Below the pieces are notes generated by a model that saw only the letters and a program-made list of their open reading frames with translations, was not told where the DNA came from and searched no databases. A stretch of DNA of 64,000 bases from Brevundimonas guildfordensis. Its GTDB lineage: Bacteria; Pseudomonadota; Alphaproteobacteria; Caulobacterales; Caulobacteraceae. Each line of letters opens with the position of its first letter. Within the stretch, counting starts at the first letter, position 1. The translations under genes were made by a program, and so were the position numbers. Positions 1 through 64,000 of this stretch are shown here, one piece after another. The stretch lies in contig NZ_JACSQU010000002.1 of NCBI RefSeq assembly GCF_014836405.1, positions 435,046-499,045 of the forward strand, written 5' to 3'.

Positions 1-16
1 TTTGAAGGAGTAGACG

Positions 17-3000
17 ATGGCGCAGGTGCTGCTGGGCGGGCTTGGCGGGATGGCGGGCGTCAGCAGCCTGGGCCTGTTGGCCGGGGGCCTGCTGGGGCGG
101 GCGCTGGACGACCGGCTGGTGGCGGGCCTGTCGCCGGCGCGGCAGGTCGGGCCGAGGCTGGAGGGGCTGAAGCTGCAATCCTCCGCCGAGGGGGCGCCGA
201 TGGCCTGCGTTCTCGGGCGGGCGCGGGTGACGGGGCAGGTGATCTGGGCCGCGCGGTTTCTGGAGCGCAAGGAGAAGCGCTCGGCCGGCAAGGCGGGAAA
301 GACGGTCGACTACGCCTATTCGCTGAGTTTCGCCGTAGCCCTGTGCGAGGGGCCGATCGACGGGGTGGGGCGCATCTGGGCCGACGGCCAGCCGATGGAC
401 ATGGCGGGCGTGGCCATGCGCCTGCATCGCGGGACCGAGGGCCAACTGCCCGACCCGCTGATCGAGGCGGTGGAGGGGCGGGCGCCCGCCTATCGCGGGA
501 CGGCCTATGTGGTGTTCGAGGACCTGCCGCTGGACGCCTATGGCGACCGGGCGCCGCAGCTGTCGTTTGAGGTGTTCCGCCGACCGCAGGGCGCCGAAGC
601 GCAGATGGAGGACCGGTTGGAGGGCGTCTGCCTGATCCCCGGCGCGGGCGAGTTCTGCCTGGCGACCGAACCGGTGATGCGGCGCGAGGGGCTGACGAAA
701 TCGACGCCCGAGAATGTGCATCTGACGGCGGGGCAGACGGATCTGGAGGCGTCGCTGGATCAGTTGACGGCCCAGGCGCCGAGGCTGAAACGGGTCAGCC
801 TGGTGGTCGGCTGGTTCGGCGATGACATCCGCATGAGCCATTGCCGCATCCGGCCGGGGGTGGAGCGGCGTCAGAAGCCGACCGAGCCTATGGTCTGGCG
901 CGTGGCCGGGGTCGAGCGGGCGGACGCGCATCTGATCTCTCAGGTCGAGGAGGGGCCGGCCTATGGCGGCACGCCCTCGGACGACAGCGTGAGGCAGGCG
1001 ATCCGGACGCTGAAGGCGCGCGGGCTTGAGGTGACGCTGTATCCCTTCGTCTTCATGGACTGCCCCGGCTATCCGTGGCGGGGGCGGATTACGGCGACGG
1101 ATGGAGCGGGGGCGACGGCCGAGGTCGCGGCCCTGTTCGGGGCGGCGGACGGCTGGGGCCTTCGTCGGCTGGCGCTGCACTATGCGAAGATCGCGGCCGA
1201 GGAGGGGGCGGACGACCTGCTGATCGGGTCGGAGATGCGCGGGCTGACCTGGACGCGCGATGCGGGCGGCGGCTTTCCGGCGGTGGCGCAGTTCCGGACG
1301 CTGGCGGCTGAGTGCCGGGCTGTGGTCGGGACGCGGGTGAAGCTGAGCTACGCCGCCGACTGGTCCGAATATTTCGGCTGGCAGAGGGAGGGAGAGGTAA
1401 GGTTTCACCTCGATCCGCTGTGGGCTGATCCGAACATCGATTACGTCGCCATCGACTGGTACCCGCCGATGGGCGACTGGCGCGGCGGCGCGGGCGGGGT
1501 GGATGCGGCGGACTTCACGGGGCCGTCGGACCCGGCTTACCTGGCGGCGCAGGTCGCGGGGCGCGAGGGGTATGACTGGTTCTACGTCTCCGACGCGGAC
1601 CGGGCGGCGCAGCGGCGCACGGCGATCGAGGACGGCGCCCACGGCGAGCACTGGATCTGGCGCAACAAGGACCTGAAGGGCTGGTGGTCGAACGCGCACC
1701 ATGAGCGCGTCGGGGGCGCAAGGCAGGCGGCGCCGACGGCCTGGGTTCCGCAGATGAAGCCGATCCGGCTGACCGAGTTCGGCTGTGCGGCGGTGGATCG
1801 CGGGGGCAATGCGCCGAACCTGTTCCAGGATCCGAAGAGCAGCGAGAACGCCCTGCCGCCGCACTCGAGCGGAGCGCGCGACGACCGGATGCAGCGGCGG
1901 CTGATCGAGGCGGTGCTGACGCACTATGCGCAGCCGGTGAACAACCCGATTTCGGGCGTCTATGGCGGGCCGATGCTGTTGGGGGCGGACGTCTGGTGCT
2001 GGGACGCGCGGCCCTATCCGGCGTTTCCGGCGCTGGGCGAAGTGTGGGCGGATGCGGGCGCCTGGCGCACGGGACACTGGCTGAACGGGCGGATGGGCGG
2101 CGATGCGCGGGGGCTGATCGAGGCGATCCTGAAGCGCGGCGGGCTGGCGGAGGCGGACTTTACGGTCGGCGCGGTGGACGGCGCGGTGACGGGCTATGTC
2201 ATCGACCGGCCGATGGCGACGAAGGATGCGCTGTCGCCGCTGGTGCAGGCGCTGGGGGCGACGGCGGCCGAGCGCGACGGTCGGGTGGCTGTGCTAGGCG
2301 AGACGGCGCGGGAGATGGCGCTGGATCTGGCGGCGCTGGCCCTGCCCGACAAGGGCGGGAGCGTGGCGGCGGAGCGGCGGCTGACGCCTCGGCCCAGCGC
2401 GGCGCGGCTGCGCTTTATCGATGAGGCGGCGGACTATCAGCTGGGCGCTGTGACGGTGCGCGGCGAGGGCGAGGGCGGCGGCGTGGATGCGGCCCTGCCC
2501 GCCGTGGTCGGGGCCGGGCTGGCGACGGCGGCGGCGCAGCGGCTGTTGCAGGGCGAGGCGGCCGAGCGGCTGACGCTCAAGCTGGGGCCGCTGGAGGCGA
2601 TGAGGCTGGAGCCGGGCGATGTGATGGCGGTGGAGGGGCGTGCGGGCGACTGGCGCGTCGAGCGGCTGGACTGGGATGAGACGCCCAGGGCGGTGCTGGC
2701 GCCGGTGGTCGAGGCGGTTGTCGTGGATGCGCCCGAGGACTGGCGCGGCGATGGAGGCGGGGCGACGACGGCGGGGGCGCCGTTCCTGATGCTTCTGGAT
2801 CTGCCGCCGCTGCCGGGCGAGGAGGCGGACGGGCGGCCGGTGGTCGCGGCGGCGGCCGAGCCCTGGACGACGAGGGGGCTGCATGGTGGCGCCTCGGTCG
2901 ACAGTCTGACGCCAAGGGCGGTGATGGAGGCGCCCGCGACGGTGGGCACGCTGACGGCGCCTCTGCGGCCCGGCGTGGTCGGGCGCTGGGACGAGACGGG

Positions 3001-3694
3001 CGTGCTGACCGTGCGGATCGAGGGGCAGGCGCCGCAAAGCCGAGCGGCCGAGGCGGTGCTGTCGGGGGCCAATCTGCTGGCGGTGCGCAGTGCGGGCGGG
3101 TGGGAGCTGGTGCAGTTCCGCCGGGCCGAACTGGTCGGCGCCGACGTGTGGCGGTTGAGCGGGCTGCTGCGCGGTCAGCAGGGAACGGAAAACGAGGCGG
3201 CGCGCGGGGCGGAAGCGGGGGCGCTGGTCGTCGTGCTGGAGCGGGGCATGGCGCGCGCTGAGGTCGATGCGGTCGAGCGGGGGCTGCCTCGAATCTGGCG
3301 GGCGGGGCCGGCGGGCGCGCCGCCGGGCGGGGCGGGAACAACGGAAGTCGGCTTCACCTGGATGAACCGGAACGCGGCGCCGTGGCGACCGGCGCGCGTG
3401 CGGGCCGCGCCAGAAGAGGGCGGATGGCGGCTGAGCTGGCTGCCCCGCGTGCGTCTGGGCGGCGATGGCTGGGACGCCGAGCCGGTCGAGGTCGATCCGA
3501 GGCGGTTCCGGGTGCGGGTGTTGGACGGCGCTGTCGTGCGACGGGTCTGGGAAGTCGAGGGGCTGGAGGCTGTTCACGGCGCGGCCGAGGTCGCGGGGGA
3601 CTTCCCGGGCGAGCTCGGAACGGGCGCGCAAGTCGCTGTGGCCCAGTGGAGCCAAGGGTATGGCTGGGGGGCTGAGGCGGTGGTGAGGCTGTGA
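17..3694 (+). CDS. GTA/phage tail baseplate protein (megatron, RcGTA g15-like)
   Basis: This is the large baseplate protein at the 3' end of a gene transfer agent cluster, the counterpart of Rhodobacter GTA g15, which helps build the tail tip that contacts the recipient cell. At 1225 residues it is close to the family's usual length of about 1300. The middle part reads as the GTA TIM-barrel, glycoside-hydrolase-like domain, with AIDWYPPMGDW near residue 479 and RLTEFGCAAVDRGG near residue 585. Residues of about 740-930 resemble the phage-tail domain of the family, followed by a long beta-rich C-terminal region. The ATG has GAAGGAG six bases upstream, so the start is firm. The rest of the cluster should lie left of the window. 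A palindromic repeat and unrelated housekeeping genes follow, so this is probably the last cluster gene. Assignment is from recalled family motifs. Confidence 0.88.
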   Translation: MAQVLLGGLGGMAGVSSLGLLAGGLLGRALDDRLVAGLSPARQVGPRLEGLKLQSSAEGAPMACVLGRARVTGQVIWAARFLERKEKRSAGKAGKTVDYAYSLSFAVALCEGPIDGVGRIWADGQPMDMAGVAMRLHRGTEGQLPDPLIEAVEGRAPAYRGTAYVVFEDLPLDAYGDRAPQLSFEVFRRPQGAEAQMEDRLEGVCLIPGAGEFCLATEPVMRREGLTKSTPENVHLTAGQTDLEASLDQLTAQAPRLKRVSLVVGWFGDDIRMSHCRIRPGVERRQKPTEPMVWRVAGVERADAHLISQVEEGPAYGGTPSDDSVRQAIRTLKARGLEVTLYPFVFMDCPGYPWRGRITATDGAGATAEVAALFGAADGWGLRRLALHYAKIAAEEGADDLLIGSEMRGLTWTRDAGGGFPAVAQFRTLAAECRAVVGTRVKLSYAADWSEYFGWQREGEVRFHLDPLWADPNIDYVAIDWYPPMGDWRGGAGGVDAADFTGPSDPAYLAAQVAGREGYDWFYVSDADRAAQRRTAIEDGAHGEHWIWRNKDLKGWWSNAHHERVGGARQAAPTAWVPQMKPIRLTEFGCAAVDRGGNAPNLFQDPKSSENALPPHSSGARDDRMQRRLIEAVLTHYAQPVNNPISGVYGGPMLLGADVWCWDARPYPAFPALGEVWADAGAWRTGHWLNGRMGGDARGLIEAILKRGGLAEADFTVGAVDGAVTGYVIDRPMATKDALSPLVQALGATAAERDGRVAVLGETAREMALDLAALALPDKGGSVAAERRLTPRPSAARLRFIDEAADYQLGAVTVRGEGEGGGVDAALPAVVGAGLATAAAQRLLQGEAAERLTLKLGPLEAMRLEPGDVMAVEGRAGDWRVERLDWDETPRAVLAPVVEAVVVDAPEDWRGDGGGATTAGAPFLMLLDLPPLPGEEADGRPVVAAAAEPWTTRGLHGGASVDSLTPRAVMEAPATVGTLTAPLRPGVVGRWDETGVLTVRIEGQAPQSRAAEAVLSGANLLAVRSAGGWELVQFRRAELVGADVWRLSGLLRGQQGTENEAARGAEAGALVVVLERGMARAEVDAVERGLPRIWRAGPAGAPPGGAGTTEVGFTWMNRNAAPWRPARVRAAPEEGGWRLSWLPRVRLGGDGWDAEPVEVDPRRFRVRVLDGAVVRRVWEVEGLEAVHGAAEVAGDFPGELGTGAQVAVAQWSQGYGWGAEAVVRL

Positions 3695-3703
3695 AATATA
3701 AGG

Positions 3704-3723
3704 CCCTCTCCTGTTGGGAGAGG
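3704..3723. repeat. short palindromic intergenic repeat (CTCTCC family), copy 1
   Basis: CCTCTCC and GGAGAGG form a 7-bp stem around a 5-base loop directly after the GTA gene. Related palindromes occur near 8245, 13353, 13836, 46612 and 58135. It may also act as a weak terminator, but it has no T-tract. Confidence 0.6.
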
Positions 3724-3810
3724 ACGCCGGAGGGCTTTCGCCCCTTTCGGCGGGCGGTTGCATGGCTTAACTGACGCTCTGGTTTGTGTTTATCCGGAGT
3801 GGAGCGAAAA

Positions 3811-4746
3811 TTGGCTGGCGATCCCTATCAGGAACTGGGCGTTTCCAAGGGCGCGAGCGCGGACGAGATCAAGAAGGCGTTCCGCAAGCTGGCCAAGGAA
3901 CTGCACCCCGACAAGAACCCCGGCGACAAGGCGGCCGAAGAGCGGTTCAAACGCATTACCGCCGCCTTCGACCTGCTGGGCGACGCCGAGAAGCGCGCGA
4001 AGTATGACCGCGGCGAAATCGACGCCGATGGACGCGAGCAGTTCCGCGGCTTCGGCGGCGCTCAAGGCGGGCGGCCGGGCGGCGGCGGATTCAGCGGTTT
4101 CGGCGGCTTTGGCGGGCGCGGCGAAGGCGGCCCCGGCGGGCGGGCGAGCTTTGACGATATCGACCTGGAAGAAATCTTCGGCGCCTTCGGAGGCGGCGGA
4201 CGCAGCGCCGGGCGCGGCTTTGGCGGCGGGCGCGGGCAGGACGTGCGCGCTACCCTCGACATCAGTCTTGAGGACGCCATCGCCGGGACGACGCGGCGCA
4301 TCCAGTTCTCGGACGGGCGGATGCTCGATGTGGCCATCCCCAAGGGCGCGTCTGACGGCCAGACGATCCGGCTGAAGGGGCAGGGCGCGCCGGGGCGGGG
4401 CGGTCAGGCGGGCGACGCGCTGATCGAACTGCGCATCCAGCCGCACCCGGTGTTCAAGCGCGACGGCGCCGACCTGACGATGGATCTGCCGGTGTCGGTC
4501 CCGGATGCGGTGCTGGGCGGCAAGATTCAGGTGCCGACGCCCGAGGGCGCGGTGATGATGACCATCCCCAAGGGCTCGAACTCGGGCAAGGTGCTGCGGC
4601 TGAAGGGGCGCGGCGCCTATGCGAACGGCAGGCGCGGCGATCTGATGGCCCGGCTGGTGGTGACGCTGCCGGAGGCGCCGGACGACGAGCTGGTCCGGTT
4701 TGCGACCGAATGGCGTGAGCGCCGGCCCTATAAGCCTGGCCGTTGA
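3811..4746 (+). CDS. DnaJ-type co-chaperone without zinc finger (CbpA-like)
   Basis: A class B J-domain protein that would stimulate the ATPase of DnaK and deliver unfolded substrates in the cytoplasm. The J domain fills the first 70 residues, with HPD at residues 32-34. A Gly/Phe-rich linker follows (about 80-145), then a DnaJ C-terminal substrate-binding region. The four CXXCXGXG zinc motifs of true DnaJ are absent, so it is CbpA-like rather than DnaJ. I chose the TTG at 3811 because GGAG lies six bases upstream and the J domain then starts at once ([10 protein letters not shown]); an in-frame GTG at 3784 would add nine unlikely residues. It stands alone between the GTA gene and serC. Confidence 0.9.
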
Positions 4747-4796
4747 TGGCCTAAGGCTGAAGCTTCCTTCTCCTCCCCGAGACTTCAGAGACCGAC

Positions 4797-5969
4797 ATGA
4801 CGCCCAAGCCCGCCGCCAAGCCCGCTCGCCCCTGGTTCTCGGCGGGGCCGACGGCGAAGCGTCCGGGTTGGGAGCTGGCGAACCTGCCGACGAACCTGAT
4901 GGGGCGGGGGATCCGCGCGCCGGAGGTGGTCCAGCGGTTCGCGCATGGCTTGCAGCTGACGCGCGAGGTGCTGAGCCCGCCGGACGACTATGTCATGCTC
5001 TACACGCCCGGTTCGGACACCGGCGCGGTCGAGGCGGCGCTGTGGGGCATGTTGGGCGAGCGCCCGGTGCAGGTTATCGCCTATGAGAATTTCGGCCTGA
5101 CCTGGCTGGCGGATGTGAAGACGCATCTGGGGCTGGAGCCCGAGGCTCTGACCGCGCCGTGGGGCGAGCTGCCGGACCTGTCGAAGGTCGATCCCAAGAA
5201 TGACGTGGTGTTTCCGTGGAACGGCACGACCTCGGGCGTGCGCGTGCCGGACGGCGACTGGATAGCCGATGACCGCGAAGGCCTGACCATCTGCGATGCG
5301 ACCTCGGCCGCCTTTGCGATGGAACTGCCGTGGGACAGACTGGATGTGACGACGTTCAGCTTCCAGAAGGCGCTGGGCGGCGAGGCGGGCATCGGGGTGA
5401 TGGTGCTGTCGCCGCGGGCCGTGGCGCGGCTGGACAGCTATCTGCCGGAGCGCTCCATCCCCAAGGTGCTGCGCCTCACCGACAAGACGGGGTTCGATCG
5501 GACCCTGGCCGAGGGGGTGGTGATCAACACCTATTCGATCCTCACCATCGAGGACTGGATCGACGCCCTGGACTGGGCGAAGGCCGAAGGCGGCCTGCCT
5601 GCCCTGATCGCGCGCACCAACGCCAACTATGCGGCCCTGGCGCAATGGGTGGAGCGGACGGACTGGATCGCCTTCCTGCCGGACCGGCCCGACATCCGTT
5701 CGACGACCTCGGTCTGCCTGAAGTTCACCGATCCGCGCGTGGCGGCGCTGGATGAGGCGGGACAGAAGGCCTTTGTGAAGCGGTTCAAGGCGCTGCTGGA
5801 AGGCGAGGGGGCGGTCTATGACATGGAGCCGCACCGCAACGCCCCGCCGGGCCTGCGCCTGTGGTGCGGCTGTACGGTCGAGACGGCGGACGTCGTGGCG
5901 GCGACGCCGTGGCTGGAATGGGCGTTCCAGACGGCGGTCAGCGAACTGGCTCTGTTGGCCGAAGGATAA
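4797..5969 (+). CDS. serC: phosphoserine aminotransferase
   Basis: A pyridoxal-phosphate aminotransferase that makes O-phosphoserine from 3-phosphohydroxypyruvate and glutamate in serine synthesis; the enzyme also serves pyridoxal phosphate synthesis. The 390-residue protein has the N-terminal PWFSAGPTAKRPGW typical of the alphaproteobacterial subgroup. The Schiff-base lysine is K191 in the segment TFSFQKALGGEAG. Length and motifs match the class-V aminotransferase family. In many relatives serA, the preceding enzyme of the pathway, follows serC; here purA follows after 91 bases, so serA must be elsewhere. No strong ribosome site is visible before the ATG. Confidence 0.93.
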   Translation: MTPKPAAKPARPWFSAGPTAKRPGWELANLPTNLMGRGIRAPEVVQRFAHGLQLTREVLSPPDDYVMLYTPGSDTGAVEAALWGMLGERPVQVIAYENFGLTWLADVKTHLGLEPEALTAPWGELPDLSKVDPKNDVVFPWNGTTSGVRVPDGDWIADDREGLTICDATSAAFAMELPWDRLDVTTFSFQKALGGEAGIGVMVLSPRAVARLDSYLPERSIPKVLRLTDKTGFDRTLAEGVVINTYSILTIEDWIDALDWAKAEGGLPALIARTNANYAALAQWVERTDWIAFLPDRPDIRSTTSVCLKFTDPRVAALDEAGQKAFVKRFKALLEGEGAVYDMEPHRNAPPGLRLWCGCTVETADVVAATPWLEWAFQTAVSELALLAEG

Positions 5970-6060
5970 TTCTGTCGCCCATTAGGGGCCCTTGGGGGCG
6001 ACTCCGGACGATTCAGGGGTTATAGGCTCCCACCGCATTCTGGATTGCGGAGTATAGGTC

Positions 6061-7356
<1,296 letters not shown>

Positions 7357-7431
7357 ACTCACGTTTCGGGTCGAGGCAACGACGCCTTAACCGGTGGGGC
7401 ATAGGGTGGCGCTCTGAAATGGAGCCCGCCT

Positions 7432-8238
7432 GTGTTCGCCCTAGACGCCAAGACGATGCAGAGGATCGCGCCGGTCGTTCGGCGCGTGATCATCGTTGAT
7501 CCCAATCCCGCCGCCGCGCGCCTGTTGCAGGACCTGGTGAAGGGGTTCGGCTCGCGCGAGATCGTGGTCGAAGGCGACGAGACGCGGGTGCTGGATCTGG
7601 CGCGCGAAATGGAGCCGGCGCTGATCTTCACCGAACGTGCGGGGCCCAGGCTGGACGGCGAGGCCTTAGTGCGGCGCATCCGGCGTTCGAGCCTGGCTTG
7701 CCGTCGCGCGCCGATCATCATGGTGACGGCCGAGGCTACCGCCAGCGCGATCAAGGGCGCGCGGGATTCCGGCGTGCATGAGTTCCTGCGGAAGCCCTTC
7801 ACCAGCGGCGATCTGCAGCGGCGGATCGAGAATCTGGCGACCAAGCCGCGCGACTGGGTCGAGGCGGTCGGCTATATCGGACCAGACCGGCGGCGCTTCA
7901 ACTCGGACGACTACGCCGGGCCGCAGAAGCGCAAGGCGGACAAGCCGCGCTCGAGCGCGGAAGCGGCTCTGGCCGTCAAGGATCAGGCGATGCGAATCCT
8001 GTTGTCGGCCCTGACCCAGTTCGACAGCGATCCAATGCAGGCCGTCCGCGCCATCAAGCAACAGGCCGAGACGCTGAAGGCGCTGGCCATCAAGACGGGC
8101 GATGCGCCGCTGGCGATTGCGGCGGCGGGACTGGACACGGTGCTGGCCGCCGGAGCGCCGACCAAGGCCACGCTGACGGCTCCGGTTGAGGTGGTGCTGA
8201 AGCTGGCCTCGCCTGAGAGCTTGGCGCGGGCGGGTTAG
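7432..8238 (+). CDS. response-regulator receiver protein lacking the phosphoacceptor Asp
   Basis: The first 130 residues form a CheY-like receiver domain. D23 at the end of strand 1, T99 and K121 (FLRKPF) of the usual active site are present. At the place of the phosphorylated aspartate the sequence reads LIFTERAGPRLDG, so E68 replaces Asp, and the second acidic residue of the pocket is a proline. Phosphorylation is therefore unlikely; the glutamate could mimic the phosphorylated state. Residues 140-155 carry a YIGPDRRRF motif seen in alphaproteobacterial single-domain regulators, followed by a basic linker and an alpha-helical C-terminal part with no DNA-binding motif that I recognise. The GTG start has GGAG seven bases upstream. 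The partner is unknown. Confidence 0.75.
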   Translation: MFALDAKTMQRIAPVVRRVIIVDPNPAAARLLQDLVKGFGSREIVVEGDETRVLDLAREMEPALIFTERAGPRLDGEALVRRIRRSSLACRRAPIIMVTAEATASAIKGARDSGVHEFLRKPFTSGDLQRRIENLATKPRDWVEAVGYIGPDRRRFNSDDYAGPQKRKADKPRSSAEAALAVKDQAMRILLSALTQFDSDPMQAVRAIKQQAETLKALAIKTGDAPLAIAAAGLDTVLAAGAPTKATLTAPVEVVLKLASPESLARAG

Positions 8239-8244
8239 GGGCCG

Positions 8245-8270
8245 CCCCCTCTCCCGCGAAGGAGAAGGGG
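8245..8270. repeat. short palindromic intergenic repeat, copy 2 (imperfect)
   Basis: CCCCCTCTCC and GGAGAAGGGG pair imperfectly between the converging receiver gene and rpoH. It belongs to the same family as the palindromes at 13353 and 13836. Confidence 0.5.
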
Positions 8271-8284
8271 TAACGACTGCGACC

Positions 8285-9169
8285 TCAGGCGTCGACCAGA
8301 TTGCGTTCTTCAGCGGCGGCGCGCATGGCCTTCTGCAGCTTCTCGAAGGCGCGGACCTCGATCTGGCGAACGCGCTCGCGGCTGACGCCGTACTGGCCGG
8401 CCAGTTCCTCTAGGGTGACCGGATCGTCCTTGAGGCGGCGCTCGGTCAGGATGTGCTTTTCGCGATCCGTCAGCTCTTCCATGGCTTCCTGCAGCAGGCC
8501 CATGCGGATCGATTTTTCCTCGCTCTCGGCCAGCTCGGTTTCCTGACTGACGGCGTTGTCGTCCGCCAGCCAGTCCTGCCATTCGCTTTCACCGTCCGAA
8601 CGCAGGGGCGCGTTCAGCGAGGCGTCGCCGCCGAGGCGGCGGTTCATGTTGGTGACTTCCTCTTCCGACACACCCAGCTTGGTGGCGATGGCGGCGAGGT
8701 GCTCGGGGTGCAGGTCCCCTTCCTCGAAGGCCGAGATCTGGCTCTTGGCCTTGCGCAGGTTGAAGAACAGCTTCTTCTGCGCCGCCGTGGTGCCCATCTT
8801 CACGAGCGACCAGGAGCGCAGGATGTATTCCTGAATGGACGCACGGATCCACCACATGGCGTAGGTCGCCAGGCGGAAGCCCTTGTCCGGATCGAATTTC
8901 TTGACAGCCTGCATCAGGCCGACGTTGCCCTCGGAGATCACCTCGCCGATCGGCAGGCCGTAGCCGCGATAACCCATGGCGATCTTGGCCACGAGGCGCA
9001 GGTGAGAGGTCACGAGACGGTGGGCGGCCTCGGTATCCTGGTGTTCGCTCCACCGCTTGGCGAGCATGAACTCCTCGTCCTTGGTGAGCATGGGAAACTT
9101 ACGGATTTCCGTAAGATAACGGGACAGCCCCTGTTCAGGCGACATCACCGTCAGCGTTTTATTGGCCAT
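8285..9169 (-). CDS. rpoH: RNA polymerase sigma-32 (heat shock) factor
   Basis: An alternative sigma factor that directs RNA polymerase to heat-shock promoters. The protein is 294 residues, as usual for alphaproteobacterial RpoH. It shows sigma region 2 (LRLVAKIAMGYRGYGLPIGEVISEGNVGLMQAVKKFDPDKGFRLATYA is the span at about residues 57-100, with the promoter-melting AMWWIRASIQEYIL after it), the RpoH-box-like segment QKKLFFNLR near residue 131, and the region 4 helix-turn-helix near residues 250-285 (GVSRERVRQIEVRAFEKL). The ATG has GGAGGG five bases upstream. It is transcribed away from rluD after a 196-base gap that should hold its own promoters. Confidence 0.97.
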   Translation of the reverse strand: MANKTLTVMSPEQGLSRYLTEIRKFPMLTKDEEFMLAKRWSEHQDTEAAHRLVTSHLRLVAKIAMGYRGYGLPIGEVISEGNVGLMQAVKKFDPDKGFRLATYAMWWIRASIQEYILRSWSLVKMGTTAAQKKLFFNLRKAKSQISAFEEGDLHPEHLAAIATKLGVSEEEVTNMNRRLGGDASLNAPLRSDGESEWQDWLADDNAVSQETELAESEEKSIRMGLLQEAMEELTDREKHILTERRLKDDPVTLEELAGQYGVSRERVRQIEVRAFEKLQKAMRAAAEERNLVDA

Positions 9170-9322
9170 ATGGTCCCTCCGGCTTCACGAGCTGGCGCTA
9201 CGGCTCCGACCACATGACGTGCATCATCACCTCGCCCCTCAACTGACAAGATGGGAATCCGTTGCCCGAAACGGAAGGGGCGGATTGTCCCAATTGAACG
9301 GCGAAGCTGCGTCGTCGTTCGA

Positions 9323-9350
9323 TTTCTATCTAGCACAGATGTTGTTGCAA
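9323..9350 (-). promoter_or_regulatory. candidate housekeeping promoter for rpoH
   Basis: On the minus strand TTGCAA (9350-9345) and TAGAAA (9328-9323) are 16 bases apart, about 150 bases before the rpoH start and just outside rluD. This fits a sigma-70-type promoter. I found no convincing sigma-32 promoter, although rpoH is heat-autoregulated in Caulobacter. Read by eye only. Confidence 0.3.
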
Positions 9351-9365
9351 ATAAAGCCGGCCCGG

Positions 9366-10379
9366 TCAGAGGGCCGCGAGGAGGGTTTCGAGACGCTGCA
9401 TGTCTTCGGGCGGAGGGGTCTCAAAGCGCAGAGCCTCGCCCGTGACGGGGTGGACGAAGCCGAGGATGGCGGCGTGGAGAGCCTGGCGTTTCAGGCCGGC
9501 CTCGGCGATCGCGGCGCGGACGGGCGCTGCGGGGCTGCCTGAGCCATAGACGGGGTCGCCGAGCAGGGGCGAGCCCTTCGACGCCATATGGACGCGGATC
9601 TGATGGGTGCGGCCGGTCTGCAAGGTGCAGGCGACGCGGGCGGCCAGCGGGGCGTTGGAGGCCTTGGCCGGGCGGCCGAACGTCTGCTGGACGACATAGT
9701 CAGTGATGGCCTCTCGCCCGCCGGATTTCAGCACCGCCATCTTCTTGCGGTCGCCGCTGGAGCGGCCGATCTGGGTCTGGATGCGGCCCTTCTCGGGCGA
9801 GGGCGCGCCGCGCGTTAGGGCGACATAGGTGCGCTCGATGTCGTGGGCGGCGAACAGGGCGGCCAGCCCCGCGTGGGCGCGATCGGACTTGGCGGCGACC
9901 ATGACGCCGGAGGTGTCCTTGTCCAGGCGGTGGACGATGCCGGGGCGGTCGAGGTCGCCGAGGGTCGACAGGGCGGCGCAGTGGTGCAGCAGGGCGTGGA
10001 CCAGGGTGCCGGTCTCGCAGCCCGGTGCGGGATGGACGGCCATGCCCGGCGCCTTGTCGATGACGATCAGGTCGTCGTCCTCGAACAGGATGGTCAGGGG
10101 GATGGCTTCAGGGCGCAGTTCGACCGGAGCTGCGGGCGGCAAGATGATCTCATAGTCGCCGGGCGCGGGCTTGGCCTTGGCCCCCACCACGACGCCGTTC
10201 AGCGATATGGCCCCTGCCTCCAGCAGCGCCTGGATGCGGGCGCGCGACAGTTCGGGCAGGACGTCGGCCAGGGCGCGGTCCAGCCGGGCGGCGCCGGGCG
10301 CGATGCGGGCGGTAAGGACCGTCAGGTCGGATTCGTCGTGGGCTGAGGGCAGGATGTCGGTCACACGGCCGTTTAGCAC
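9366..10379 (-). CDS. rluD: 23S rRNA pseudouridine synthase, RluA/RluD family
   Basis: Converts specific uridines of 23S rRNA to pseudouridine; RluD acts on helix 69. An N-terminal S4 RNA-binding domain (about residues 30-80) precedes the catalytic domain, in which HRLDKDTSG carries the catalytic Asp at residue 153. TGRTHQIRVHMA, near residue 265, is also typical. The open frame begins with a GTG at 10379 and has a second GTG at residue 6 (10364); neither has a clear ribosome site. The first lies only 16 bases after the fba terminator. The start is therefore uncertain while the family is clear; RluC and RluA are related alternatives. Confidence 0.88.
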   Translation of the reverse strand: MLNGRVTDILPSAHDESDLTVLTARIAPGAARLDRALADVLPELSRARIQALLEAGAISLNGVVVGAKAKPAPGDYEIILPPAAPVELRPEAIPLTILFEDDDLIVIDKAPGMAVHPAPGCETGTLVHALLHHCAALSTLGDLDRPGIVHRLDKDTSGVMVAAKSDRAHAGLAALFAAHDIERTYVALTRGAPSPEKGRIQTQIGRSSGDRKKMAVLKSGGREAITDYVVQQTFGRPAKASNAPLAARVACTLQTGRTHQIRVHMASKGSPLLGDPVYGSGSPAAPVRAAIAEAGLKRQALHAAILGFVHPVTGEALRFETPPPEDMQRLETLLAAL

Positions 10380-10395
10380 GGCTGGCGGACGCCAT

Positions 10396-10425
10396 GAAAA
10401 AAGGGCGGCCCCCGGGACCGCCCTT
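10396..10425 (-). terminator. Rho-independent terminator after fba
   Basis: On the minus strand AAGGGCGG and CCGCCCTT form a strong GC stem followed by TTTTTT. It ends the fba transcript 38 bases after the stop codon. Confidence 0.9.
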
Positions 10426-10463
10426 CAATCGTTTCAACGGGTTCAGGCCCGCTTCTGCGTCGA

Positions 10464-11528
10464 TCAGCCGATGCGCGGGTCCAGGTCGCCGGCGGCGTAG
10501 CGCTTGGCCATCTGGGCGGTGGACAGCGGCTGGATCTTGGACGCCATGCCTTCGCAGCCGAACTGCTGATAGCGCTCCATGCACAGCTTGCGCATGGCTT
10601 CCTTGGCGGGCTTCAGATAGGCGCGCGGGTCGAACTCGCCCGGCTTCTCGGCCAGCACCTTACGGATGGCGCCGGTCATGGCCATGCGGTTGTCGGTGTC
10701 GATGTTGATCTTGCGCACGCCGTGCTTGATGCCGCGCTGGATCTCTTCGACCGGCACGCCCCAGGTCTGGGGCATCTGGCCGCCGTACTGGTTGATGATG
10801 TCCTGCAGGTCCTGCGGCACCGACGACGAGCCGTGCATCACCAGGTGGGTGTTGGGCAGGCGTTTGTGGATTTCCTCGATCACGTTCATGGCCAGGACCG
10901 CGCCGTCCGGCTTGCGCGTGAACTTATAGGCGCCGTGGCTGGTGCCCATGGCGATGGCCAGGGCGTCGACCTTGGTGGCCTTGACGAAGTCTACGGCCTG
11001 ATCGGGGTCGGTCAGCAGGGCCGACTGGTCCAGCTTGCCTTCGAAGCCGTGGCCGTCTTCGGCCTCGCCCATGCCGGTCTCAAGGCTGCCCAGCACGCCC
11101 AGCTCGCCCTCGACCGAGACTCCGCACGAGTGGGCCATCTCGGTGACGCGGCGGGTGACGTCGACGTTGTATTCGTAGGAGGCCGGGGTCTTGGCGTCTT
11201 CTTCCAGCGAGCCGTCCATCATCACCGAGGTGAAGCCGTACTGGATGGCGGTGGCGCAGGTGGCCGGGCCGTTGCCGTGGTCCTGGTGCATGCAGACCGG
11301 GATGTGCGGGTACAGTTCGACCAGGGCGTCGATCAGACGGGCCAGAACCACGTCGTTGGCGTAGGAGCGGGCGCCGCGCGAGGCCTGAATGATGACCGGC
11401 GCGTTGACGGCGTCGGCGGCCTCCATGATGGCCAGGCCCTGTTCCATGTTGTTGATGTTGTAGGCGGGCAGGCCGTAGTCGTGCTCAGCCGCGTGGTCGA
11501 GCAGTTGTCGCAGCGTGATGCGCGCCAT
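10464..11528 (-). CDS. fba: class II fructose-bisphosphate aldolase (Calvin-cycle subtype)
   Basis: Zinc-dependent aldolase that interconverts fructose-1,6-bisphosphate with the two triose phosphates in glycolysis and gluconeogenesis. It has 354 residues, as in the CbbA/Fba subtype of alphaproteobacteria. HQDHGNGP at residues 81-88 supplies the catalytic Asp (D83) and a zinc-binding His (H84). Further zinc and phosphate sites are visible as GTSHGAYKF and the VMHGSSSVP stretch. AGGAGAC precedes the ATG by about seven bases. It has its own strong terminator. With pgk, gap and tkt on the same strand it forms a loose central carbon group. Confidence 0.96.
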
Positions 11529-11684
11529 GGGTAGTCTCCTGAACCGATAGTGATTTTGCCCGAGGTCTTAGCCGGTCGGGTGCGGGAAGTCACGCCGACG
11601 TGACGGCGCTCGGTCTTGGTGGACTTTACGCGCGCAGGCCCTATTGGGTGCCGGCGCTTCAGCAGCGCCGGATCAGGAGCGACC

Positions 11685-12086
11685 ATGAGCCAGAATGATG
11701 AGTTTTCGGACGAAGACGGCGGCGGGTTCGACGTCGACGACTGGTCGCGGCTGACGCCCTTCGCCGGGTCGGTGGCGACGCTGGATGACGTCCAGGCGGG
11801 CAAGGCCGTCTTCGCCCTGGGCGATACGGAAGAGGCGCGCGTCATCGACATGGAGCTGCCTCAGCCCGTGATCTGGTGGGAAGAAGATGGCGAGCAGGCA
11901 GCGGTGATCGTGCAGGCCGAGGCCCACGTCGGACCCGACGGCGATCTGATGGAAGTGCTGGGGCTGATCCTGCCTGACGGCGGCGGGGCGGTGGCTCTGC
12001 TGGATGACGTCGATCTGGTGGACGACACCGATCCGACGTGGCGCGATCTGGTCGCGCGCGCCGTCGACATGGACGGCGAAGGCTAA
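11685..12086 (+). CDS. conserved acidic hypothetical protein
   Basis: A 133-residue, very acidic protein (many Asp and Glu, few basic residues) with no family that I recognise. It opens with an acidic stretch (SQNDEFSDEDGGG) and has a beta-rich middle around residues 40-100. No signal peptide or membrane segment is seen, so it is probably cytoplasmic. ATG at 11685 has AGGAG five bases upstream; an upstream in-frame start at 11616 is less likely. Two hairpins lie in its leader: an 8-bp stem (CCGGCGCT/AGCGCCGG) at 11651-11671, just before the ribosome site, and a 6-bp one at 11588-11603. It is divergent from fba, convergent with pgk, and ends at a strong terminator. Confidence 0.7.
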   Translation: MSQNDEFSDEDGGGFDVDDWSRLTPFAGSVATLDDVQAGKAVFALGDTEEARVIDMELPQPVIWWEEDGEQAAVIVQAEAHVGPDGDLMEVLGLILPDGGGAVALLDDVDLVDDTDPTWRDLVARAVDMDGEG

Positions 12087-12102
12087 CGCTTCGGGCATCA
12101 GG

Positions 12103-12139
12103 GGCGAGGGCTGCGGGCAGCCCTCGCCTTGACGTTTTT
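12103..12139 (+). terminator. Rho-independent terminator after the acidic protein gene
   Basis: GGCGAGGGCTG (12103-12113) and CAGCCCTCGCC (12118-12128) form a perfect 11-bp stem with a 4-base loop, followed by TTGACGTTTTT. The T-run touches the stop codon of the converging pgk. Confidence 0.8.
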
Positions 12140-13334
12140 AGGCGGCGCGCAGGGCCTCGACACCCGGCAGAACCTTGCCTTCCATCCATTCCAGGAAGGC
12201 GCCGCCGGCGGTGGAGACGAAGGTCATGTCGTCGGCCGTGCCCGCGTGGTTCAGGGCCGCGACCGTGTCGCCGCCGCCCGCCACGGCGACCAGCTTGCCG
12301 GCCTTGGCCAGTGCGGCGGCGTGTTTGGCGGCCGCGACCGTGGCCTTGTCGAAGGGCGGGACCTCGAACACGCCCAGCGGGCCGTTCCAGATCAGGGTCT
12401 TGGACAGGTCCATGGCGCGGTTCAGGCGGGCGACGGTTTCCGGCCCGGCGTCCAGGATCAGGTCGTCGGCGGCGATGCGGTCCAGGGCGCGCACGCCCGA
12501 CTCGATGCCCGGCTTGACGCCCTTGGCCACCACCACATCGACCGGCAGCAGCAGTTCACAGCCCTGACGGCGGGCTTCCTCGATGATCTCGCGAGCGGTG
12601 TCGGCCAGATCCTTCTCGCACAGCGAGCCGCCGACATCGACGCCCTGGGCGAACAGGAAGGTGTTGGCCATGCCGCCGCCGATGGCCAGGTAGTCCAGCT
12701 TGGCGACCAGGTTCTTCAGCAGGTCCAGCTTGGTCGAGACCTTGGCGCCGCCGACGATGCCGATGACCGGCTTCTGCGGCGCGCCCAAGGCGGCGTCGAG
12801 GGCCTGAAGCTCGCGCTTCATGGCCTCGCCGGCGTAGGCGGGCAGCAGGCGCGCCAGGCCTTCGGTCGAGGCGTGGGCGCGGTGCGCGGCCGAGAAGGCG
12901 TCGTTGACGTAGAGGTCGCCGAGCTCCGCCAGCTGGGCGGCGAAGGCCGGGTCGTTCTTTTCCTCGCCCTTGTGGAAGCGGATGTTCTCCAGCAGCAGCA
13001 CGCCGCCGGCGTCCAGATCGGCCACGGCGGCCTTGGCCTCATCGCCCACGCAGTCGTCGGTGAAACGGACGGGGCCGTGCAGCAGCAGCTCCAGCGGCTC
13101 GACCACGGGGCGCAGGCTCATCGACGGCACGCGCTCGCCCTTGGGCCGGTCGAAGTGGGCCAGCAGCACGACCTTGGCGCCCGCCTCGCGCAGGCGGTGG
13201 ATGGTCGGCAGGGCGGCCTTCAGCCGGGTGTCGTCGGTGACCTTGCCGTCCTCCATCGGCACGTTGAAGTCCACGCGGACCAGGGCGGCCTTGCCCGAAA
13301 GGTCGGAAACGTCGTCGAGGGTGCGGAAGGTCAT
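12138..13334 (-). CDS. pgk: phosphoglycerate kinase
   Basis: Transfers phosphate from 1,3-bisphosphoglycerate to ADP in glycolysis, and works in reverse in gluconeogenesis. The 398 residues match the family. Visible signatures are [19 protein letters not shown] (residues 19-37), the nucleotide loop region [15 protein letters not shown] (about 200), NGPLGVFE and the C-terminal GGGDTVAAL. The normally conserved substrate loop SHxGRPKG reads AHFDRPKG here, a Gly-to-Asp change worth noting, although I cannot say whether it is general in this group. It lies downstream of gap on the same strand, separated by the DUF559 cassette. Confidence 0.96.
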
Positions 13335-13352
13335 GGTGCAGTTCCCGATATT

Positions 13353-13387
13353 CCTTCTCCCTGTGGGAGAAGGTGGCCCGCAGGGCC
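13353..13387. repeat. short palindromic intergenic repeat, copy 3, with second hairpin
   Basis: CCTTCTCCC and GGGAGAAGG form a perfect 9-bp stem with loop TGT (13353-13373). A second stem GGCCC/GGGCC (13375-13387) follows, and then GGATGAGGG. This two-hairpin form is widespread between genes of alphaproteobacteria. It separates pgk from the DUF559 gene. Confidence 0.75.
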
Positions 13388-13425
13388 GGATGAGGGTCGA
13401 AGGCGTCCGTCGGCGTAAGCCGTGG

Positions 13426-13779
13426 CTAGGGCGTGATCAAGCGGGCGTGAGCGCGAACGGCTGCGACGACGCTTTCGGGTTCACTCAAGGCCTGGGCGTT
13501 GGTGAAGCGCAGGACGGTCCAGCCCAGGGCTTCCAGATCAGTCTGTCTCAGGTGATCGCGGGTCATGACCTCGTCCCGATCATGGACGCCGCCGTCGATC
13601 TCGATCACCAGTCGTAGGCGATCACAGGCGAAGTCCGCGATGTATCGACTGATCGGATGCTGGCGACGGAACTTGTGGCCGTCGATCCGTCCGCTGCGCA
13701 GCAAGGCCCAGATGCGTTGCTCGGCCAATCCTGCGTCTTGTCGAAGGGAGCGGGCGAAGGCGGTGCGTTTCAATGTCAT
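13426..13779 (-). CDS. DUF559 domain protein (VSR/PD-(D/E)XK nuclease-like)
   Basis: A 117-residue protein made of one DUF559 domain, which is related in fold to very-short-patch-repair endonucleases. The segment [23 protein letters not shown] carries the likely acidic metal site (D and the E of EIDGG). [20 protein letters not shown] and [14 protein letters not shown] are typical for the family. The ATG at 13779 gives exactly the domain; the longer upstream frame overlaps gap out of frame and is not coding. It sits between gap and pgk and is bracketed by inverted copies of the CTCTCCC palindrome (13353 and 13836), as if inserted as a cassette. Its activity and role are unknown. Confidence 0.85.
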
Positions 13780-13835
13780 CGCGCCGACCCTCACCCTTTC
13801 GCGCAGCCAATCGCCTTCGGCTCTTGGGCGCTCAA

Positions 13836-13858
13836 GCCCTCTCCCAGCGGGAGAGGGC
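13836..13858. repeat. short palindromic intergenic repeat, copy 4
   Basis: GCCCTCTCCC and GGGAGAGGGC form a perfect 10-bp stem with loop AGC, between gap and the DUF559 gene. It may also end the gap transcript. Confidence 0.75.
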
Positions 13859-13871
13859 CCTTGCGTTTTCC

Positions 13872-14879
13872 TTACAGGAACTTGGCCATCACCAGAGCGG
13901 TGTCGGCCATGCGGGTCGCGAAGCCCCACTCGTTGTCGTACCAGGTCAGGACGCGAGCCAGCTTGCCGTCGACGACCTGCGTCTGCGGCAGGGCGGCGGT
14001 CGAGGAGGCGGCGACGTGGTTCAGGTCGATCGAGACCAGCGGATCGGTGGTCGTGGCCAGGACGCCGCTCATCGGGCCGTTTGCGGCGGCCAGCAGGGCG
14101 GCGTTGATTTCCTCGGCGGTGACTTCGCGACCGGCGACGACCTTCAGGTCGACGACCGAGACGTTCGGGGTCGGGACGCGGATCGACGAGCCGTCCAGCT
14201 TGCCCTTCAGTTCGGGCAGGACCAGGCCCAGGGCCTTGGCGGCGCCGGTCGAGGTCGGGATCATGGACAGGGCGGCGGCGCGGCCGCGGTACAGGTCCTT
14301 GTGCATCGTATCCAGCGTCGGCTGGTCGCCGGTGTAGGCGTGGATGGTGGTCATGTAGCCACGCTCGATGCCGAACAGGTCGTGCAGCACCTTGGCCACC
14401 GGGGCCAGGGCGTTGGTCGTGCACGAGCCGTTGGAGACGACGATGTCGTCGGCCGTCAGCGTCTCATGGTTGACCTTGAAGACAATGGTCTTGTCGGCGT
14501 TGTCGGCCGGGGCCGAGACCAGCACGCGCTTGGCGCCCGCCTTCAGGTGAGCCGAAGCCTTGTCCTTGGAGGTGAAGATGCCCGTGCATTCCAGGGCGAT
14601 GTCCACCTTCAGCTCGGCGTGCGGCAGGTTGGCGGGGTCGCGCTCGGCCGTGACCTTGATCTTGCCGGTGCCGACGTCGATCCAGTCCTCGCCGGTCGTG
14701 ACCGTGCCGGGGAAGCGGCCGTGCACCGAGTCATAGCGGAACAGGTGGGCGTTGGTCTCGACCGGGCCCAGGTCGTTGATCGCCACGACCTCGATGTCCT
14801 TGCGGCCGTGCTCGACGATCGAGCGAAGGACGAGGCGGCCGATGCGGCCGAAGCCGTTGATGGCGACGCGAACGGTCAT
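13872..14879 (-). CDS. gap: glyceraldehyde-3-phosphate dehydrogenase (type I)
   Basis: Oxidises and phosphorylates glyceraldehyde-3-phosphate to 1,3-bisphosphoglycerate with NAD. The protein has 335 residues. The Rossmann motif INGFGRIGR opens it and the active-site segment [12 protein letters not shown] holds the nucleophile C153; most family members have NAS where this one has NGS. The catalytic His follows in [10 protein letters not shown], and [12 protein letters not shown] is near the C-terminus. AGGAG stands about nine bases before the ATG. An aspartate after strand 2 (INDLG) argues for NAD rather than NADP. Downstream on the same strand come the DUF559 cassette and pgk. Confidence 0.96.
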
Positions 14880-14958
14880 GGGGAGCAGTCTCCTAAACTG
14901 GGGGCGGTGATGATTGGCGCCTTAGTGGGACGGAGCGCGCGCGGTTGCAACCCCGTCG

Positions 14959-14980
14959 CCGTAACAAGGCCCGTAACAAG
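14959..14980. promoter_or_regulatory. tandem 10-bp direct repeats upstream of gap
   Basis: CCGTAACAAG occurs at 14959-14968 and again at 14971-14980, 80-100 bases before the gap start codon. A third, weaker TGTAACCG follows at 14992. The spacing of about one helical turn fits a regulator site, which is inference. Confidence 0.35.
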
Positions 14981-15019
14981 ATATGATCGCCTGTAACCGT
15001 CCGGATGCGGTCAAGCCGC

Positions 15020-15271
15020 TCAGCAGCAGCGGAAGCCGCCCCCTTCGCCGAACCGTCGCGCTTCATGCAGGCGGAAGAAGGCGGTGCGGTCCAGCGGCGC
15101 CTCATCCGGATGGGTCGCCTTCGCATGGGCGACATAGGCGTCGTAGTCCGGCTGGCCGATCATCAACCCGGCGGTGCGGCGGGCGTCCTTGCCCCACCGC
15201 AGCAGCGTGTCCCGGCAGGCGCAGAGCAGGTCCGCGCCGCCAGGGGTCGAGGAAGCGGACGGCCTAAGCAC
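15020..15271 (-). CDS. YbdD/YjiX family protein (DUF466)
   Basis: An 83-residue member of the small YbdD/YjiX family that almost always follows a CstA-type transporter gene. Family landmarks are the MIGQPDYDAYVAHAKATHPDEAPLDRTAFF stretch (read at about residues 37-66), RRFGEGG and the C-terminal Cys-Cys. The GTG start at 15271 lies inside the end of cstA (8-base overlap), which suggests translational coupling. The family is thought to support the transporter, but its biochemical role is not settled. Confidence 0.88.
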   Translation of the reverse strand: MLRPSASSTPGGADLLCACRDTLLRWGKDARRTAGLMIGQPDYDAYVAHAKATHPDEAPLDRTAFFRLHEARRFGEGGGFRCC

Positions 15272-17351
15272 GGGCGATGTCCATGGCTTCGTCCGCCAGG
15301 GTCAGTTCATGCGCGGCCGGGGTCTCCACCACGGTCGGTTGCTCGGACTTCAGCGCCTTCAGGCAGGCCCCGACGCCATAGACCACGACCGTCAGCACCA
15401 CGAACAGGAAGCCCGCCGTCAGCGCCGAGTTGACGTAGTCGTTGACGATGACGCGGTGCATGTCGCCGATGGTCTTGGCCGGGGCCAGGATATCGCCGGC
15501 GGCGATCGCGTCCTGATACATGCGCGCGTGGGCCAGGAAGCCGATCTTCACGTCGGGGTGGAACAACTTCTGCAGCCCCGCCGTGACGGTGCAGATAAGC
15601 AGCCAGACAGCCGGGACCGCCGTGGTCCAGGCGAACCTCTGACGCTTCATCTTGAACAGGACGACCGTGCCCAGGATCAGGGCGACCGCCGCCAGCATCT
15701 GGTTGGCGATGCCGAACAGAGGCCACAGGCTGTTGATCCCGCCCAGCGGATCGACCACGCCGGTGTAGAGGAAATAGCCCCACAGCCCGACCGTCAGGGC
15801 CGTGGCCACGACATTGCCGGTCCAGGACTGGGTCTGGCGCATCTTCGGCACGGCCATGCCCAGCAGGTCCTGGATCATAAAGCGGCAGACGCGGGTGCCT
15901 GCATCGACCGTGGTCAGGATGAACAGGGCCTCGAACAGGATGGCGAAGTGATACCAGAAGGCCATCATGGCCTGGCCGCCGATGACGCCCGACAGGATGT
16001 GGGCCATGCCGACGGCCAGGGTCGGGGCGCCGCCCGCGCGAGACAGGATGGAGTTCTCGCCGACGTCCCTGGCCAGTTGCTCCAGTTCGGCCGGGGTGAT
16101 GTGGAAGCCCCACTGGGCCACGGCGGCGGCGGCCGAGGCGGCGTTGTCGCCGATGATGCTGACCGGGCTGTTCATGGCGAAGTAGACGGCCGGATCCAGC
16201 ACCGTGGCGGCGATCAGGGCCATGATCGCCACGAAGCTCTCACACAGCATGGCGCCGTAGCCGATCAGCGGGATCTGGTTCTCGTTCTCCAGCAGCTTGG
16301 GCGTGGTGCCGGACGAGATCAGGGCGTGGAAGCCGGACACGGCCCCGCAGGCGATGGTGATGAACAGGAAGGGGAACAGGGCGCCCGAGAAGACCGGGCC
16401 GGTGCCGTCGATGAAGGGGGTGATGGCCGGCATCTGGATGTGCGGGCGCACGATCAGGATGCCGATGGCCAGGGCGACAATGGCGCCGATCTTCAGGAAG
16501 GTCGACAGGTAGTCGCGCGGGGCCAGCAGCAGCCACACCGGAATGACCGAGGCGATGAAGCCATAGGCCATCATGGCCAGGGCCAGAGTCGTGCCCGATA
16601 GCGTGAAGGCCGGGCCCCAGAACGGATCCGCGGCGATATGGCCGCCGCCGATGATGGCCAGGATCAGCAGCACCACGCCGATGACCGAGACCTCGCCCAC
16701 GCGGCCGGGCCGCAGATAGCGGGTGTACAGGCCCATGAAGACGGCGATGGGGATGGTGGCGGCGACGGTGAAGGTGCCCCACGGGCTCTCGGCCAGGGCC
16801 TTGACCACCACCAGCGCCAGAACGGCCAGGATGATGACCATGATCATCAGCACACCGACCTGGGCGATGACGCCGGGGATCGGTCCCATTTCGGTGCGGA
16901 CCATGTCGCCCAGCGACCGGCCGTCGCGGCGAGTCGACATGAACAGGACGATCATGTCCTGCACGGCCCCGGCCACGACGGCGCCGACCAGAATCCACAG
17001 CACGCCGGGCAGATAGCCCATCTGCGCCGCCAGCACCGGCCCGACCAGAGGGCCTGCGCCCGCGATGGCCGCGAAGTGGTGGCCGAAAAGGACGTTACGC
17101 GGCGTCGGCACATAGTCGAGGCCGTCGTTGTGTCTGACGGCGGGCGTGGGCCTGCGCGCGTTCAGCCCCAGCACCTTCCCGGCCAGATAGCGGGCGTAGA
17201 AACGGTAGGCGATGGCGTAGACGCACAGCGCCGCAACCACGATCCACACGGCGCTGATGCTCTCGCCCTGATGCAGGGCGATGACGCCGAGGGCTACGGC
17301 CCCCAGAATGGCGATGGCGCCGAAAATCAGCGCCGTCCTGAACTTGCCCAT
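15264..17351 (-). CDS. cstA: CstA-family carbon starvation / pyruvate transporter
   Basis: An inner-membrane transporter of the CstA/BtsT family, which takes up pyruvate or peptides when carbon is scarce. The 695 residues form at least 15 hydrophobic segments. The family's N-terminal segment with HNDGLDYVPTPRNVLFGHHFAAIAGAGPLVGP (about residues 74-105) is intact, and SGFHALISSGTTPK lies near residue 340. A ribosome site GGAGGG lies ten bases before the ATG. The ybdD-like partner overlaps its 3' end. It follows purT on the same strand after 127 bases. A palindrome TCGAC/GTCGA (17426-17439) lies in that gap. Substrate is inferred from the family. Confidence 0.93.
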   Translation of the reverse strand: MGKFRTALIFGAIAILGAVALGVIALHQGESISAVWIVVAALCVYAIAYRFYARYLAGKVLGLNARRPTPAVRHNDGLDYVPTPRNVLFGHHFAAIAGAGPLVGPVLAAQMGYLPGVLWILVGAVVAGAVQDMIVLFMSTRRDGRSLGDMVRTEMGPIPGVIAQVGVLMIMVIILAVLALVVVKALAESPWGTFTVAATIPIAVFMGLYTRYLRPGRVGEVSVIGVVLLILAIIGGGHIAADPFWGPAFTLSGTTLALAMMAYGFIASVIPVWLLLAPRDYLSTFLKIGAIVALAIGILIVRPHIQMPAITPFIDGTGPVFSGALFPFLFITIACGAVSGFHALISSGTTPKLLENENQIPLIGYGAMLCESFVAIMALIAATVLDPAVYFAMNSPVSIIGDNAASAAAAVAQWGFHITPAELEQLARDVGENSILSRAGGAPTLAVGMAHILSGVIGGQAMMAFWYHFAILFEALFILTTVDAGTRVCRFMIQDLLGMAVPKMRQTQSWTGNVVATALTVGLWGYFLYTGVVDPLGGINSLWPLFGIANQMLAAVALILGTVVLFKMKRQRFAWTTAVPAVWLLICTVTAGLQKLFHPDVKIGFLAHARMYQDAIAAGDILAPAKTIGDMHRVIVNDYVNSALTAGFLFVVLTVVVYGVGACLKALKSEQPTVVETPAAHELTLADEAMDIARA

Positions 17352-17478
17352 GGCGAAAGGTCCCTCCGTGGCCGACTGCCTGCGGCCTTCCGCCTTTTTT
17401 GAACCTTAATCGCGCCCGGCGCCAATCGACAAAAGTCGAAGAAGCTTGGCCGTTCCTCCTCCCTCAGGCGGAGACGGA

Positions 17479-18672
17479 TTACGGAGCGATCACCCGCACC
17501 TTGCCCGCCGCCTCGGATGCACGCGCACGCGCCTCGTCGGTATCCGCGCCGCGCGCCAGAGCCACGCCCATGCGTCGGCGCTCAAAGGCTTCGGGCTTGC
17601 CGAACAGGCGCAGGTCGGCGGTCGGAACCGACAGGGCCTCAGCCACGCCCTCGAATACGACGCCTTCGGCTTCCATACCGCCGTAGATGACCGCGCTGGC
17701 GCCCGGTTCGCGCAGGGAAACGTCCACCGGCAGTCCGAGGATGGCGCGGGCGTGCAGGGCGAACTCGCTCATGGTCTGAGTGGCCAGCGTCACCAGCCCG
17801 GTGTCGTGCGGGCGCGGCGACACCTCCGAGAACCAGACATCGTCGCCCTTCACGAACAGTTCGACGCCGAAGACACCGAGGCCGCCCAGAGCCTCAGTTA
17901 CCCTGGCCGCGATGGCCTGGGCCGCCTTCAGCGCGGTCTCGCTCATGGCTTGCGGCTGCCAGCTTTCGAGATAGTCGCCCTTCTGCTGGCGGTGGCCGAT
18001 GGGGGCGCAGAAGTCCGTGCGCACGGCGCCGTCGCGCAAAGACCGCACCGTCAGCAGGGTGATCTCATAGTCAAAGTCGATCCGGCCCTCGACGATGACG
18101 ACCCCGCCCGCGACCCGGCCTGAGGCTTCGGCATAGGCCCAGGCGTCGGCGACGCCCTCAGGCCCTTCGACATAGGACTGACCCTTGCCCGAGGACGACA
18201 TCACCGGCTTGACGAAGCAGGGGAAGCCCACGGCCTGCGCGCCCGCCGCCAGTTCCTCGGCCGAGGCGGCGAAGGCGTAGGGGCTGGTCGGCAGGCCCAG
18301 CTCTTCGGCGGCCAGACGGCGGATGCCCTCGCGGTTCATGGTCAGCTGCGTCGCCCGCGCAGTCGGGATGACGCGCGCAAAGCCCGCTTCCTCGATGCCC
18401 GCCAGCACGTCGGTGGCGATGGCCTCGATCTCGGGCACGATGATGTGCGGCGCCTCAGCCAGGATCACGCCGTTCAGCACCTGGGCGTCGGTCATGGGGA
18501 TGACGTGGCTGCGGTGCGCCACCTGCATGGCCGGGGCGTTGGCGTAGCGGTCGACGGCGATCACCTCGGCGCCGAGGCGCTGCAGCTCGATCGCGACCTC
18601 CTTGCCCAGCTCGCCAGAGCCGAGCAGCATGACGCGGGTGGCGTGGTCGGTGAGGGGTGTGCCGATCTTCAT
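17479..18672 (-). CDS. purT: formate-dependent phosphoribosylglycinamide formyltransferase
   Basis: Forms formyl-GAR from GAR, formate and ATP, the folate-independent version of step 3 of purine synthesis. The 397-residue ATP-grasp protein closely follows the known PurT sequence: [22 protein letters not shown] at residues 13-34, [39 protein letters not shown], and the ATP-grasp loop SSSGKGQS. The start [18 protein letters not shown] and its AGGAG nine bases upstream agree. PurK, a close relative, lacks this N-terminal pattern. It lies 23 bases after the esterase gene, so it probably shares the tkt-esterase transcript. Confidence 0.96.
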
Positions 18673-18695
18673 GGCGTCAGGCTCCTAAAAGTCGT

Positions 18696-19556
18696 TCAGG
18701 TTCCGGGCGCGGCCGGGACTGCATAGAGGCGGCGGAAGGCGTCCAGCGCTGCGCCGTGGTAGATGGTGGCGTGGCTTTCGGCGGGACGCGGGGTGAAGTC
18801 CCATTTGACGCCGGGCAGAGCGTGATCACGCAGGTTGGCGGTCAGCACGTCCATCGGCGCCTGCATCATCTCGCCTTCGTCGCCGAGCATCAGCATCAGG
18901 GTCCGGGAGGCGTTTGAGTGGTCGCGCAGGTGGGCGCCCGACTGCCGCGCCAGCTTGCCGCCGTCCCACCACAGGCTGGGGCTGACGGCGACATAAGCGT
19001 CGAACATCTGCGGCTCTTTCAGGAAGGTCTCGACCACGAACAGCCCCGCCAGAGACTCGCCCATCAAAGCCGTCTCGCCGCTGGTGCGCAGGCGGCCTTC
19101 GATGAAGGGCTGAACTTCTTCGCCGATGAAGCGGCGGAAGCGCTCGGAATGGCCCTGCGTCGGATAGCGGGCGATCAGTTCGGCGTCGTCCGTCGGCAGG
19201 GCCAGTTCGTTGCGGCGATCGACCGAGGCGACGCCGACGACGATCACATCGCGCGTCGTGCCGACGATGGTCCCCAACTGGGCGATGCCCGAGATGTGGT
19301 GAAAGTCCTGATCCTGACCGCCGTCCAGCACATAGAGGACCGGATAGGTCTGGCCGCTTTCAGCATAGCCGGGCGGCAGCCAGACGTTGATCTCGCGCGT
19401 CTGGCCCAAGATTGTCGAGGGCAGGGCGTAGGACCGGCCGATGACGATGGGCGTCTCGGCAACGGCGGGTGCGTCATCGACCGTGGGTGCGGCGAGCGCG
19501 GGAGCGCCGCCCGCCATCGACAAGCCGAGGCTCAAGACGAGGGCGAGGCGGCGCAT
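18696..19556 (-). CDS. secreted alpha/beta-hydrolase, putative esterase family
   Basis: A 286-residue exported hydrolase of the putative-esterase family that includes esterase D-like and siderophore (IroE/BesA-type) esterases. A signal peptide with AxA cleavage (GAPALAAPT) covers residues 1-23. INVWLPPGYAESGQTYPVLYVLDGG is the family's first core strand; the nucleophile Ser is in GESLAG near residue 167, and the catalytic His is in ESHATIYHGAALDAF near residue 262. It begins five bases after the tkt stop, so it is likely co-transcribed with tkt and purT. The substrate cannot be read from sequence; no siderophore genes are nearby. Confidence 0.85.
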   Translation of the reverse strand: MRRLALVLSLGLSMAGGAPALAAPTVDDAPAVAETPIVIGRSYALPSTILGQTREINVWLPPGYAESGQTYPVLYVLDGGQDQDFHHISGIAQLGTIVGTTRDVIVVGVASVDRRNELALPTDDAELIARYPTQGHSERFRRFIGEEVQPFIEGRLRTSGETALMGESLAGLFVVETFLKEPQMFDAYVAVSPSLWWDGGKLARQSGAHLRDHSNASRTLMLMLGDEGEMMQAPMDVLTANLRDHALPGVKWDFTPRPAESHATIYHGAALDAFRRLYAVPAAPGT

Positions 19557-19561
19557 CAGGC

Positions 19562-21556
19562 TTACAGCCGCGCCTTGGCCTGTTCCACCACGGCCTCGGC
19601 GGTGATGCCGAACTCGCGGTAGAGGACCTCAGCCGGGGCCGAGGCGCCGAAGCCGGTCATGCCGACGAAGCCGCCATCCTCGCCGATGAAGCGCTCCCAG
19701 CCCTGCTTGATCGCGGCCTCGACGGCGACGCGGACCGTGCCGCGGCCGATGATCGCGTCCTGATAAGCCTTGGGCTGCTGCTCGAACAGGGCGAAGCAGG
19801 GAACCGAGACGACGCGGGTCGGCGTGCCTTCGGCTTCCAGCAGTTCGGCGGCCTTCAGGGCCAGCGCCACTTCGGTGCCGGTGCCGAACAGGGTGACCTT
19901 GGCCTCGCCGTTGGCCGCCTTCAGCTCATAGGCGCCCTTGCGGGACAGGTTCTCGCCCGCGTCGGTCACGCGCACGGCCGGGGTCTTCTGACGCGACAGG
20001 CACAGGGCGGTCGGCGTGGTCTTGTGCTGCAGGGCGACCTGCCAGCACTCCAGCGCCTCGACCGTATCGGCGGGGCGCATGGTCAGCAGGTTCGGGATGG
20101 CGCGCAGGGCCGCCAGATGCTCGACCGGCTGGTGCGTCGGGCCGTCTTCGCCCAGGCCGATGCTGTCGTGCGTCAGGACGTGGATCGCCCGCACGCCCAT
20201 CAGGGCGCCCAGACGGATCGCCGGACGGCTGTAGTCTGCGAACGCCATGAAGGTGCCGCCGTAGGGGATGACCCCGCCGTGCAGCGCCAGACCGTTCATC
20301 GCCGCGGCCATGCCGAACTCGCGGATGCCGTAGTTCAGATAGCGACCGGCGTAGTCCGGCGCGTCCATGATCTGGGTGTTCTTGACGAAAGTGTTGTTCG
20401 AGCCGGTCAGGTCGGCCGAGCCGCCGACCATTTCGGGGATGGCGGCGAACACCGTCTCCAGCGCCTCGCCCGAGGACTGGCGGGTGGCCATTGCGGGCTG
20501 GTCGGCGACCAGCTGCTTCAGCTTGGCGTCCAGCGCCTCGAAGGCGCCGGTCGGCAGGTCGCCGGCCATGGCGCGGGTGAAGTCGTCGCGGTGGTCGTGG
20601 TTCAGCAGACGGGCTTCCCACGCCTTGCGGGCCTTGCCGCCCTGCTTGCCGACCTTGGCCCAGGCCTTCTGGACGCCTTCGGGCAGTTCGAACGGCTCGA
20701 ACGGCCAGTTCAGCCCCTGACGCGTGGCGGCGATCTCGACAGGGCCCAGAGCGGCGCCGTGGGTCTTGTGGCTGCCTTCCAGCGTGGCGGCGCCCTTGCC
20801 GATCTTGGTCTTGCACGCGATCAGCGCCGGCTTGTCCTGCTTGGTCGCCCAGTTCAGCGCCTTCTGGATCTGCTTGTAGTCATGGCCGTCGATGGCCTTG
20901 ACCGCCCAGCCCGAGGCCTTGAAGCGGGCCAGCTGGTCGGTGGCGTCGGATAGCGACAGCTTGCCGTCGATGGTGATCTCATTGTCGTCCCACAGGACGC
21001 ACAGCTTGTTCAGCTTCAGGCGGCCGGCCAGGGCGATGGCTTCCTGCGACACGCCTTCCATCAGGCAGCCGTCGCCGGCGATGACCCAGGTGCGGTGATC
21101 GACCAGATCCTTGCCGAAGCGTGCGGCCAGATGGCGCTCCGCCAGGGCGAAGCCGACCGAGGTGGCGAGACCCTGGCCGAGCGGGCCGGTGGTCGTCTCG
21201 ATCCCGGCCATGTGGCCGTACTCCGGGTGGCCGGCGGTCTTGAAGCCCCACTGGCGGAAGTTTTCCAGCTGCTCGCGGGTCGCGTCCTTGTAGCCGGTCA
21301 GGTGCAGCAGGCTGTAGATCAGCATGGAGCCGTGGCCGGCCGACAGGATGAAGCGGTCGCGGTCGGCCCAGTCGGGGCGGCTGGCGTCGAACTTCAGGAA
21401 TTTCGAGTAAAGCACGGTGGCGACGTCGGCCATGCCCATCGGCATGCCGGGGTGGCCGCTCTTGGCTTTTTCGACCGCATCCATGGACAGCACCCGGATG
21501 GCGTCGGCCATCTGCTTGGGCGAAGGCTTGGCGAATGCGGCTTGGGCGTCGGTCAC
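19562..21556 (-). CDS. tkt: transketolase
   Basis: A thiamine-diphosphate enzyme that moves two-carbon units between sugar phosphates in the pentose phosphate pathway. It has 664 residues, the standard length. SGHPGMPMGMADVATVL near residue 33 gives an active-site His. The ThDP motif runs from GDGCLMEGVSQEAIALAG to WDDN near residues 155-185, and the pyrimidine-domain glutamate lies in NYGIREFGMAAAMNGLALHGG. The gene starts the minus-strand run tkt, esterase, purT, cstA, ybdD, and it is divergent from zauP-zapA across about 100 bases. Confidence 0.96.
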   Translation of the reverse strand: MTDAQAAFAKPSPKQMADAIRVLSMDAVEKAKSGHPGMPMGMADVATVLYSKFLKFDASRPDWADRDRFILSAGHGSMLIYSLLHLTGYKDATREQLENFRQWGFKTAGHPEYGHMAGIETTTGPLGQGLATSVGFALAERHLAARFGKDLVDHRTWVIAGDGCLMEGVSQEAIALAGRLKLNKLCVLWDDNEITIDGKLSLSDATDQLARFKASGWAVKAIDGHDYKQIQKALNWATKQDKPALIACKTKIGKGAATLEGSHKTHGAALGPVEIAATRQGLNWPFEPFELPEGVQKAWAKVGKQGGKARKAWEARLLNHDHRDDFTRAMAGDLPTGAFEALDAKLKQLVADQPAMATRQSSGEALETVFAAIPEMVGGSADLTGSNNTFVKNTQIMDAPDYAGRYLNYGIREFGMAAAMNGLALHGGVIPYGGTFMAFADYSRPAIRLGALMGVRAIHVLTHDSIGLGEDGPTHQPVEHLAALRAIPNLLTMRPADTVEALECWQVALQHKTTPTALCLSRQKTPAVRVTDAGENLSRKGAYELKAANGEAKVTLFGTGTEVALALKAAELLEAEGTPTRVVSVPCFALFEQQPKAYQDAIIGRGTVRVAVEAAIKQGWERFIGEDGGFVGMTGFGASAPAEVLYREFGITAEAVVEQAKARL

Positions 21557-21655
21557 GGCGAGACCTTTCCTCAGGAACAGGATAAAGCGGGGGCGGCGCC
21601 GCTTTACCCCGGCGCGCCGGCAGGTTCTACACGGAATCTGGAAGAAAGGACCCCC

Positions 21656-21943
21656 ATGGACGCGGTTACGGCTGCAAAGGCGCGGATCGATCGGGCGCTG
21701 GCCGATCTGGAACGCAAGGTGTTGGAGCTGAAGGCGAGGCCCGCCTCGGCGCCGCCCATCCCCGACGACGACCTGTTCGCGCCGCGTCCTTCGAACGCGG
21801 CCGACGTGGCGCGCATCGCCGTGCTTGAAGACGTCGGCCAGGAAACGGCTCAGGCCCTGGCCCGCGCCGCCGACGCCGTGCGCGAGGTGCTGGCGCAGCA
21901 GCAGGCGGCCCCACAGCGGGCGGGACCAGAGGAGACGAACTGA
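21656..21943 (+). CDS. zauP: ZauP-like coiled-coil division protein
   Basis: A 95-residue, mostly helical protein that overlaps the start of zapA by one base (TGATG). In Caulobacter a small coiled-coil protein in this position, ZauP, pairs with ZapA to focus the FtsZ ring. The N-terminal half (residues 1-30, AKARIDRALADLERKVLELKAR) and the C-terminal part (VLEDVGQETAQALARAADAVREVLAQQQ) read as coiled coils around a Pro-rich linker. The start at 21656 has GAAAGGA before it. The name rests on position and type of protein rather than on a strong motif. Confidence 0.7.
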   Translation: MDAVTAAKARIDRALADLERKVLELKARPASAPPIPDDDLFAPRPSNAADVARIAVLEDVGQETAQALARAADAVREVLAQQQAAPQRAGPEETN

Positions 21944-22284
21944 TGGCGACGGTGACGGTGGAAGTTCACGGCCGCCCCTATGCGGTGGGCTGCGCCGACG
22001 GACAGGAGGCGCGGGTGCGCGACCTTGCGTCCCAGTTCAACGAGCGGGTGCAGGGCGTTTCCGACCAGGTGGGGCAGGTCGGCGACGTGCGGCTGTTCCT
22101 GATGGCGGCGCTGATGCTGGCGGACGAGCTTCAGGAGGCGAAGCGCAACGCGGCGGTTCAGAACTCGGGCCGCGCCAAGGCGGCCGCTGCGGCGGCTGCG
22201 CCTCCCGCCGCCGCCAGCGAAGGCGTGGCCGAGGCCCTGAACGCGGTCGCCGCCAGGATCGAGAAGATCGTCCAGACGATCTGA
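21943..22284 (+). CDS. zapA: cell division protein ZapA
   Basis: ZapA binds FtsZ and bundles its protofilaments at midcell. The 113-residue protein has the N-terminal beta hairpin (VTVEVHGRPYAVGCADGQE), the conserved VRDLASQFNERVQ helix, a long helix with MAALMLADELQEAK, and an Ala-rich linker (residues 77-92) before a final helix ending EKIVQTI. It is translationally coupled to zauP. A stable hairpin follows, then a probable 6S RNA and fau, the same order zapA-ssrS-fau as in gammaproteobacteria. Confidence 0.92.
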   Translation: MATVTVEVHGRPYAVGCADGQEARVRDLASQFNERVQGVSDQVGQVGDVRLFLMAALMLADELQEAKRNAAVQNSGRAKAAAAAAAPPAAASEGVAEALNAVAARIEKIVQTI

Positions 22285-22291
22285 CGTGGGG

Positions 22292-22321
22292 GCCTTCCTC
22301 TCCACTCCTGGGGAGGAAGGC
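22292..22321 (+). terminator. hairpin after zapA
   Basis: GCCTTCCTC (22292-22300) pairs with GAGGAAGGC (22313-22321), and the stem extends inwards by CC/GG. There is no long T-tract, so it may be a weak terminator or a processing hairpin at the 5' side of the 6S RNA. Confidence 0.5.
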
Positions 22322-22329
22322 ATTGTTGA

Positions 22330-22510
22330 AACTGCTCCGAACGCCTATCTTGCTGGACGGCGGGTCCTGCTGCGGCTCACGTCGAAGACAACATATCCTT
22401 CTGACCTTAATTCACTCATAGGGATCTGTCCCTGTCCGGGCTCGAGGGCCTGGGCATACGGAGCCCACCTGGCTACCCAGGTCGAGAGGATTTAAACGTT
22501 CTTCACGGCT
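22330..22510 (+). ncRNA. ssrS: probable 6S RNA
   Basis: 6S RNA binds the housekeeping RNA polymerase holoenzyme and holds it in stationary phase. The non-coding stretch lies exactly between zapA and fau, the conserved place of ssrS. Its 3' half contains GGGCATACGGAGCCC, then the hairpin ACCTGG-CTACC-CAGGT with flanking CGAGAGGATTT, which matches the style of alphaproteobacterial 6S 3' halves. GAACG near 22340 can pair with CGTTC near 22497, closing the ends. Boundaries are approximate and no covariance search was possible. Confidence 0.5.
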
Positions 22511-22537
22511 CACGCGGCGCCGCCAACCTCTCTCTTT

Positions 22538-22631
22538 TTTATGCGCTATCGCTCGGCCCGCGGGGCCTCGCTGCTTGAGCGCGTTTGTGCGCCAACGCTC
22601 GCGACGCGGTCGCTCACTGCTTGAGCGCGTT
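22538..22631. repeat. dispersed repeat containing GCTTGAGCGCG motifs
   Basis: Read on the minus strand it begins CGCGCTCAAGCAG and ends AGCGCATAAA (22583-22538). The same two motifs in the same order occur at 58095-58130, after glyS. A second CTGCTTGAGCGCGTTT copy ends near 22632. The repeat fills the gap between the 6S RNA and the long palindrome. Confidence 0.5.
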
Positions 22632-22651
22632 TCCCGACTTTCCATCTGCTT

Positions 22652-22757
22652 CGTCATCCTCGGGCTTGACCCGAGGATCGGGTTGGGCGACGCGCTCTGC
22701 CTGTCGGCGTTCAGCGCGCCGTTGGGCTGGATCCTTGGGTCAAGCCCGAGGATGACG
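22652..22757. repeat. 106-bp palindromic element with 28-bp inverted ends
   Basis: The arm at 22652-22679 (starting CGTCATCCTCGGGCTTGA) matches the reverse complement of 22730-22757 at 27 of 28 positions. About 50 bases of GC-rich DNA lie between. It has no open frame and sits just before fau. Elements beginning CGTCATCCTCGGGCTTGACCC are common between genes of many alphaproteobacteria. Confidence 0.85.
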
Positions 22758-22774
22758 GCAGAAACGAGCGCCCC

Positions 22775-23320
22775 ATGACCCCCAAGCACGAACTGCGCGC
22801 CGCGATGCGCGCCTTGCGCAAGCGCCTGGCTGAGGTGGATGCTGAGGCGGCCGAGCGGGCGGCGGGCCATGCTGACGCCCTGCCGCCCGGCGAGACCGTC
22901 GCCCTGTATCGCGCCATGGGATCAGAGCTGGACACCGACGTCCTGGCCAATCTCCTGCATCAGTCCGGACGGCGGTTGTGTCTGCCGGTCGTGCTGGAGC
23001 GCGACGCGGCGATGATCTTCCGCGCCTGGGCGCCGGGCGAGCCGCTGGAGCTGGACGCCGCCGGCTGTCCCGCCCCCCTGCCGCTGGGCGAGGTCGTCAC
23101 ACCCGATCTGATCCTCACGCCCCTGCTGGCGTTCGACGCGCACGGCGGGCGTCTGGGGCAGGGCGGGGGCTACTATGATCGAACCTTCGCCGTTCTGCCG
23201 GAGGCCCGACGCATCGGCTTCGCCTATGCCGGCCAGGCGGTCGAACGGCTCGATCTAGAGCCGCATGACATCCGTTTGCATGGCGTTCTGACCGAGACCG
23301 GCTATAGAGCCTTCGCATGA
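22775..23320 (+). CDS. fau: 5-formyltetrahydrofolate cyclo-ligase
   Basis: Returns 5-formyltetrahydrofolate to the active folate pool as 5,10-methenyl-THF at the cost of ATP. The 181-residue protein shows the basic N-terminal helix KHELRAAMRALRKRLAEV, YRAMGSELDTDVL, and the signature GGRLGQGGGYYDRTF (residues 126-140) that binds ATP and folate. It follows the 6S RNA, as fau/ygfA does in many proteobacteria, and overlaps the next gene by four bases (ATGA). No strong ribosome site is visible, and the palindromic element ends only 17 bases upstream. Confidence 0.93.
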   Translation: MTPKHELRAAMRALRKRLAEVDAEAAERAAGHADALPPGETVALYRAMGSELDTDVLANLLHQSGRRLCLPVVLERDAAMIFRAWAPGEPLELDAAGCPAPLPLGEVVTPDLILTPLLAFDAHGGRLGQGGGYYDRTFAVLPEARRIGFAYAGQAVERLDLEPHDIRLHGVLTETGYRAFA

Positions 23321-24138
23321 GACTGGCATTTTTCGGTGACGTGGTCGGCAAGTCCGGGCGCGATGGACTTTCGGACCATCTTCCGGGGTTGAGGCGTGAC
23401 CTCAAACTCGACTTCGTGGTGGTCAACGCCGAGAACGCGGCGGGCGGTTTCGGCATCACCGAGAACACGGCCAACGACATCTTCAACGCCGGGGCGGACG
23501 TCCTGACGCTGGGCAACCACAGCTGGGACCAGCGCGAGGCCCTGACCTATATCGTGCGCGAGCCGCGCCTGATCCGCCCGGCCAACTATCCGCGCCTGAT
23601 GGACGCGCCGGGGCGCGGCGCCGACGTCTTCGTCACGCCGGACGGCCGCCGGGTGCTGGTCATCAACGTGCTGGGCCGCGTCCACATGGACCCGATGGAC
23701 GACCCGTTCAGCGCCGTCGAGCGCGAGCTTGAGGCTGCGCCTCTGGGCGTCGTCGCCGACGCCGTCATCGTCGACATGCACGCCGAGGCGACCAGCGAGA
23801 AGATGGGCATGGGCCACTTCTGCGACGGCCGCGCGAGTCTGGTGGTCGGCACCCACACCCACGTCCCGACCGCCGACGCGCAGATCCTGCCCGGCGGCAC
23901 TGCCTATCAGACCGATGCTGGCGGCTGCTGCGACTATGACTCCGTCATCGGCAACGACAAGGAAGAGCCGCTGCGCCGTTTCACCACCCGGCTGTCGGGC
24001 GGGCGCTACACCCCCGCCAGCGGCCCGGCCACCATCTGCGGCGTGTACGTCGAGACCGACGACCGCACCGGCCTGGCCAAGCGCGTCGAGCCGATCCGCG
24101 TCGGCGGCCGCCTCAGCCAGGCGATCCCGCAGGTCTAG
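23317..24138 (+). CDS. YmdB-family metallophosphoesterase (TIGR00282)
   Basis: A 273-residue phosphodiesterase of the family named for Bacillus YmdB, which hydrolyses cyclic nucleotides and influences lifestyle decisions. The di-metal centre is visible as FFGDVVGKSGRDG (residues 5-17), NAENAAGGFGI, LGNHSWDQRE near residue 67, HAEATSEKMGMGHF near 150 and VGTHTHVPTADAQIL near 178. The usual TDxGMxGxxxSVIG loop reads TDAGGCCDYDSVIG. It overlaps fau by four bases, so the pair is one operon. Its stop lies in a tandem 13-bp duplication shared with the end of the converging P450 gene. Confidence 0.92.
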   Translation: MRLAFFGDVVGKSGRDGLSDHLPGLRRDLKLDFVVVNAENAAGGFGITENTANDIFNAGADVLTLGNHSWDQREALTYIVREPRLIRPANYPRLMDAPGRGADVFVTPDGRRVLVINVLGRVHMDPMDDPFSAVERELEAAPLGVVADAVIVDMHAEATSEKMGMGHFCDGRASLVVGTHTHVPTADAQILPGGTAYQTDAGGCCDYDSVIGNDKEEPLRRFTTRLSGGRYTPASGPATICGVYVETDDRTGLAKRVEPIRVGGRLSQAIPQV

Positions 24139-24156
24139 GCCCCAGGTCTAGGCCCC
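24131..24156. repeat. tandem 13-bp duplication at converging gene ends
   Basis: AGGTCTAGGCCCC is present twice in direct succession (24131-24143 and 24144-24156). The first copy contains the stop of the phosphodiesterase; the second overlaps the end of the P450 gene. Confidence 0.85.
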
Positions 24157-25545
24157 AGGGGCCTGATCCCGACGCGCCCTCAGCCGCAGGCGCAGGGTCC
24201 GCTGGCTGCGCAGGGTGATCTGGTGAGTGGGGCGGGGCTCGGCCCGGGTGATGGCCTCGACCTCGGCGGCCTTGAGGATTTCCGCCAGGGCGATCACCGC
24301 CTCCTGCAGGGCGAAGGCGGCGCCGATGCAGATGCGCGGGCCGCCGCTGAACGGCAGCCAGGCGTAGCGATCGATCGACTTGCGGTTCTGGGGCAGGAAA
24401 CGTTCGGGGCGGAAGGCGTCGGGGTCTTCCCATAGCTTCTCGTGGCGATGGATGACCCAGGGGGCGATCAGCACGCTCTGACCCGCCTTCACCTGATGGC
24501 CGCCGATCTCGTCGTCCGCCAGCGCCTGCCGGATCATGGCGGGAGCGGGCGGGAACAGCCGCATGGCCTCCTCGATCACCGCACGGTGCCAGACCAGGTC
24601 GCGCACGCCGTCCGGGCGGCGGTCCCAGCCGTCGGCTTCGGACTTGAGGATGTCGGCCACGCGCCGGTCGCGGCTGATCAGGTGCAGGGCCCAGCCGAGG
24701 GTGCGCGCCGTCGTCTCGTGCCCCGCCAGGATGAAGGTCAGGATGTTGGAGGCGACCTCATGGTCCGACAGGCCCGAACCGTCGCCTTCTTCGTCGCGCG
24801 CGTTCAGCAGGGCGGTCAGCAGATCGTCAGGGGCGTCGCCGCGTTCCAGTCGGGCGCGGCGCCGGGTCACCAGGGCGGCGACCCGCTCCTCGAAGAAGCG
24901 TGCGGCGCCGCCCGAGGCCACGCGGCCTAGACGCGGGATCCAGTCAGGCGCCTTCAGCGCATCCAGCGGACTGATCCGCGCCCCGACCGACAGATACTGA
25001 TTCAAGGCCTTCTCGAACCCGGCGGCGTCGCCGTCCAGGTCATCGGAGAACAGGGTCGCCGACAGGATGTCGAAGGTCAGGCCGCTCATCTCGCTGTCGA
25101 TGTTCAGGACGCGCGCGCCATGATGCGGCAGGCGCCAGCTCTCGACCCGGCGTCGGCAGACCCGATCCATGATGTCCGCCGTCCGAGGCGTGTAAGCCGG
25201 AGTGAACAGAGGCGCCATGATGCGGCGCTGGCGTCGCCACTGCTCGCCCTCGGTCAGCAGCAGGCCGTCGGCCAGCATGGGCCCCAACACCCGTCTTTGC
25301 AGGTCGCCCTTCACATAGTTGGCGGCGTTGTCGGTCAGCACATGACGAACGCCCGCCGGTTCGCTGACCACCAGCGACCGCCCCAGCGGCGACTGGCCGC
25401 TGATGTAAAGTTCCTTGAAGTGGGCGTCGCCCCAGATTTGCAGCGGATCGCGCCAGCTCTGCCACAGGAAGGGCAGCAGGCTCATTCGCTGGGTCCGGCG
25501 CGGCGGCGTCCAGGGGCGGAAGGTCGAGGCGGCGGCGTCGCTCAT
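24148..25545 (-). CDS. cytochrome P450
   Basis: A 465-residue soluble haem monooxygenase. All core P450 landmarks are present: the oxygen-binding I-helix AGHETTA near residue 275, the ExxR pair in VIEEAMRLFPPAP near residue 322, the PERF meander in FRPERFLPQ, and the haem loop FSGGPRICIGAAFA near residue 400 with the axial Cys. The pattern (SQPLG-type N-terminal region and RRQRRIMAPLFTPAYT) is closer to CYP4/BM3-like bacterial P450s than to the short camphor type. No ferredoxin or reductase gene is adjacent and the substrate is unknown. It converges with the phosphodiesterase gene. Confidence 0.93.
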   Translation of the reverse strand: MSDAAASTFRPWTPPRRTQRMSLLPFLWQSWRDPLQIWGDAHFKELYISGQSPLGRSLVVSEPAGVRHVLTDNAANYVKGDLQRRVLGPMLADGLLLTEGEQWRRQRRIMAPLFTPAYTPRTADIMDRVCRRRVESWRLPHHGARVLNIDSEMSGLTFDILSATLFSDDLDGDAAGFEKALNQYLSVGARISPLDALKAPDWIPRLGRVASGGAARFFEERVAALVTRRRARLERGDAPDDLLTALLNARDEEGDGSGLSDHEVASNILTFILAGHETTARTLGWALHLISRDRRVADILKSEADGWDRRPDGVRDLVWHRAVIEEAMRLFPPAPAMIRQALADDEIGGHQVKAGQSVLIAPWVIHRHEKLWEDPDAFRPERFLPQNRKSIDRYAWLPFSGGPRICIGAAFALQEAVIALAEILKAAEVEAITRAEPRPTHQITLRSQRTLRLRLRARRDQAPGA

Positions 25546-25600
25546 GAAGCGCTCCTTCTCGGGGCGCCTAATGTAGGCGTCCGCGCGCCTCGCGGAAGGG

Positions 25601-25977
25601 CTAGCGCGCCGCCTGCCGGGCCTCCAGCGCGCGCAGGCTGGCTTCTTCGGCCTTCAGGTCTTCAGTCAGTTGGGCCTTCAGCGCCGGGTCGGCGATGGCG
25701 GCCAGCGCGGCGCGCGTCTCCTGCACCGCCTGACGACGGGCGGCGATCAGGCGCGACAGTTCGTCCGCCTCATGCAGGGCCGGACCCGAAGCGGTCGCAC
25801 GACGGATCGCCTGCGCCTCTTCTTCCTCGGTGGTCTTCAGCGCGGCGGCCTGCCGGGCGGCGGCCGCATCGCGCAGGGCGTGCTGGACGGGATCGCCGCC
25901 CTCGAACTCGCAGGCCGACAGCAGGGCGGCGCCCGCGACGACGAGGATGAGGGCGCCAATCCCGGCTTTTGCCCGCA

Positions 25978-25978
<1 letters not shown>
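25601..25978 (-). CDS. small lipoprotein of unknown function
   Basis: A 125-residue predicted lipoprotein: hydrophobic segment then lipobox LLSAC with the lipidated Cys at residue 23. The rest is helical and rich in Ala, Glu and Arg, and looks like a coiled coil (ELSRLIAARRQAVQETRAALAAIADPALK). The ATG overlaps the purL stop (TGATG), so it is probably translated from the purL message. I do not recognise a family. Confidence 0.75.
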
Positions 25979-28188
<2,210 letters not shown>

Positions 28189-28228
28189 GGGCGGGCCTTC
28201 TAGCCCTCTCCGAGGCGTCTGTCAGCCC

Positions 28229-29023
28229 TCACCGGCGTTCGACGCCGCGCCTCAGACCAAAGGTCACGATGACCCCCGCCACCACCAGCACAAAGGCCGC
28301 CGCCAGGGCCGTGAAGGCCAGCACCGGCTTGATCTCCTGCTCGGCCACGAAGGCGCCGACCAGACCCCAGGCGATGGGCAGGGGATAGGCCATCGTCCGC
28401 AGCGCCCAGGTCACGCCGATCCCGACCAGGGTGGTGGCGACCACGGCCAGCACGGCCCAGCCGGTCGGCGACAGGGCGGCGGGCAGGGCCTCGAACGCCG
28501 TCGCCACGGTGATCAGGTTCAGCGGCGACGCGACCGTCAGCCACCCCGCCAGCGCCGCCAGCGGCCAGATCAGGAACCAGCGGTCCCGCTCCGTCGTCCC
28601 GGTCGCGCGAATGGCCCGCGCATTGGCCAGCATCGGCAGCAGCAGAGCCAGGAGCGAGGCGAAGATGACCAGAACACTGGCGGCCTTCAGGTTCATCGCC
28701 GCCATGATGATCCAGAAGCCGATGCCGAAGAAGGCCACGGCCGAGGGCCAGCCCATGCGGTTGATCAACATGCTCTCGCCCGTCTGCGGCAGGGCCTGGC
28801 GACCGGCGTAGATCAGTGTGCCCAGATACAGCAGGCTCCAGATCGAGAAGGCGTAGCCAGCTACTCGCAGGGTCTGGTTGCCGTCGGCGGCGAACTCGGC
28901 CTGGCTCAGGCCGAAACCGCCCAAGGCCTGCACAATGGGCACGATAACGGCGAAGACGGCGGCGGCCAGCACCGCCAGCCGACGCGTCCGCTGGGCGGGG
29001 GTGGGGCGTTCGATGGCGATCAT
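28229..29023 (-). CDS. multi-pass membrane protein, distant TspO/tryptophan-rich type
   Basis: A 264-residue inner-membrane protein with about seven to eight hydrophobic helices. The segment VAGYAFSIWSLLYLGTLIYAGRQALP near residue 53 resembles the AGYVFSIWSLIYL motif of the larger bacterial and plant proteins related to TspO. Repeated WxLLxL patterns elsewhere fit this. No catalytic or cofactor motif is seen. It starts upstream of purL on the same strand with 40 bases between; a half palindrome (CCCTCTCC near 28204) lies in the gap. Function unknown; the family link is tentative. Confidence 0.6.
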   Translation of the reverse strand: MIAIERPTPAQRTRRLAVLAAAVFAVIVPIVQALGGFGLSQAEFAADGNQTLRVAGYAFSIWSLLYLGTLIYAGRQALPQTGESMLINRMGWPSAVAFFGIGFWIIMAAMNLKAASVLVIFASLLALLLPMLANARAIRATGTTERDRWFLIWPLAALAGWLTVASPLNLITVATAFEALPAALSPTGWAVLAVVATTLVGIGVTWALRTMAYPLPIAWGLVGAFVAEQEIKPVLAFTALAAAFVLVVAGVIVTFGLRRGVERR

Positions 29024-29142
29024 GCGTCTCTCCGGCTCAGCTTCACCTTAACTACGCGCCGGGGCCAAGAAGGTTCATCGGGCCACGATGGAACCGCCGC
29101 CCGCCTTCCCGCCTTGCTTTCAGGTCATTGAAGGAGGTCGTC

Positions 29143-29382
29143 ATGCCTGACCCAAACAAGCCGGAACCCATCGAGCAGACGCTTGAAGAGGAGGTCGAGA
29201 CCAACCGCGCTCTGGAACAGGGCCTGGGCGTCGGCGCTCGCGAACTGGCCGCCATCCACGAGTCAGGCGCCGAGGGCACCCTCGAGCGCGCGACAGATGA
29301 GGACGGCGAACCGGTTGAGGAAGAGGTCGAGGTAGGCGACGCTGGCCGCAGCGCCAGCGTCCTGGATCGCAAGGAGCCTTAA
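29143..29382 (+). CDS. small acidic hypothetical protein
   Basis: A 79-residue, highly charged protein (many Glu) with no membrane segment or recognised domain. The ATG is preceded by a near-perfect ribosome site AAGGAGG at 29131-29137, which makes it a convincing gene. Its stop overlaps the stop of the converging purQ. GGAAC at about 29091 with CCTT 17 bases on is a loose match to a general-stress (EcfG) promoter; this is weak inference. Confidence 0.7.
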
Positions 29383-30041
29383 ACGGCCGCGTAGATGCTC
29401 TGGAACAGGGTGGCGCCGTCGGCGCTGCCCAGTTCGGCTTCGAACGCGCGGTCGGGGTGAGGCATCATGCCCAGCACATTGCCTCGCTCGTTTTGCAGGC
29501 CGGCGATGTCGCCGACCGAGCCGTTGGGGTTGTCGACGTAGCGGAACACCACCTGGCCTTCGCCCTCGATGCGCTTCAGCGTTTCTTCGTCGGCGTAATA
29601 GTTCCCGTCGGCGTTGCCCTGGGTCATGACGATTTCGCGTTGGCCCTGGTAGCCCGAGGTGAAGCGGGTCTGGGCGTTGGCGACCGTGATGCTGATCGGC
29701 TTGCAGATGTATTTCAGGCTGCTGTTGCGCATCAGGGCGCCCGGCAGCATGCCGGCTTCGCACAGGACCTGGAAGCCGTTGCAGATGCCGACCACGGTGA
29801 CGCCGTCGTCGGCGGCCTTCTTGACCGCCTGCATGATCGGGGCCTGGGCCGCCATCGCGCCGCAGCGCAGATAGTCGCCGTAGGAGAACCCGCCCGGCAA
29901 CACGATCAGATCGAGGCCCTTGGGCAGTTCGGTCTCGGCGTGCCAGACCATCTGGACCTGCTCGCCAGTGGAACGTTCGACGGCGACCTTGCAGTCGCGA
30001 TCGCAATTGGAACCGGGGAAAACAATGACGGCTGCGCTCAT
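29379..30041 (-). CDS. purQ: phosphoribosylformylglycinamidine synthase subunit I (glutaminase)
   Basis: The class-I glutamine amidotransferase subunit of FGAM synthase: it releases ammonia from glutamine for PurL. The nucleophilic Cys is in [19 protein letters not shown] near residue 87, and the His of the triad is in [10 protein letters not shown] near residue 197. [10 protein letters not shown] at the N-terminus and [14 protein letters not shown] are typical. The ATG at 30041 has AGGAGG upstream and gives 220 residues; an earlier in-frame start would add six poor residues. purL lies 1.2 kb downstream on the same strand. Confidence 0.95.
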
Positions 30042-30089
30042 GGCCGGGCCTCCTAGCACCCTTCGGCGGGAATGTCAGGCGGGGCCGCA

Positions 30090-30123
30090 AAATGAAAAGG
30101 CCGCCCACGGCGGGGCGGCCTTT
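30090..30123 (-). terminator. Rho-independent terminator after the propeller protein gene
   Basis: AAGGCCGCCC and GGGCGGCCTT form a 10-bp stem; on the minus strand TTTTCATTTT follows. It ends the transcript of the gene at 30146-31249 and shields purQ. Confidence 0.85.
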
Positions 30124-30145
30124 CCCGTCAGAGCGAACGCCCGGT

Positions 30146-31249
30146 TCAGGCTGTCTGACGACGGCGCTGCAGCGTCAGGGCCGCAAAGCCCGCCAGCGCC
30201 ATGGCGAGCATGATCATGGCCCACTCGGTCAGGGTCGGGACGGCGGCGGGGGTCGATGTGGTCGTGGGGCCCACCGCGATGCTGGCGGGATTGACGCCGA
30301 CGGTGATGGTTTCGGCCACGGTGTTCGTGGCCGTATTGATGACCGAGACCGTCCCGGGGATCACGCCGCCGTGGGCGCCGTAGTTGGCGACATAGAGGCG
30401 TGATCCGTCGCCGGAAAAAGCCAGGGCGTGAGGGTTCGATCCTACGTTGGTGGCGGATGCCTGCGCGTGACCCGTCGTGTCATAGCCATAGACAACGCCG
30501 CTCGTATTGTAGCTGGCGACATAGACCAGAGCGCCGTTCGGGTGCACGGCGGAGGCGTGTGGGGTGGACCCGACGGCAAAATTGCCGATCACCGTGTGGT
30601 CGCTGGTCTGGATTTTCGTCAGGGAACCGCCGTTGCCGTTGGCGACATAGGCGAAGCTTCCATCGTTGGAGAAGGCGACATTGTAGGCGGACGTCTGGGC
30701 CGGAACGCTGGCGATGACGGTGTTGTCGCTCGTGCGGATGACCGAGACCGTGCTGCTATTGAAGTTGACCGCATAGACAAAGGCGTTGTCGGGGGAGACG
30801 GCTACGCTGATCGGGCCATCATCGACATTCACAATGCCGATGACCGTGTTGGTGCTCGTGTTGATGATCGAAACGGTGTCCGACCCGAAATTGGCGCTGT
30901 AGGCGCGGGCGCCGTTGGGCGACACAGCCACGCCATAGGGCGTGCTTCCGACGGGAATGGTGGTCAGCAGGGCGTGGTTGGCGGTGTCGACGACCGAAAC
31001 CGTATCGGCGCCGGCGTTGGCGGTGTAGGCGCGAGGGCTGTTGGGCGATATGGCTATGCTTTGGGGATTGGCCCCGACGGCGACGTTCTGGATCGAATTC
31101 CCCTCATTGGGGCGAATGATCGAAACCGTGTTGGAACCGGCGTTGGCGATATACAGTGTCTGGGCGAATGCTGGCCCGGCCAGGCCCATTGAAAGGGTTG
31201 CGCCGAGAAGCGCGCATCGCGCACGCCGAGTGAATGCCATAATGTTCAT
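30146..31249 (-). CDS. secreted YVTN-type beta-propeller with IPTL-CTERM tail
   Basis: A 367-residue exported protein. The signal peptide ends AGPAFAQ near residue 30. Then come about seven repeats of roughly 42 residues with the YVTN beta-propeller pattern (for example NTVSIIRP, GVAVSPNGARAYSANFGSDTVSIIN, AYVANGNGGSLTKI). The C-terminus is VPTLTEWAMIMLAMALAGFAALTLQRRR: a PTLxEW motif, a membrane helix and Arg residues. This is the IPTL-CTERM sorting signal, which is cut by an exosortase-type enzyme. It should end up on the cell surface. No exosortase lies in the window. It has its own terminator and no operon partner. Ligand unknown. Confidence 0.88.
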   Translation of the reverse strand: MNIMAFTRRARCALLGATLSMGLAGPAFAQTLYIANAGSNTVSIIRPNEGNSIQNVAVGANPQSIAISPNSPRAYTANAGADTVSVVDTANHALLTTIPVGSTPYGVAVSPNGARAYSANFGSDTVSIINTSTNTVIGIVNVDDGPISVAVSPDNAFVYAVNFNSSTVSVIRTSDNTVIASVPAQTSAYNVAFSNDGSFAYVANGNGGSLTKIQTSDHTVIGNFAVGSTPHASAVHPNGALVYVASYNTSGVVYGYDTTGHAQASATNVGSNPHALAFSGDGSRLYVANYGAHGGVIPGTVSVINTATNTVAETITVGVNPASIAVGPTTTSTPAAVPTLTEWAMIMLAMALAGFAALTLQRRRQTA

Positions 31250-31347
31250 GATGGCGCCTGTCCCCTCCAGTCAAGAAACGTTGATTTCTTGCTGATGGGT
31301 AAAAGCACTCTTCGTTGTTTATGGCAACGCTTGAGGGGCGATCGTGA

Positions 31348-32571
31348 TCACGCCGATCCGCCGCGTCCGGTCAGCCAGGCGACGACCCAGACCGCGAAGC
31401 CGCCGAGCGACAGGGCGACGCCGACCCACCCGGTCGAGGTCCAGCCCCAGCCCGCCGCCACAGCCATCCCCGCCAGCAGGGGGCCGATGGCGTTGGCCGT
31501 GTTGAAGGCTGAGTGGTTGAGGGCGGCGGCAAGCGTCTGTGCGTCGCCGGCGACGTCCATCAGCCGCGTCTGCAGCACCGAGCCCAACCCGCCGCCGCCG
31601 CCGATCAGCAGGACCACGATCATCACCGCCCACAGGTGAGGCGCGGCGAGGGGATAGAGGGCCAGCGCCGCCGCGCTCCACAGCAGCAGGCCGCCCGCCG
31701 CGATCATGCCGAAGCGGTCGGCCGCCCAGGCCCCCAGCAGGTTGCCCGCCATCATGCCTACGCCGAACAGGGCGAAGACCCAGGGCAGGACCTCGGGCCC
31801 CACGCCTGTCACCGCCTTCAGCGTCGAGGCCAGATAGGCGTAGACCGCGAACATCCCGCCGAAGCCGACGGCGCCGACGCCCAGCGTCAGCCACACCTGT
31901 CCGCGCTTCAGGGCGCCCAGTTCGCGCCACGGGCTGGCGTCGGGGTGGGCCGGATCGCGCGGCGCGAACAGGGCGACCAGGGCCATGGTCAACACCGCCA
32001 GAACGCTGACGATGGCGAAGGTCCAGCGCCAGCCGAAATGGTGGCTGACGGCGTTGGCGACCGGCACCCCGATCACCGTGGCGACGGTCAGGCCCAGCAG
32101 GATGGTCGAGACGGCGCGGGTCCTCAGCCGCAGCGGAACCAGAGACGCCGCGACCAGAGCCGCCACGCCGAAATAGGCGCCGTGCGGGATGCCGCTGAGA
32201 AAGCGGAAAGCCAGCATCCACTCATAGGTCGGGGCGATGGCGCTCAGGCCGTTGCCGACGGCGAACAGGGCCATGAAGGCGATCAGCAGCAGCCAGCGCG
32301 GCAGGCGCGCGCCCAGCACGGCGAGGATCGGCGCCCCCACCACCACGCCGGCGGCGTAGGCGCTGATGACATGGCCGGCTTTCGGCTCGCTGACGCCCAG
32401 CCCTGCGGCGAAGTCAGGAAGCACGCTCATGGCGGCGAACTCGGTGACGCCGATCGCGAATCCGCCCATGGCCAGCGCCAGCAGCACCAAGGCGACCTTG
32501 CCCGGTTCGGACACGCGCTCGACCGGCGGGCGGACGGCGTCCGCGTCGAAACAGGCGTCGGCAGGGGGCAT
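31348..32571 (-). CDS. MFS efflux transporter (DHA1, AraJ/YdhP-like)
   Basis: A 407-residue 12-helix major facilitator protein. The first helix MGGFAIGVTEFAAMSVLPDFAAGLGVSEPKAGHVISAYAAGVVVGAPILA is the signature of the AraJ/YdhP/SotB branch of drug and sugar exporters. Motif-A-like GARLPRW and the helix-5 region GVPVANAVSHHFGWRWTF support this. The N-terminal 25 residues are hydrophilic, and the true start could be later (VSEPGKVALVLL). It stands alone on the minus strand. Substrate unknown. Confidence 0.88.
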   Translation of the reverse strand: MPPADACFDADAVRPPVERVSEPGKVALVLLALAMGGFAIGVTEFAAMSVLPDFAAGLGVSEPKAGHVISAYAAGVVVGAPILAVLGARLPRWLLLIAFMALFAVGNGLSAIAPTYEWMLAFRFLSGIPHGAYFGVAALVAASLVPLRLRTRAVSTILLGLTVATVIGVPVANAVSHHFGWRWTFAIVSVLAVLTMALVALFAPRDPAHPDASPWRELGALKRGQVWLTLGVGAVGFGGMFAVYAYLASTLKAVTGVGPEVLPWVFALFGVGMMAGNLLGAWAADRFGMIAAGGLLLWSAAALALYPLAAPHLWAVMIVVLLIGGGGGLGSVLQTRLMDVAGDAQTLAAALNHSAFNTANAIGPLLAGMAVAAGWGWTSTGWVGVALSLGGFAVWVVAWLTGRGGSA

Positions 32572-32673
32572 AGGTTATCGCGATGCAGCAAGGGGAGAGT
32601 GCGCCGCAAAATGGGCGTGTCTGCTGAGACTTCAACCGAAGCCCCCGCCTTTTCACTATCACGCTTTGTGTCG

Positions 32674-33069
32674 TTAGCCCGCCAGCCCGGCGCGGATGCG
32701 CGGGTGCGAGACTGACAGGCCCAGGGCCTGCGCCGCGTAAAGCTCCAGCATCACGCGGTCCTCTTCGTCGTTGAGGCGCAGCCAGCGCGCCGCCATGGGC
32801 GGCGGCGCGTGATCGCGGGTCGAGACATCGGGCAGGCCCAGTCCGCCCGTCGAAACCGTCTGGGCCAGACGCACCGACGGGGAAAGGGTGCGTACCTCAT
32901 CGATGTGCGGCGGGCTGCCGACCAGGATCGGCTCTTCGTCGTGATAGAAGAGATAGAGAGCCTCGCTGTCCGGCAGGCGCGCCTTGGTCAAGGGGCGCAG
33001 CGGCTGATCCAGCAGCCGCCGCAACAGGTCGGGCAAGGCCGACAATCGCCCTTCATGCGAGGCCGCCAT
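32674..33069 (-). CDS. hypothetical protein with weak GIY-YIG-like features
   Basis: A 131-residue protein with no clear family. The segment SEALYLFYHDEEPILVGSPPHIDEV near residue 40 is laid out like the start of a GIY-YIG nuclease domain, in which two strands end in YVG, and WLRLNDEEDRVMLELYAAQALG is like its later helix. The usual catalytic Arg and the final Asn are not obvious, so any nuclease activity is doubtful. I start at the ATG eight bases after the PEBP stop; an ATG at 33093 would overlap PEBP by 17 bases. Probably co-transcribed with the PEBP gene. Confidence 0.55.
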   Translation of the reverse strand: MAASHEGRLSALPDLLRRLLDQPLRPLTKARLPDSEALYLFYHDEEPILVGSPPHIDEVRTLSPSVRLAQTVSTGGLGLPDVSTRDHAPPPMAARWLRLNDEEDRVMLELYAAQALGLSVSHPRIRAGLAG

Positions 33070-33076
33070 CCGGCGA

Positions 33077-33559
33077 TCAGCCCCGGTTCTCATAGGTCGC
33101 CGTAATCGACGCCTTGGCCAGGGTGTGGAAATGCAGGTTGAAGCCGAAGACCGCGCCCGAGTTGTCCTCGGTCACGTCCAGACGCTCCACGTCGACCGCG
33201 AAGACGGTGAAGATGTAGCGGTGCGGGCCGTGGCCGGGCGGCGGGGCGGCGCCGCCGAAGCCGGGCTCGCCATAGTCGGTGCGCCCCTGCACGGCGCCCT
33301 TGGGCAGATGCGCGCCGCCCACGGCCCCAGCGCCTGCGGCCAGCGCGCTGACGTCCGCGGGGATGTTGGCGACCGTCCAGTGCCAGAAGCCCGAGCCGGT
33401 GGGGGCGTCGGGGTCGTAACAGGTGACGGCGAAGCTCTTGGCGCCTTCCGGCGCGCCGGACCACGACAGCTGCGGCGAGGTGTTTCCGAACGCCTTGACC
33501 TGGGCGTCGGGCAGGACGCCTCCGTCGGAAAAATCGGTCGAAGTGACGGTGAAGCTCAT
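33077..33559 (-). CDS. YbhB/YbcL family PEBP-like protein
   Basis: A 160-residue member of the phosphatidylethanolamine-binding protein family as found in E. coli YbhB. The ligand-pocket motifs are CYDPDAPTGSGFWHWTVANIP near residue 47 and GGAAPPPGHGPHRYIFTVFAV near residue 103. There is no signal peptide, so it is cytoplasmic. Biological role in bacteria is poorly known. It is divergent from the cyclopropane synthase gene and precedes the small hypothetical gene on its own strand. Confidence 0.9.
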   Translation of the reverse strand: MSFTVTSTDFSDGGVLPDAQVKAFGNTSPQLSWSGAPEGAKSFAVTCYDPDAPTGSGFWHWTVANIPADVSALAAGAGAVGGAHLPKGAVQGRTDYGEPGFGGAAPPPGHGPHRYIFTVFAVDVERLDVTEDNSGAVFGFNLHFHTLAKASITATYENRG

Positions 33560-33683
33560 GGCGGCGCTCTCCCTTTGGCGGCGGATTCGATCTCTAGGCT
33601 AACGGAAGACTCGCCACAGGCGTTGCCGCGCGACATTCTGTCCCCAGTTGAGGTCAAGCTGTCTTGATGAGCGGAGTGACGGG

Positions 33684-34853
33684 ATGCTGCAAGCCCTGTT
33701 GGACCGAACCTTTCAGACGCGGGCGATTCGGGTGAGGCTTCCGGACGGCCGAGAACTGACGGCGGGGCCGGGGGAACCGGAACTGACGGCCGTGCTGACG
33801 GATATGAAGGCGGCGGTCGCCATCGCCGCCAACCCCGACCTGGCCTTGGGCGAGGCCTTCATGGACGGGACGTTCCGCATAGAGGGCGGCAGCGTCTACG
33901 ATTTCCTGCAGCTAACGGCTTCGCAGATGGCGTTGCGACCACGCTCGTTGAAGCTCTCCTGGATGCAGCGCATCCGGCGAGGCGCGGAGCAGGCCAACGA
34001 TCGCCTGCACGCGCGCAGCAACGTCCACCACCACTATGATCTGACGGTCGACTTCTATCGCCTGTTTCTGGACGAGGACCTGCAATATTCCTGCGCCTTC
34101 TTCGAGACGCCGGAGGCCACTCTGGAGCAGGCGCAGGTCGCCAAGAAGCGCCGCCTGATCGACAAGCTGATGCTGGAGCCGGGCCACACCGCCCTGGACA
34201 TCGGCGCCGGTTGGGGCGGGCTGGGCCTGTCGATGGTCGAGCGCGGGGCGCGCGTGACCGGCGTCACCCTGTCCACCGAACAACATCGCACGGCCAATGA
34301 GCGGGCGGCGGCTCTGGGCGTCACGGACCGCGCCGACTTCCGACTTCAGGATTACCGCGACCTGGACCAGACCTTCGACCGCATCATCTCGGTCGGGATG
34401 TTCGAGCACGTCGGGGCGCCGAACTATCAGGAGTATTTCGACGCCGTCGCCCGCCTGCTGGACGACGACGGGGTGGCGGTGATCCACGCCATCGGCCGCA
34501 ACTCGCCGCCGAACCGCACCCAGCCGTGGATCCGCAAATACATCTTCCCCGGCGGCTATATTCCGGCGCTGTCGGAGGTGCTGCCCGCCATCGAGCGGGC
34601 TGGACTTTGGGTCACCGACATGGAGATCCTTCGGCTGCATTACGCCGAGACGCTGCGGCACTGGCGCGAGCGGTTCCTGGCCCGGCGCGGCGACGCCCTG
34701 GCCATGTACGATGAGCGCTTTTGCCGGATGTGGGAGTTCTACCTGGCCTGCAGCGAGGTCGCCTTCCGCGAGCTGGGCCACATGGTGTTCCAGCTGCAGC
34801 TGTCCAAGAAGCAGACCTCCGTGCCGCTGAGCCGGGATTATCTGTGCGGGTGA
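33684..34853 (+). CDS. cfa: cyclopropane-fatty-acyl-phospholipid synthase family methyltransferase
   Basis: Adds a methylene group from S-adenosylmethionine to double bonds of membrane lipid acyl chains. The 389-residue protein has the N-terminal lipid-binding part and then [28 protein letters not shown] (about residues 113-140). The SAM site is [27 protein letters not shown] near residue 172, and [13 protein letters not shown] follows. The ATG at 33684 has GGAG eight to ten bases upstream; a start at 33648 is possible but weaker. A 128-bp inverted-repeat element follows the stop by five bases. Confidence 0.92.
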
Positions 34854-34858
34854 GCAGC

Positions 34859-34986
34859 TTTCCTCCCCATGCAATGGGGAGGGGGACCGCGTAGCGGTGG
34901 AGGGGCTTTACAACAGCGGAACCAAGCGGCCCCTCCGTCACGTCGGCTGCGCCTCCGCGCCACCTCCCCATTGCATGGGGAGGAAA
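34859..34986. mobile_element. 128-bp MITE-like element with perfect 24-bp inverted ends
   Basis: The 24 bases at 34859-34882 (starting TTTCCTCCCCATGCAATG) are the exact reverse complement of 34963-34986. The interior also has matching GGAGGGGC and GCCCCTCC blocks near 34900 and 34930. There is no coding capacity. It looks like a non-autonomous element or large palindromic repeat dropped between cfa and purS. Similar units are common in alphaproteobacteria. Confidence 0.85.
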
Positions 34987-34988
34987 TG

Positions 34989-35014
34989 AAAAAGGCCGCC
35001 CTTGCGAGCGGCCT
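34989..35014 (-). terminator. Rho-independent terminator after purS
   Basis: On the minus strand AGGCCGC and GCGGCCT pair around TCGCAAGG, followed by TTTTT. It ends the purC-purS transcript. Confidence 0.85.
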
Positions 35015-35037
35015 AAATCATCTGATCGATTAGCGCC

Positions 35038-35277
35038 TCAGGCGACTTCGATCCGGTAGCTTTCGATGACCGTGTTGGCCAGCAGGGTCTCGCACATGCG
35101 CTTCACCTCGGCCTCCTTGTCGGCCACGCCATCGTCGAGATCGAACTCGATCAGCTTGCCGACGCGGGCGTTGGCGACGCCGGCCCAGCCCAGACCCTGC
35201 AGGGCGCCTTCGACGGCCTTGCCCTGGACATCCAGGACGCCGGGCTTGAGGAAGACGTGAACTTTGACCTTGGCCAT
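35038..35277 (-). CDS. purS: phosphoribosylformylglycinamidine synthase subunit PurS
   Basis: The small bridging subunit that joins PurL and PurQ into FGAM synthase. 79 residues, the usual size, with KVHVFLKPGVLDVQGKAVEGAL at the N-terminus and MCETLLANTVIESYRIEV at the C-terminus, both typical. The ATG overlaps the stop of purC by one base (TAATG), so the two are translationally coupled. A terminator follows. Confidence 0.95.
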   Translation of the reverse strand: MAKVKVHVFLKPGVLDVQGKAVEGALQGLGWAGVANARVGKLIEFDLDDGVADKEAEVKRMCETLLANTVIESYRIEVA

Positions 35278-36038
35278 TAATGCAGCCCTCCTTGGATCAC
35301 GGTCGGCATGTCCTTCATGATGCCGAGGCGGCGAGCCACCTCGGTGTAGCTTTCGATGACGTCGCCCATGTCGCGGCGGAAGCGGTCCTTGTCCAGCTTC
35401 TCGCCCGTGGTCGAATCCCACAGGCGGCACGAGTCGGGGCTGATTTCGTCGGCCAGGATGACGCGGCTGAAGTCGTTCTCCCACACGCGGCCGAACTCGA
35501 TCTTGAAGTCCACCAGGGTGATGCCGACGGCGCCGAACATGCCGCACAGATAGTCGTTCACCCGCACCGTCATGGCCAGGATGTCGTCCAGCTCCTGGGT
35601 CGAGGCCCAGTTGAACGCCGTGATGTGCTCTTCGGTCACCATCGGGTCGTTCAGCTCATCCTTCTTGTAGTAGAATTCGATGATCGAACGGGGCAGGGGC
35701 GTGCCCTCTTCCTGGCCCAGGCGCTGGGCCAGCGAGCCGGCGACGACGTTGCGGCAGACGACTTCCAGCGGAATGATCTCGACTTCGCGGATCAGTTGCT
35801 CGCGCAGGTTCAGCCGCTTGATAAAGTGGTTGGTCACGCCGATCGTGTTCAGGCGCGACATGATGAATTCGCTGATGCGGTTGTTGATGACGCCCTTGCC
35901 CTCGAGCGTCGCCTTCTTCTGCGCGTTGAAGGCGGTCGCGTCGTCCTTGAAGTACTGGATCAGCGTGCCCGGCTCAGGCCCCTCGTACAGGATCTTGGCC
36001 TTGCCCTCGTAGAGCTTCTTGCGCTTGGTGTTCATCAT
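35277..36038 (-). CDS. purC: SAICAR synthetase
   Basis: Condenses CAIR with aspartate at the cost of ATP to form SAICAR in purine synthesis. 253 residues. Landmarks are [14 protein letters not shown] near the N-terminus, [20 protein letters not shown], the signature [20 protein letters not shown] and [10 protein letters not shown], and the [13 protein letters not shown] segment. I start at the first of two adjacent ATGs (36038 or 36035); no strong ribosome site is seen. purS overlaps the end. The 257-base gap to the divergent ATPase inhibitor gene holds a hairpin between two CTGTGACA repeats. Confidence 0.96.
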
Positions 36039-36128
36039 CGGGTCCCGGATGGGAAGGAAACGGACGGCCTCAAAACGAAAAGCGCGCGGCCCGAAGTCGG
36101 GGCGGCGCGGTTCCTGAATCGATGGCGG

Positions 36129-36173
36129 CTGTGACAGAGCCACGCGCCCTTTAGCCGAAGGGCGTCTGTGACA
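36129..36173. promoter_or_regulatory. CTGTGACA direct repeats around a hairpin, purC/ATPase-inhibitor gap
   Basis: CTGTGACA occurs at 36129-36136 and 36166-36173. Between them CGCCCTT and AAGGGCG form a 7-bp stem. The arrangement lies in the shared upstream region of two divergent genes and could be a regulator site; no regulator is known to me. Confidence 0.35.
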
Positions 36174-36295
36174 CAAATATCCTGAAGCGCCCTTACGTCA
36201 GCGTCGCCACGGAAGCCCGGTTGCGTTCGGTCGCTCCGGGGGCCATAGAGCCCATTGCGGACAAGACTTGGTCCGCGACTGGAGTTACGACGCGC

Positions 36296-36619
36296 ATGAC
36301 GACCTTCGACGATCGGGAACGGGCCTTCGAGTCCAAGTACGCCCTCGATCAGGAACAGGAATTCAAGGCCATCGCGCGTCGCAACAAGATGCTGGGCCTG
36401 TGGGCTGCCGAGAAGATGGGCCTGTCGACCGAGAGCGCCGAGCAATACGCCGCCGCCGTGGTCCGCGCTGACTTCGAGCAGCCGGGCGAGGAAGACGTCT
36501 TCCGCAAGGTGGCCGGCGACTTCAAGGCCTCGGGCATGACCGTCTCCGAGGGCGAGCTGCGCTCCAAAATGGACGAACTGGCCTCGATCGCGCGCGAACA
36601 GATCCGCGCCGGCGAGTAA
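36296..36619 (+). CDS. F1F0-ATPase inhibitor subunit zeta (DUF1476)
   Basis: A 107-residue member of DUF1476. In Paracoccus this protein, the zeta subunit, binds F1 and blocks ATP hydrolysis. The N-terminal inhibitory region MTTFDDRERAFESKYALDQEQEF and the following ARRNKMLGLWAAEKMGLS are nearly identical in pattern to known members; the four-helix C-terminal part with ADFEQPGEEDVFRKVAGDF is intact. GGAG lies about 11 bases before the ATG. It is divergent from purC and followed by a desaturase-family gene on the same strand. Confidence 0.92.
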   Translation: MTTFDDRERAFESKYALDQEQEFKAIARRNKMLGLWAAEKMGLSTESAEQYAAAVVRADFEQPGEEDVFRKVAGDFKASGMTVSEGELRSKMDELASIAREQIRAGE

Positions 36620-36646
36620 GCCATTGGATCAGCCCGGGGGGGCTTG

Positions 36647-37438
36647 ATGGCTGAATTCCTGATGGGGTTTCCAAAATGGCAGTGGCTGGCGACAGCTGCT
36701 GCCTTTTTGTTGTTCGCCGGGTTTGAGGCGCTGAGGCCGCGCCGTTCCGCGGGGGCGGGGCGCTGGAAAGTCTGGATCGTCAACCTTAGCCTCTATGCCT
36801 CTGGCGCCGTCCTGGTCGTGTTGCTTGCGCCGCTGGTGATGCAGGGCGCGACCTGGATACAGGGCGTGCTGGGGTTTCCGCCGCTGGTGGGACTGGGGAT
36901 GCCCGCATGGCTGCTGGTCGTCGTCAGCTTCCTGTTGATTGACCTGATCGCCTATCTCGAGCACGCGGGTTTTCATGCGGTGCCTGCGCTGTGGAGGATG
37001 CACCAAGTGCATCATTCCGATCCCGAGCTGGATGCCTCCACGGGGGTCAGGCACCATCCGCTGGAAAGCCTGATCGGCGCCTTTCTGCAGCTCACCCTGT
37101 TCGCCGTTCTCGGGCTGCCGATCCTCGTCATCCTGGCCTATGCGGCGGTGATGACCGTCTGGCAGTTCTTCACCCACTCCAACCTGAGTCTGCCTGAGCC
37201 GCTGGATCGTCTGGCGCGGGTGCTGGTGGTGACGCCGGGGATGCATATCGTCCATCACTCGGTGCAGGCGGACGAGGGCAACAGCAATTTCGGCATGGTC
37301 CTGTCCGTCTGGGACCGGCTGTTCGGCACCTATCGTCGGCGTCCGGCGCCGGAGCGGCTGACCATGGAGCTGGGCCTGCTCGGGCGTGCTGAGCGCCAGG
37401 CCTTTGGCAGGCTGCTGCTTTCGCCGTTGCGGCGATAA
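36647..37438 (+). CDS. sterol desaturase / fatty acid hydroxylase family protein
   Basis: A 263-residue membrane di-iron oxygenase. The histidine clusters of the family are visible: EHAGFH near residue 105, MHQVHHS near 118, HSN near 177, and HIVHHSV near 202. About four membrane helices lie before and between them. Members hydroxylate or desaturate lipids such as carotenoids, fatty acids or hopanoids; the substrate here cannot be told. The ATG follows a G-rich stretch and lies 27 bases after the ATPase inhibitor gene. Confidence 0.9.
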   Translation: MAEFLMGFPKWQWLATAAAFLLFAGFEALRPRRSAGAGRWKVWIVNLSLYASGAVLVVLLAPLVMQGATWIQGVLGFPPLVGLGMPAWLLVVVSFLLIDLIAYLEHAGFHAVPALWRMHQVHHSDPELDASTGVRHHPLESLIGAFLQLTLFAVLGLPILVILAYAAVMTVWQFFTHSNLSLPEPLDRLARVLVVTPGMHIVHHSVQADEGNSNFGMVLSVWDRLFGTYRRRPAPERLTMELGLLGRAERQAFGRLLLSPLRR

Positions 37439-37572
37439 TGGCGTCCGCAGCAGTGGGTTGGATAATATAAATACCGAAGATATTTCTATTATTTTGTAAA
37501 ATCGCTGATACTAGAATCGCCGATGGCGGCGTTCGGGGCGGGGTGCCCGCGAGATGCGCCCATGGGGTGATT

Positions 37573-38109
37573 ATGAAAAAAGCGGTTGGTGTCCTTTCAG
37601 GGGCTGTCGTGGCGTTTCTGCTGTCTGCGGGGCCCAGCCTAGCAGGCGGCGCGGCCTTGCAGACGACGCTGACAACGTCAAAGGCGACGATCTATCAAAA
37701 TGAGACGGTGGATCTCAACGCGACCCTTACCGGCATAAATAATAGTAGTGACTGCTCGCCGACAACAGTTCTTGAGTATAAAAAATCCTCTGGTGGTGTT
37801 CTATGTTCTGTAAATCTGACAGGAACTCAAGAATCGACTTATAAGTGGTCTTATGTCGCCGGAGTTTGCCGGGTTCGCGGAGATCAGCTTGCTGTTGGCT
37901 TGAATACCTTGATGGCTGACGTCAACTCTAGTTACTGCTATTCGCCGGGAGGCCAAGCGGCCAGCCAGGTCCAGGTGACCGTGCTGGCAGGAAACGCCCC
38001 TGTTGCGGTGCCCACGACCAGCGAATGGACGCTGTGGGGTCTGACGGGGCTGTTGCTGATCGGCGGCGGCGTGTTCGCTTCGCGCCGGTTCCGGGCGACC
38101 GCGGCCTGA
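37573..38109 (+). CDS. secreted surface protein with IPTL-CTERM-like tail, low GC
   Basis: A 178-residue exported protein. The signal peptide ends PSLAGG near residue 25. The mature part (about residues 30-145) has four Cys and no family that I recognise. The C-terminus VPTTSEWTLWGLTGLLLIGGGVFASRRFR has the P-T-x-x-E-W motif, a membrane helix and a basic end: an IPTL-CTERM-type sorting tail, the second in the window. The middle (37690-37860) uses AT-rich codons such as AAT, AGT, ATA and TAT, and the upstream 37460-37520 is AT-rich, both unlike the neighbours. This suggests transfer. A strong terminator follows. Confidence 0.8.
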   Translation: MKKAVGVLSGAVVAFLLSAGPSLAGGAALQTTLTTSKATIYQNETVDLNATLTGINNSSDCSPTTVLEYKKSSGGVLCSVNLTGTQESTYKWSYVAGVCRVRGDQLAVGLNTLMADVNSSYCYSPGGQAASQVQVTVLAGNAPVAVPTTSEWTLWGLTGLLLIGGGVFASRRFRATAA

Positions 38110-38133
38110 TCCTCAAAAGGCTGATAAAGACAT

Positions 38134-38172
38134 AAGGCCGCTGCCGTTGATCGGCAGCGGCCTTTTGCTTTT
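38134..38172 (+). terminator. Rho-independent terminator after the IPTL-CTERM protein
   Basis: AAGGCCGCTGCCG and CGGCAGCGGCCTT form a 13-bp stem with a 5-base loop, followed by TTGCTTTT. Confidence 0.92.
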
Positions 38173-38189
38173 AACGACGCAGGCGCCGG

Positions 38190-38813
38190 TTACTTCGGCA
38201 TCAGCACCGTGTCGATGACGTGGACCACGCCGTTGGACTGAGCCACGTCGGCCTGGGTGATCATCGACTTGCCGCCCTTGGCGTCGGTCAGCTCCCACTT
38301 GCCGCCGCCCATGTCCTTGGCCATCAGCTTCTCGCCCTGGACAGTGGTCAGGGTCGCCGTTCCGCCATTGGCCTGAGCCTGGGCGGCCAGGTCAGCGGCC
38401 GTCAGGCGGCCGGGGACGACGTGATAGGTCAGGATTTTGGTCAGATCGGCCTTCTGCGCCGGCTGCATCAGACCTTCGCGCGTGGCCGCGGGAATCTTCT
38501 CAAAGGCGGCGTTGTCGGGGGCGAAGACGGTGAAGGGGCCGGGACCCTGCAGGCGTTCGGTCAGCCCAGCGGTCTGGATCGCGCTGACCAGGGTGGTCAG
38601 GTTGGGCGCCTTGGAGGCGTTGGCGACCAGGTTGTCGGACGGGTTCATTGCGACGCCGCCGACCATGGGTTCGGTCGCGGCTGGCGCCATGGTGGGCGCC
38701 GGGGTCTCGACCGGGGCCGGCTCCTGACGGGCTTCGTTCTGGCCGCAGGCGGCCAGCGCCAGCAGGGCGAAGCTCGAAACAGCCGCGAGCGCGGCGGTGC
38801 GATGGGACGTCAT
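38190..38813 (-). CDS. fasciclin (FAS1) domain lipoprotein
   Basis: A 207-residue predicted lipoprotein with lipobox LALAAC (Cys at residue 23), a Pro-rich spacer (about 30-50) and one FAS1 domain. The domain shows the two family boxes, GPFTVFAPDNAAFEKIP near residue 93 and NGVVHVIDTVLMP at the end. FAS1 domains mediate adhesion or surface interactions; in bacteria the exact role is often unknown. It stands alone, divergent from nothing close, and converges with the IPTL-CTERM gene. Confidence 0.92.
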   Translation of the reverse strand: MTSHRTAALAAVSSFALLALAACGQNEARQEPAPVETPAPTMAPAATEPMVGGVAMNPSDNLVANASKAPNLTTLVSAIQTAGLTERLQGPGPFTVFAPDNAAFEKIPAATREGLMQPAQKADLTKILTYHVVPGRLTAADLAAQAQANGGTATLTTVQGEKLMAKDMGGGKWELTDAKGGKSMITQADVAQSNGVVHVIDTVLMPK

Positions 38814-38934
38814 GGCTTCTCTCCTTCGGTGAACGGGCGGCGCCCGCGTCGGAAGGGATTACGGTTCAGGGAAGCAAAAGGATGCGAGCCACATCAAATT
38901 TTCCGGCGCGTCCCGTGAACGGACGCGGGCCTGA

Positions 38935-39444
38935 TCATCCGCCGGCGGCAGTCAGATAGGGGCTTAAAGCCGACCATCGCGCCAGTTTTTCCTCGACGGG
39001 CCGGGCGTGGGCAGGGCTGGAGGAAGGAAGGTCAAGCAGGGCGGCCGTGGTCACGCCTTGCAGGATCCGGCGCCCCGCGCGCGCCGCAGCGCCGCCATTG
39101 AAGGCGACGACGCTCAACGCCGGCAGGCGCCTGGTCAAGGCGACCAGATCGGCCGCCTCCGGGTTGCGGATGGCGGTGTCCAGGCTGCCCTGCCGTTCGG
39201 CTGAGGCGATCACGTCCCACAAGCCCACGCCGTGGACCAGCAGCGTTTGCAGACGCTCATCGTAGGGCAGGGCCGTCAACGGAACCCCGAGCACGGCCTC
39301 CATCAGCCGCCAGAAGGCGTTGCGCGGATGGGCGTAATACTGGCCCGCGCTCAGCGAGGCGTCGCCGGGCAGGCTGCCGAGGATAAGGACGCGCACGCCC
39401 TCATCCACGACGGGTGCAAACCCGACCCGGCGAGCCGCGGCCAA
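38935..39444 (-). CDS. DNA-deoxyinosine glycosylase (UDG superfamily, HDG type)
   Basis: A 169-residue base-excision repair enzyme that removes hypoxanthine, and possibly uracil, from DNA. The family motif reads ILGSLPGDASLSAGQYYAHPRNAFWRLM (near residues 21-48). GVGLWDVIASAERQGSLD and the motif-2 region LPSSSPAHA are also typical. The likely TTG start at 39444 is only four bases after the purB stop, so it is expressed from the purB message. A later start is possible, since residues 1-15 are poorly conserved. Confidence 0.85.
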   Translation of the reverse strand: MAAARRVGFAPVVDEGVRVLILGSLPGDASLSAGQYYAHPRNAFWRLMEAVLGVPLTALPYDERLQTLLVHGVGLWDVIASAERQGSLDTAIRNPEAADLVALTRRLPALSVVAFNGGAAARAGRRILQGVTTAALLDLPSSSPAHARPVEEKLARWSALSPYLTAAGG

Positions 39445-39448
39445 GCGA

Positions 39449-40750
39449 TCAGCCCTCGCCGAACACCCGGGCGAAGATCACGTCGACGTTCTTGGTATGG
39501 TAGCCGAGGTCGAACAGGGCCTCCAGCTCATCGTGGGGCAGGGTGACGCGCGGGTCGGCCTTCAGGAAGTCGATGAAGACGCCTTCGCCGCGCCAGACCT
39601 TCATGGCGTTCTCCTGAACCGCCGCATAGGCGTCCTCGCGCGACACGCCCGCCTGGGTCAGGGCCAGCATGACCCGCTGCGAGAAGACCAGGCCGCCCAG
39701 GCGGTCGAGGTTCTTCTGCATGTTCTCGGGATAGACGTTCAGGCGCTCGATCACGCCCGCCAGACGGTGCAGGGCGAAGTCCAGGTGGATGGTGGCGTCC
39801 GGGCCGATGCCGCGCTCGACCGAGGAGTGGCTGATGTCCCGCTCGTGCCACAGGGCGACGTTCTCCATCGCCGGGGTCACGGCCGAGCGGACCAGACGGG
39901 CCAGGCCGGTCAGGTTCTCGGTCAGGATCGGGTTGCGCTTGTGCGGCATGGCCGACGAGCCCTTCTGACCCTTGTCGAAGAACTCCTCGGCTTCGAGGAC
40001 TTCGGTGCGCTGCAGGTGGCGGATCTCCACGGCCAGACGCTCGACCGAGGAAGCGACGACGCCGAGGGCGGCGAAATAGGCGGCGTGACGGTCGCGCGGG
40101 ATGACCTGGGTCGAGACCGGCTCGACGCTGAGGCCCATCTGGTCGGCGACGTATTGCTCGACCGCCGGATCGACGTTGGCGAAGGTGCCGACGGCGCCCG
40201 AGATGGCGCAAGTGGCGATCTCTTCACGGGCGGTGATCAGGCGGCGCTTGGCGCGCTGGAACTCGGCGTGATAGCCGGCCAGCTTCAGGCCGAAGGTGAC
40301 AGGCTCGGCGTGGATGCCGTGCGAGCGGCCGACGGTCGGGGTGTATTTGTGCTCCTTGGCGCGCTTTTCCAGCGCAGCCAGCACCCGGTCGACGCCGCCC
40401 AGCAGCAGGTCGGTCGAGCGCGCCAGCTGCACCGCGAAACAGGTGTCCAGCACGTCCGACGACGTCATGCCCTGGTGCAGGAAACGGGCCTCGTCGCCGA
40501 CGATCTCGGCCACGTGGGTCAGGAAGGCGATGACGTCGTGCTTGGTGACGCTTTCGATCTCATCGATGCGGTCGGCGTCGAAGGTCGCGTCCTTGCCCTT
40601 GGCCCAGATGGCCTGTGCGGCCTCGGTCGGGATGACGCCCAGCTCGGCCATCTTGGTGGCGGCGTGGGCTTCGATCTCGAACCAGATCTTGTACTTGGTC
40701 TCTTGCGACCAGATGGCGACGGCGTCGGGGCGGGAATAGCGCGTGATCAT
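39449..40750 (-). CDS. purB: adenylosuccinate lyase
   Basis: Releases fumarate from SAICAR and from adenylosuccinate, and so acts twice in purine synthesis. The 433 residues carry the superfamily signature GSSAMPHKRNP with the catalytic Ser loop, the HDVIAFLTHVAE and TSSDVLDTCFAVQL segments that supply active-site residues, and GRSHGIHAEP with the catalytic His. It heads the minus-strand pur series purB, purC, purS, purQ, purL. No ribosome site is apparent. The glycosylase gene follows after four bases. Confidence 0.97.
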   Translation of the reverse strand: MITRYSRPDAVAIWSQETKYKIWFEIEAHAATKMAELGVIPTEAAQAIWAKGKDATFDADRIDEIESVTKHDVIAFLTHVAEIVGDEARFLHQGMTSSDVLDTCFAVQLARSTDLLLGGVDRVLAALEKRAKEHKYTPTVGRSHGIHAEPVTFGLKLAGYHAEFQRAKRRLITAREEIATCAISGAVGTFANVDPAVEQYVADQMGLSVEPVSTQVIPRDRHAAYFAALGVVASSVERLAVEIRHLQRTEVLEAEEFFDKGQKGSSAMPHKRNPILTENLTGLARLVRSAVTPAMENVALWHERDISHSSVERGIGPDATIHLDFALHRLAGVIERLNVYPENMQKNLDRLGGLVFSQRVMLALTQAGVSREDAYAAVQENAMKVWRGEGVFIDFLKADPRVTLPHDELEALFDLGYHTKNVDVIFARVFGEG

Positions 40751-40895
40751 GGACGCGTCGTGTCGTTCGCAAGGGGCCGCGAGTCAAGGTTGGCCGGGTC
40801 GAAGTGGAGGCTTTTGGGCATCACTTCCGCGCGGATCGGCATTCTGCAGCGTGGAAATCTTGACTGCCGGGCGTCCTGTCCCAGATAGAGCGCGC

Positions 40896-40960
40896 TCAGA
40901 GGACGACCTCTCCCATTTTGGGCATGACGCCGGGACGACCCGGCACGCCATGCAAGGGAG
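40896..40960 (+). promoter_or_regulatory. guanidine-II (mini-ykkC) riboswitch candidate
   Basis: Two hairpins with identical ACGA loops lie in tandem before sugE: AGAGG-ACGA-CCTCT at 40898-40911 and GCCGGG-ACGA-CCCGGC at 40929-40944, 17 bases apart. The second is enclosed by GCATG/CATGC. The ribosome site AGGGAG (40955-40960) follows at once. This is the hallmark of the guanidine-II riboswitch, which turns on translation of guanidinium exporters. The fit to the downstream gene is exact. Confidence 0.9.
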
Positions 40961-40966
40961 ACTGTC

Positions 40967-41287
40967 ATGGCCTGGATTTTCCTTCTGCTCGCCGGTCTGT
41001 TCGAGATCGTCTGGGCCTTCCTGATGAAGATGTCGGAAGGCTTCACCAAGCCGTGGGCGACCGTCGGCACCATCGGTTTCATGATCGTCAGCTTCGGCCT
41101 GCTATCGCTGGCGATGAAGTCCCTGCCGCTGGGCACCGCCTATGTGATCTGGACCGGCATCGGGGCGGTGGGCGCCTTCGTCGTCGGCATCGCCGTGCTG
41201 GGCGAGCCGATCACGCCCCTGCGCGTCCTCGGCGCCGTTCTGATCGTCAGCGGCCTGGTTGTGTTGAAGCTCGCTTCCAGCCACTGA
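40967..41287 (+). CDS. sugE: SMR-family guanidinium exporter (SugE/Gdx)
   Basis: A 106-residue, four-helix small multidrug resistance protein of the Gdx (SugE) branch, which exports guanidinium in exchange for protons as a dual-topology dimer. The essential Glu is in LAGLFEIVWAFLMKMSEGFT near residue 13, and SLAMKSLPLGTAYVIWTGIGAVGAF near residues 45-69 is the Gdx pattern, not the Qac drug-exporter one. The AGGGAG ribosome site lies inside the region controlled by the guanidine-II riboswitch candidate just upstream, which independently supports the substrate. Confidence 0.95.
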   Translation: MAWIFLLLAGLFEIVWAFLMKMSEGFTKPWATVGTIGFMIVSFGLLSLAMKSLPLGTAYVIWTGIGAVGAFVVGIAVLGEPITPLRVLGAVLIVSGLVVLKLASSH

Positions 41288-41316
41288 TGGCGTCTGGCCT
41301 TTAGGGAGCGACGACC

Positions 41317-41973
41317 ATGGAACTGGTGATCGGCGACAAGCTCTATTCCACCTGGTCGTTGCGTCCCTGGCTGGTGCTGAAACGCTGCGGCGCGGACTTC
41401 ACCGAGACGGTGGTGCGTCTGAACCGGCCCGACACCGCCGAGCAGATCGCGCTCCATTCGCCTGCCGGACGCGTCCCGATTCTGAAGGTCGACGGAGAGA
41501 CCATCTGGGACAGTCTGGCCATCTCGCTCTGGTGCGCCGAGCGCTATCCGGAGGCGCGGCTGTGGCCCGCTGACGCCCATGCGCGCTGGCAGGCCCGGTC
41601 GGTGGTCTGCGAGATGCATTCCGGCTTCATGGCCCTGCGCACCGAATGCGGCATGGCGCCCGACCATTCGATGGTCGGTCCCGACCGCTGTCCGCCGCCG
41701 AAAGGCGAGGACACGGCCGCCGACATCCGTCGTCTGGTGCAGATCTTCGGCGAAGCGCGCGCCCGGTTCGGCGTCAGCGGGCCTTATCTGTACGGCGAGT
41801 GGTCGATCGCGGACGCCTTCTTCACCCCGGTCGCGGCGCGGTTCCGCCACTTCCAGATCGATCTGACGGCGCACGGCGATACGGACGGCGCGGCCCGGGC
41901 CTATGTCGACACCCTGCTGGCCCAGCCCGACTTCATCGCCTGGGGCGAAGACGCGCTGGCTAACGCGGCTTAA
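41317..41973 (+). CDS. glutathione S-transferase family protein
   Basis: A 218-residue two-domain GST. The thioredoxin-like N-terminal domain starts YSTWSLRPWLVLKRCG, where the Ser of STWS is the likely glutathione-activating residue, and has the VPILKVDG cis-proline and the ETIWDSLAI glutathione site. The C-terminal helical domain contains YGEWSIADAFFTPVAAR. The pattern resembles YfcF-like or zeta-type bacterial GSTs. AGGGAG precedes the ATG. It lies 30 bases after sugE and may share its transcript. Substrate unknown. Confidence 0.9.
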   Translation: MELVIGDKLYSTWSLRPWLVLKRCGADFTETVVRLNRPDTAEQIALHSPAGRVPILKVDGETIWDSLAISLWCAERYPEARLWPADAHARWQARSVVCEMHSGFMALRTECGMAPDHSMVGPDRCPPPKGEDTAADIRRLVQIFGEARARFGVSGPYLYGEWSIADAFFTPVAARFRHFQIDLTAHGDTDGAARAYVDTLLAQPDFIAWGEDALANAA

Positions 41974-42047
41974 GCCTTCGAGAATACCGGCGGTTAACGA
42001 CTGGCGTTACAATCTGTCCTTGCGGCGGGGGCCGTGGGGGACAGGCG

Positions 42048-42158
42048 ATGCGGACGATCAGTCGCAACACCAACTGGGGCAAGGTCGCGCGCGGCTATAT
42101 TCTGGCCGGTCTGGCCTTCGCCTTCGTCTGGGCCATGCTGGTTTCGAGCCTGGTCTGA
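42048..42158 (+). CDS. putative 36-residue single-pass membrane protein
   Basis: A very short frame MRTISRNTNWGKVARGYILA followed by GLAFAFVWAMLVSSLV: a basic N-terminus and one hydrophobic helix of about 20 residues. A G-rich ribosome-like sequence (GGGGGACAGG) precedes the ATG. It ends three bases before the stop of the converging transglycosylase gene. Small membrane proteins of this shape are often real, but there is no independent proof here. Confidence 0.45.
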   Translation: MRTISRNTNWGKVARGYILAGLAFAFVWAMLVSSLV

Positions 42159-42161
42159 CGC

Positions 42162-43853
42162 CTAGCGCGAGCCGCCGCCCAGCATGGCTTCGGCCACCTG
42201 CAACGGCGCGGGCGCGGGGGGCGTGTAGTCCAGGCGGATCGGCACGGCGCGCGCGCCTGAGGCCAGGGCCTCCAGCGTCTTGACCGGCCCGCCCATCATC
42301 CGCTGATAGATCCAGTAGGACGCAACGACCTTCTCCACGTAGTCGCGCGCCTGCGGCACGTCGATGGATTCGATCAGCAACAGCGGGTCGGCGTCGGCGC
42401 CCAGCTTGCGGATCGCCGCCAGCATCGGACCCGGTCCGGCGTTGTAGGAGGCTACGGCCTTCAGCAGATCGCCCTGGAAGGACTCGATCTGGAACAGGCG
42501 GTTCACATAGTCCTGACCCAGCTTCATGTTCACCGCGGGGTCCAGCAGGCGCTGGGGCGTGCGGACGTAGCCCTGGTCCCCGGTCATGTGAGCGGCCGTC
42601 GTCGGCATCACCTGCATCAGCCCATAGGCCCCCGCGCCCGAGCGGGCGTTGGCGTTGAAGTCGGTCTCCTTGCGCGCGATGGCGTAGACCAGGGCCTTCT
42701 CGATGGTGAAACCGCCCATCGGTTGCAGTTCCGGCATCGGGTAGCGCAGGGCGTCGATGCGGCTGGCTTCGGACTGGGCGGCGCGGCTCGGCGCGACCAG
42801 ACGATAAAGGCCGGCCCACATCTGGCGCGCAGAGCTGTCGCCACTGGCGGCGCGCAGGCCGTTGCGAGCGGACAGTTCGGCGTCGTTGCGGCGCCCGACT
42901 TCGTACAGGGCGACGGTGCGGCGCGCGTCTTCGTCGGACTGGATGAAGGCGTTCAGCGTGCGCGTGTCGACGCCGATCGGCTCGGGCGCCAGGGAGGCGC
43001 GCTGCAGCGTCGCCTCATAGGAGCGCGGCCCCAGGTTCTCGATTTCCGGCTCCTCGCCCAACTGGTGCAGGGCGATCTGGCCGTAGAAGGTGGCCGGCCA
43101 GCGCGCGGCCTGGCGCAGGTACTCGACCACGCGTTCCTGGCGTCCCGACTGGGCCGCCGCCCGCGCCGCCCAGAAGGCGCCGCCCGAGCGGACCCACGGA
43201 TCTTCGGTCGGGTCCTGAGCCACATGTTCAAAGGCGCGGAAGGCGTCGGAGTGCTGGTCCATCCGCCAGGCGGCCAGACCAGCCGTCCACCAGTCGCCGA
43301 TCTGCTGGCCCATGGCGTAGGCGCCCGCCAGGTCGTCGTTGTTCAGGGCCACGCGCGCGGCCTTGGCCGGGTCGTTCACGCCGCCGTCGCCGGGGCCGGT
43401 CAGGCTGGCCCAGGTGCGGGTCAGCAGGCCGCCGGGACGCTTCGGCTCGGGCGCGCCATCGGGCAGGCGCTGCATGGCAAGGGTATAGACCCGGTCGGCC
43501 ATCGGCAGGTCGGAATAGGTCTCCAGCCAGGCCGCCAGTTCGTCATAGGCGGCGACGTGGCTGGGGTGGAACAGACGCTCGAACTCGACCTGACCCAGAA
43601 GGACGCGGTCCTTGGCCTGTCGCGCCGAGGCGCGGGCCAGTTCCAGATCGCCGCGCCGCAGCGCGTCGAAGGCGGTGGTGTAGCTGAGGCGGTCCTCGCT
43701 GCTCAGCGCCGTGGGCGAGGCCCCGGCCATAGCGGCCGTCGCAACATAGGGGCGGGAGGAGTCCGCTTCGTCGGCCTGGGCGGCGCCCGCAACCAGGGCG
43801 CCCAAGGCGAAGGCGAACAGAGACGCGCGACGCGTCCGGCGGAAAGAATACAT
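42162..43853 (-). CDS. soluble lytic murein transglycosylase (SLT)
   Basis: A 563-residue periplasmic enzyme that cleaves peptidoglycan with formation of 1,6-anhydro ends. A signal peptide ends AGAAQADE near residue 27. A long helical superhelix (about residues 50-370) precedes the lysozyme-like SLT domain. Its catalytic Glu is in YAIARKETDFNANARSGAGAYGLMQVMP, and VASYNAGPGP follows. The architecture is that of Slt70, comparable to SdpA of Caulobacter. The last 40 residues are a Pro-rich extension. It stands alone on the minus strand. Confidence 0.93.
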   Translation of the reverse strand: MYSFRRTRRASLFAFALGALVAGAAQADEADSSRPYVATAAMAGASPTALSSEDRLSYTTAFDALRRGDLELARASARQAKDRVLLGQVEFERLFHPSHVAAYDELAAWLETYSDLPMADRVYTLAMQRLPDGAPEPKRPGGLLTRTWASLTGPGDGGVNDPAKAARVALNNDDLAGAYAMGQQIGDWWTAGLAAWRMDQHSDAFRAFEHVAQDPTEDPWVRSGGAFWAARAAAQSGRQERVVEYLRQAARWPATFYGQIALHQLGEEPEIENLGPRSYEATLQRASLAPEPIGVDTRTLNAFIQSDEDARRTVALYEVGRRNDAELSARNGLRAASGDSSARQMWAGLYRLVAPSRAAQSEASRIDALRYPMPELQPMGGFTIEKALVYAIARKETDFNANARSGAGAYGLMQVMPTTAAHMTGDQGYVRTPQRLLDPAVNMKLGQDYVNRLFQIESFQGDLLKAVASYNAGPGPMLAAIRKLGADADPLLLIESIDVPQARDYVEKVVASYWIYQRMMGGPVKTLEALASGARAVPIRLDYTPPAPAPLQVAEAMLGGGSR

Positions 43854-43948
43854 GACGCGGCGGCCCCCTTCGTCGGCGTCGGCCCCGTCTCGATTCGGGA
43901 TTCTACGACGCTCTGCGGACTGGTCTCCAAGCGGTCAGGATGCCTGAA

Positions 43949-44758
43949 TCAGGCGCCGGGCTCAACCACTTCGCTTCGCAGACGGACGGACAAATCGAGA
44001 ATATCCTTCCAAACCAAACCCTTGGCCTGGGGTTGGCGCAACAGGAAGGCGGGGTGGAGGGTGGCGATGGCGGGCGCGGCGATTCCGCCCTCGGACAGCC
44101 GCCATTCGCGCCACTGGCCGCGGATCCGCATGATGCCTTCGTCGGTCTTCAGCGCGGCCTTGGCCGCCGACGCCCCGACCAGCAGGACCGCTTTGGGCTT
44201 GAGCAGGGCCGCGGCGCGCTCGACGAAGGGAGCGCAGGCGGCCTGTTCCTGGGGCGTCGGGGTGCGGGCGCCTGGCGTCCTCCAGAAGACGGTGTTGGTG
44301 ATGAAGGCCTCATCCAGCAGGCCCGCCGCCGTCAGGATGCGGTCCAGCAACTGCCCGGCCTGACCGACGAAGGGCTGGCCGCGGGCGTCCTCCTCGGCGC
44401 CGGGGCCTTCGCCGATGATCATCAGGGAGCCCTGCGGATTGCCGCGCGCGAAGACGGCCTGACGGGCGCCCATGGCGCGCAGGGGGCAGCCCTCGAATGC
44501 GGCGATGGCTTCGGCCAGTTCGTCCAGCGTCGCCGCCTCCGCCGCCAGACGGCGGGCCTCGGCTACGGCTTCATCGACGGACGACGCCGCGCCGGGCGCG
44601 CGCAGGGGCGTGATCGTGGCGGGGCCCTTGGCCGCGACCGGGGCGACAAAGATCGTGCGGTCGACCGGCTCGTCCTCGAAGCAGGCGTCGACGCCCGCGT
44701 CGCGCCAGAAGGCGAACAGGGCCTCCGCGGCAGCCATGTCGAGGGAGGGGACGTTCAT
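43949..44758 (-). CDS. family-4-type uracil-DNA glycosylase with incomplete Fe-S ligands
   Basis: A 269-residue protein of the UDG superfamily, removing uracil from DNA. The motifs GEGPGAEEDARGQPFVGQAGQLLD (residues 117-140) and TLHPAFLLRQP near the C-terminus are those of family 4. That family binds a 4Fe-4S cluster with four Cys; here only two remain (C91 and C175), while the other two places are F88 and W159 (TNTVFWRTPGAR). The N-terminal 80 residues are an extra region rich in Ala and Glu. It is divergent from the ETF-QO gene. A cluster-free variant common to alphaproteobacteria is likely. Confidence 0.87.
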   Translation of the reverse strand: MNVPSLDMAAAEALFAFWRDAGVDACFEDEPVDRTIFVAPVAAKGPATITPLRAPGAASSVDEAVAEARRLAAEAATLDELAEAIAAFEGCPLRAMGARQAVFARGNPQGSLMIIGEGPGAEEDARGQPFVGQAGQLLDRILTAAGLLDEAFITNTVFWRTPGARTPTPQEQAACAPFVERAAALLKPKAVLLVGASAAKAALKTDEGIMRIRGQWREWRLSEGGIAAPAIATLHPAFLLRQPQAKGLVWKDILDLSVRLRSEVVEPGA

Positions 44759-44842
44759 CTAACAAGGCAATAGGCCTTGACCGCCGTCGCGTCACCTCCC
44801 GATAAGGCGGATAACCACGACGATAACAAGGATTCAGGAGAC

Positions 44843-46603
44843 ATGGCCGAGGAAATGATCGAAGGCGGCGCCAAGAACGCATGGCAGGAAGCCGTCATCG
44901 ATAACCTGCCCCCGCTGGAGGCCCTGGTCGGCGCCGAGCGGGAGGTCATGGAGTATGACGTCGTCATCGTCGGCGGCGGCCCTGCCGGCCTGTCCGCCGC
45001 CATCCGCCTGAAGCAACGCGCCGAGAAGGACGGAAAGGAGATTTCCGTCGCCGTGCTGGAGAAGTCGGCCGAGATCGGCGGTCATGTCCTGTCGGGCGCC
45101 GTCATCGATCCCAAGGCGCTGAACGAACTCTTCCCTGACTGGAAGGAGCGCGGCGCGCCGCTGGAGACGCCGGTGACCAAGGACAGGTTCCTGGTCCTGG
45201 GGCCGCAGGGGCAGGCGTCGCTGCCGATGTTCGCCATGCCGCCCTTCATGCACAACGATGGCTGCTACATCGCCTCGCTGGGCAATGTCGCGCGCTGGCT
45301 GGCCGAGCAGGCGGAAGGCTTGGGCGTCGAAGTCTATCCCGGCATGGCCGCCAGCCATGTGGTCTGGGACGAAGAGACCGGCCGGGTGAAGGGCGTCGTC
45401 GCCGGCGTCTTCGGCATCGACCGCGAGGGCAAGCCGACCGGCGACTTCCAGCCGGGCCTCGAACTGCACGGCAAATACGTCTTCATCGCCGAGGGCGTGC
45501 GCGGCTCGCTGGCCAAGACCATCATGGCCCGCCACAACCTATGCGACGCCGCCGATCCGCAGAAGTTCGGCATCGGCCTGAAGGAGCTGTGGCAGATCCC
45601 GGCCGAAAAGCACCAGCCCGGCCTGGTCCAGCACACGACCGGCTGGCCGCTGGACGACAAGACGGGCGGCGGCTCGTTCCTGTACCACTTCGGCGACCGC
45701 TATGTGTCCGTCGGCTTCGTCGTCCACCTGAACTACAAGAACCCCTTCCTGTCTCCGTTCGACGAGTTCCAGCAGTTCAAGCACCACCCGGCCATCGCCG
45801 AGCACCTGGAGGGCGGCACGCGCGTCTCCTACGGCGCCCGCGCCATCACCGAGGGCGGCTTCCAGTCGGTGCCCAAGCTGGCGTTCCCCGGCGGCGCCCT
45901 GATCGGCTGTTCGGCGGGCTTCGTGAACGTGCCGCGCATCAAGGGCAGTCACAACGCCATGAAGACCGGCATGCTGGCCGCCGACGCCGCCTATGACGCC
46001 GTCATGGAAGGCCGTTCGGGCGATGTGCTCGAGGCCTATGAAGCGGCCTACAAGAAGTCCTGGGTTTACAAAGAGCTGAAGGTCGTCCGCAACGCCAAGC
46101 CCCTGCTGTCCAAGCTGGGCACCATGATGGGCGGGGCCGTCGGCATGTTCGACATGTGGGTCAATCACCTGACCGGCGGCTTCTCCGTCTTCGGCACCCT
46201 GCGCCACGACAAGACCGACGCGGCCTCGACCGAGCCCGCGTCGCAGCACAAGCCGATCGCCTATCCCAAGCCGGACGGAAAGCTGTCGTTCGACAAACTG
46301 TCGAGCGTCTTCATCTCCAACACCAACCACGCCGAGGACCAGCCCGCCCACCTGAAGCTGCTTGACCCGTCGGTGCCGATCAACGTCAACCTGCCGAAGT
46401 ATGGCGAGCCCGCCCGCCTCTACTGCCCGGCCGGGGTGTACGAGGTCGTCTATGCGGATGAGGCGAACCGCGCCGATCCGCGCTTCGTCATCAACGCCCA
46501 GAACTGCGTCCACTGCAAAACCTGCGACATCAAGGATCCGTCGCAGAACATCGTCTGGACCACCCCTGAGGGCGGCGGCGGCCCGAACTACCCGAACATG
46601 TAA
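44843..46603 (+). CDS. electron-transfer flavoprotein:ubiquinone oxidoreductase
   Basis: Passes electrons from ETF, reduced by acyl-CoA and other dehydrogenases, to ubiquinone at the inner membrane. The 586-residue protein has the FAD motif VVIVGGGPAGLSAAIRL near residue 40, the KSAEIGGHVLSGAVIDP segment and the family segment FLYHFGDRYVSVGFVVHLNYKNP. Near the C-terminus the 4Fe-4S Cys are in LYCPAGVYEVVY and NCVHCKTCDIKDP. The ATG at 44843 has AGGAGAC just upstream; an in-frame TTG at 44777 is less likely. A palindromic repeat follows the gene. Confidence 0.95.
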   Translation: MAEEMIEGGAKNAWQEAVIDNLPPLEALVGAEREVMEYDVVIVGGGPAGLSAAIRLKQRAEKDGKEISVAVLEKSAEIGGHVLSGAVIDPKALNELFPDWKERGAPLETPVTKDRFLVLGPQGQASLPMFAMPPFMHNDGCYIASLGNVARWLAEQAEGLGVEVYPGMAASHVVWDEETGRVKGVVAGVFGIDREGKPTGDFQPGLELHGKYVFIAEGVRGSLAKTIMARHNLCDAADPQKFGIGLKELWQIPAEKHQPGLVQHTTGWPLDDKTGGGSFLYHFGDRYVSVGFVVHLNYKNPFLSPFDEFQQFKHHPAIAEHLEGGTRVSYGARAITEGGFQSVPKLAFPGGALIGCSAGFVNVPRIKGSHNAMKTGMLAADAAYDAVMEGRSGDVLEAYEAAYKKSWVYKELKVVRNAKPLLSKLGTMMGGAVGMFDMWVNHLTGGFSVFGTLRHDKTDAASTEPASQHKPIAYPKPDGKLSFDKLSSVFISNTNHAEDQPAHLKLLDPSVPINVNLPKYGEPARLYCPAGVYEVVYADEANRADPRFVINAQNCVHCKTCDIKDPSQNIVWTTPEGGGGPNYPNM

Positions 46604-46611
46604 GCTGACAA

Positions 46612-46632
46612 CCCTCTACCGGCGGGAGAGGG
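46612..46632. repeat. short palindromic intergenic repeat, copy 5
   Basis: CCCTCTACC and GGGAGAGGG pair with one A-G mismatch around GGC, eight bases after the ETF-QO stop. Same family as at 13836. Confidence 0.6.
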
Positions 46633-46685
46633 ATTTGCGCTTTCAAACTCTTGCGGGCGAAAGGGAAAGCGTGAAGGGTCCGGCC

Positions 46686-48557
46686 ATGCGTCTCGTCTCT
46701 TCTCGCCCTGTCCTGTTCCTGGCGGCTTCCGCCCTCGCGCTGGCGCTGGCCGCGCCCGCCCTGGCGCAGGAGGCGCCGCCCGAGCCCGCTCCCCAGCCTC
46801 AGGACGTAGAGACGCACACGGAGCCGAACGGCGACCCGGTTCCGCACATCATCATCGCCGATGAACCGGAAACGCCCGAAGAACCCAAGGTCACGCCCAT
46901 TCCCGCCGAATGGTCGCCGATACCGCTGGACGCCAATCGAAACAGCGCCTTCGGTCTTTATCTGGCCGGTCGCAACGCCCTGACCAGCGGCGAAAGCGCG
47001 ACCGGCGCCGATTACCTGGCCCGCGTCTACGCCCTGACGCCCGAGCAGCCGCGCGTGCGCGAACAGGCCTTCACCGCCGCCCTTCTGGCGGGCGACCTGA
47101 ACGAGGCGGGGCGCATCGCCCCGACCGATCCCGAGGTCTCGCCGGTCATCGTTCAGGCCGGGCGTCTGGTTCAGGCTGTCCAAACCTATGCCGGGGGCGA
47201 CGCGCGCCGCGCCAACGCCCTGCTGGCCGCCGCCCCCGTGGGCGAGCCGCACGACCGCGCCGGGTTTTACGTTCCGGCCTGGATCGCCGCCGCAGCCGGG
47301 GACTGGGACCGCGCCCTGGCCATGCCGCCGGCCTCATTCGACCCGGTCAGCAATCTGGTCGCGCGGGGCAATCGCGCGCGCCTGCTGGAGCAGCGCCGCC
47401 TCTACGCCGAGGCCGACGCCGAGTGGCGCGACCTGACCAGCCACGCCCTGGCCGGCGCCCTGTTCCGCCTGCCCTATGGCGAGTTTCTGGAGCGACGCGG
47501 CCGTCGCGACGAGGCCCTGGCTCAGTATGACGCCGCCGTCACCGCCCGGACCGCCGACCGCCGGGTCATGGAGGGCCGCGAGCGCGTGTTGTCCAAAGGC
47601 CGCCCGCCGGCCCTGGTGGACTTCCGTGAAGGCGCGGCGCAGGCCCTGCGCACCGCCGCCGACCAGATGGTCGCCCAGCGCGCCTATGAGTTCGGCGCCG
47701 TCTATCTGCGCCTGGCCCAGAACCTGTCGCCCAGCGACAACACCCAGCTGCTGATCGGCCAGACGCTGATCCAGGGCGGGATCGAGCCGGCGGGCCGCGC
47801 CGCCCTGGCCAAGGTCAGCGAGGCGACGCCGGCGACTTATGCCGCCGCCCGGGTGCAGATGGCCATCAGTCTGGGCAAGGCCGACCGCAACGACGAGGCC
47901 CTGGCCGAGCTGCAGCGCGCGGCCTCGGTGCGGCCCGACGAGGCTGCGGTGGCCTATATGCTGGCCAGCCAACTGCTGCAGATGGAGCGCCACGAGGAGG
48001 CGCTGAACCTTCTGAACGGCCCGCTGTTGAACACGGCGGATCAGGGCTTCGAGGTCCATTTCCTGCGCGGCGCGGCCTATGAATCGCTGGATCGGGACGC
48101 CGAGGCCGAGGCGGAGCTGTGGGCCGCGCTGCAGATGCAGCCCGACAATCCGACCCTCCTGAACTACCTCGGCTACCTGTGGGTCGATACGGGCTCCCGG
48201 GTCGAGGAGGGGGCCGCCATGATCGCCCGCGCCCACGCCGCCGACCCCAAGGACGGCAATATCCAGGACTCGCTCGGCTGGGCCCAGTTCCGTCAGGGCC
48301 AGTATGAGGCGGCGGTGGTCAATCTGGAGGGCGCGGTCGACAAGGAGCCGGCCAACGCCGAGATCAACGACCACCTGGGCGACGCCTATTGGGCCGTGGG
48401 CCGTCAGCGCGAGGCGGGCTTCCAGTGGAACCGCGTCCTGACGCTGGAGGTCGACGACAAGCGCCGCGCCGAGGTCGAGGCCAAGCTGCGCGACCGCCTG
48501 GGTCGGGATCCGACGGGGGACAAGGGCCTGGGCCACGCCGGCGGCGCGGCCGACTGA
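46686..48557 (+). CDS. exported tetratricopeptide-repeat protein
   Basis: A 623-residue protein with a signal peptide (cut after LAAPALAQ near residue 24), a Pro- and Glu-rich segment (25-75) and TPR-like helical repeats through to the C-terminus. Clear TPR units include ALAQYDAAVTARTADRR, DEALAELQRAASVRPDEAAVAYMLA, EAEAELWAALQMQPDNPTLLNYLGYLWVD and GQYEAAVVNLEGAVDKEPANAEINDHLGDAYWAVG. Such proteins act as periplasmic scaffolds; the partner is unknown. The ATG is preceded by GAAGGG. It ends four bases before ispE and may be co-transcribed with it. Confidence 0.9.
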   Translation: MRLVSSRPVLFLAASALALALAAPALAQEAPPEPAPQPQDVETHTEPNGDPVPHIIIADEPETPEEPKVTPIPAEWSPIPLDANRNSAFGLYLAGRNALTSGESATGADYLARVYALTPEQPRVREQAFTAALLAGDLNEAGRIAPTDPEVSPVIVQAGRLVQAVQTYAGGDARRANALLAAAPVGEPHDRAGFYVPAWIAAAAGDWDRALAMPPASFDPVSNLVARGNRARLLEQRRLYAEADAEWRDLTSHALAGALFRLPYGEFLERRGRRDEALAQYDAAVTARTADRRVMEGRERVLSKGRPPALVDFREGAAQALRTAADQMVAQRAYEFGAVYLRLAQNLSPSDNTQLLIGQTLIQGGIEPAGRAALAKVSEATPATYAAARVQMAISLGKADRNDEALAELQRAASVRPDEAAVAYMLASQLLQMERHEEALNLLNGPLLNTADQGFEVHFLRGAAYESLDRDAEAEAELWAALQMQPDNPTLLNYLGYLWVDTGSRVEEGAAMIARAHAADPKDGNIQDSLGWAQFRQGQYEAAVVNLEGAVDKEPANAEINDHLGDAYWAVGRQREAGFQWNRVLTLEVDDKRRAEVEAKLRDRLGRDPTGDKGLGHAGGAAD

Positions 48558-48561
48558 CGCC

Positions 48562-49461
48562 ATGTCGACCCATGACGCCCTGAGCGGGCTGGCGCCCGCC
48601 AAGATCAATCTGCTGCTGCACGTCGGCCCGGTGCGCCCGGACGGCTATCATCCGCTGGTCAGCCTGGCGGCCTTCGCCGATGTCGGGGACCGGGTGACGG
48701 TGCGCCGCGCCGAGGCCCTGTCGCTGGAGGTGGAGGGGCCGTTTGCATCCGGGCTGGGCGCGGACGGCGACAACCTGATCATCAAAGCCCTGCTTGCGCT
48801 GGGGGAGGCGGCGGGGATCGGCGCGCCGCCCGTGGCGGTCACGCTGGACAAGCGCCTGCCCATCGCCGCGGGTCTGGGCGGCGGCTCGGCGGATGCAGGG
48901 GCGGCGCTGCGGCTGACGGCGCGCCTGCTGGGCCTGGGCCTGTCGGAAGGCGAGCTGGAGAGCATCGCGCTGGCGGCCGGCGCCGACGGCCCCATGTGTC
49001 TGCGGGCCCGCCCGGCCTGGGCGTCCGGGATCGGTGATGCATTGGAGGACGAGCCCCGCCTGCCTACCCTGCACGGCGTGCTGCTGAACCCCGGCCTGCC
49101 GTCGCCGACGGGCGACGTCTATCGCGCCTATGACGCCGCGCCGGTCAGGGCGGCGGACCGGCCCGCGTCGCCCGCCGACTGGACCCCGGCTTCGGTTATC
49201 GACTGGCTGTCGGAGCAGAGGAACGATCTGGAGGCGCCCGCCCTTTCGGTCACGCCGGGTATCGTAGAGGCATTGGCCGCCATGCGCGCGGCGCCAGGCT
49301 GTCGTCTGACGCGGATGTCGGGCTCGGGGGCGACGGTGTTCGGCCTTTTCGATGACCGAGGGGCGGCGATCGAGGCGGCCCTTGCTCTGGATCGGCCCGG
49401 CTGGTGGTCGCGTCCGGTGGTGCTGGGCGCACCGGATATCGAGCCGCGTCCGGCAATTTAA
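48562..49461 (+). CDS. ispE: 4-diphosphocytidyl-2-C-methyl-D-erythritol kinase
   Basis: A GHMP kinase that phosphorylates CDP-ME in the non-mevalonate isoprenoid pathway. The 299 residues show APAKINLLLHVGPVRPDGYHPL at the N-terminus, the ATP loop LPIAAGLGGGSADAGAAL near residue 98, GADGPMCL with the catalytic Asp, and the GHMP C-terminal motif MSGSGATVFGLF near residue 253. It lies four bases after the TPR gene. Confidence 0.95.
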   Translation: MSTHDALSGLAPAKINLLLHVGPVRPDGYHPLVSLAAFADVGDRVTVRRAEALSLEVEGPFASGLGADGDNLIIKALLALGEAAGIGAPPVAVTLDKRLPIAAGLGGGSADAGAALRLTARLLGLGLSEGELESIALAAGADGPMCLRARPAWASGIGDALEDEPRLPTLHGVLLNPGLPSPTGDVYRAYDAAPVRAADRPASPADWTPASVIDWLSEQRNDLEAPALSVTPGIVEALAAMRAAPGCRLTRMSGSGATVFGLFDDRGAAIEAALALDRPGWWSRPVVLGAPDIEPRPAI

Positions 49462-49496
49462 CCGGATTTACAGCCCCTGAGGCCAAGCTGGCCGTC

Positions 49497-50390
49497 ATGA
49501 GCCAGCTCTCGCCCGAACAGACCGCCGCCTTTGAACGCGCCCTGTCGCGCCTGTCGCCCGCCGACCGCGCCCGCGTGGATGAACTGACGGAGCGGGCCGC
49601 CGCCGCCGCCGCCGCGGTCGCCCCGCATTGGGATTTCGGTCTGCCTGCGCGGACCGTGGACGGCCTTCTGGGCGAGAGCGCGAACGACGACCAGAGGCGC
49701 GGCCTGGTCGCCGCCTGGGGGCTGGAGCTGCCGGGCCGCATCGCCGCCGAGCGTCTGCCCCAGCCGGTTCTGGCGGGTTATCCGACCTACATCGACCGTC
49801 TGGCCGCCTATCTGGACAGCGGGGCGGAGCCGTATGATCCCGACTTCTGGGCCAAGGACGTGCGGGTGTCGCTGGCGCTCAGCGTGCCGGGCAGCAATAC
49901 GCAGATGCTGGACCTGTCATCGCCCGTCGGGCCGGGGCTGGTGGTGCGGCACATGCTCGGCGGGCGCGGTCCGGGTCCGTTGATCGGCTGGGTCCAGGCC
50001 GGCGGCTGGCGGCCCTGGCTGGAGACCCACACCGAGGCGCGCGACCTGTCGGACTTCAACGAGGCGGGCTGGGAGCGGAACTGGGCCGCCGCCGCCGCCC
50101 TGTTGCAGACGCGACCAGACCTGGCCGGCGTCATCGGCTCCAGCTGGTTTTTCGACCCGCCGCTGGAGACCATCAGCCCGCGCCTGACCTATCTGCGGAC
50201 GACGCCGGTGAGCAACGGCGCCTTCATGATTCACCAAGGCGGCGGCCAGATCCATGACGAGCGCGCCTCCGCGTCCTCGCCCACGCGCCGCGCCAAGATC
50301 GAGGCGGGCGAGTACAGCGCGTGCTCCTGGTTGCTGTGCTGGCCGCGCAAACCGCTGATCCGCTGGGCGACGACGCGGGGGCTCATCTAG
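49497..50390 (+). CDS. conserved hypothetical protein
   Basis: A 297-residue protein that I cannot place in a family. Its N-terminal 50 residues are helical and Ala-rich (SQLSPEQTAAFERALSRLSPADRARVDELTERA). The rest is mixed alpha/beta with several conserved-looking Trp and Gly stretches (VVRHMLGGRGPGPLIGWVQAGGWRPWLETHTEARDL, GSSWFFDPPLETISPRLTYLR). No signal peptide or membrane segment is evident. It begins 35 bases after ispE. The start at 49497 was chosen because the upstream extension overlaps ispE in another frame. Confidence 0.7.
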   Translation: MSQLSPEQTAAFERALSRLSPADRARVDELTERAAAAAAAVAPHWDFGLPARTVDGLLGESANDDQRRGLVAAWGLELPGRIAAERLPQPVLAGYPTYIDRLAAYLDSGAEPYDPDFWAKDVRVSLALSVPGSNTQMLDLSSPVGPGLVVRHMLGGRGPGPLIGWVQAGGWRPWLETHTEARDLSDFNEAGWERNWAAAAALLQTRPDLAGVIGSSWFFDPPLETISPRLTYLRTTPVSNGAFMIHQGGGQIHDERASASSPTRRAKIEAGEYSACSWLLCWPRKPLIRWATTRGLI

Positions 50391-50723
50391 GCCTCAGTCG
50401 CCGACCCCCGTATTTCTACGAAATGCGTCATGTTGGCGCGTCCCGACACGGGGAAATCCGGCTAGGCGGGCGACCAAATCGGCGGCATTTCCCCGCCAGC
50501 CTTGAAGAAGGGGCCTTGCGGAGAAAAATTCCAAATTCAGTGCGGTTAAGCGTTGCCGTAACGTAAAATCGTCATTGTGAAGAAGGATCTCCGTTCCGCG
50601 ATTGACAGTAGCTGGAACTATCCGTCTCAAATGAAGGCGGAGGGAGCGCCGTGAATCGACGGTCAGGGGACCATCGAAGCGGGCGCGGCCTTTTCTGTGC
50701 AGTCATTGCTTTTGTGGGGAACC
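50391..50723. other. 333-base intergenic region before the autotransporter
   Basis: No convincing gene. It holds two AT-richer stretches (50520-50580, including GAGAAAAATTCCAAATTCAG) and an imperfect GTTGCCGTAAC palindrome near 50553 that may belong to the autotransporter promoter. No clear -35/-10 pair could be fixed. Confidence 0.4.
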
Positions 50724-53700
50724 ATGATCAACGCGTTCAAGGCCGGCCTTCTTGTTGCAGTCGCCGGATCGGCCCTCGTCTGGGCCAGTGATGTCTCCGC
50801 CCAGTCGCAGGCCGCGCCACCCGACGGCGGTTTCTATATGGCGGACGGATCGCGCACCGCCGACTATCAGGCGGCCCTGGCGTCCTGGCGCGAAGATGCG
50901 CAGTTCTCGATCGACTATTCCAAGGCCTATCTCGGGCTGGAGCACGCCTATGCGCTGGGCCTGACCGGCAAGGGCCTGACCGTCGGCGTCAACGACGCGG
51001 GCGTCTACATGGACCACCCGCTGTTCGGCGGGGCGGGCAAGATCAAGGGTCTGAACACCGTCGTCTCCGACGACTACGGCAACGACGGCCGCATCAATCC
51101 GCGTCGGGGCTGGGAAGGCCACGGCAGCCACGTCGCCGGCACCATCGGCGGCGGCCGCATGGAAGGCGAGCTGATGTTCGGCAACGCTTTCGGCGCCAAC
51201 ATCTATTCGGCCACGACCAACTTCGCCGCCGGCGACTTCCTGTGGTTCCGGGACGTCTTCATCAACGGCGATATCGTCAGCACGCCCCAGTCCAACATCA
51301 TCGACCTGGCCGCCACCGGCGAGGTCCGGATCATCAACAACAGCTGGGGTTCGTCGAACACTCTGCCCTTCGATGCGCCCGAGGCGCTGGTACGCCTGGT
51401 GCTGGAGCGCGATTACGGCGATTTCTACAAGCCGATTCTGGACAACGACGTCCTGGTCGTCTTCTCAGCGGGCAACGGCGGCGGCGCGCACGCCGGCGTC
51501 GATGCGGCGACGCCGATGTTCGATCCGCGCCTTCGTTCGAACTGGCTGTCCGTCGCCAACTACACCGGCGACCTGACGCCCAGCCCGTCGACCAGCTTCT
51601 GCGGCCAGACCGCGACGTGGTGCGTCGCCGGACCGGGTCATCAGATCGTCTCAGCGGTGCCAGGGTTTGATTTCGACTTCAACGCCATCGTGGCCCTGTA
51701 TCGGCCTGCAGATTACATGTCGCTCTACACGCCGACGACGGTCTCGGCGCTTCAGAGCGCCGCTATCAACCGCTTCCTGGGCACGCTGAACGCCTATCTA
51801 AACGCCAAATTTGCCGCAGAAGCCGCCGGCCTGCCGTTCGACGAGGCGGCCGCGCGCCGCCAGGTCGCCGAAGACGCTGTCGCCATCACCCTGGTTACTG
51901 GCGGTCGCATGGGCGATCCGGACGGCTTCACCGACGTGCTCGGAAGCCTGCTGACCTCGACGAACAACATGGCCGTCCTGACGCCGGCCTTTTCGTCCGA
52001 CGTGCTGACCCAGGCCAACGCCCTGCTGATGGAGCGCCTCGAGACGCTGATCACCTACACGGGGCCGGACTATGCGGCCTACACCGGCACCTCCATGGCT
52101 GCGCCCAACATCTCGGGCTTCGCGGCCCTGCTGATGGAGCACTTCCCCGAGTATGATACGGCCCTGATCAGCGACATCCTGCTCTCCAGTTCCCTGGACC
52201 TGGACGCGCCGGGCGTCGACCTGATGTCGGGCTGGGGGGCGCCGCAGATGGAGGTCGCGCTCAAGGGGCCGACGGCTCTGCGCGACGTCCGCGACGTCGA
52301 TGTCCGCGTCGGCACGGTGGACGTGTGGAGCAACGACATCGGCGATGCGCGCGACCGGTATTCGGCCGAGGTCCTAGCCTCCTTCCCCGACGACATCGGC
52401 GGCATCGTCAAGAAGGGCGGCGGCGAACTGATCCTGACGGGCAATAACGACTACACCGGCGCCACGCGGGTCGAGGGCGGCCTGCTGACCGTCAACGGCA
52501 GCCTGATCAACTCGACCTCGACCGTGGCCGAGCTTGGGATGCTGGGCGGCCTGGGCCGTCTGGCCGATGTGGTGGTCGAGAAGGGCGGCGTCCTGTCGCC
52601 GGGCGATACCGCCAATCCGTTCGGCACGCTGACCATCGCCAACGACCTGCTGTTCAAGGACGGCTCCTATCTGTGGATCCGCTCCAGCGTGAACGGGGCC
52701 CAGCATTCGCGGGTGGCGGTCGAGGGCGCGACCACGCTGGAAGGCGGCGAGGTCATCCTCAAGGCCGACCAGGGCGAATGGAATCTGCGCACCCGCATGA
52801 ACATCCTGCAGTCGGCGGGCGGCGTGACCGGGACTTTCACCGGCGCCAAGAGCGATCTGGCCTTCCTGGAGCCGATCCTGAGCTATGACGCCAACACGGT
52901 GAAGCTGACCCTGGTCCGCAACGATGTGACGATCGCCTCGGCCGGGACCACTCCGAACACGAGGGCGGTCGGCGGGGCCCTGGACGCCATGACAGCGTCG
53001 ATCATCCCGGATGCACCCGCAGGCCGCAACACGGCCCTTGAAGACGCCATCCTGGACGGCAGCTTCGACAATGTGCGCGGCGCGCTGAACAGCCTTACGG
53101 GCGAGGTCCACGCGACCCTGGCCGGCGTGGCGACCGGCGACTCGCGCTTCATCCGCGACGCCATGCTGACGCGCGGCCGCAACGGCGCGACCGAGGCGGT
53201 CGACGGTCGCGGCGTCGCCGTCTGGGCCTCGGGCGTCTTCGGCAGCGGGCGTCAGGACAACGGCGAACTGGCCGGCTTCCGCAGCGAAACCTCGGGCTAT
53301 CTGGCCGGGGTCGAGAAGACGCTGAACGGCCGCGCCCACATCGGCGTCGCGGTTGGTGAAAGCCAGTCGGAAATCCGCGCCAACCGCTTGCTGTCGTCGG
53401 GCGAGGTCAAGACCCAGCACATCGGCGTCTACGGCGCCGCCAGCCTGGGCGCTTTCGACTTCCGTCTGGGCGGCGCCTGGATGGACTCGCGCACCCGCAC
53501 CGACCGGACGGCCTCGCTGAACCGCTTCAACGAGCAGCTGACCGGCCGCTACGACGGCGAAGCCTGGCAGGCCTATGGCGAAGTGTCCTGGCGCAAGCCG
53601 GTCATGGGCTCGACCGTTCTGGAGCCGTACCTGAACTACACCCGCGTCGAATATGATGCGGAGGTGGTCGAGCGCGGCGGCGATGCGGCCCTGTCGGGCG

Positions 53701-54032
53701 ACGTCTCCCAGACCTCGGACCTGCTGACGGCCGGTCTGCGCACCGAGACCTATCTGGCGGGCGGCAACGGCCGTCCGGCGTTGTCTGCGGTGGGGCACCT
53801 GGCCTGGACCGAAGACCTGAGCGGCGACGGCCCCGTGTTCAACGCGGCCTTCGCGGATGGTCCGGTGTTCCACATCGAAGGCGCCGATCTGAACTCGGGC
53901 GCGCTGCAGGCGGGCCTCGGCTTCAACATCGAGGCGAACAAGTCGACCAACATCGAGGTCGGCTACTCGGGCGTCTTCAACGACGACTACAAGGATCATC
54001 GCCTGACCGGCCGCGTCAGCTTCCGGTTCTGA
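50724..54032 (+). CDS. autotransporter subtilisin-type serine protease
   Basis: A 1102-residue type Va autotransporter. The signal peptide ends ASDVSAQ near residue 29. The S8 peptidase domain (about 60-500) has the triad D91 (VNDAGV), H133 (GHGSHVAGTI) and S457 (YTGTSMAAPNISG), so it should be active. Residues 540-720 form the autotransporter-associated beta-strand repeat region (KKGGGELILTGNNDYTGATRVEGG). The last 280 residues are the beta-barrel translocator ending VSFRF, a terminal Phe as required for Bam recognition. The ATG at 50724 gives the best signal peptide. It is followed by a terminator and stands alone. Its substrate is unknown. Confidence 0.95.
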   Translation: MINAFKAGLLVAVAGSALVWASDVSAQSQAAPPDGGFYMADGSRTADYQAALASWREDAQFSIDYSKAYLGLEHAYALGLTGKGLTVGVNDAGVYMDHPLFGGAGKIKGLNTVVSDDYGNDGRINPRRGWEGHGSHVAGTIGGGRMEGELMFGNAFGANIYSATTNFAAGDFLWFRDVFINGDIVSTPQSNIIDLAATGEVRIINNSWGSSNTLPFDAPEALVRLVLERDYGDFYKPILDNDVLVVFSAGNGGGAHAGVDAATPMFDPRLRSNWLSVANYTGDLTPSPSTSFCGQTATWCVAGPGHQIVSAVPGFDFDFNAIVALYRPADYMSLYTPTTVSALQSAAINRFLGTLNAYLNAKFAAEAAGLPFDEAAARRQVAEDAVAITLVTGGRMGDPDGFTDVLGSLLTSTNNMAVLTPAFSSDVLTQANALLMERLETLITYTGPDYAAYTGTSMAAPNISGFAALLMEHFPEYDTALISDILLSSSLDLDAPGVDLMSGWGAPQMEVALKGPTALRDVRDVDVRVGTVDVWSNDIGDARDRYSAEVLASFPDDIGGIVKKGGGELILTGNNDYTGATRVEGGLLTVNGSLINSTSTVAELGMLGGLGRLADVVVEKGGVLSPGDTANPFGTLTIANDLLFKDGSYLWIRSSVNGAQHSRVAVEGATTLEGGEVILKADQGEWNLRTRMNILQSAGGVTGTFTGAKSDLAFLEPILSYDANTVKLTLVRNDVTIASAGTTPNTRAVGGALDAMTASIIPDAPAGRNTALEDAILDGSFDNVRGALNSLTGEVHATLAGVATGDSRFIRDAMLTRGRNGATEAVDGRGVAVWASGVFGSGRQDNGELAGFRSETSGYLAGVEKTLNGRAHIGVAVGESQSEIRANRLLSSGEVKTQHIGVYGAASLGAFDFRLGGAWMDSRTRTDRTASLNRFNEQLTGRYDGEAWQAYGEVSWRKPVMGSTVLEPYLNYTRVEYDAEVVERGGDAALSGDVSQTSDLLTAGLRTETYLAGGNGRPALSAVGHLAWTEDLSGDGPVFNAAFADGPVFHIEGADLNSGALQAGLGFNIEANKSTNIEVGYSGVFNDDYKDHRLTGRVSFRF

Positions 54033-54078
54033 TCAGTGCGGACGTCGGGGCTTCGGTCCCGGCGATCCTGACGGACAG

Positions 54079-54116
54079 ACGCCGTCGCCCCCAGCGGGCG
54101 GCGGCGTTTTCCTTTT
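54079..54116 (+). terminator. Rho-independent terminator after the autotransporter
   Basis: ACGCCGTCGCCC and GGGCGGCGGCGT form a GC-rich stem with one mismatch, followed by TTTCCTTTT. Confidence 0.85.
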
Positions 54117-54123
54117 GGCGGAG

Positions 54124-54876
54124 TCAGAGAGCGACGCCGCTCACACGCTCCCACGCCTCGCCGACCGGCAAGATCTCCAGCCCGGCGGCCTTGGCCAGGC
54201 GGATCAGGCGGTCCAGATCTTCAGGCGTGCAGCCGTAGGGGGTGGGGTCGCTCTCGACGTCATGGCCATAGGCGATCAGCCAGCCGGGCGCCTCGGCCGC
54301 GCGCGCGACCAGGGCCTCCAGGTCGTAGCGGGGGAGGCGGCGCGACTCCAGACCGATAGCCTGAAGGTTGGCCCGGTCGGCGCGCCCGGCGTTGACCCCG
54401 TCGCGCACGCCGCGGCCCAGCAGGAACCGCTCGTCGATCACCGCCTTGGCGCCTAAAGCCACGTCGCCGAAGGGCCAGGCGAAGGTGGTCATGACGTGGC
54501 CGTCCAGCCGCTCGCCCACCCATGCGGCGTTGCGCGCCAACTGGTCCGTCAGTTCGGCGGGGCTGAGGCGCAGGGCGCTGACGTGGTCGAAGGTGTGGCA
54601 CCCGACCTCGTGCCCCGCCTCATGCGCGGCCTGCAGGTGTTCGACCTCGAACTGGGCCTTGCCGATGTTCTCGCCGCCGCACAGGCCGCCCGCGACGTAA
54701 TAGGTCGCCCGGACCCCGTGTTCGGCCAGGATCGGCCCGGCCTCGGTCCAAGCGCTGGCCGGGAAATCATCGAAGCTGAGGCTGAGCATCCCGCGCGCCG
54801 GCGCGACCGTCACCGGCCTGACGCCCAGGTAGCGCGCCGCCCGGCGGCGCATCTGATCGATCCGTTGCTGCATCAT
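54124..54876 (-). CDS. polysaccharide deacetylase family protein
   Basis: A 250-residue NodB-homology domain protein that should remove acetyl groups from a polysaccharide. The metal-site motif is [11 protein letters not shown] near residue 34, with the two His in [13 protein letters not shown] near residue 93. AWPFGDV and [22 protein letters not shown] are also typical. There is no signal peptide, so it acts in the cytoplasm or is anchored otherwise. The usual SFDDG reads SFDDF. It converges with the autotransporter and is divergent from glyQ. Confidence 0.9.
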
Positions 54877-54987
54877 GGCCGCCTTCTAGCGCATCGGCGC
54901 TTGCAGAAGGGTGAAGGTTTCGGTCCGCTCGCCTTGCTGGCGAAGCGTGGCGGCCCTATGGTCCGCGCCTCCCGAAATCGGACCGAA

Positions 54988-55887
54988 ATGTCGACCGTGG
55001 CCGCTGCTGAACCTCTTTCGTTTCAGGACCTGATCCTGACCCTGCACCACTATTGGAGCGATCAGGGCTGCGCCATTCTGCAGCCCTATGACATCGAGGT
55101 CGGCGCCGGCACCCTGCACCCCGCCACCGTGCTGCGGGCGCTGGGCAAGAAGCCGTGGAAGGCCGCCTATGTGCAGCCGTCGCGCCGCCCCGGCGACGGC
55201 CGATACGGCGAAAACCCCAACCGGCTGCAGCACTATTACCAGTATCAGGTCATCCTGAAGCCGAACCCGGACAACCTGCAGGAGCTGTATCTGAACTCCT
55301 TGCGCGCCATCGGCATCGACCCCAGCCTGCACGACATCCGCTTCGTCGAGGACGACTGGGAGAACCCCACCGTCGGCGCCTGGGGGCTGGGCTGGGAGGT
55401 CTGGTGCGACGGCATGGAGGTGACGCAGTTCACCTATTTCCAGGGCGTCGGCGGCATCGAGGTCGACGTCGTCTCGGGCGAGCTGACCTACGGGCTGGAG
55501 CGTCTGGCCATGTATGTTCAGGGCGTCGACAACGTCTATGATCTGAAGTTCAACAAGGAGGGCCTGACCTATGGCGAAGTCTTCCTCGAGAACGAGCGCC
55601 AGCAGTCGGAAGCCAACTTCCACGGCTATGACGTCGCCGCGCTGAAGCGCCGCTTCGAGGACATGGAGCGCGAGGCCGCCCACTTCCTGACCATGAAGGG
55701 GCCGCAGGGGCAGCCGCTGGTGCTGGCCGCCTATGACCAGGTGCTGAAGGCCTCGCACCTGTTCAACCTGATGGACGCCCGCGGCGCCATCGCCGTCGCC
55801 GAACGCCAGAGCTACATCGGCCGCATCCGCGACCTGTGCAAAGCCTGCGCCCTCGCTCAAGTCGAACACGAACGGGCGACCGCCTGA
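54988..55887 (+). CDS. glyQ: glycyl-tRNA synthetase alpha subunit
   Basis: The alpha subunit of the bacterial alpha2beta2 glycyl-tRNA synthetase; it holds the class-II active site that activates glycine. 299 residues with the strongly conserved [37 protein letters not shown] at the N-terminus (residues 9-46), [16 protein letters not shown], and [25 protein letters not shown] at 54988 fits the family start. It overlaps glyS by one base (TGATG), so the subunits are coupled. Confidence 0.97.
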
Positions 55888-58094
55888 TGTCCCAGCTTCT
55901 CCTCGAAATCTTCTCCGAAGAAATCCCCGCCCGCATGCAGCCCGGCGCCGCGCGCGACCTGGAGCGCATGGCCTCCGACCGTCTGAAGGCCGCGGGCCTG
56001 ACCTGGGACGCGCTGACCACCTATGCCGGGCCGCGCCGCCTGACGCTGGTCATCGACGGCCTGCCCGCCGCCACGCCCGACCGCAATGAAGAACTGAAGG
56101 GGCCCAAAACCTCGGCCCCCGCACAGGCGCTGGAAGGCTTCCTGCGCAAGACCGGCCTGACGCAGGACCAACTGGTCGAGCGCGACGGCGTCTGGTTCGC
56201 GCAGATCAGCAGCAAGGGCCGCGCGACCACCGAAGTCGTGGCCGAGAGCGTCGACGACATCATCCGCCATTTCCCCTGGCCCAAGTCGATGCGCTGGGGC
56301 ACGGGGACCCTGCGCTGGGTGCGGCCGATCAAGCGCATTCTGGCCCTGTTCGACGGGGCGGTGATTCCGTTCGAGGTCGACGGCATCCCATCGGGCGACG
56401 TGACCGAGGGCCACCGCTTCATGGGCGCGGGTCAGCCGTTCGCGGTCAAGGACTTCGCCGACTACCGCACCAAGCTGGAGCGCAACTTCGTCCTGCTGGA
56501 CGCCGCCGACCGCAAGCTGCGCATCCTCGAGGGCGCCCGCGCCGTGTGCGCGGCCAAGGGGCTGGCCCTGGTCGATGACGACGGCCTGCTGGACGAGGTG
56601 TCGGGCCTGGCCGAATGGCCGACGCCGATCCTGGGCGACATGGACCCGCAGTTCCTGGCCCTGCCGCCGGAAGTGGTCCAGCTGTCGATGAAGGTGCACC
56701 AGAAGTATTTCGCCGTGCGCGAACCGGGCAAGGACGGGCTGGCTCCGCACTTCGTCGTCGTCGCCAACGTCGAGGCGACCGACGGTGGCGCGGCTCTGGC
56801 GGCGGGCAACGCCAAGGTGCTGTCGGCGCGTCTGAGCGACGCCGAGTTCTTCTGGACCGAGGACCAGAAGGTCGGCTTCGACGCCTGGAACGCCAAGCTG
56901 AAGGATGTCACCTTCCACGCCAAGCTGGGCACGCTGGCCGAGCGGGTCGACCGCATCGCCGCCCTGGCGCGCGAGATCGCCCCGCTGGTCGGCGCCGATC
57001 CGGCTCAGGCCGAACAGGCCGCGCGCCTGTCCAAGGCCGACCTAGCCTCGGGCATGGTCGGCGAGTTCCCGGAACTTCAGGGGATCATGGGCGGCTACTA
57101 CGCCCGTCTGGCCGGTCAGCCCGACGCCGTGGCCGACGCCATCCGCGACCACTACAAGCCGCAGGGGCCGGGCGACACCGTCCCGACCGCCCCGGTCACC
57201 GTCGCCGTCGCCATGGCTGAAAAGCTGGACACCCTGGTCGGCTTCTTCGCCATCGACGAAAAGCCCACGGGCTCGAAGGACCCCTACGCCCTGCGCCGCG
57301 CGGCGCTGGGCGTGATCCGGCTGGTGCTGGAGAACGGGGTGCGGATGCCGCTGCAGGGCATGACGTTCGTCGCCGGCGAATACCTGTCAGGCATGCGCAA
57401 TCTTGAGAAGCTGCCGAACTATGATCGCGCCTCTGTGGTTCGTAAGGCGGTTCTGGGCAAGGAAGAGGTCGAAGCGGATCGCAACCGTATCGCGGCCATG
57501 CTTGACGGGGCTGATGGCGCCGATTGGCAACATGGCGCGCTGGATTATCAGGCTGGCCTCACACAGCTTGGCTGGGATGTCCTCGCCTTCTTCGCCGACC
57601 GCCTGACCGTCCTCCTGCGCGACAAGGGCCAGCGTCACGACCTCGTGGCGGCCGTCTTCGCGCTGGGCGACGACGATCTGGTGCGGATCGTGCGTCGGGT
57701 GGAGGCGCTGGCCGCCTTCCTGGCGACGGACGACGGGGCCAACCTGCTGGCGGGCTACAAGCGCGCCGCCCAACTGCTCAAGGCCGAGGAGAAGAAGGGA
57801 CCGCTGCCGGAAGGCGCCGTCGCCACCGGCCTGCCGAACCAGCCGGCGGAAGAGACCGCCCTGGCCTTCGCCGCCGCCGCCGCCGCCTCGGCCGTGGACG
57901 CCGCGCTGGAAGCCGAGGACTTCGCCGCCGCCATGACGGCGCTGGCGCGCCTTCGCGCTCCGGTGGACGCCTTCTTCACCGCCGTCATGGTCAACTCCGA
58001 CGTGGCCGAAGAGCGCGAAAACCGCCTGAAGCTGCTGGGCCAGGTGCGCAATGTCATGAACCGCGTCGCCGACTTCGGCCAGATCGCGGGCTAA
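55887..58094 (+). CDS. glyS: glycyl-tRNA synthetase beta subunit
   Basis: The beta subunit that binds tRNA-Gly in the alpha2beta2 enzyme. The 735 residues begin LLLEIFSEEIPARMQPGAARDLERMA, the standard start. Typical motifs are MRWGTGTLRWVRPIKRILALFDG, EVVQLSMKVHQKYFAVR, and the HD-domain-like KADLASGMVGEFPELQGIMGGYYAR followed by DKPTGSKDPYALRRAALGVIRL-type sequence. It ends before a repeat pair at 58095-58157. Confidence 0.97.
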   Translation: MSQLLLEIFSEEIPARMQPGAARDLERMASDRLKAAGLTWDALTTYAGPRRLTLVIDGLPAATPDRNEELKGPKTSAPAQALEGFLRKTGLTQDQLVERDGVWFAQISSKGRATTEVVAESVDDIIRHFPWPKSMRWGTGTLRWVRPIKRILALFDGAVIPFEVDGIPSGDVTEGHRFMGAGQPFAVKDFADYRTKLERNFVLLDAADRKLRILEGARAVCAAKGLALVDDDGLLDEVSGLAEWPTPILGDMDPQFLALPPEVVQLSMKVHQKYFAVREPGKDGLAPHFVVVANVEATDGGAALAAGNAKVLSARLSDAEFFWTEDQKVGFDAWNAKLKDVTFHAKLGTLAERVDRIAALAREIAPLVGADPAQAEQAARLSKADLASGMVGEFPELQGIMGGYYARLAGQPDAVADAIRDHYKPQGPGDTVPTAPVTVAVAMAEKLDTLVGFFAIDEKPTGSKDPYALRRAALGVIRLVLENGVRMPLQGMTFVAGEYLSGMRNLEKLPNYDRASVVRKAVLGKEEVEADRNRIAAMLDGADGADWQHGALDYQAGLTQLGWDVLAFFADRLTVLLRDKGQRHDLVAAVFALGDDDLVRIVRRVEALAAFLATDDGANLLAGYKRAAQLLKAEEKKGPLPEGAVATGLPNQPAEETALAFAAAAAASAVDAALEAEDFAAAMTALARLRAPVDAFFTAVMVNSDVAEERENRLKLLGQVRNVMNRVADFGQIAG

Positions 58095-58157
58095 CGCGCT
58101 CAAGCAGCCGGAGGCGTTAGCGCATAAAAACCATCCTTCTCCCCTTGTGGGAGAGGG
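58095..58157. repeat. two dispersed repeats after glyS
   Basis: 58095-58130 starts CGCGCTCAAGCAG and ends AGCGCATAAAAA, like the minus strand at 22583-22538. Next to it, 58135-58157 is a further CTCTCC-family palindrome (CCTTCTCCC/GGGAGAGGG) that touches the stop of the converging gene. Confidence 0.6.
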
Positions 58158-58158
58158 A

Positions 58159-58704
58159 TCAGGCCACCGCATAGCGGGCGGTGATGCCGTCCGGCTGGAA
58201 GTCGTGCTGCGCCAGCCTGTCCAGCGACGCCAGAACGCGGGCGAGGAAATCCTTCGGGTCGCCGTCCTCGATCGCCGGGCGCAGCCAGTCGGTGACGACG
58301 GCGCGCGCCGGATAGGTCCCGACCGGGCCGCGGACGCTCAAGGCGACCTCTATCCCCTCGGCGATCCAGCCCGCCACGGCGACAAAGAACTCCATCCCCG
58401 CCAGGAAGTCGGAGCGGCGCAGGACATAGAGGGTGATCACCCCGTCCTCGACCCCGTCGGGCCGCACGATCACGCCGCTGCGGTCCGGCCGCCAGTCATC
58501 CGACAGCTCGACCGCCCGCCACAGGCAGAACCAGACGCGACACGTCTGCGGCCGGATGGCGTGCACCGAACATCCGGCCCCGTCGACGCAATAACCGCAC
58601 AGCTCGCCCGTCGGCTTGGCCAATTCAGGCAGGTCCAGCGGGATCACGCGGCAGCACTCGACACAGCCGCCGCAGGTCCGGTCGGGAAGGAGGGGAAGGC
58701 TCAT
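58159..58704 (-). CDS. YkgJ-family cysteine-cluster protein
   Basis: A 181-residue protein with the zinc- or iron-chelating Cys cluster of the YkgJ type: CGGCVECCRVIP (residues 11-22), GYCVDGAGCSVHAIRPQTCRVWFC (residues 37-60). The C-terminal two thirds have no recognised motif. The family is widespread and of unknown function; some members are linked to metal handling. It converges with glyS. An orphan terminator at 58930-58965 points towards its promoter side. Confidence 0.85.
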   Translation of the reverse strand: MSLPLLPDRTCGGCVECCRVIPLDLPELAKPTGELCGYCVDGAGCSVHAIRPQTCRVWFCLWRAVELSDDWRPDRSGVIVRPDGVEDGVITLYVLRRSDFLAGMEFFVAVAGWIAEGIEVALSVRGPVGTYPARAVVTDWLRPAIEDGDPKDFLARVLASLDRLAQHDFQPDGITARYAVA

Positions 58705-59045
58705 GCCCGCCCCTTACCCGAAAACCCGGCGAAATGCGCCGGATGTCGATCGCCCCGGGCGAGACTACCGGATCTGGTCATGAGGATTGTGGTGGTGGCG
58801 GACAGAGAGGAAGTCATTTTTCCTCGTAAATCCAACACCTTGATGCGTCTAACGGGGTGTAACCCCCATATTGAAATCCTTAGGGATTTTTCCCGTTTGG
58901 CTAACTACTCGGGAGGCATCTCGGCCACGAAAAACCCCGCCAGCGTTGCAGCGCTCGGCGGGGTTCGAATGGACTTGGCACAACACTCAAGGCCGCAGGA
59001 AAACTACTCCCTGCTCGGTTCGGCCGCAACGCCGGAGGCTCGCCG
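58705..59045. other. 341-base intergenic region, start of the accessory segment
   Basis: No gene found. It holds an AT-rich stretch (58815-58915), small inverted repeats (AACGGGGTGTAACCCCC near 58852) and a minus-strand terminator at 58930-58965. It separates conserved chromosome from the HTH-Fic-monooxygenase segment. Confidence 0.5.
58930..58965 (-). terminator. Rho-independent terminator on the minus strand without an obvious gene
   Basis: AACCCCGCC (58933-58941) pairs with GGCGGGGTT (58957-58965), with an inner AGCG/CGCT stem; on the minus strand the T-run TTTTT follows. The adjacent upstream gene on that strand is more than 2 kb away, so it may end an antisense or small RNA or insulate the YkgJ gene. 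Confidence 0.75.
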
Positions 59046-59786
59046 ATGAGCCGCCGTCTCGATCCTGAAAACTTTGTCGCCGAAAAGCTGGCCTGGCATC
59101 AGCGGATCGCGAGCGATCCTAAGATCAGCCTCCAAGCCAAGGCCGTCGCCGGCTTCATCATGCACGACCTGAACCCTTGCGAGGGCGGCGCGTGGCGCGG
59201 TCAGGAGAGCATGGCGACCAGTCTGGGGGTCAGCCCTCGCCAACTGCGTCGTCACCTCGATGAGCTTCAGTCCGCCGACTATCTGGAGGTCGAGGTCCGT
59301 CGAGGGCGCGGTCGCACCAACATCTGCCGAGCGACCTTGCCCGGCGAGGCGGCTGAGACGCCGCAAAAGCGGTCATCCGTGACCGCTCAAGCCAGCGCAA
59401 ACCGGTCACCGACGACCGCTCAACCGCCAGAAAACCGGACATCAGCGACTCCAAAACCGGTCACCGATGACCGACAATACCTTTATGATCCCATTAAAAG
59501 ATTTCGCGTCGCGGCAAACCGACGGCCGGACGGCGACGAAGGGACGCCGGCGCGGGCCGCTCCGTTCGTTCAGGCCGACATCCGGCAGGCGGTCGTCCGG
59601 ATCGCGGGCGAAGGTGCGGCGGTGAGCTATCTGGATCGCGCCAGATGGGAGCCCGACGGCCAGCGCATCGTCTGCACCAGCCCCACTGCTTTCGCTCGGC
59701 TGAAAGACCTTGTCGGTCGTCCGCTTGCGGAGAGAGGCGTGTCCATCGCTCTGGCGGCCTGCGAAGCTAGACGCCTTGCGGCTTGA
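59046..59786 (+). CDS. helix-turn-helix protein, phage/plasmid replication-type
   Basis: A 246-residue DNA-binding protein. Residues 25-80 form a winged helix of the HTH_36 type (LQAKAVAGFIMHDL, WRGQESMATSLGVSPRQLRRHLDELQSADYLEVEVRRGRGRTN), common in phage replication and initiator proteins. Residues 105-150 are a low-complexity, Pro/Thr/Asn-rich linker with repeated NR-S/T-x-T units, followed by a second, DnaA- or RepA-like C-terminal domain (about 165-240) that I cannot name. The start follows GCCGGAGGCTCGCCG, where GGAG is the ribosome site. Not an obvious operon with fic, which follows after 109 bases. Confidence 0.75.
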   Translation: MSRRLDPENFVAEKLAWHQRIASDPKISLQAKAVAGFIMHDLNPCEGGAWRGQESMATSLGVSPRQLRRHLDELQSADYLEVEVRRGRGRTNICRATLPGEAAETPQKRSSVTAQASANRSPTTAQPPENRTSATPKPVTDDRQYLYDPIKRFRVAANRRPDGDEGTPARAAPFVQADIRQAVVRIAGEGAAVSYLDRARWEPDGQRIVCTSPTAFARLKDLVGRPLAERGVSIALAACEARRLAA

Positions 59787-59794
59787 TAAGGGCG

Positions 59795-59880
59795 TTGCGG
59801 CGAATGTCTGCGACATTCGCCGCAATCTATGCGTCGATTGAGTCTTGTTCTTGCGGCGAATAACGCCCACATTCACCGCG
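59795..59880. promoter_or_regulatory. repeated inverted repeats in the fic promoter
   Basis: TTGCGGCGAATGT (59795-59807) and ACATTCGCCGCAA (59813-59825) are a perfect 13-bp inverted repeat with loop CTGCG. A second, imperfect copy follows: TTGCGGCGAAT (59851-59861) and ACATTCACCGC (59869-59879). A partial third half (TGCGGCAAAT) touches the fic ATG. This is the layout of an operator; the winged-helix tail of Fic could be its reader. Confidence 0.7.
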
Positions 59881-59895
59881 GAAGGTGCGGCAAAT

Positions 59896-61032
59896 ATGAC
59901 TTACATCCACGAACGGGCTGGCTGGCCCAACCTGACCTGGGATGACGGTGCCCTTGCCCAACCGCTTGCGGCTGTGCGCCATCGCCAAGGTAGGCTGATC
60001 GGGCGGATGGAGGCCCTGGGCTTTCCGCTACGCGAGGAGGCCGTCCTGCGTACCCTGACCGAGGATGTGTTGAAATCCAGCGAGATCGAGGGCGAAGTCC
60101 TCGATCGCGAACAGGTTCGCTCCTCCATCGCCCGCCGCCTGGGTATGGACGTTGTCGGTGTGGTGCCGGCAGATCGCGATGTCGAGGGCGTCGTCGAGAT
60201 GATGCTCGACGCCACCCAGAACTACGCTCAGCCGCTTACGACCGACCGCGTGTTCGGGTGGCACGCCGCCCTGTTTCCGACGGGACGCAGCGGCATGAAC
60301 CGGATCACCGTCGGGGCCTGGCGCTTGCCCGAGGGTGACCCCATGCAGGTTGTGTCTGGTCCGATCGGACGCGAGCGCGTCCACTATGAGGCCCCGGCCG
60401 CTGACCGCCTCGACGCCGAAATGACGGCTTTTCTGCACTGGTTCGAGACTGCGACGCCCGACCCGGTACTTAAGGCGGGCGTCGCCCACCTATGGTTCGT
60501 CACTAATCACCCCTTCGACGACGGCAACGGCCGCATCGCCCGCGCCATCGCGGACCTCGCCCTGGCCCGCGCTGAAGGCACCGCCCAGCGGTTCTACAGC
60601 ATGTCCGCCCAAATCCGTGCGGAGCGTAAGGCCTACTACGAGATGCTGGAAGCGACCCAGAAAGGCTACCTGGACATCACCGCTTGGCTGCTCTGGTTCA
60701 TCGCCTGCCTCGACCGCGCCTTCGACGGCGCTGAGACGATCCTGGCCAGCGTCTTGCGCAAGGCTCGCTTCTGGGAGGCCTTGGTGGATCATCCGCTGAA
60801 CGAACGCCAGAGGAAGGTGCTGAACCGCCTACTCGACGGCTTTGAGGGCAAACTGACCAACGCCAAATGGGCGGCGCTGGCGAAGACTTCGTCTGACACC
60901 GCATTGCGGGACATCAGCGACCTGATGCAACGAGGAATCCTAGAGAGGGACGCCGGGGGCGGGCGGAGTACGAGCTATTGCCTCGCTAGCATCACCCCTC
61001 TCGACTTGAGGAGGCCCAAAGACCGCTCGTGA
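59896..61032 (+). CDS. Fic family protein, class II, with DUF4172 and winged-helix tail
   Basis: A 378-residue Fic enzyme, which transfers AMP (or removes it) from target proteins. Residues 8-85 are the DUF4172 N-terminal domain (WDDGALAQPLAAVRHRQGRLIGRM). The Fic motif HPFDDGNGRIAR is complete at residues 205-216. The inhibitory helix motif SxxxEG is at residues 61-66 (SSEIEG), before the Fic core, which makes it class II and auto-inhibited. The C-terminus (about 295-365) is a winged helix (NERQRKVLNRLLDGFEGKLTNAKWAALAKTSSDTALRDISDLMQRGILER). Repeated inverted repeats fill its promoter, which suggests self-regulation. No toxin-antitoxin partner gene is adjacent. Confidence 0.93.
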   Translation: MTYIHERAGWPNLTWDDGALAQPLAAVRHRQGRLIGRMEALGFPLREEAVLRTLTEDVLKSSEIEGEVLDREQVRSSIARRLGMDVVGVVPADRDVEGVVEMMLDATQNYAQPLTTDRVFGWHAALFPTGRSGMNRITVGAWRLPEGDPMQVVSGPIGRERVHYEAPAADRLDAEMTAFLHWFETATPDPVLKAGVAHLWFVTNHPFDDGNGRIARAIADLALARAEGTAQRFYSMSAQIRAERKAYYEMLEATQKGYLDITAWLLWFIACLDRAFDGAETILASVLRKARFWEALVDHPLNERQRKVLNRLLDGFEGKLTNAKWAALAKTSSDTALRDISDLMQRGILERDAGGGRSTSYCLASITPLDLRRPKDRS

Positions 61033-61076
61033 CTCAAAGCGGCGCTTGACGGCGTCCGCTTCAGGTAGGTGCTCAT

Positions 61077-61111
61077 CATTCGTCATTCGTCATTCGTCAT
61101 TCGCCAGTCGC
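61077..61111. repeat. tandem 7-bp repeats (CATTCGT)
   Basis: CATTCGT is repeated three times, then CATTCGC and CAGTCGC, between the converging ends of fic and the monooxygenase gene. It is outside any gene. Confidence 0.85.
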
Positions 61112-61140
61112 CTATGTCACCGGATGGGCGCTAGTCTAGT

Positions 61141-62592
61141 TTAGCCGCCTCGGACTAATCGCTTGCTGGTCGTGGAGGCGGCGAGTTTCTTTGTCGGGAT
61201 CAAGGCACGGGTGGTGCGCTCACGACGCCGCGTGTCGGGTTTGGTCGGTGGGCGCAGATAGGCGTCTTGAGAATCGTCCATCGCCCACAGCCACGGTGTG
61301 TGGTGAGGAACCGCCGTCGTCCCTGTCAGGACCGAGGTATAGCATTTGTTGCGATACCCCATGATGTCGGCCTTCTTGTCCTTCTTCCACTGCAGGAAGA
61401 TCTTGTTCACGGCCTCGATATCAAAGGACGGATAGTCGCTCTGTGCGATCAGGCGGGCGATATAGGCCCCTTGGAATTCATAAGCGTCGGCGTCACACGC
61501 AATCTTCAGTTCCTCGTCGCGCCAGTGCTGGTTCAAGGCCTCCATCACGGTCCGATCCGGCAGCGAAATGCGGCCCATGATCATGTCGCGCGTCAGCCAG
61601 GCCTGAGCATCAAACAGATTGAAGCTGTACCAGAGGTCCTGCATCCCCAGATAGAAGAGCTGCGGATTGGGGGTATAGGCGACCCCCTCGTACAGATCCT
61701 GCGGCCACAGGCGGTTCTGCGTCTTCAGGCGCAGGTCGTCGGTCAGGAAGGGGAAGTCGTGACGATAGCCGGTGCACAGGATGATCGCATCCACGCGCTT
61801 GGTGCTGCCGTCCTTGAAGTGGGCGAGGTTGCCCTCGACGCGAACAAGCTGCTGCTTCTCTTCCCAGTTCTCGGGCCAGACATAGCCCATGGGCTTGGTG
61901 CGGTAGCAGGTGGTTACGGACTCAGCGCCGTACTTGTAGCACTGCGAGCCGATGTCCTCGGCCGAGTAGCTGGAGCCGACCAGCAGGACGTCCTTGTCCT
62001 TGAACTCCATCGCATCGCGGAAGTCGTGGGCGTGCAGAATGCGCCCCGGGAAGCTCGCGAAACCCGGGAACTCCGGCATGTTCGGCGTCGAGAAATGGCC
62101 CGTAGCCACGATGACGTGGTCGTATTCCTCTTGCGTCAAGGTGTCGGCGGAATAGTCCATCGCCGTGACCGTGAACTTGCGCGTCGCCTCGTCAAAGGTG
62201 ACGGCTTTTACGGCATTGTTGAAGCGGATGTACTGGCGCACACCGGCCTTGGCGACCCGCCCCTGGATATAGTCTCTCAGGACTTCGCGCGGCGGATAGG
62301 ACGAGATCGGGCGCTTGAAATGCTCGTCAAAACTATAGTCGGCGAATTCGAGGCATTCCTTCGGTCCGTTGGACCAGAGGTAGCGGTACATGCTGCCGTG
62401 AACCTGCTCGCCGTTCTCGTCCAGGCCCGTGCGCCAAGTGTAGTTCCACATGCCGCCCCAGTCCTTCTGCTTTTCGTAGCAGACGATGTCGGGGATGGCG
62501 GCTCCCTTTTCGGCAGCGGCCTGGAAGGCGCGAAGCTGGGCCAGACCTGAAGGGCCGGCGCCGATGATGGCGATACGTTTTTGATGGGGCAT
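61141..62592 (-). CDS. tmm: flavin-dependent trimethylamine monooxygenase (FMO)
   Basis: A 483-residue class B flavin monooxygenase. From memory it closely follows Methylophaga Tmm, which oxidises trimethylamine to its N-oxide: FAD motif [16 protein letters not shown] (residues 8-23), [75 protein letters not shown] motif [23 protein letters not shown], and [17 protein letters not shown]. The start MPHQKR fits the family; upstream residues are spurious. After the usual end (DDSQDAYL) there are about 37 extra basic residues (ending [15 protein letters not shown]), unusual for Tmm. No TMAO demethylase or transporter is near. Indole oxidation is another known activity of such FMOs. Confidence 0.9.
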
Positions 62593-63822
62593 GAAACACC
62601 TGCAGACGCGTGTAGGAACGCAGCGCGACCTCGGGTCACGGTGCAAGAAGACTGGTTGTGCGGGGGTGTCAGGCGAATGAGGGCGGAATGTGCCGTTGGC
62701 GAGCCGTGGCAACACTCAGATTGCTGGCTCCAATAATCTTGATCCGCGACGTCACCGGCGGCTGACAAATAGAGATCATCGCAACAAAACGAATGTAATC
62801 CCTGCAAAGGCGGCGTGCAAACTTAACGACCGATGAACTCATTATTCTAATAATATTTTCTAACATCGATGATTATTACATTCATTCTTTCCGTTACATA
62901 TGCTCATATTCATATATCATACTAATCTGTGCTGCAAATTTGCTACTGTCTTGTGTCCCTGATCTCGACTGAATCGGGGCCGTTTTTCGGCGTGGGACGG
63001 GGCGATATCACGCCTCACGAAGTCAAAAATCGCGGACTTAAGAGGACTGGAAACGCAGCGTTCAGTTCGCAGAAGGATGAGGCGCCAGAGTTCCGCTGTA
63101 ACCCCCACCATAACTGGGCGGAGGGGGGCGCGCCTGAGACATCACCTGGCCCTACAGCCGCCGCGAGAGACGCCTCGTCATCCGCTTGAATGCAAGGGTC
63201 GAGGAACGGCGGTCACGATCGACGATCACAAGCCCGTGAGCCTGCCGAGATCAACGGCCGCCAATACGGGGCGACGCCGAGACCCGAAGTCCGTCTTTAA
63301 CTAGGCGACGATCTTACGGGTATCGACGCCTGCTCGGGCGATGACGACCCGACCGACGACAAGGCCCAGGAGTGCGGCGCATTCGAAGTGGGGGTGGCGT
63401 TTCCGGAATGGCCCCTATGCTCAAAAGGAGGTTTGGGGGCTAATAGCTGGACCTGACTCATCGCGGCCTTTGGCGACGTCCGTTTTCGGGCAAGGCGTCG
63501 ATCAACTGCTGAATGCGCAAGTCTGACTTAACCGGCGTTGGCGACGTCCGTTTTCGTGCATTTATCGACTTGCTAGAAAGAAATCGGAACACGGATCGTA
63601 ATTTATCAATATGCGACCGAAGGCGTCGCAACAGGGGAGCCGTGACGTCCTGGGCCGCTGCTTTCTTGCAGGGAAGCTTGGACGGAGCCCCTGTGGGGCG
63701 GGAATGTTTCTGAGCTTTAGCGAAGGACCCGTGCCGGGCATATCGAAGCGGCTTTTAATCCAGGTCCTGGCGCAACTGTCAGACCACTTTAGTCCAAGCC
63801 CCCGTCAGGCTCGATTGCATCC
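62593..63822. other. 1.2-kb gene-poor region
   Basis: No convincing gene on either strand; short open frames (such as 62917-63111 minus or 63341-63526 plus) lack ribosome sites and familiar sequence. 62820-62940 is strikingly AT-rich for this genome. A good ribosome-like AAAGGAGG at 63424-63431 has no open frame behind it, and 63470-63560 has direct repeats. It reads as decayed or regulatory accessory DNA. Confidence 0.5.
63470..63560. repeat. 19-bp direct repeats, 68 bases apart
   Basis: TTGGCGACGTCCGTTTTCG occurs at 63470-63488 and 63538-63556, each followed by GGCA or TGCA and then a looser shared ATCGACTTGCT-like segment. It could be a duplication, recombination site or protein-binding repeat. 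Confidence 0.75.
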
Positions 63823-64000
63823 TCAGGCAGGAAGGGTGGGCGCAGGCGTCAGCCGCCAGCCCGGGCGCCGGCCTGCAGCCCACTCAATGAAAACGACATC
63901 GCCGAGAAGGCTGATGTCTGTTTGCCTGCCGCTAGCGGCCGGAACATCCAACTCATGATTGTTCGCGAGCCGCACCCTGAGGCCGCCCCGGGAGAGGAGC
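63823..64000 (-). CDS. C-terminal part of an unknown gene running off the right edge
   Basis: An open minus-strand frame of 58 codons ends at 63823 and continues past the right edge. It reads GLRVRLANNHELDVPAASGR, then QTDISLLGDVVFIEWAAGRRPGWRLTPAPTLPA before the stop. The composition looks like real protein (beta-rich, few rare residues). I do not recognise the family, and the remainder lies outside the window. Confidence 0.4.
   Translation of the reverse strand, partial: LLSRGGLRVRLANNHELDVPAASGRQTDISLLGDVVFIEWAAGRRPGWRLTPAPTLPA

Follow-up and report, generated by a model that had tools for sequence, protein, structure and literature searches.

Guanidine-II (mini-ykkC) riboswitches, represented in Rfam by RF01068 and in Escherichia coli by the sugE/gdx leader, are built from a pair of GC-rich hairpins, P1 and P2, with ACGR loops. 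In published work on the class, guanidinium stabilizes kissing between the P1 and P2 loops, and an anti-Shine-Dalgarno (anti-SD) sequence lies in the linker (PMC5486947, PMC7544219, PMC9094411, PMC9300104); the class model with a P1-P2 linker anti-SD is set out in two of these reports (PMC9094411, PMC9300104). Reported linkers span 7 to 40 nt (PMC7544219), and in-line half-points are given as about 50 to 200 µM, with a Hill coefficient of about 1.4 (PMC5486947, PMC9574504). Gdx proteins of the SMR family are described as guanidine/proton antiporters (PMC12186494). E13, S42, Y59, and W62 are reported to be functional residues, and W16 to be conserved in Gdx and replaced by Gly or Ala in Qac (PMC7695847).

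The window, that is, the whole 64,000-nucleotide stretch of Brevundimonas guildfordensis DNA that was analyzed, contains a leader of the same design: a GC-rich hairpin pair with ACGR loops and a putative anti-SD after P1, adjoining the ribosome-binding site of a gene for an SMR pump (Table 1). The 17-nt linker fits the published range, and a G-C pair closes both loops (G[ACGA]C twice). Compared with the Rfam consensus, P1 is shorter; compared with E. coli, where the P2 loop is reported as ACGG (PMC9300104), both loops are ACGA. The two tandem ACGA-loop hairpins and the AGGGAG site described in the initial annotation can be read directly from the DNA. RF01068 matches positions 40895 to 40943 at 31.3 bits (E 2.6e-4; 801 bases scanned), 0.7 bits under the Rfam gathering cut-off of 32 bits, which is a reporting threshold and not a structural feature. 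Because of this shortfall, a gathering-threshold Rfam scan of the window misses the switch: no guanidine-II match was returned, only a 6S RNA (positions 22364 to 22524, + strand; RF00013, 49.6 bits). Searching with the guanidine-II covariance model, the check proposed initially, placed the leader first among all RF01068 matches in the genome (E 2.2e-4; runner-up, E 0.15) and still below the cut-off; no other convincing copy was found in the whole-genome RF01068 scan. The window RNA is very probably a guanidine-II riboswitch that senses guanidine.

Table 1. Elements of the switch-pump locus and its neighbors (window coordinates)
Feature	Position	Strand	Description
purB (adenylosuccinate lyase), divergent neighbor	39449-40750	-	TIGR00928, 489.7 bits
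Putative promoter	40860-40888	+	TTGACT 40860-40865; -10-like AGATAG 40883-40888
Hairpin P1	40898-40911	+	AGAGG[ACGA]CCUCU; Rfam RF01068; loop invariant in 36/36 canonical-type loci
Putative anti-SD UCUCCC	40909-40914	+	Overlaps P1 3' strand; complement of GGGAGA 40956-40961
Hairpin P2	40929-40944	+	GCCGGG[ACGA]CCCGGC; Rfam RF01068; loop invariant in 36/36 canonical-type loci
Possible hairpin GCCAUG/CAUGGC	40947-40971	+	SD in loop, AUG in stem; in leader MFE fold; weak
Shine-Dalgarno AGGGAG	40955-40960	+	6 bases upstream of ATG (40967); read from sequence
SMR transporter, Gdx/SugE subtype	40967-41287	+	106 aa; PF00893; E13 W16 S42 Y59 W62
GST-like gene	41317-41973	+	PF13409; 29 bases past SMR stop; neighbor outside the guanidine unit

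To delimit the relatives, a protein search was used, which yielded 83 Brevundimonas genomes with a best SMR match of E ≤3.4e-33 (next genome, 6e-24). All of their leaders were inspected, and two hairpins were found upstream of the SMR gene in every one of the 83 loci. Thirty-six loci, the window included, are of a canonical type, with both loops ACGA and both hairpins directly 5' of the SMR gene in 36/36; L037, which has no SMR match within its stretch, was left out of this set. AGGGAG is nearly invariant in the canonical-type alignment (altered in L012 to L014 and L123). The other 47 loci are of a hexaloop type, in which the P1 loop is CCACGU (45 loci) or CCACGC (2 loci) and the P2 loop is ACGG. 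Of 131 congeneric genomes, 21 have an RF01068 match that exceeds the cut-off, each time immediately upstream of an SMR gene (L009 to L029), and 58 have one at E ≤0.05, weak matches counted. Conservation and a model score 0.7 bits short of gathering both back the guanidine-II assignment made initially.

The SMR protein of the window matches PF00893 at 93.9 bits (cut-off, 23.7). Its best PDB matches are 8vxu and 6wk5 (E about 2e-27), both deposited under the title "Multidrug resistance protein, SMR family"; we take 6wk5 to be Gdx-Clo. The window protein is 50% identical to the 6wk5 chain and shares the residues listed in Table 1; position 60 is V in the window protein and A in 6wk5, and no diagnostic difference from the Gdx/SugE subtype was seen. 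The NCBIfam SugE equivalog scores 105.3 bits, below its cut-off of 126 bits (a naming threshold), yet is the top-scoring NCBIfam model. G10 (presumably a pocket position), E13, W16, S42, Y59, and W62 are invariant in the 36 canonical-type, the 47 hexaloop-type, and 71 further named-locus proteins. The Gdx pattern noted initially, including W16, is therefore present, which supports a role of the window protein as a Gdx-type guanidinium exporter; model score, conservation, and pocket agree on this gene as the target of the riboswitch. The source genome encodes two further SMR proteins. One (L038) has G at position 16 and is Qac-like; the other (L040, G000:C3:365989-366294) is a second W16 protein, with no two-hairpin leader in the 130 upstream bases shown, and thus a Gdx-like pocket does not need the switch. 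Six Paracoccus SMR genes (L065, L072, L085, L096, L106, and L118) form one clade and encode the Gdx pocket; no two-hairpin leader was found for them.

From these elements, the guanidine-II riboswitch in all likelihood controls translation of the Gdx-type exporter as an ON switch, through the anti-SD that overlaps P1. TTGA[ACT] occurs 36 to 46 bases upstream of the P1 loop in 34 of the 36 canonical-type loci (the window -10 element was picked by eye), and this promoter placement suggests an RNA start close to P1, so that transcription would begin just upstream of it. Without ligand, UCUCCC, made up of the end of the P1 3' strand and the bases that follow, would pair with the SD bases GGGAGA and keep translation off, as their complementarity suggests. 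Guanidinium would stabilize the P1-P2 kiss, as published for the class, and P1 would retain its 3' strand; the SD would be released, the pump would be made, and guanidinium would be exported in exchange for protons, as published for Gdx proteins. Since UCUCCC has three bases in common with the P1 3' strand and is complementary to GGGAGA, formation of P1 precludes the OFF helix and vice versa. In a set of 32 distinct canonical-type leaders, the mean length of the longest linker-leader helix is 5.8 bp (range, 4 to 9), compared with 4.5 bp in shuffles; the 9-bp helix is in L124, and in L123 another helix is the longest. The 6-bp anti-SD helix of the window is not individually significant (shuffle P 0.10), and the same holds for most leaders without an extra UU after CUCCC. 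Nearest-neighbor folding of the window leader gives an SD accessibility of 0.69 when free and 0.73 when P1 and P2 are enforced, with the AUG paired throughout, so that from thermodynamic folding alone the switch is not evident for this leader.

The same riboswitch and ligand might instead, or in addition, act through the start-codon hairpin GCCAUG/CAUGGC, a somewhat unlikely reading. The start-codon hairpin is in the minimum free energy fold of the window leader and is formed by many of 25 distinct canonical-type segments, in some of which the start codon is GUG and the stem includes a wobble pair; the leader of L013, which differs in sequence there, makes another SD-enclosing hairpin. However, the mean z over the 25 segments is only -0.81 (window, -1.5), several leaders, among them L009, L014, L034, and L126, fold otherwise, and the CAUGGC half is dictated by the conserved Met-Ala start. 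The anti-SD that overlaps P1 is the preferred route of control.

The neighborhood bears on a further suggestion of the initial annotation, namely, that the GST gene is under the same control. The two genes are on the same strand 29 bases apart, and 31 of the 36 canonical-type loci have a GST match after the pump (in L009, a C-terminal piece only), the five without a match being L011, L023 (a short stretch), L028, L030, and L031. Synteny was compared in 24 selected Brevundimonas genomes (12 of the hexaloop type, 8 without such a pump or the CBU_0592 family discussed below, and 4 with CBU_0592), none of which has the pump beside purB within the stretch. In 17 of the 24, GST is divergent from and adjacent to purB without the pump at that place, and thus the switch and pump were most likely inserted between purB and GST. 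Furthermore, three close relatives with purB 99% identical (L028, L030, and L031) have the switch and pump and no GST match over the ~1.1 kb downstream, a GST match is missing from all 47 hexaloop-type stretches, and the GST gene has its own AGGGAG. Co-regulation of GST as part of a guanidine response is therefore highly improbable, and the suggestion is not supported. GST was rejected as a guanidine gene on the basis of synteny; it is best interpreted as a bystander of a purB-GST neighborhood that received the switch-pump unit. Finally, the sub-cut-off score and the shortness of the motif would also fit a chance hairpin pair ahead of an ordinary multidrug SMR gene, but the 21 congeners above the cut-off and the same position in 36/36 canonical-type loci (in 83/83 in one of two loop forms) argue that the hairpins are not due to chance, and with W16 and the other pocket residues in the protein, the probability of this reading is close to nil.

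The hexaloop relatives (L128 to L174) differ from guanidine-II in that their P1 loop, mostly CCACGU, falls outside the ACGR tetraloop consensus in all 47 loci, while the P2 loop ACGG conforms to it in all 47; because of P1, this form may work like canonical guanidine-II without being filed as such. A permissive Rfam scan of eight hexaloop loci listed one, L140 (G073), at 21.9 bits, and the RF01068 scan of the 131 genomes lists three hexaloop leaders (G073, G113, and G118) at 21.3 to 21.9 bits, all below the cut-off. Among 43 distinct hexaloop aptamers, both-sided changes occur at two pairs in P1 and three in a linker hairpin; P2 is invariant. Of the aptamer cells, 92.5% pair; the number of paired cells and the covariation score both beat 500/500 shuffles, and the paired cells also beat all slides, with further pair types not above shuffles (363/500 as high). 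A hairpin 3' of P2, denoted P3, has up to 9 bp, includes the SD, and reuses the P2 3' strand, with a mean z of -1.76 in 39 distinct segments. In the MAFFT alignment, P3 gave no covariation signal (91% of cells pair, 0 cells changed on both sides, and 486/500 shuffles pair as well); by eye, compensatory-looking forms are present in L131 (GGCGUC/GACGCC) and L132 (GGCGUU/AACGCC), rows that MAFFT left unaligned there. The anti-SD pairing after P1 was not enriched in hexaloop loci (5.0 versus 5.0 bp in shuffles). In the open-access literature, no report was found of a hexaloop guanidine-II form or of a guanidine riboswitch in Brevundimonas.

R1, a model built from the hexaloop form, finds matches at E ≤0.01 in 70 of 299 Caulobacteraceae genomes, unchecked weaker matches counted; 47 of the 70 are at E ≤2.3e-6 (25 Brevundimonas and 22 others, by our own count). 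At the level of the class, R1 reaches E ≤1e-4 in 4 of 337 genomes. On 80 named loci, R1 gives 41 to 71 bits in two Brevundimonas, Sphingomonadaceae, Methylobacteriaceae, and relatives, and about 21 bits for the canonical form of the window. An SMR match was present in 19 of 20 non-Brevundimonas R1 loci inspected (L192 and L196 to L214); L210 (G307:C1:2422987-2423035) scores 50.1 bits with R1 and is without an SMR match in the stretch retrieved. Leaders with CCACGU or near forms and ACGG in P2 precede Gdx-type SMR genes in Caulobacteraceae, Sphingomonadaceae, and Methylobacteriaceae; further hexaloop loci are most of L192 and L196 to L214, as well as L052, L055, L057, L058, L067, L092, L100, L102, L119, and L120.

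The two loops are coupled. In 163 leaders chosen regardless of P2 (83 from Brevundimonas and 80 from named loci, with some species represented twice), a P1 hexaloop is accompanied by ACGG in P2 in 57/57 cases; with a 4- or 5-base P1 loop (87 leaders), P2 is ACGA in 71 and ACGG in 16 (L054 reassigned by eye). Another 23 loci located with R1 include 21 hexaloops with ACGG, but there the model and pattern demanded ACGG; 21 of the 186 leaders were left unclassified. Five-base AACGA P1 loops, which also fall outside the ACGR tetraloop consensus, precede SMR genes in many Acinetobacter loci within L059 to L115 and in L051, L090, and L109. An SMR tree based on 106 columns groups 38 canonical and 31 hexaloop Brevundimonas rows in a single clade (99/93); another 14 hexaloop rows from Brevundimonas fall outside it (labels corrected by eye). 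Because the loop type changed while the pump pocket did not, an unchanged ligand can be argued for. As a guess, the two extra hexaloop bases might be extruded between the closing pair and ACG.

In three genomes, R1 matches precede a CBU_0592-family membrane protein and not an SMR gene (G040, G019, and G047; L189, L195, and L222). NF047864 ("CBU_0592 family membrane protein") matches L189 and L195, the NCBIfam run covering G040 and G019 only. At E ≤1e-5, CBU_0592 occurs in 10 of the 131 Brevundimonas genomes, none among the 83 above; the switch precedes it in 3 of the 10 and is absent from the other 7. PF00893 has no match in eight of the ten genomes, including all three with the switch (one of these, G047, is only 88% complete). 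The three leaders score 59.5 to 65.1 bits with R1, within the range of pump leaders, and thus do not look decayed; these pairs could have arisen by genuine recruitment or be what was left when a pump was deleted.

The surroundings offer a context. Genes for atpC, a phosphoesterase, and/or rppH adjoin 43 of the 47 hexaloop-SMR loci, and such surroundings are also found at 10/10 Brevundimonas and 23/25 outgroup CBU_0592 loci (the family occurs in 71 outgroup genomes, with 25 of these loci scanned). Because the neighbors are the same, the slot was probably ancestral to CBU_0592, with the switch-pump unit in its place. In the 25 outgroup loci, R1 found nothing above 15 bits, and Rfam at E ≤1 gave no guanidine match in 20. 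An R1-SMR unit, in these cases with no atpC/rppH match beside it, and CBU_0592 occur together in four Caulobacteraceae genomes (G135, G166, G264, and G339), so that outside the genus the two are not exclusive.

The CBU_0592 protein is about 84 aa long, with three membrane spans by eye. Glu-x-x-Trp is invariant in 35/35 aligned sequences, as is E13-x-x-W16 in the pumps; a distant SMR relationship was tried and rejected (hhalign probability, 5%), the families not being detectably related. The L189 copy matches no Pfam family at E ≤1, no solved relative was found by sequence, and no paper on the family was found in the open-access literature. Judged from sequence and genomic context, CBU_0592 is a candidate new guanidine-linked protein. 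The fuller proposal, that the hexaloop relatives constitute a guanidine-II-like class that is asymmetric and so far undescribed (P1 CCACGY, P2 ACGG, and a strong hairpin that sequesters the SD and invades P2) and that CBU_0592, controlled by this switch in the three genomes, is a second, unrelated guanidinium exporter in the atpC-rppH slot, is tentative and, taken as a whole, unlikely.

Altered relatives of guanidine riboswitches have a precedent in the guanidine-IV variant Gd4v, for which the published account describes no association with sugE and weak guanidine binding in one tested sequence (PMC9788692). Unlike Gd4v, the hexaloop form keeps Gdx-type pumps in nearly all loci inspected. For the isolated E. 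coli ACGG hairpin, no detectable binding is reported (PMC9300104), and ACGA is absent from both loops of the hexaloop form, which constitutes a natural switch with two unlike loops and a tool for the question of whether P1-P2 kissing is intramolecular or takes place between RNAs. Guanidine-IV has implicated the PnuC and MATE families as guanidine exporters (PMC7736828), and CBU_0592 is likewise a transporter family proposed through its riboswitch; in contrast to those families, it is about 84 aa long and stands behind the switch in only three genomes seen. If CBU_0592 moves guanidinium, it would add one more exporter family to a short list. The pump of the window, which automatic annotation might label as a transporter of quaternary ammonium compounds, can be interpreted as a guanidinium exporter under riboswitch control. 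The window thus holds a further guanidine-II/Gdx pair, a pairing of a known kind and by itself ordinary; the interest lies in its relatives, with their loop variant and the candidate guanidine-linked protein.
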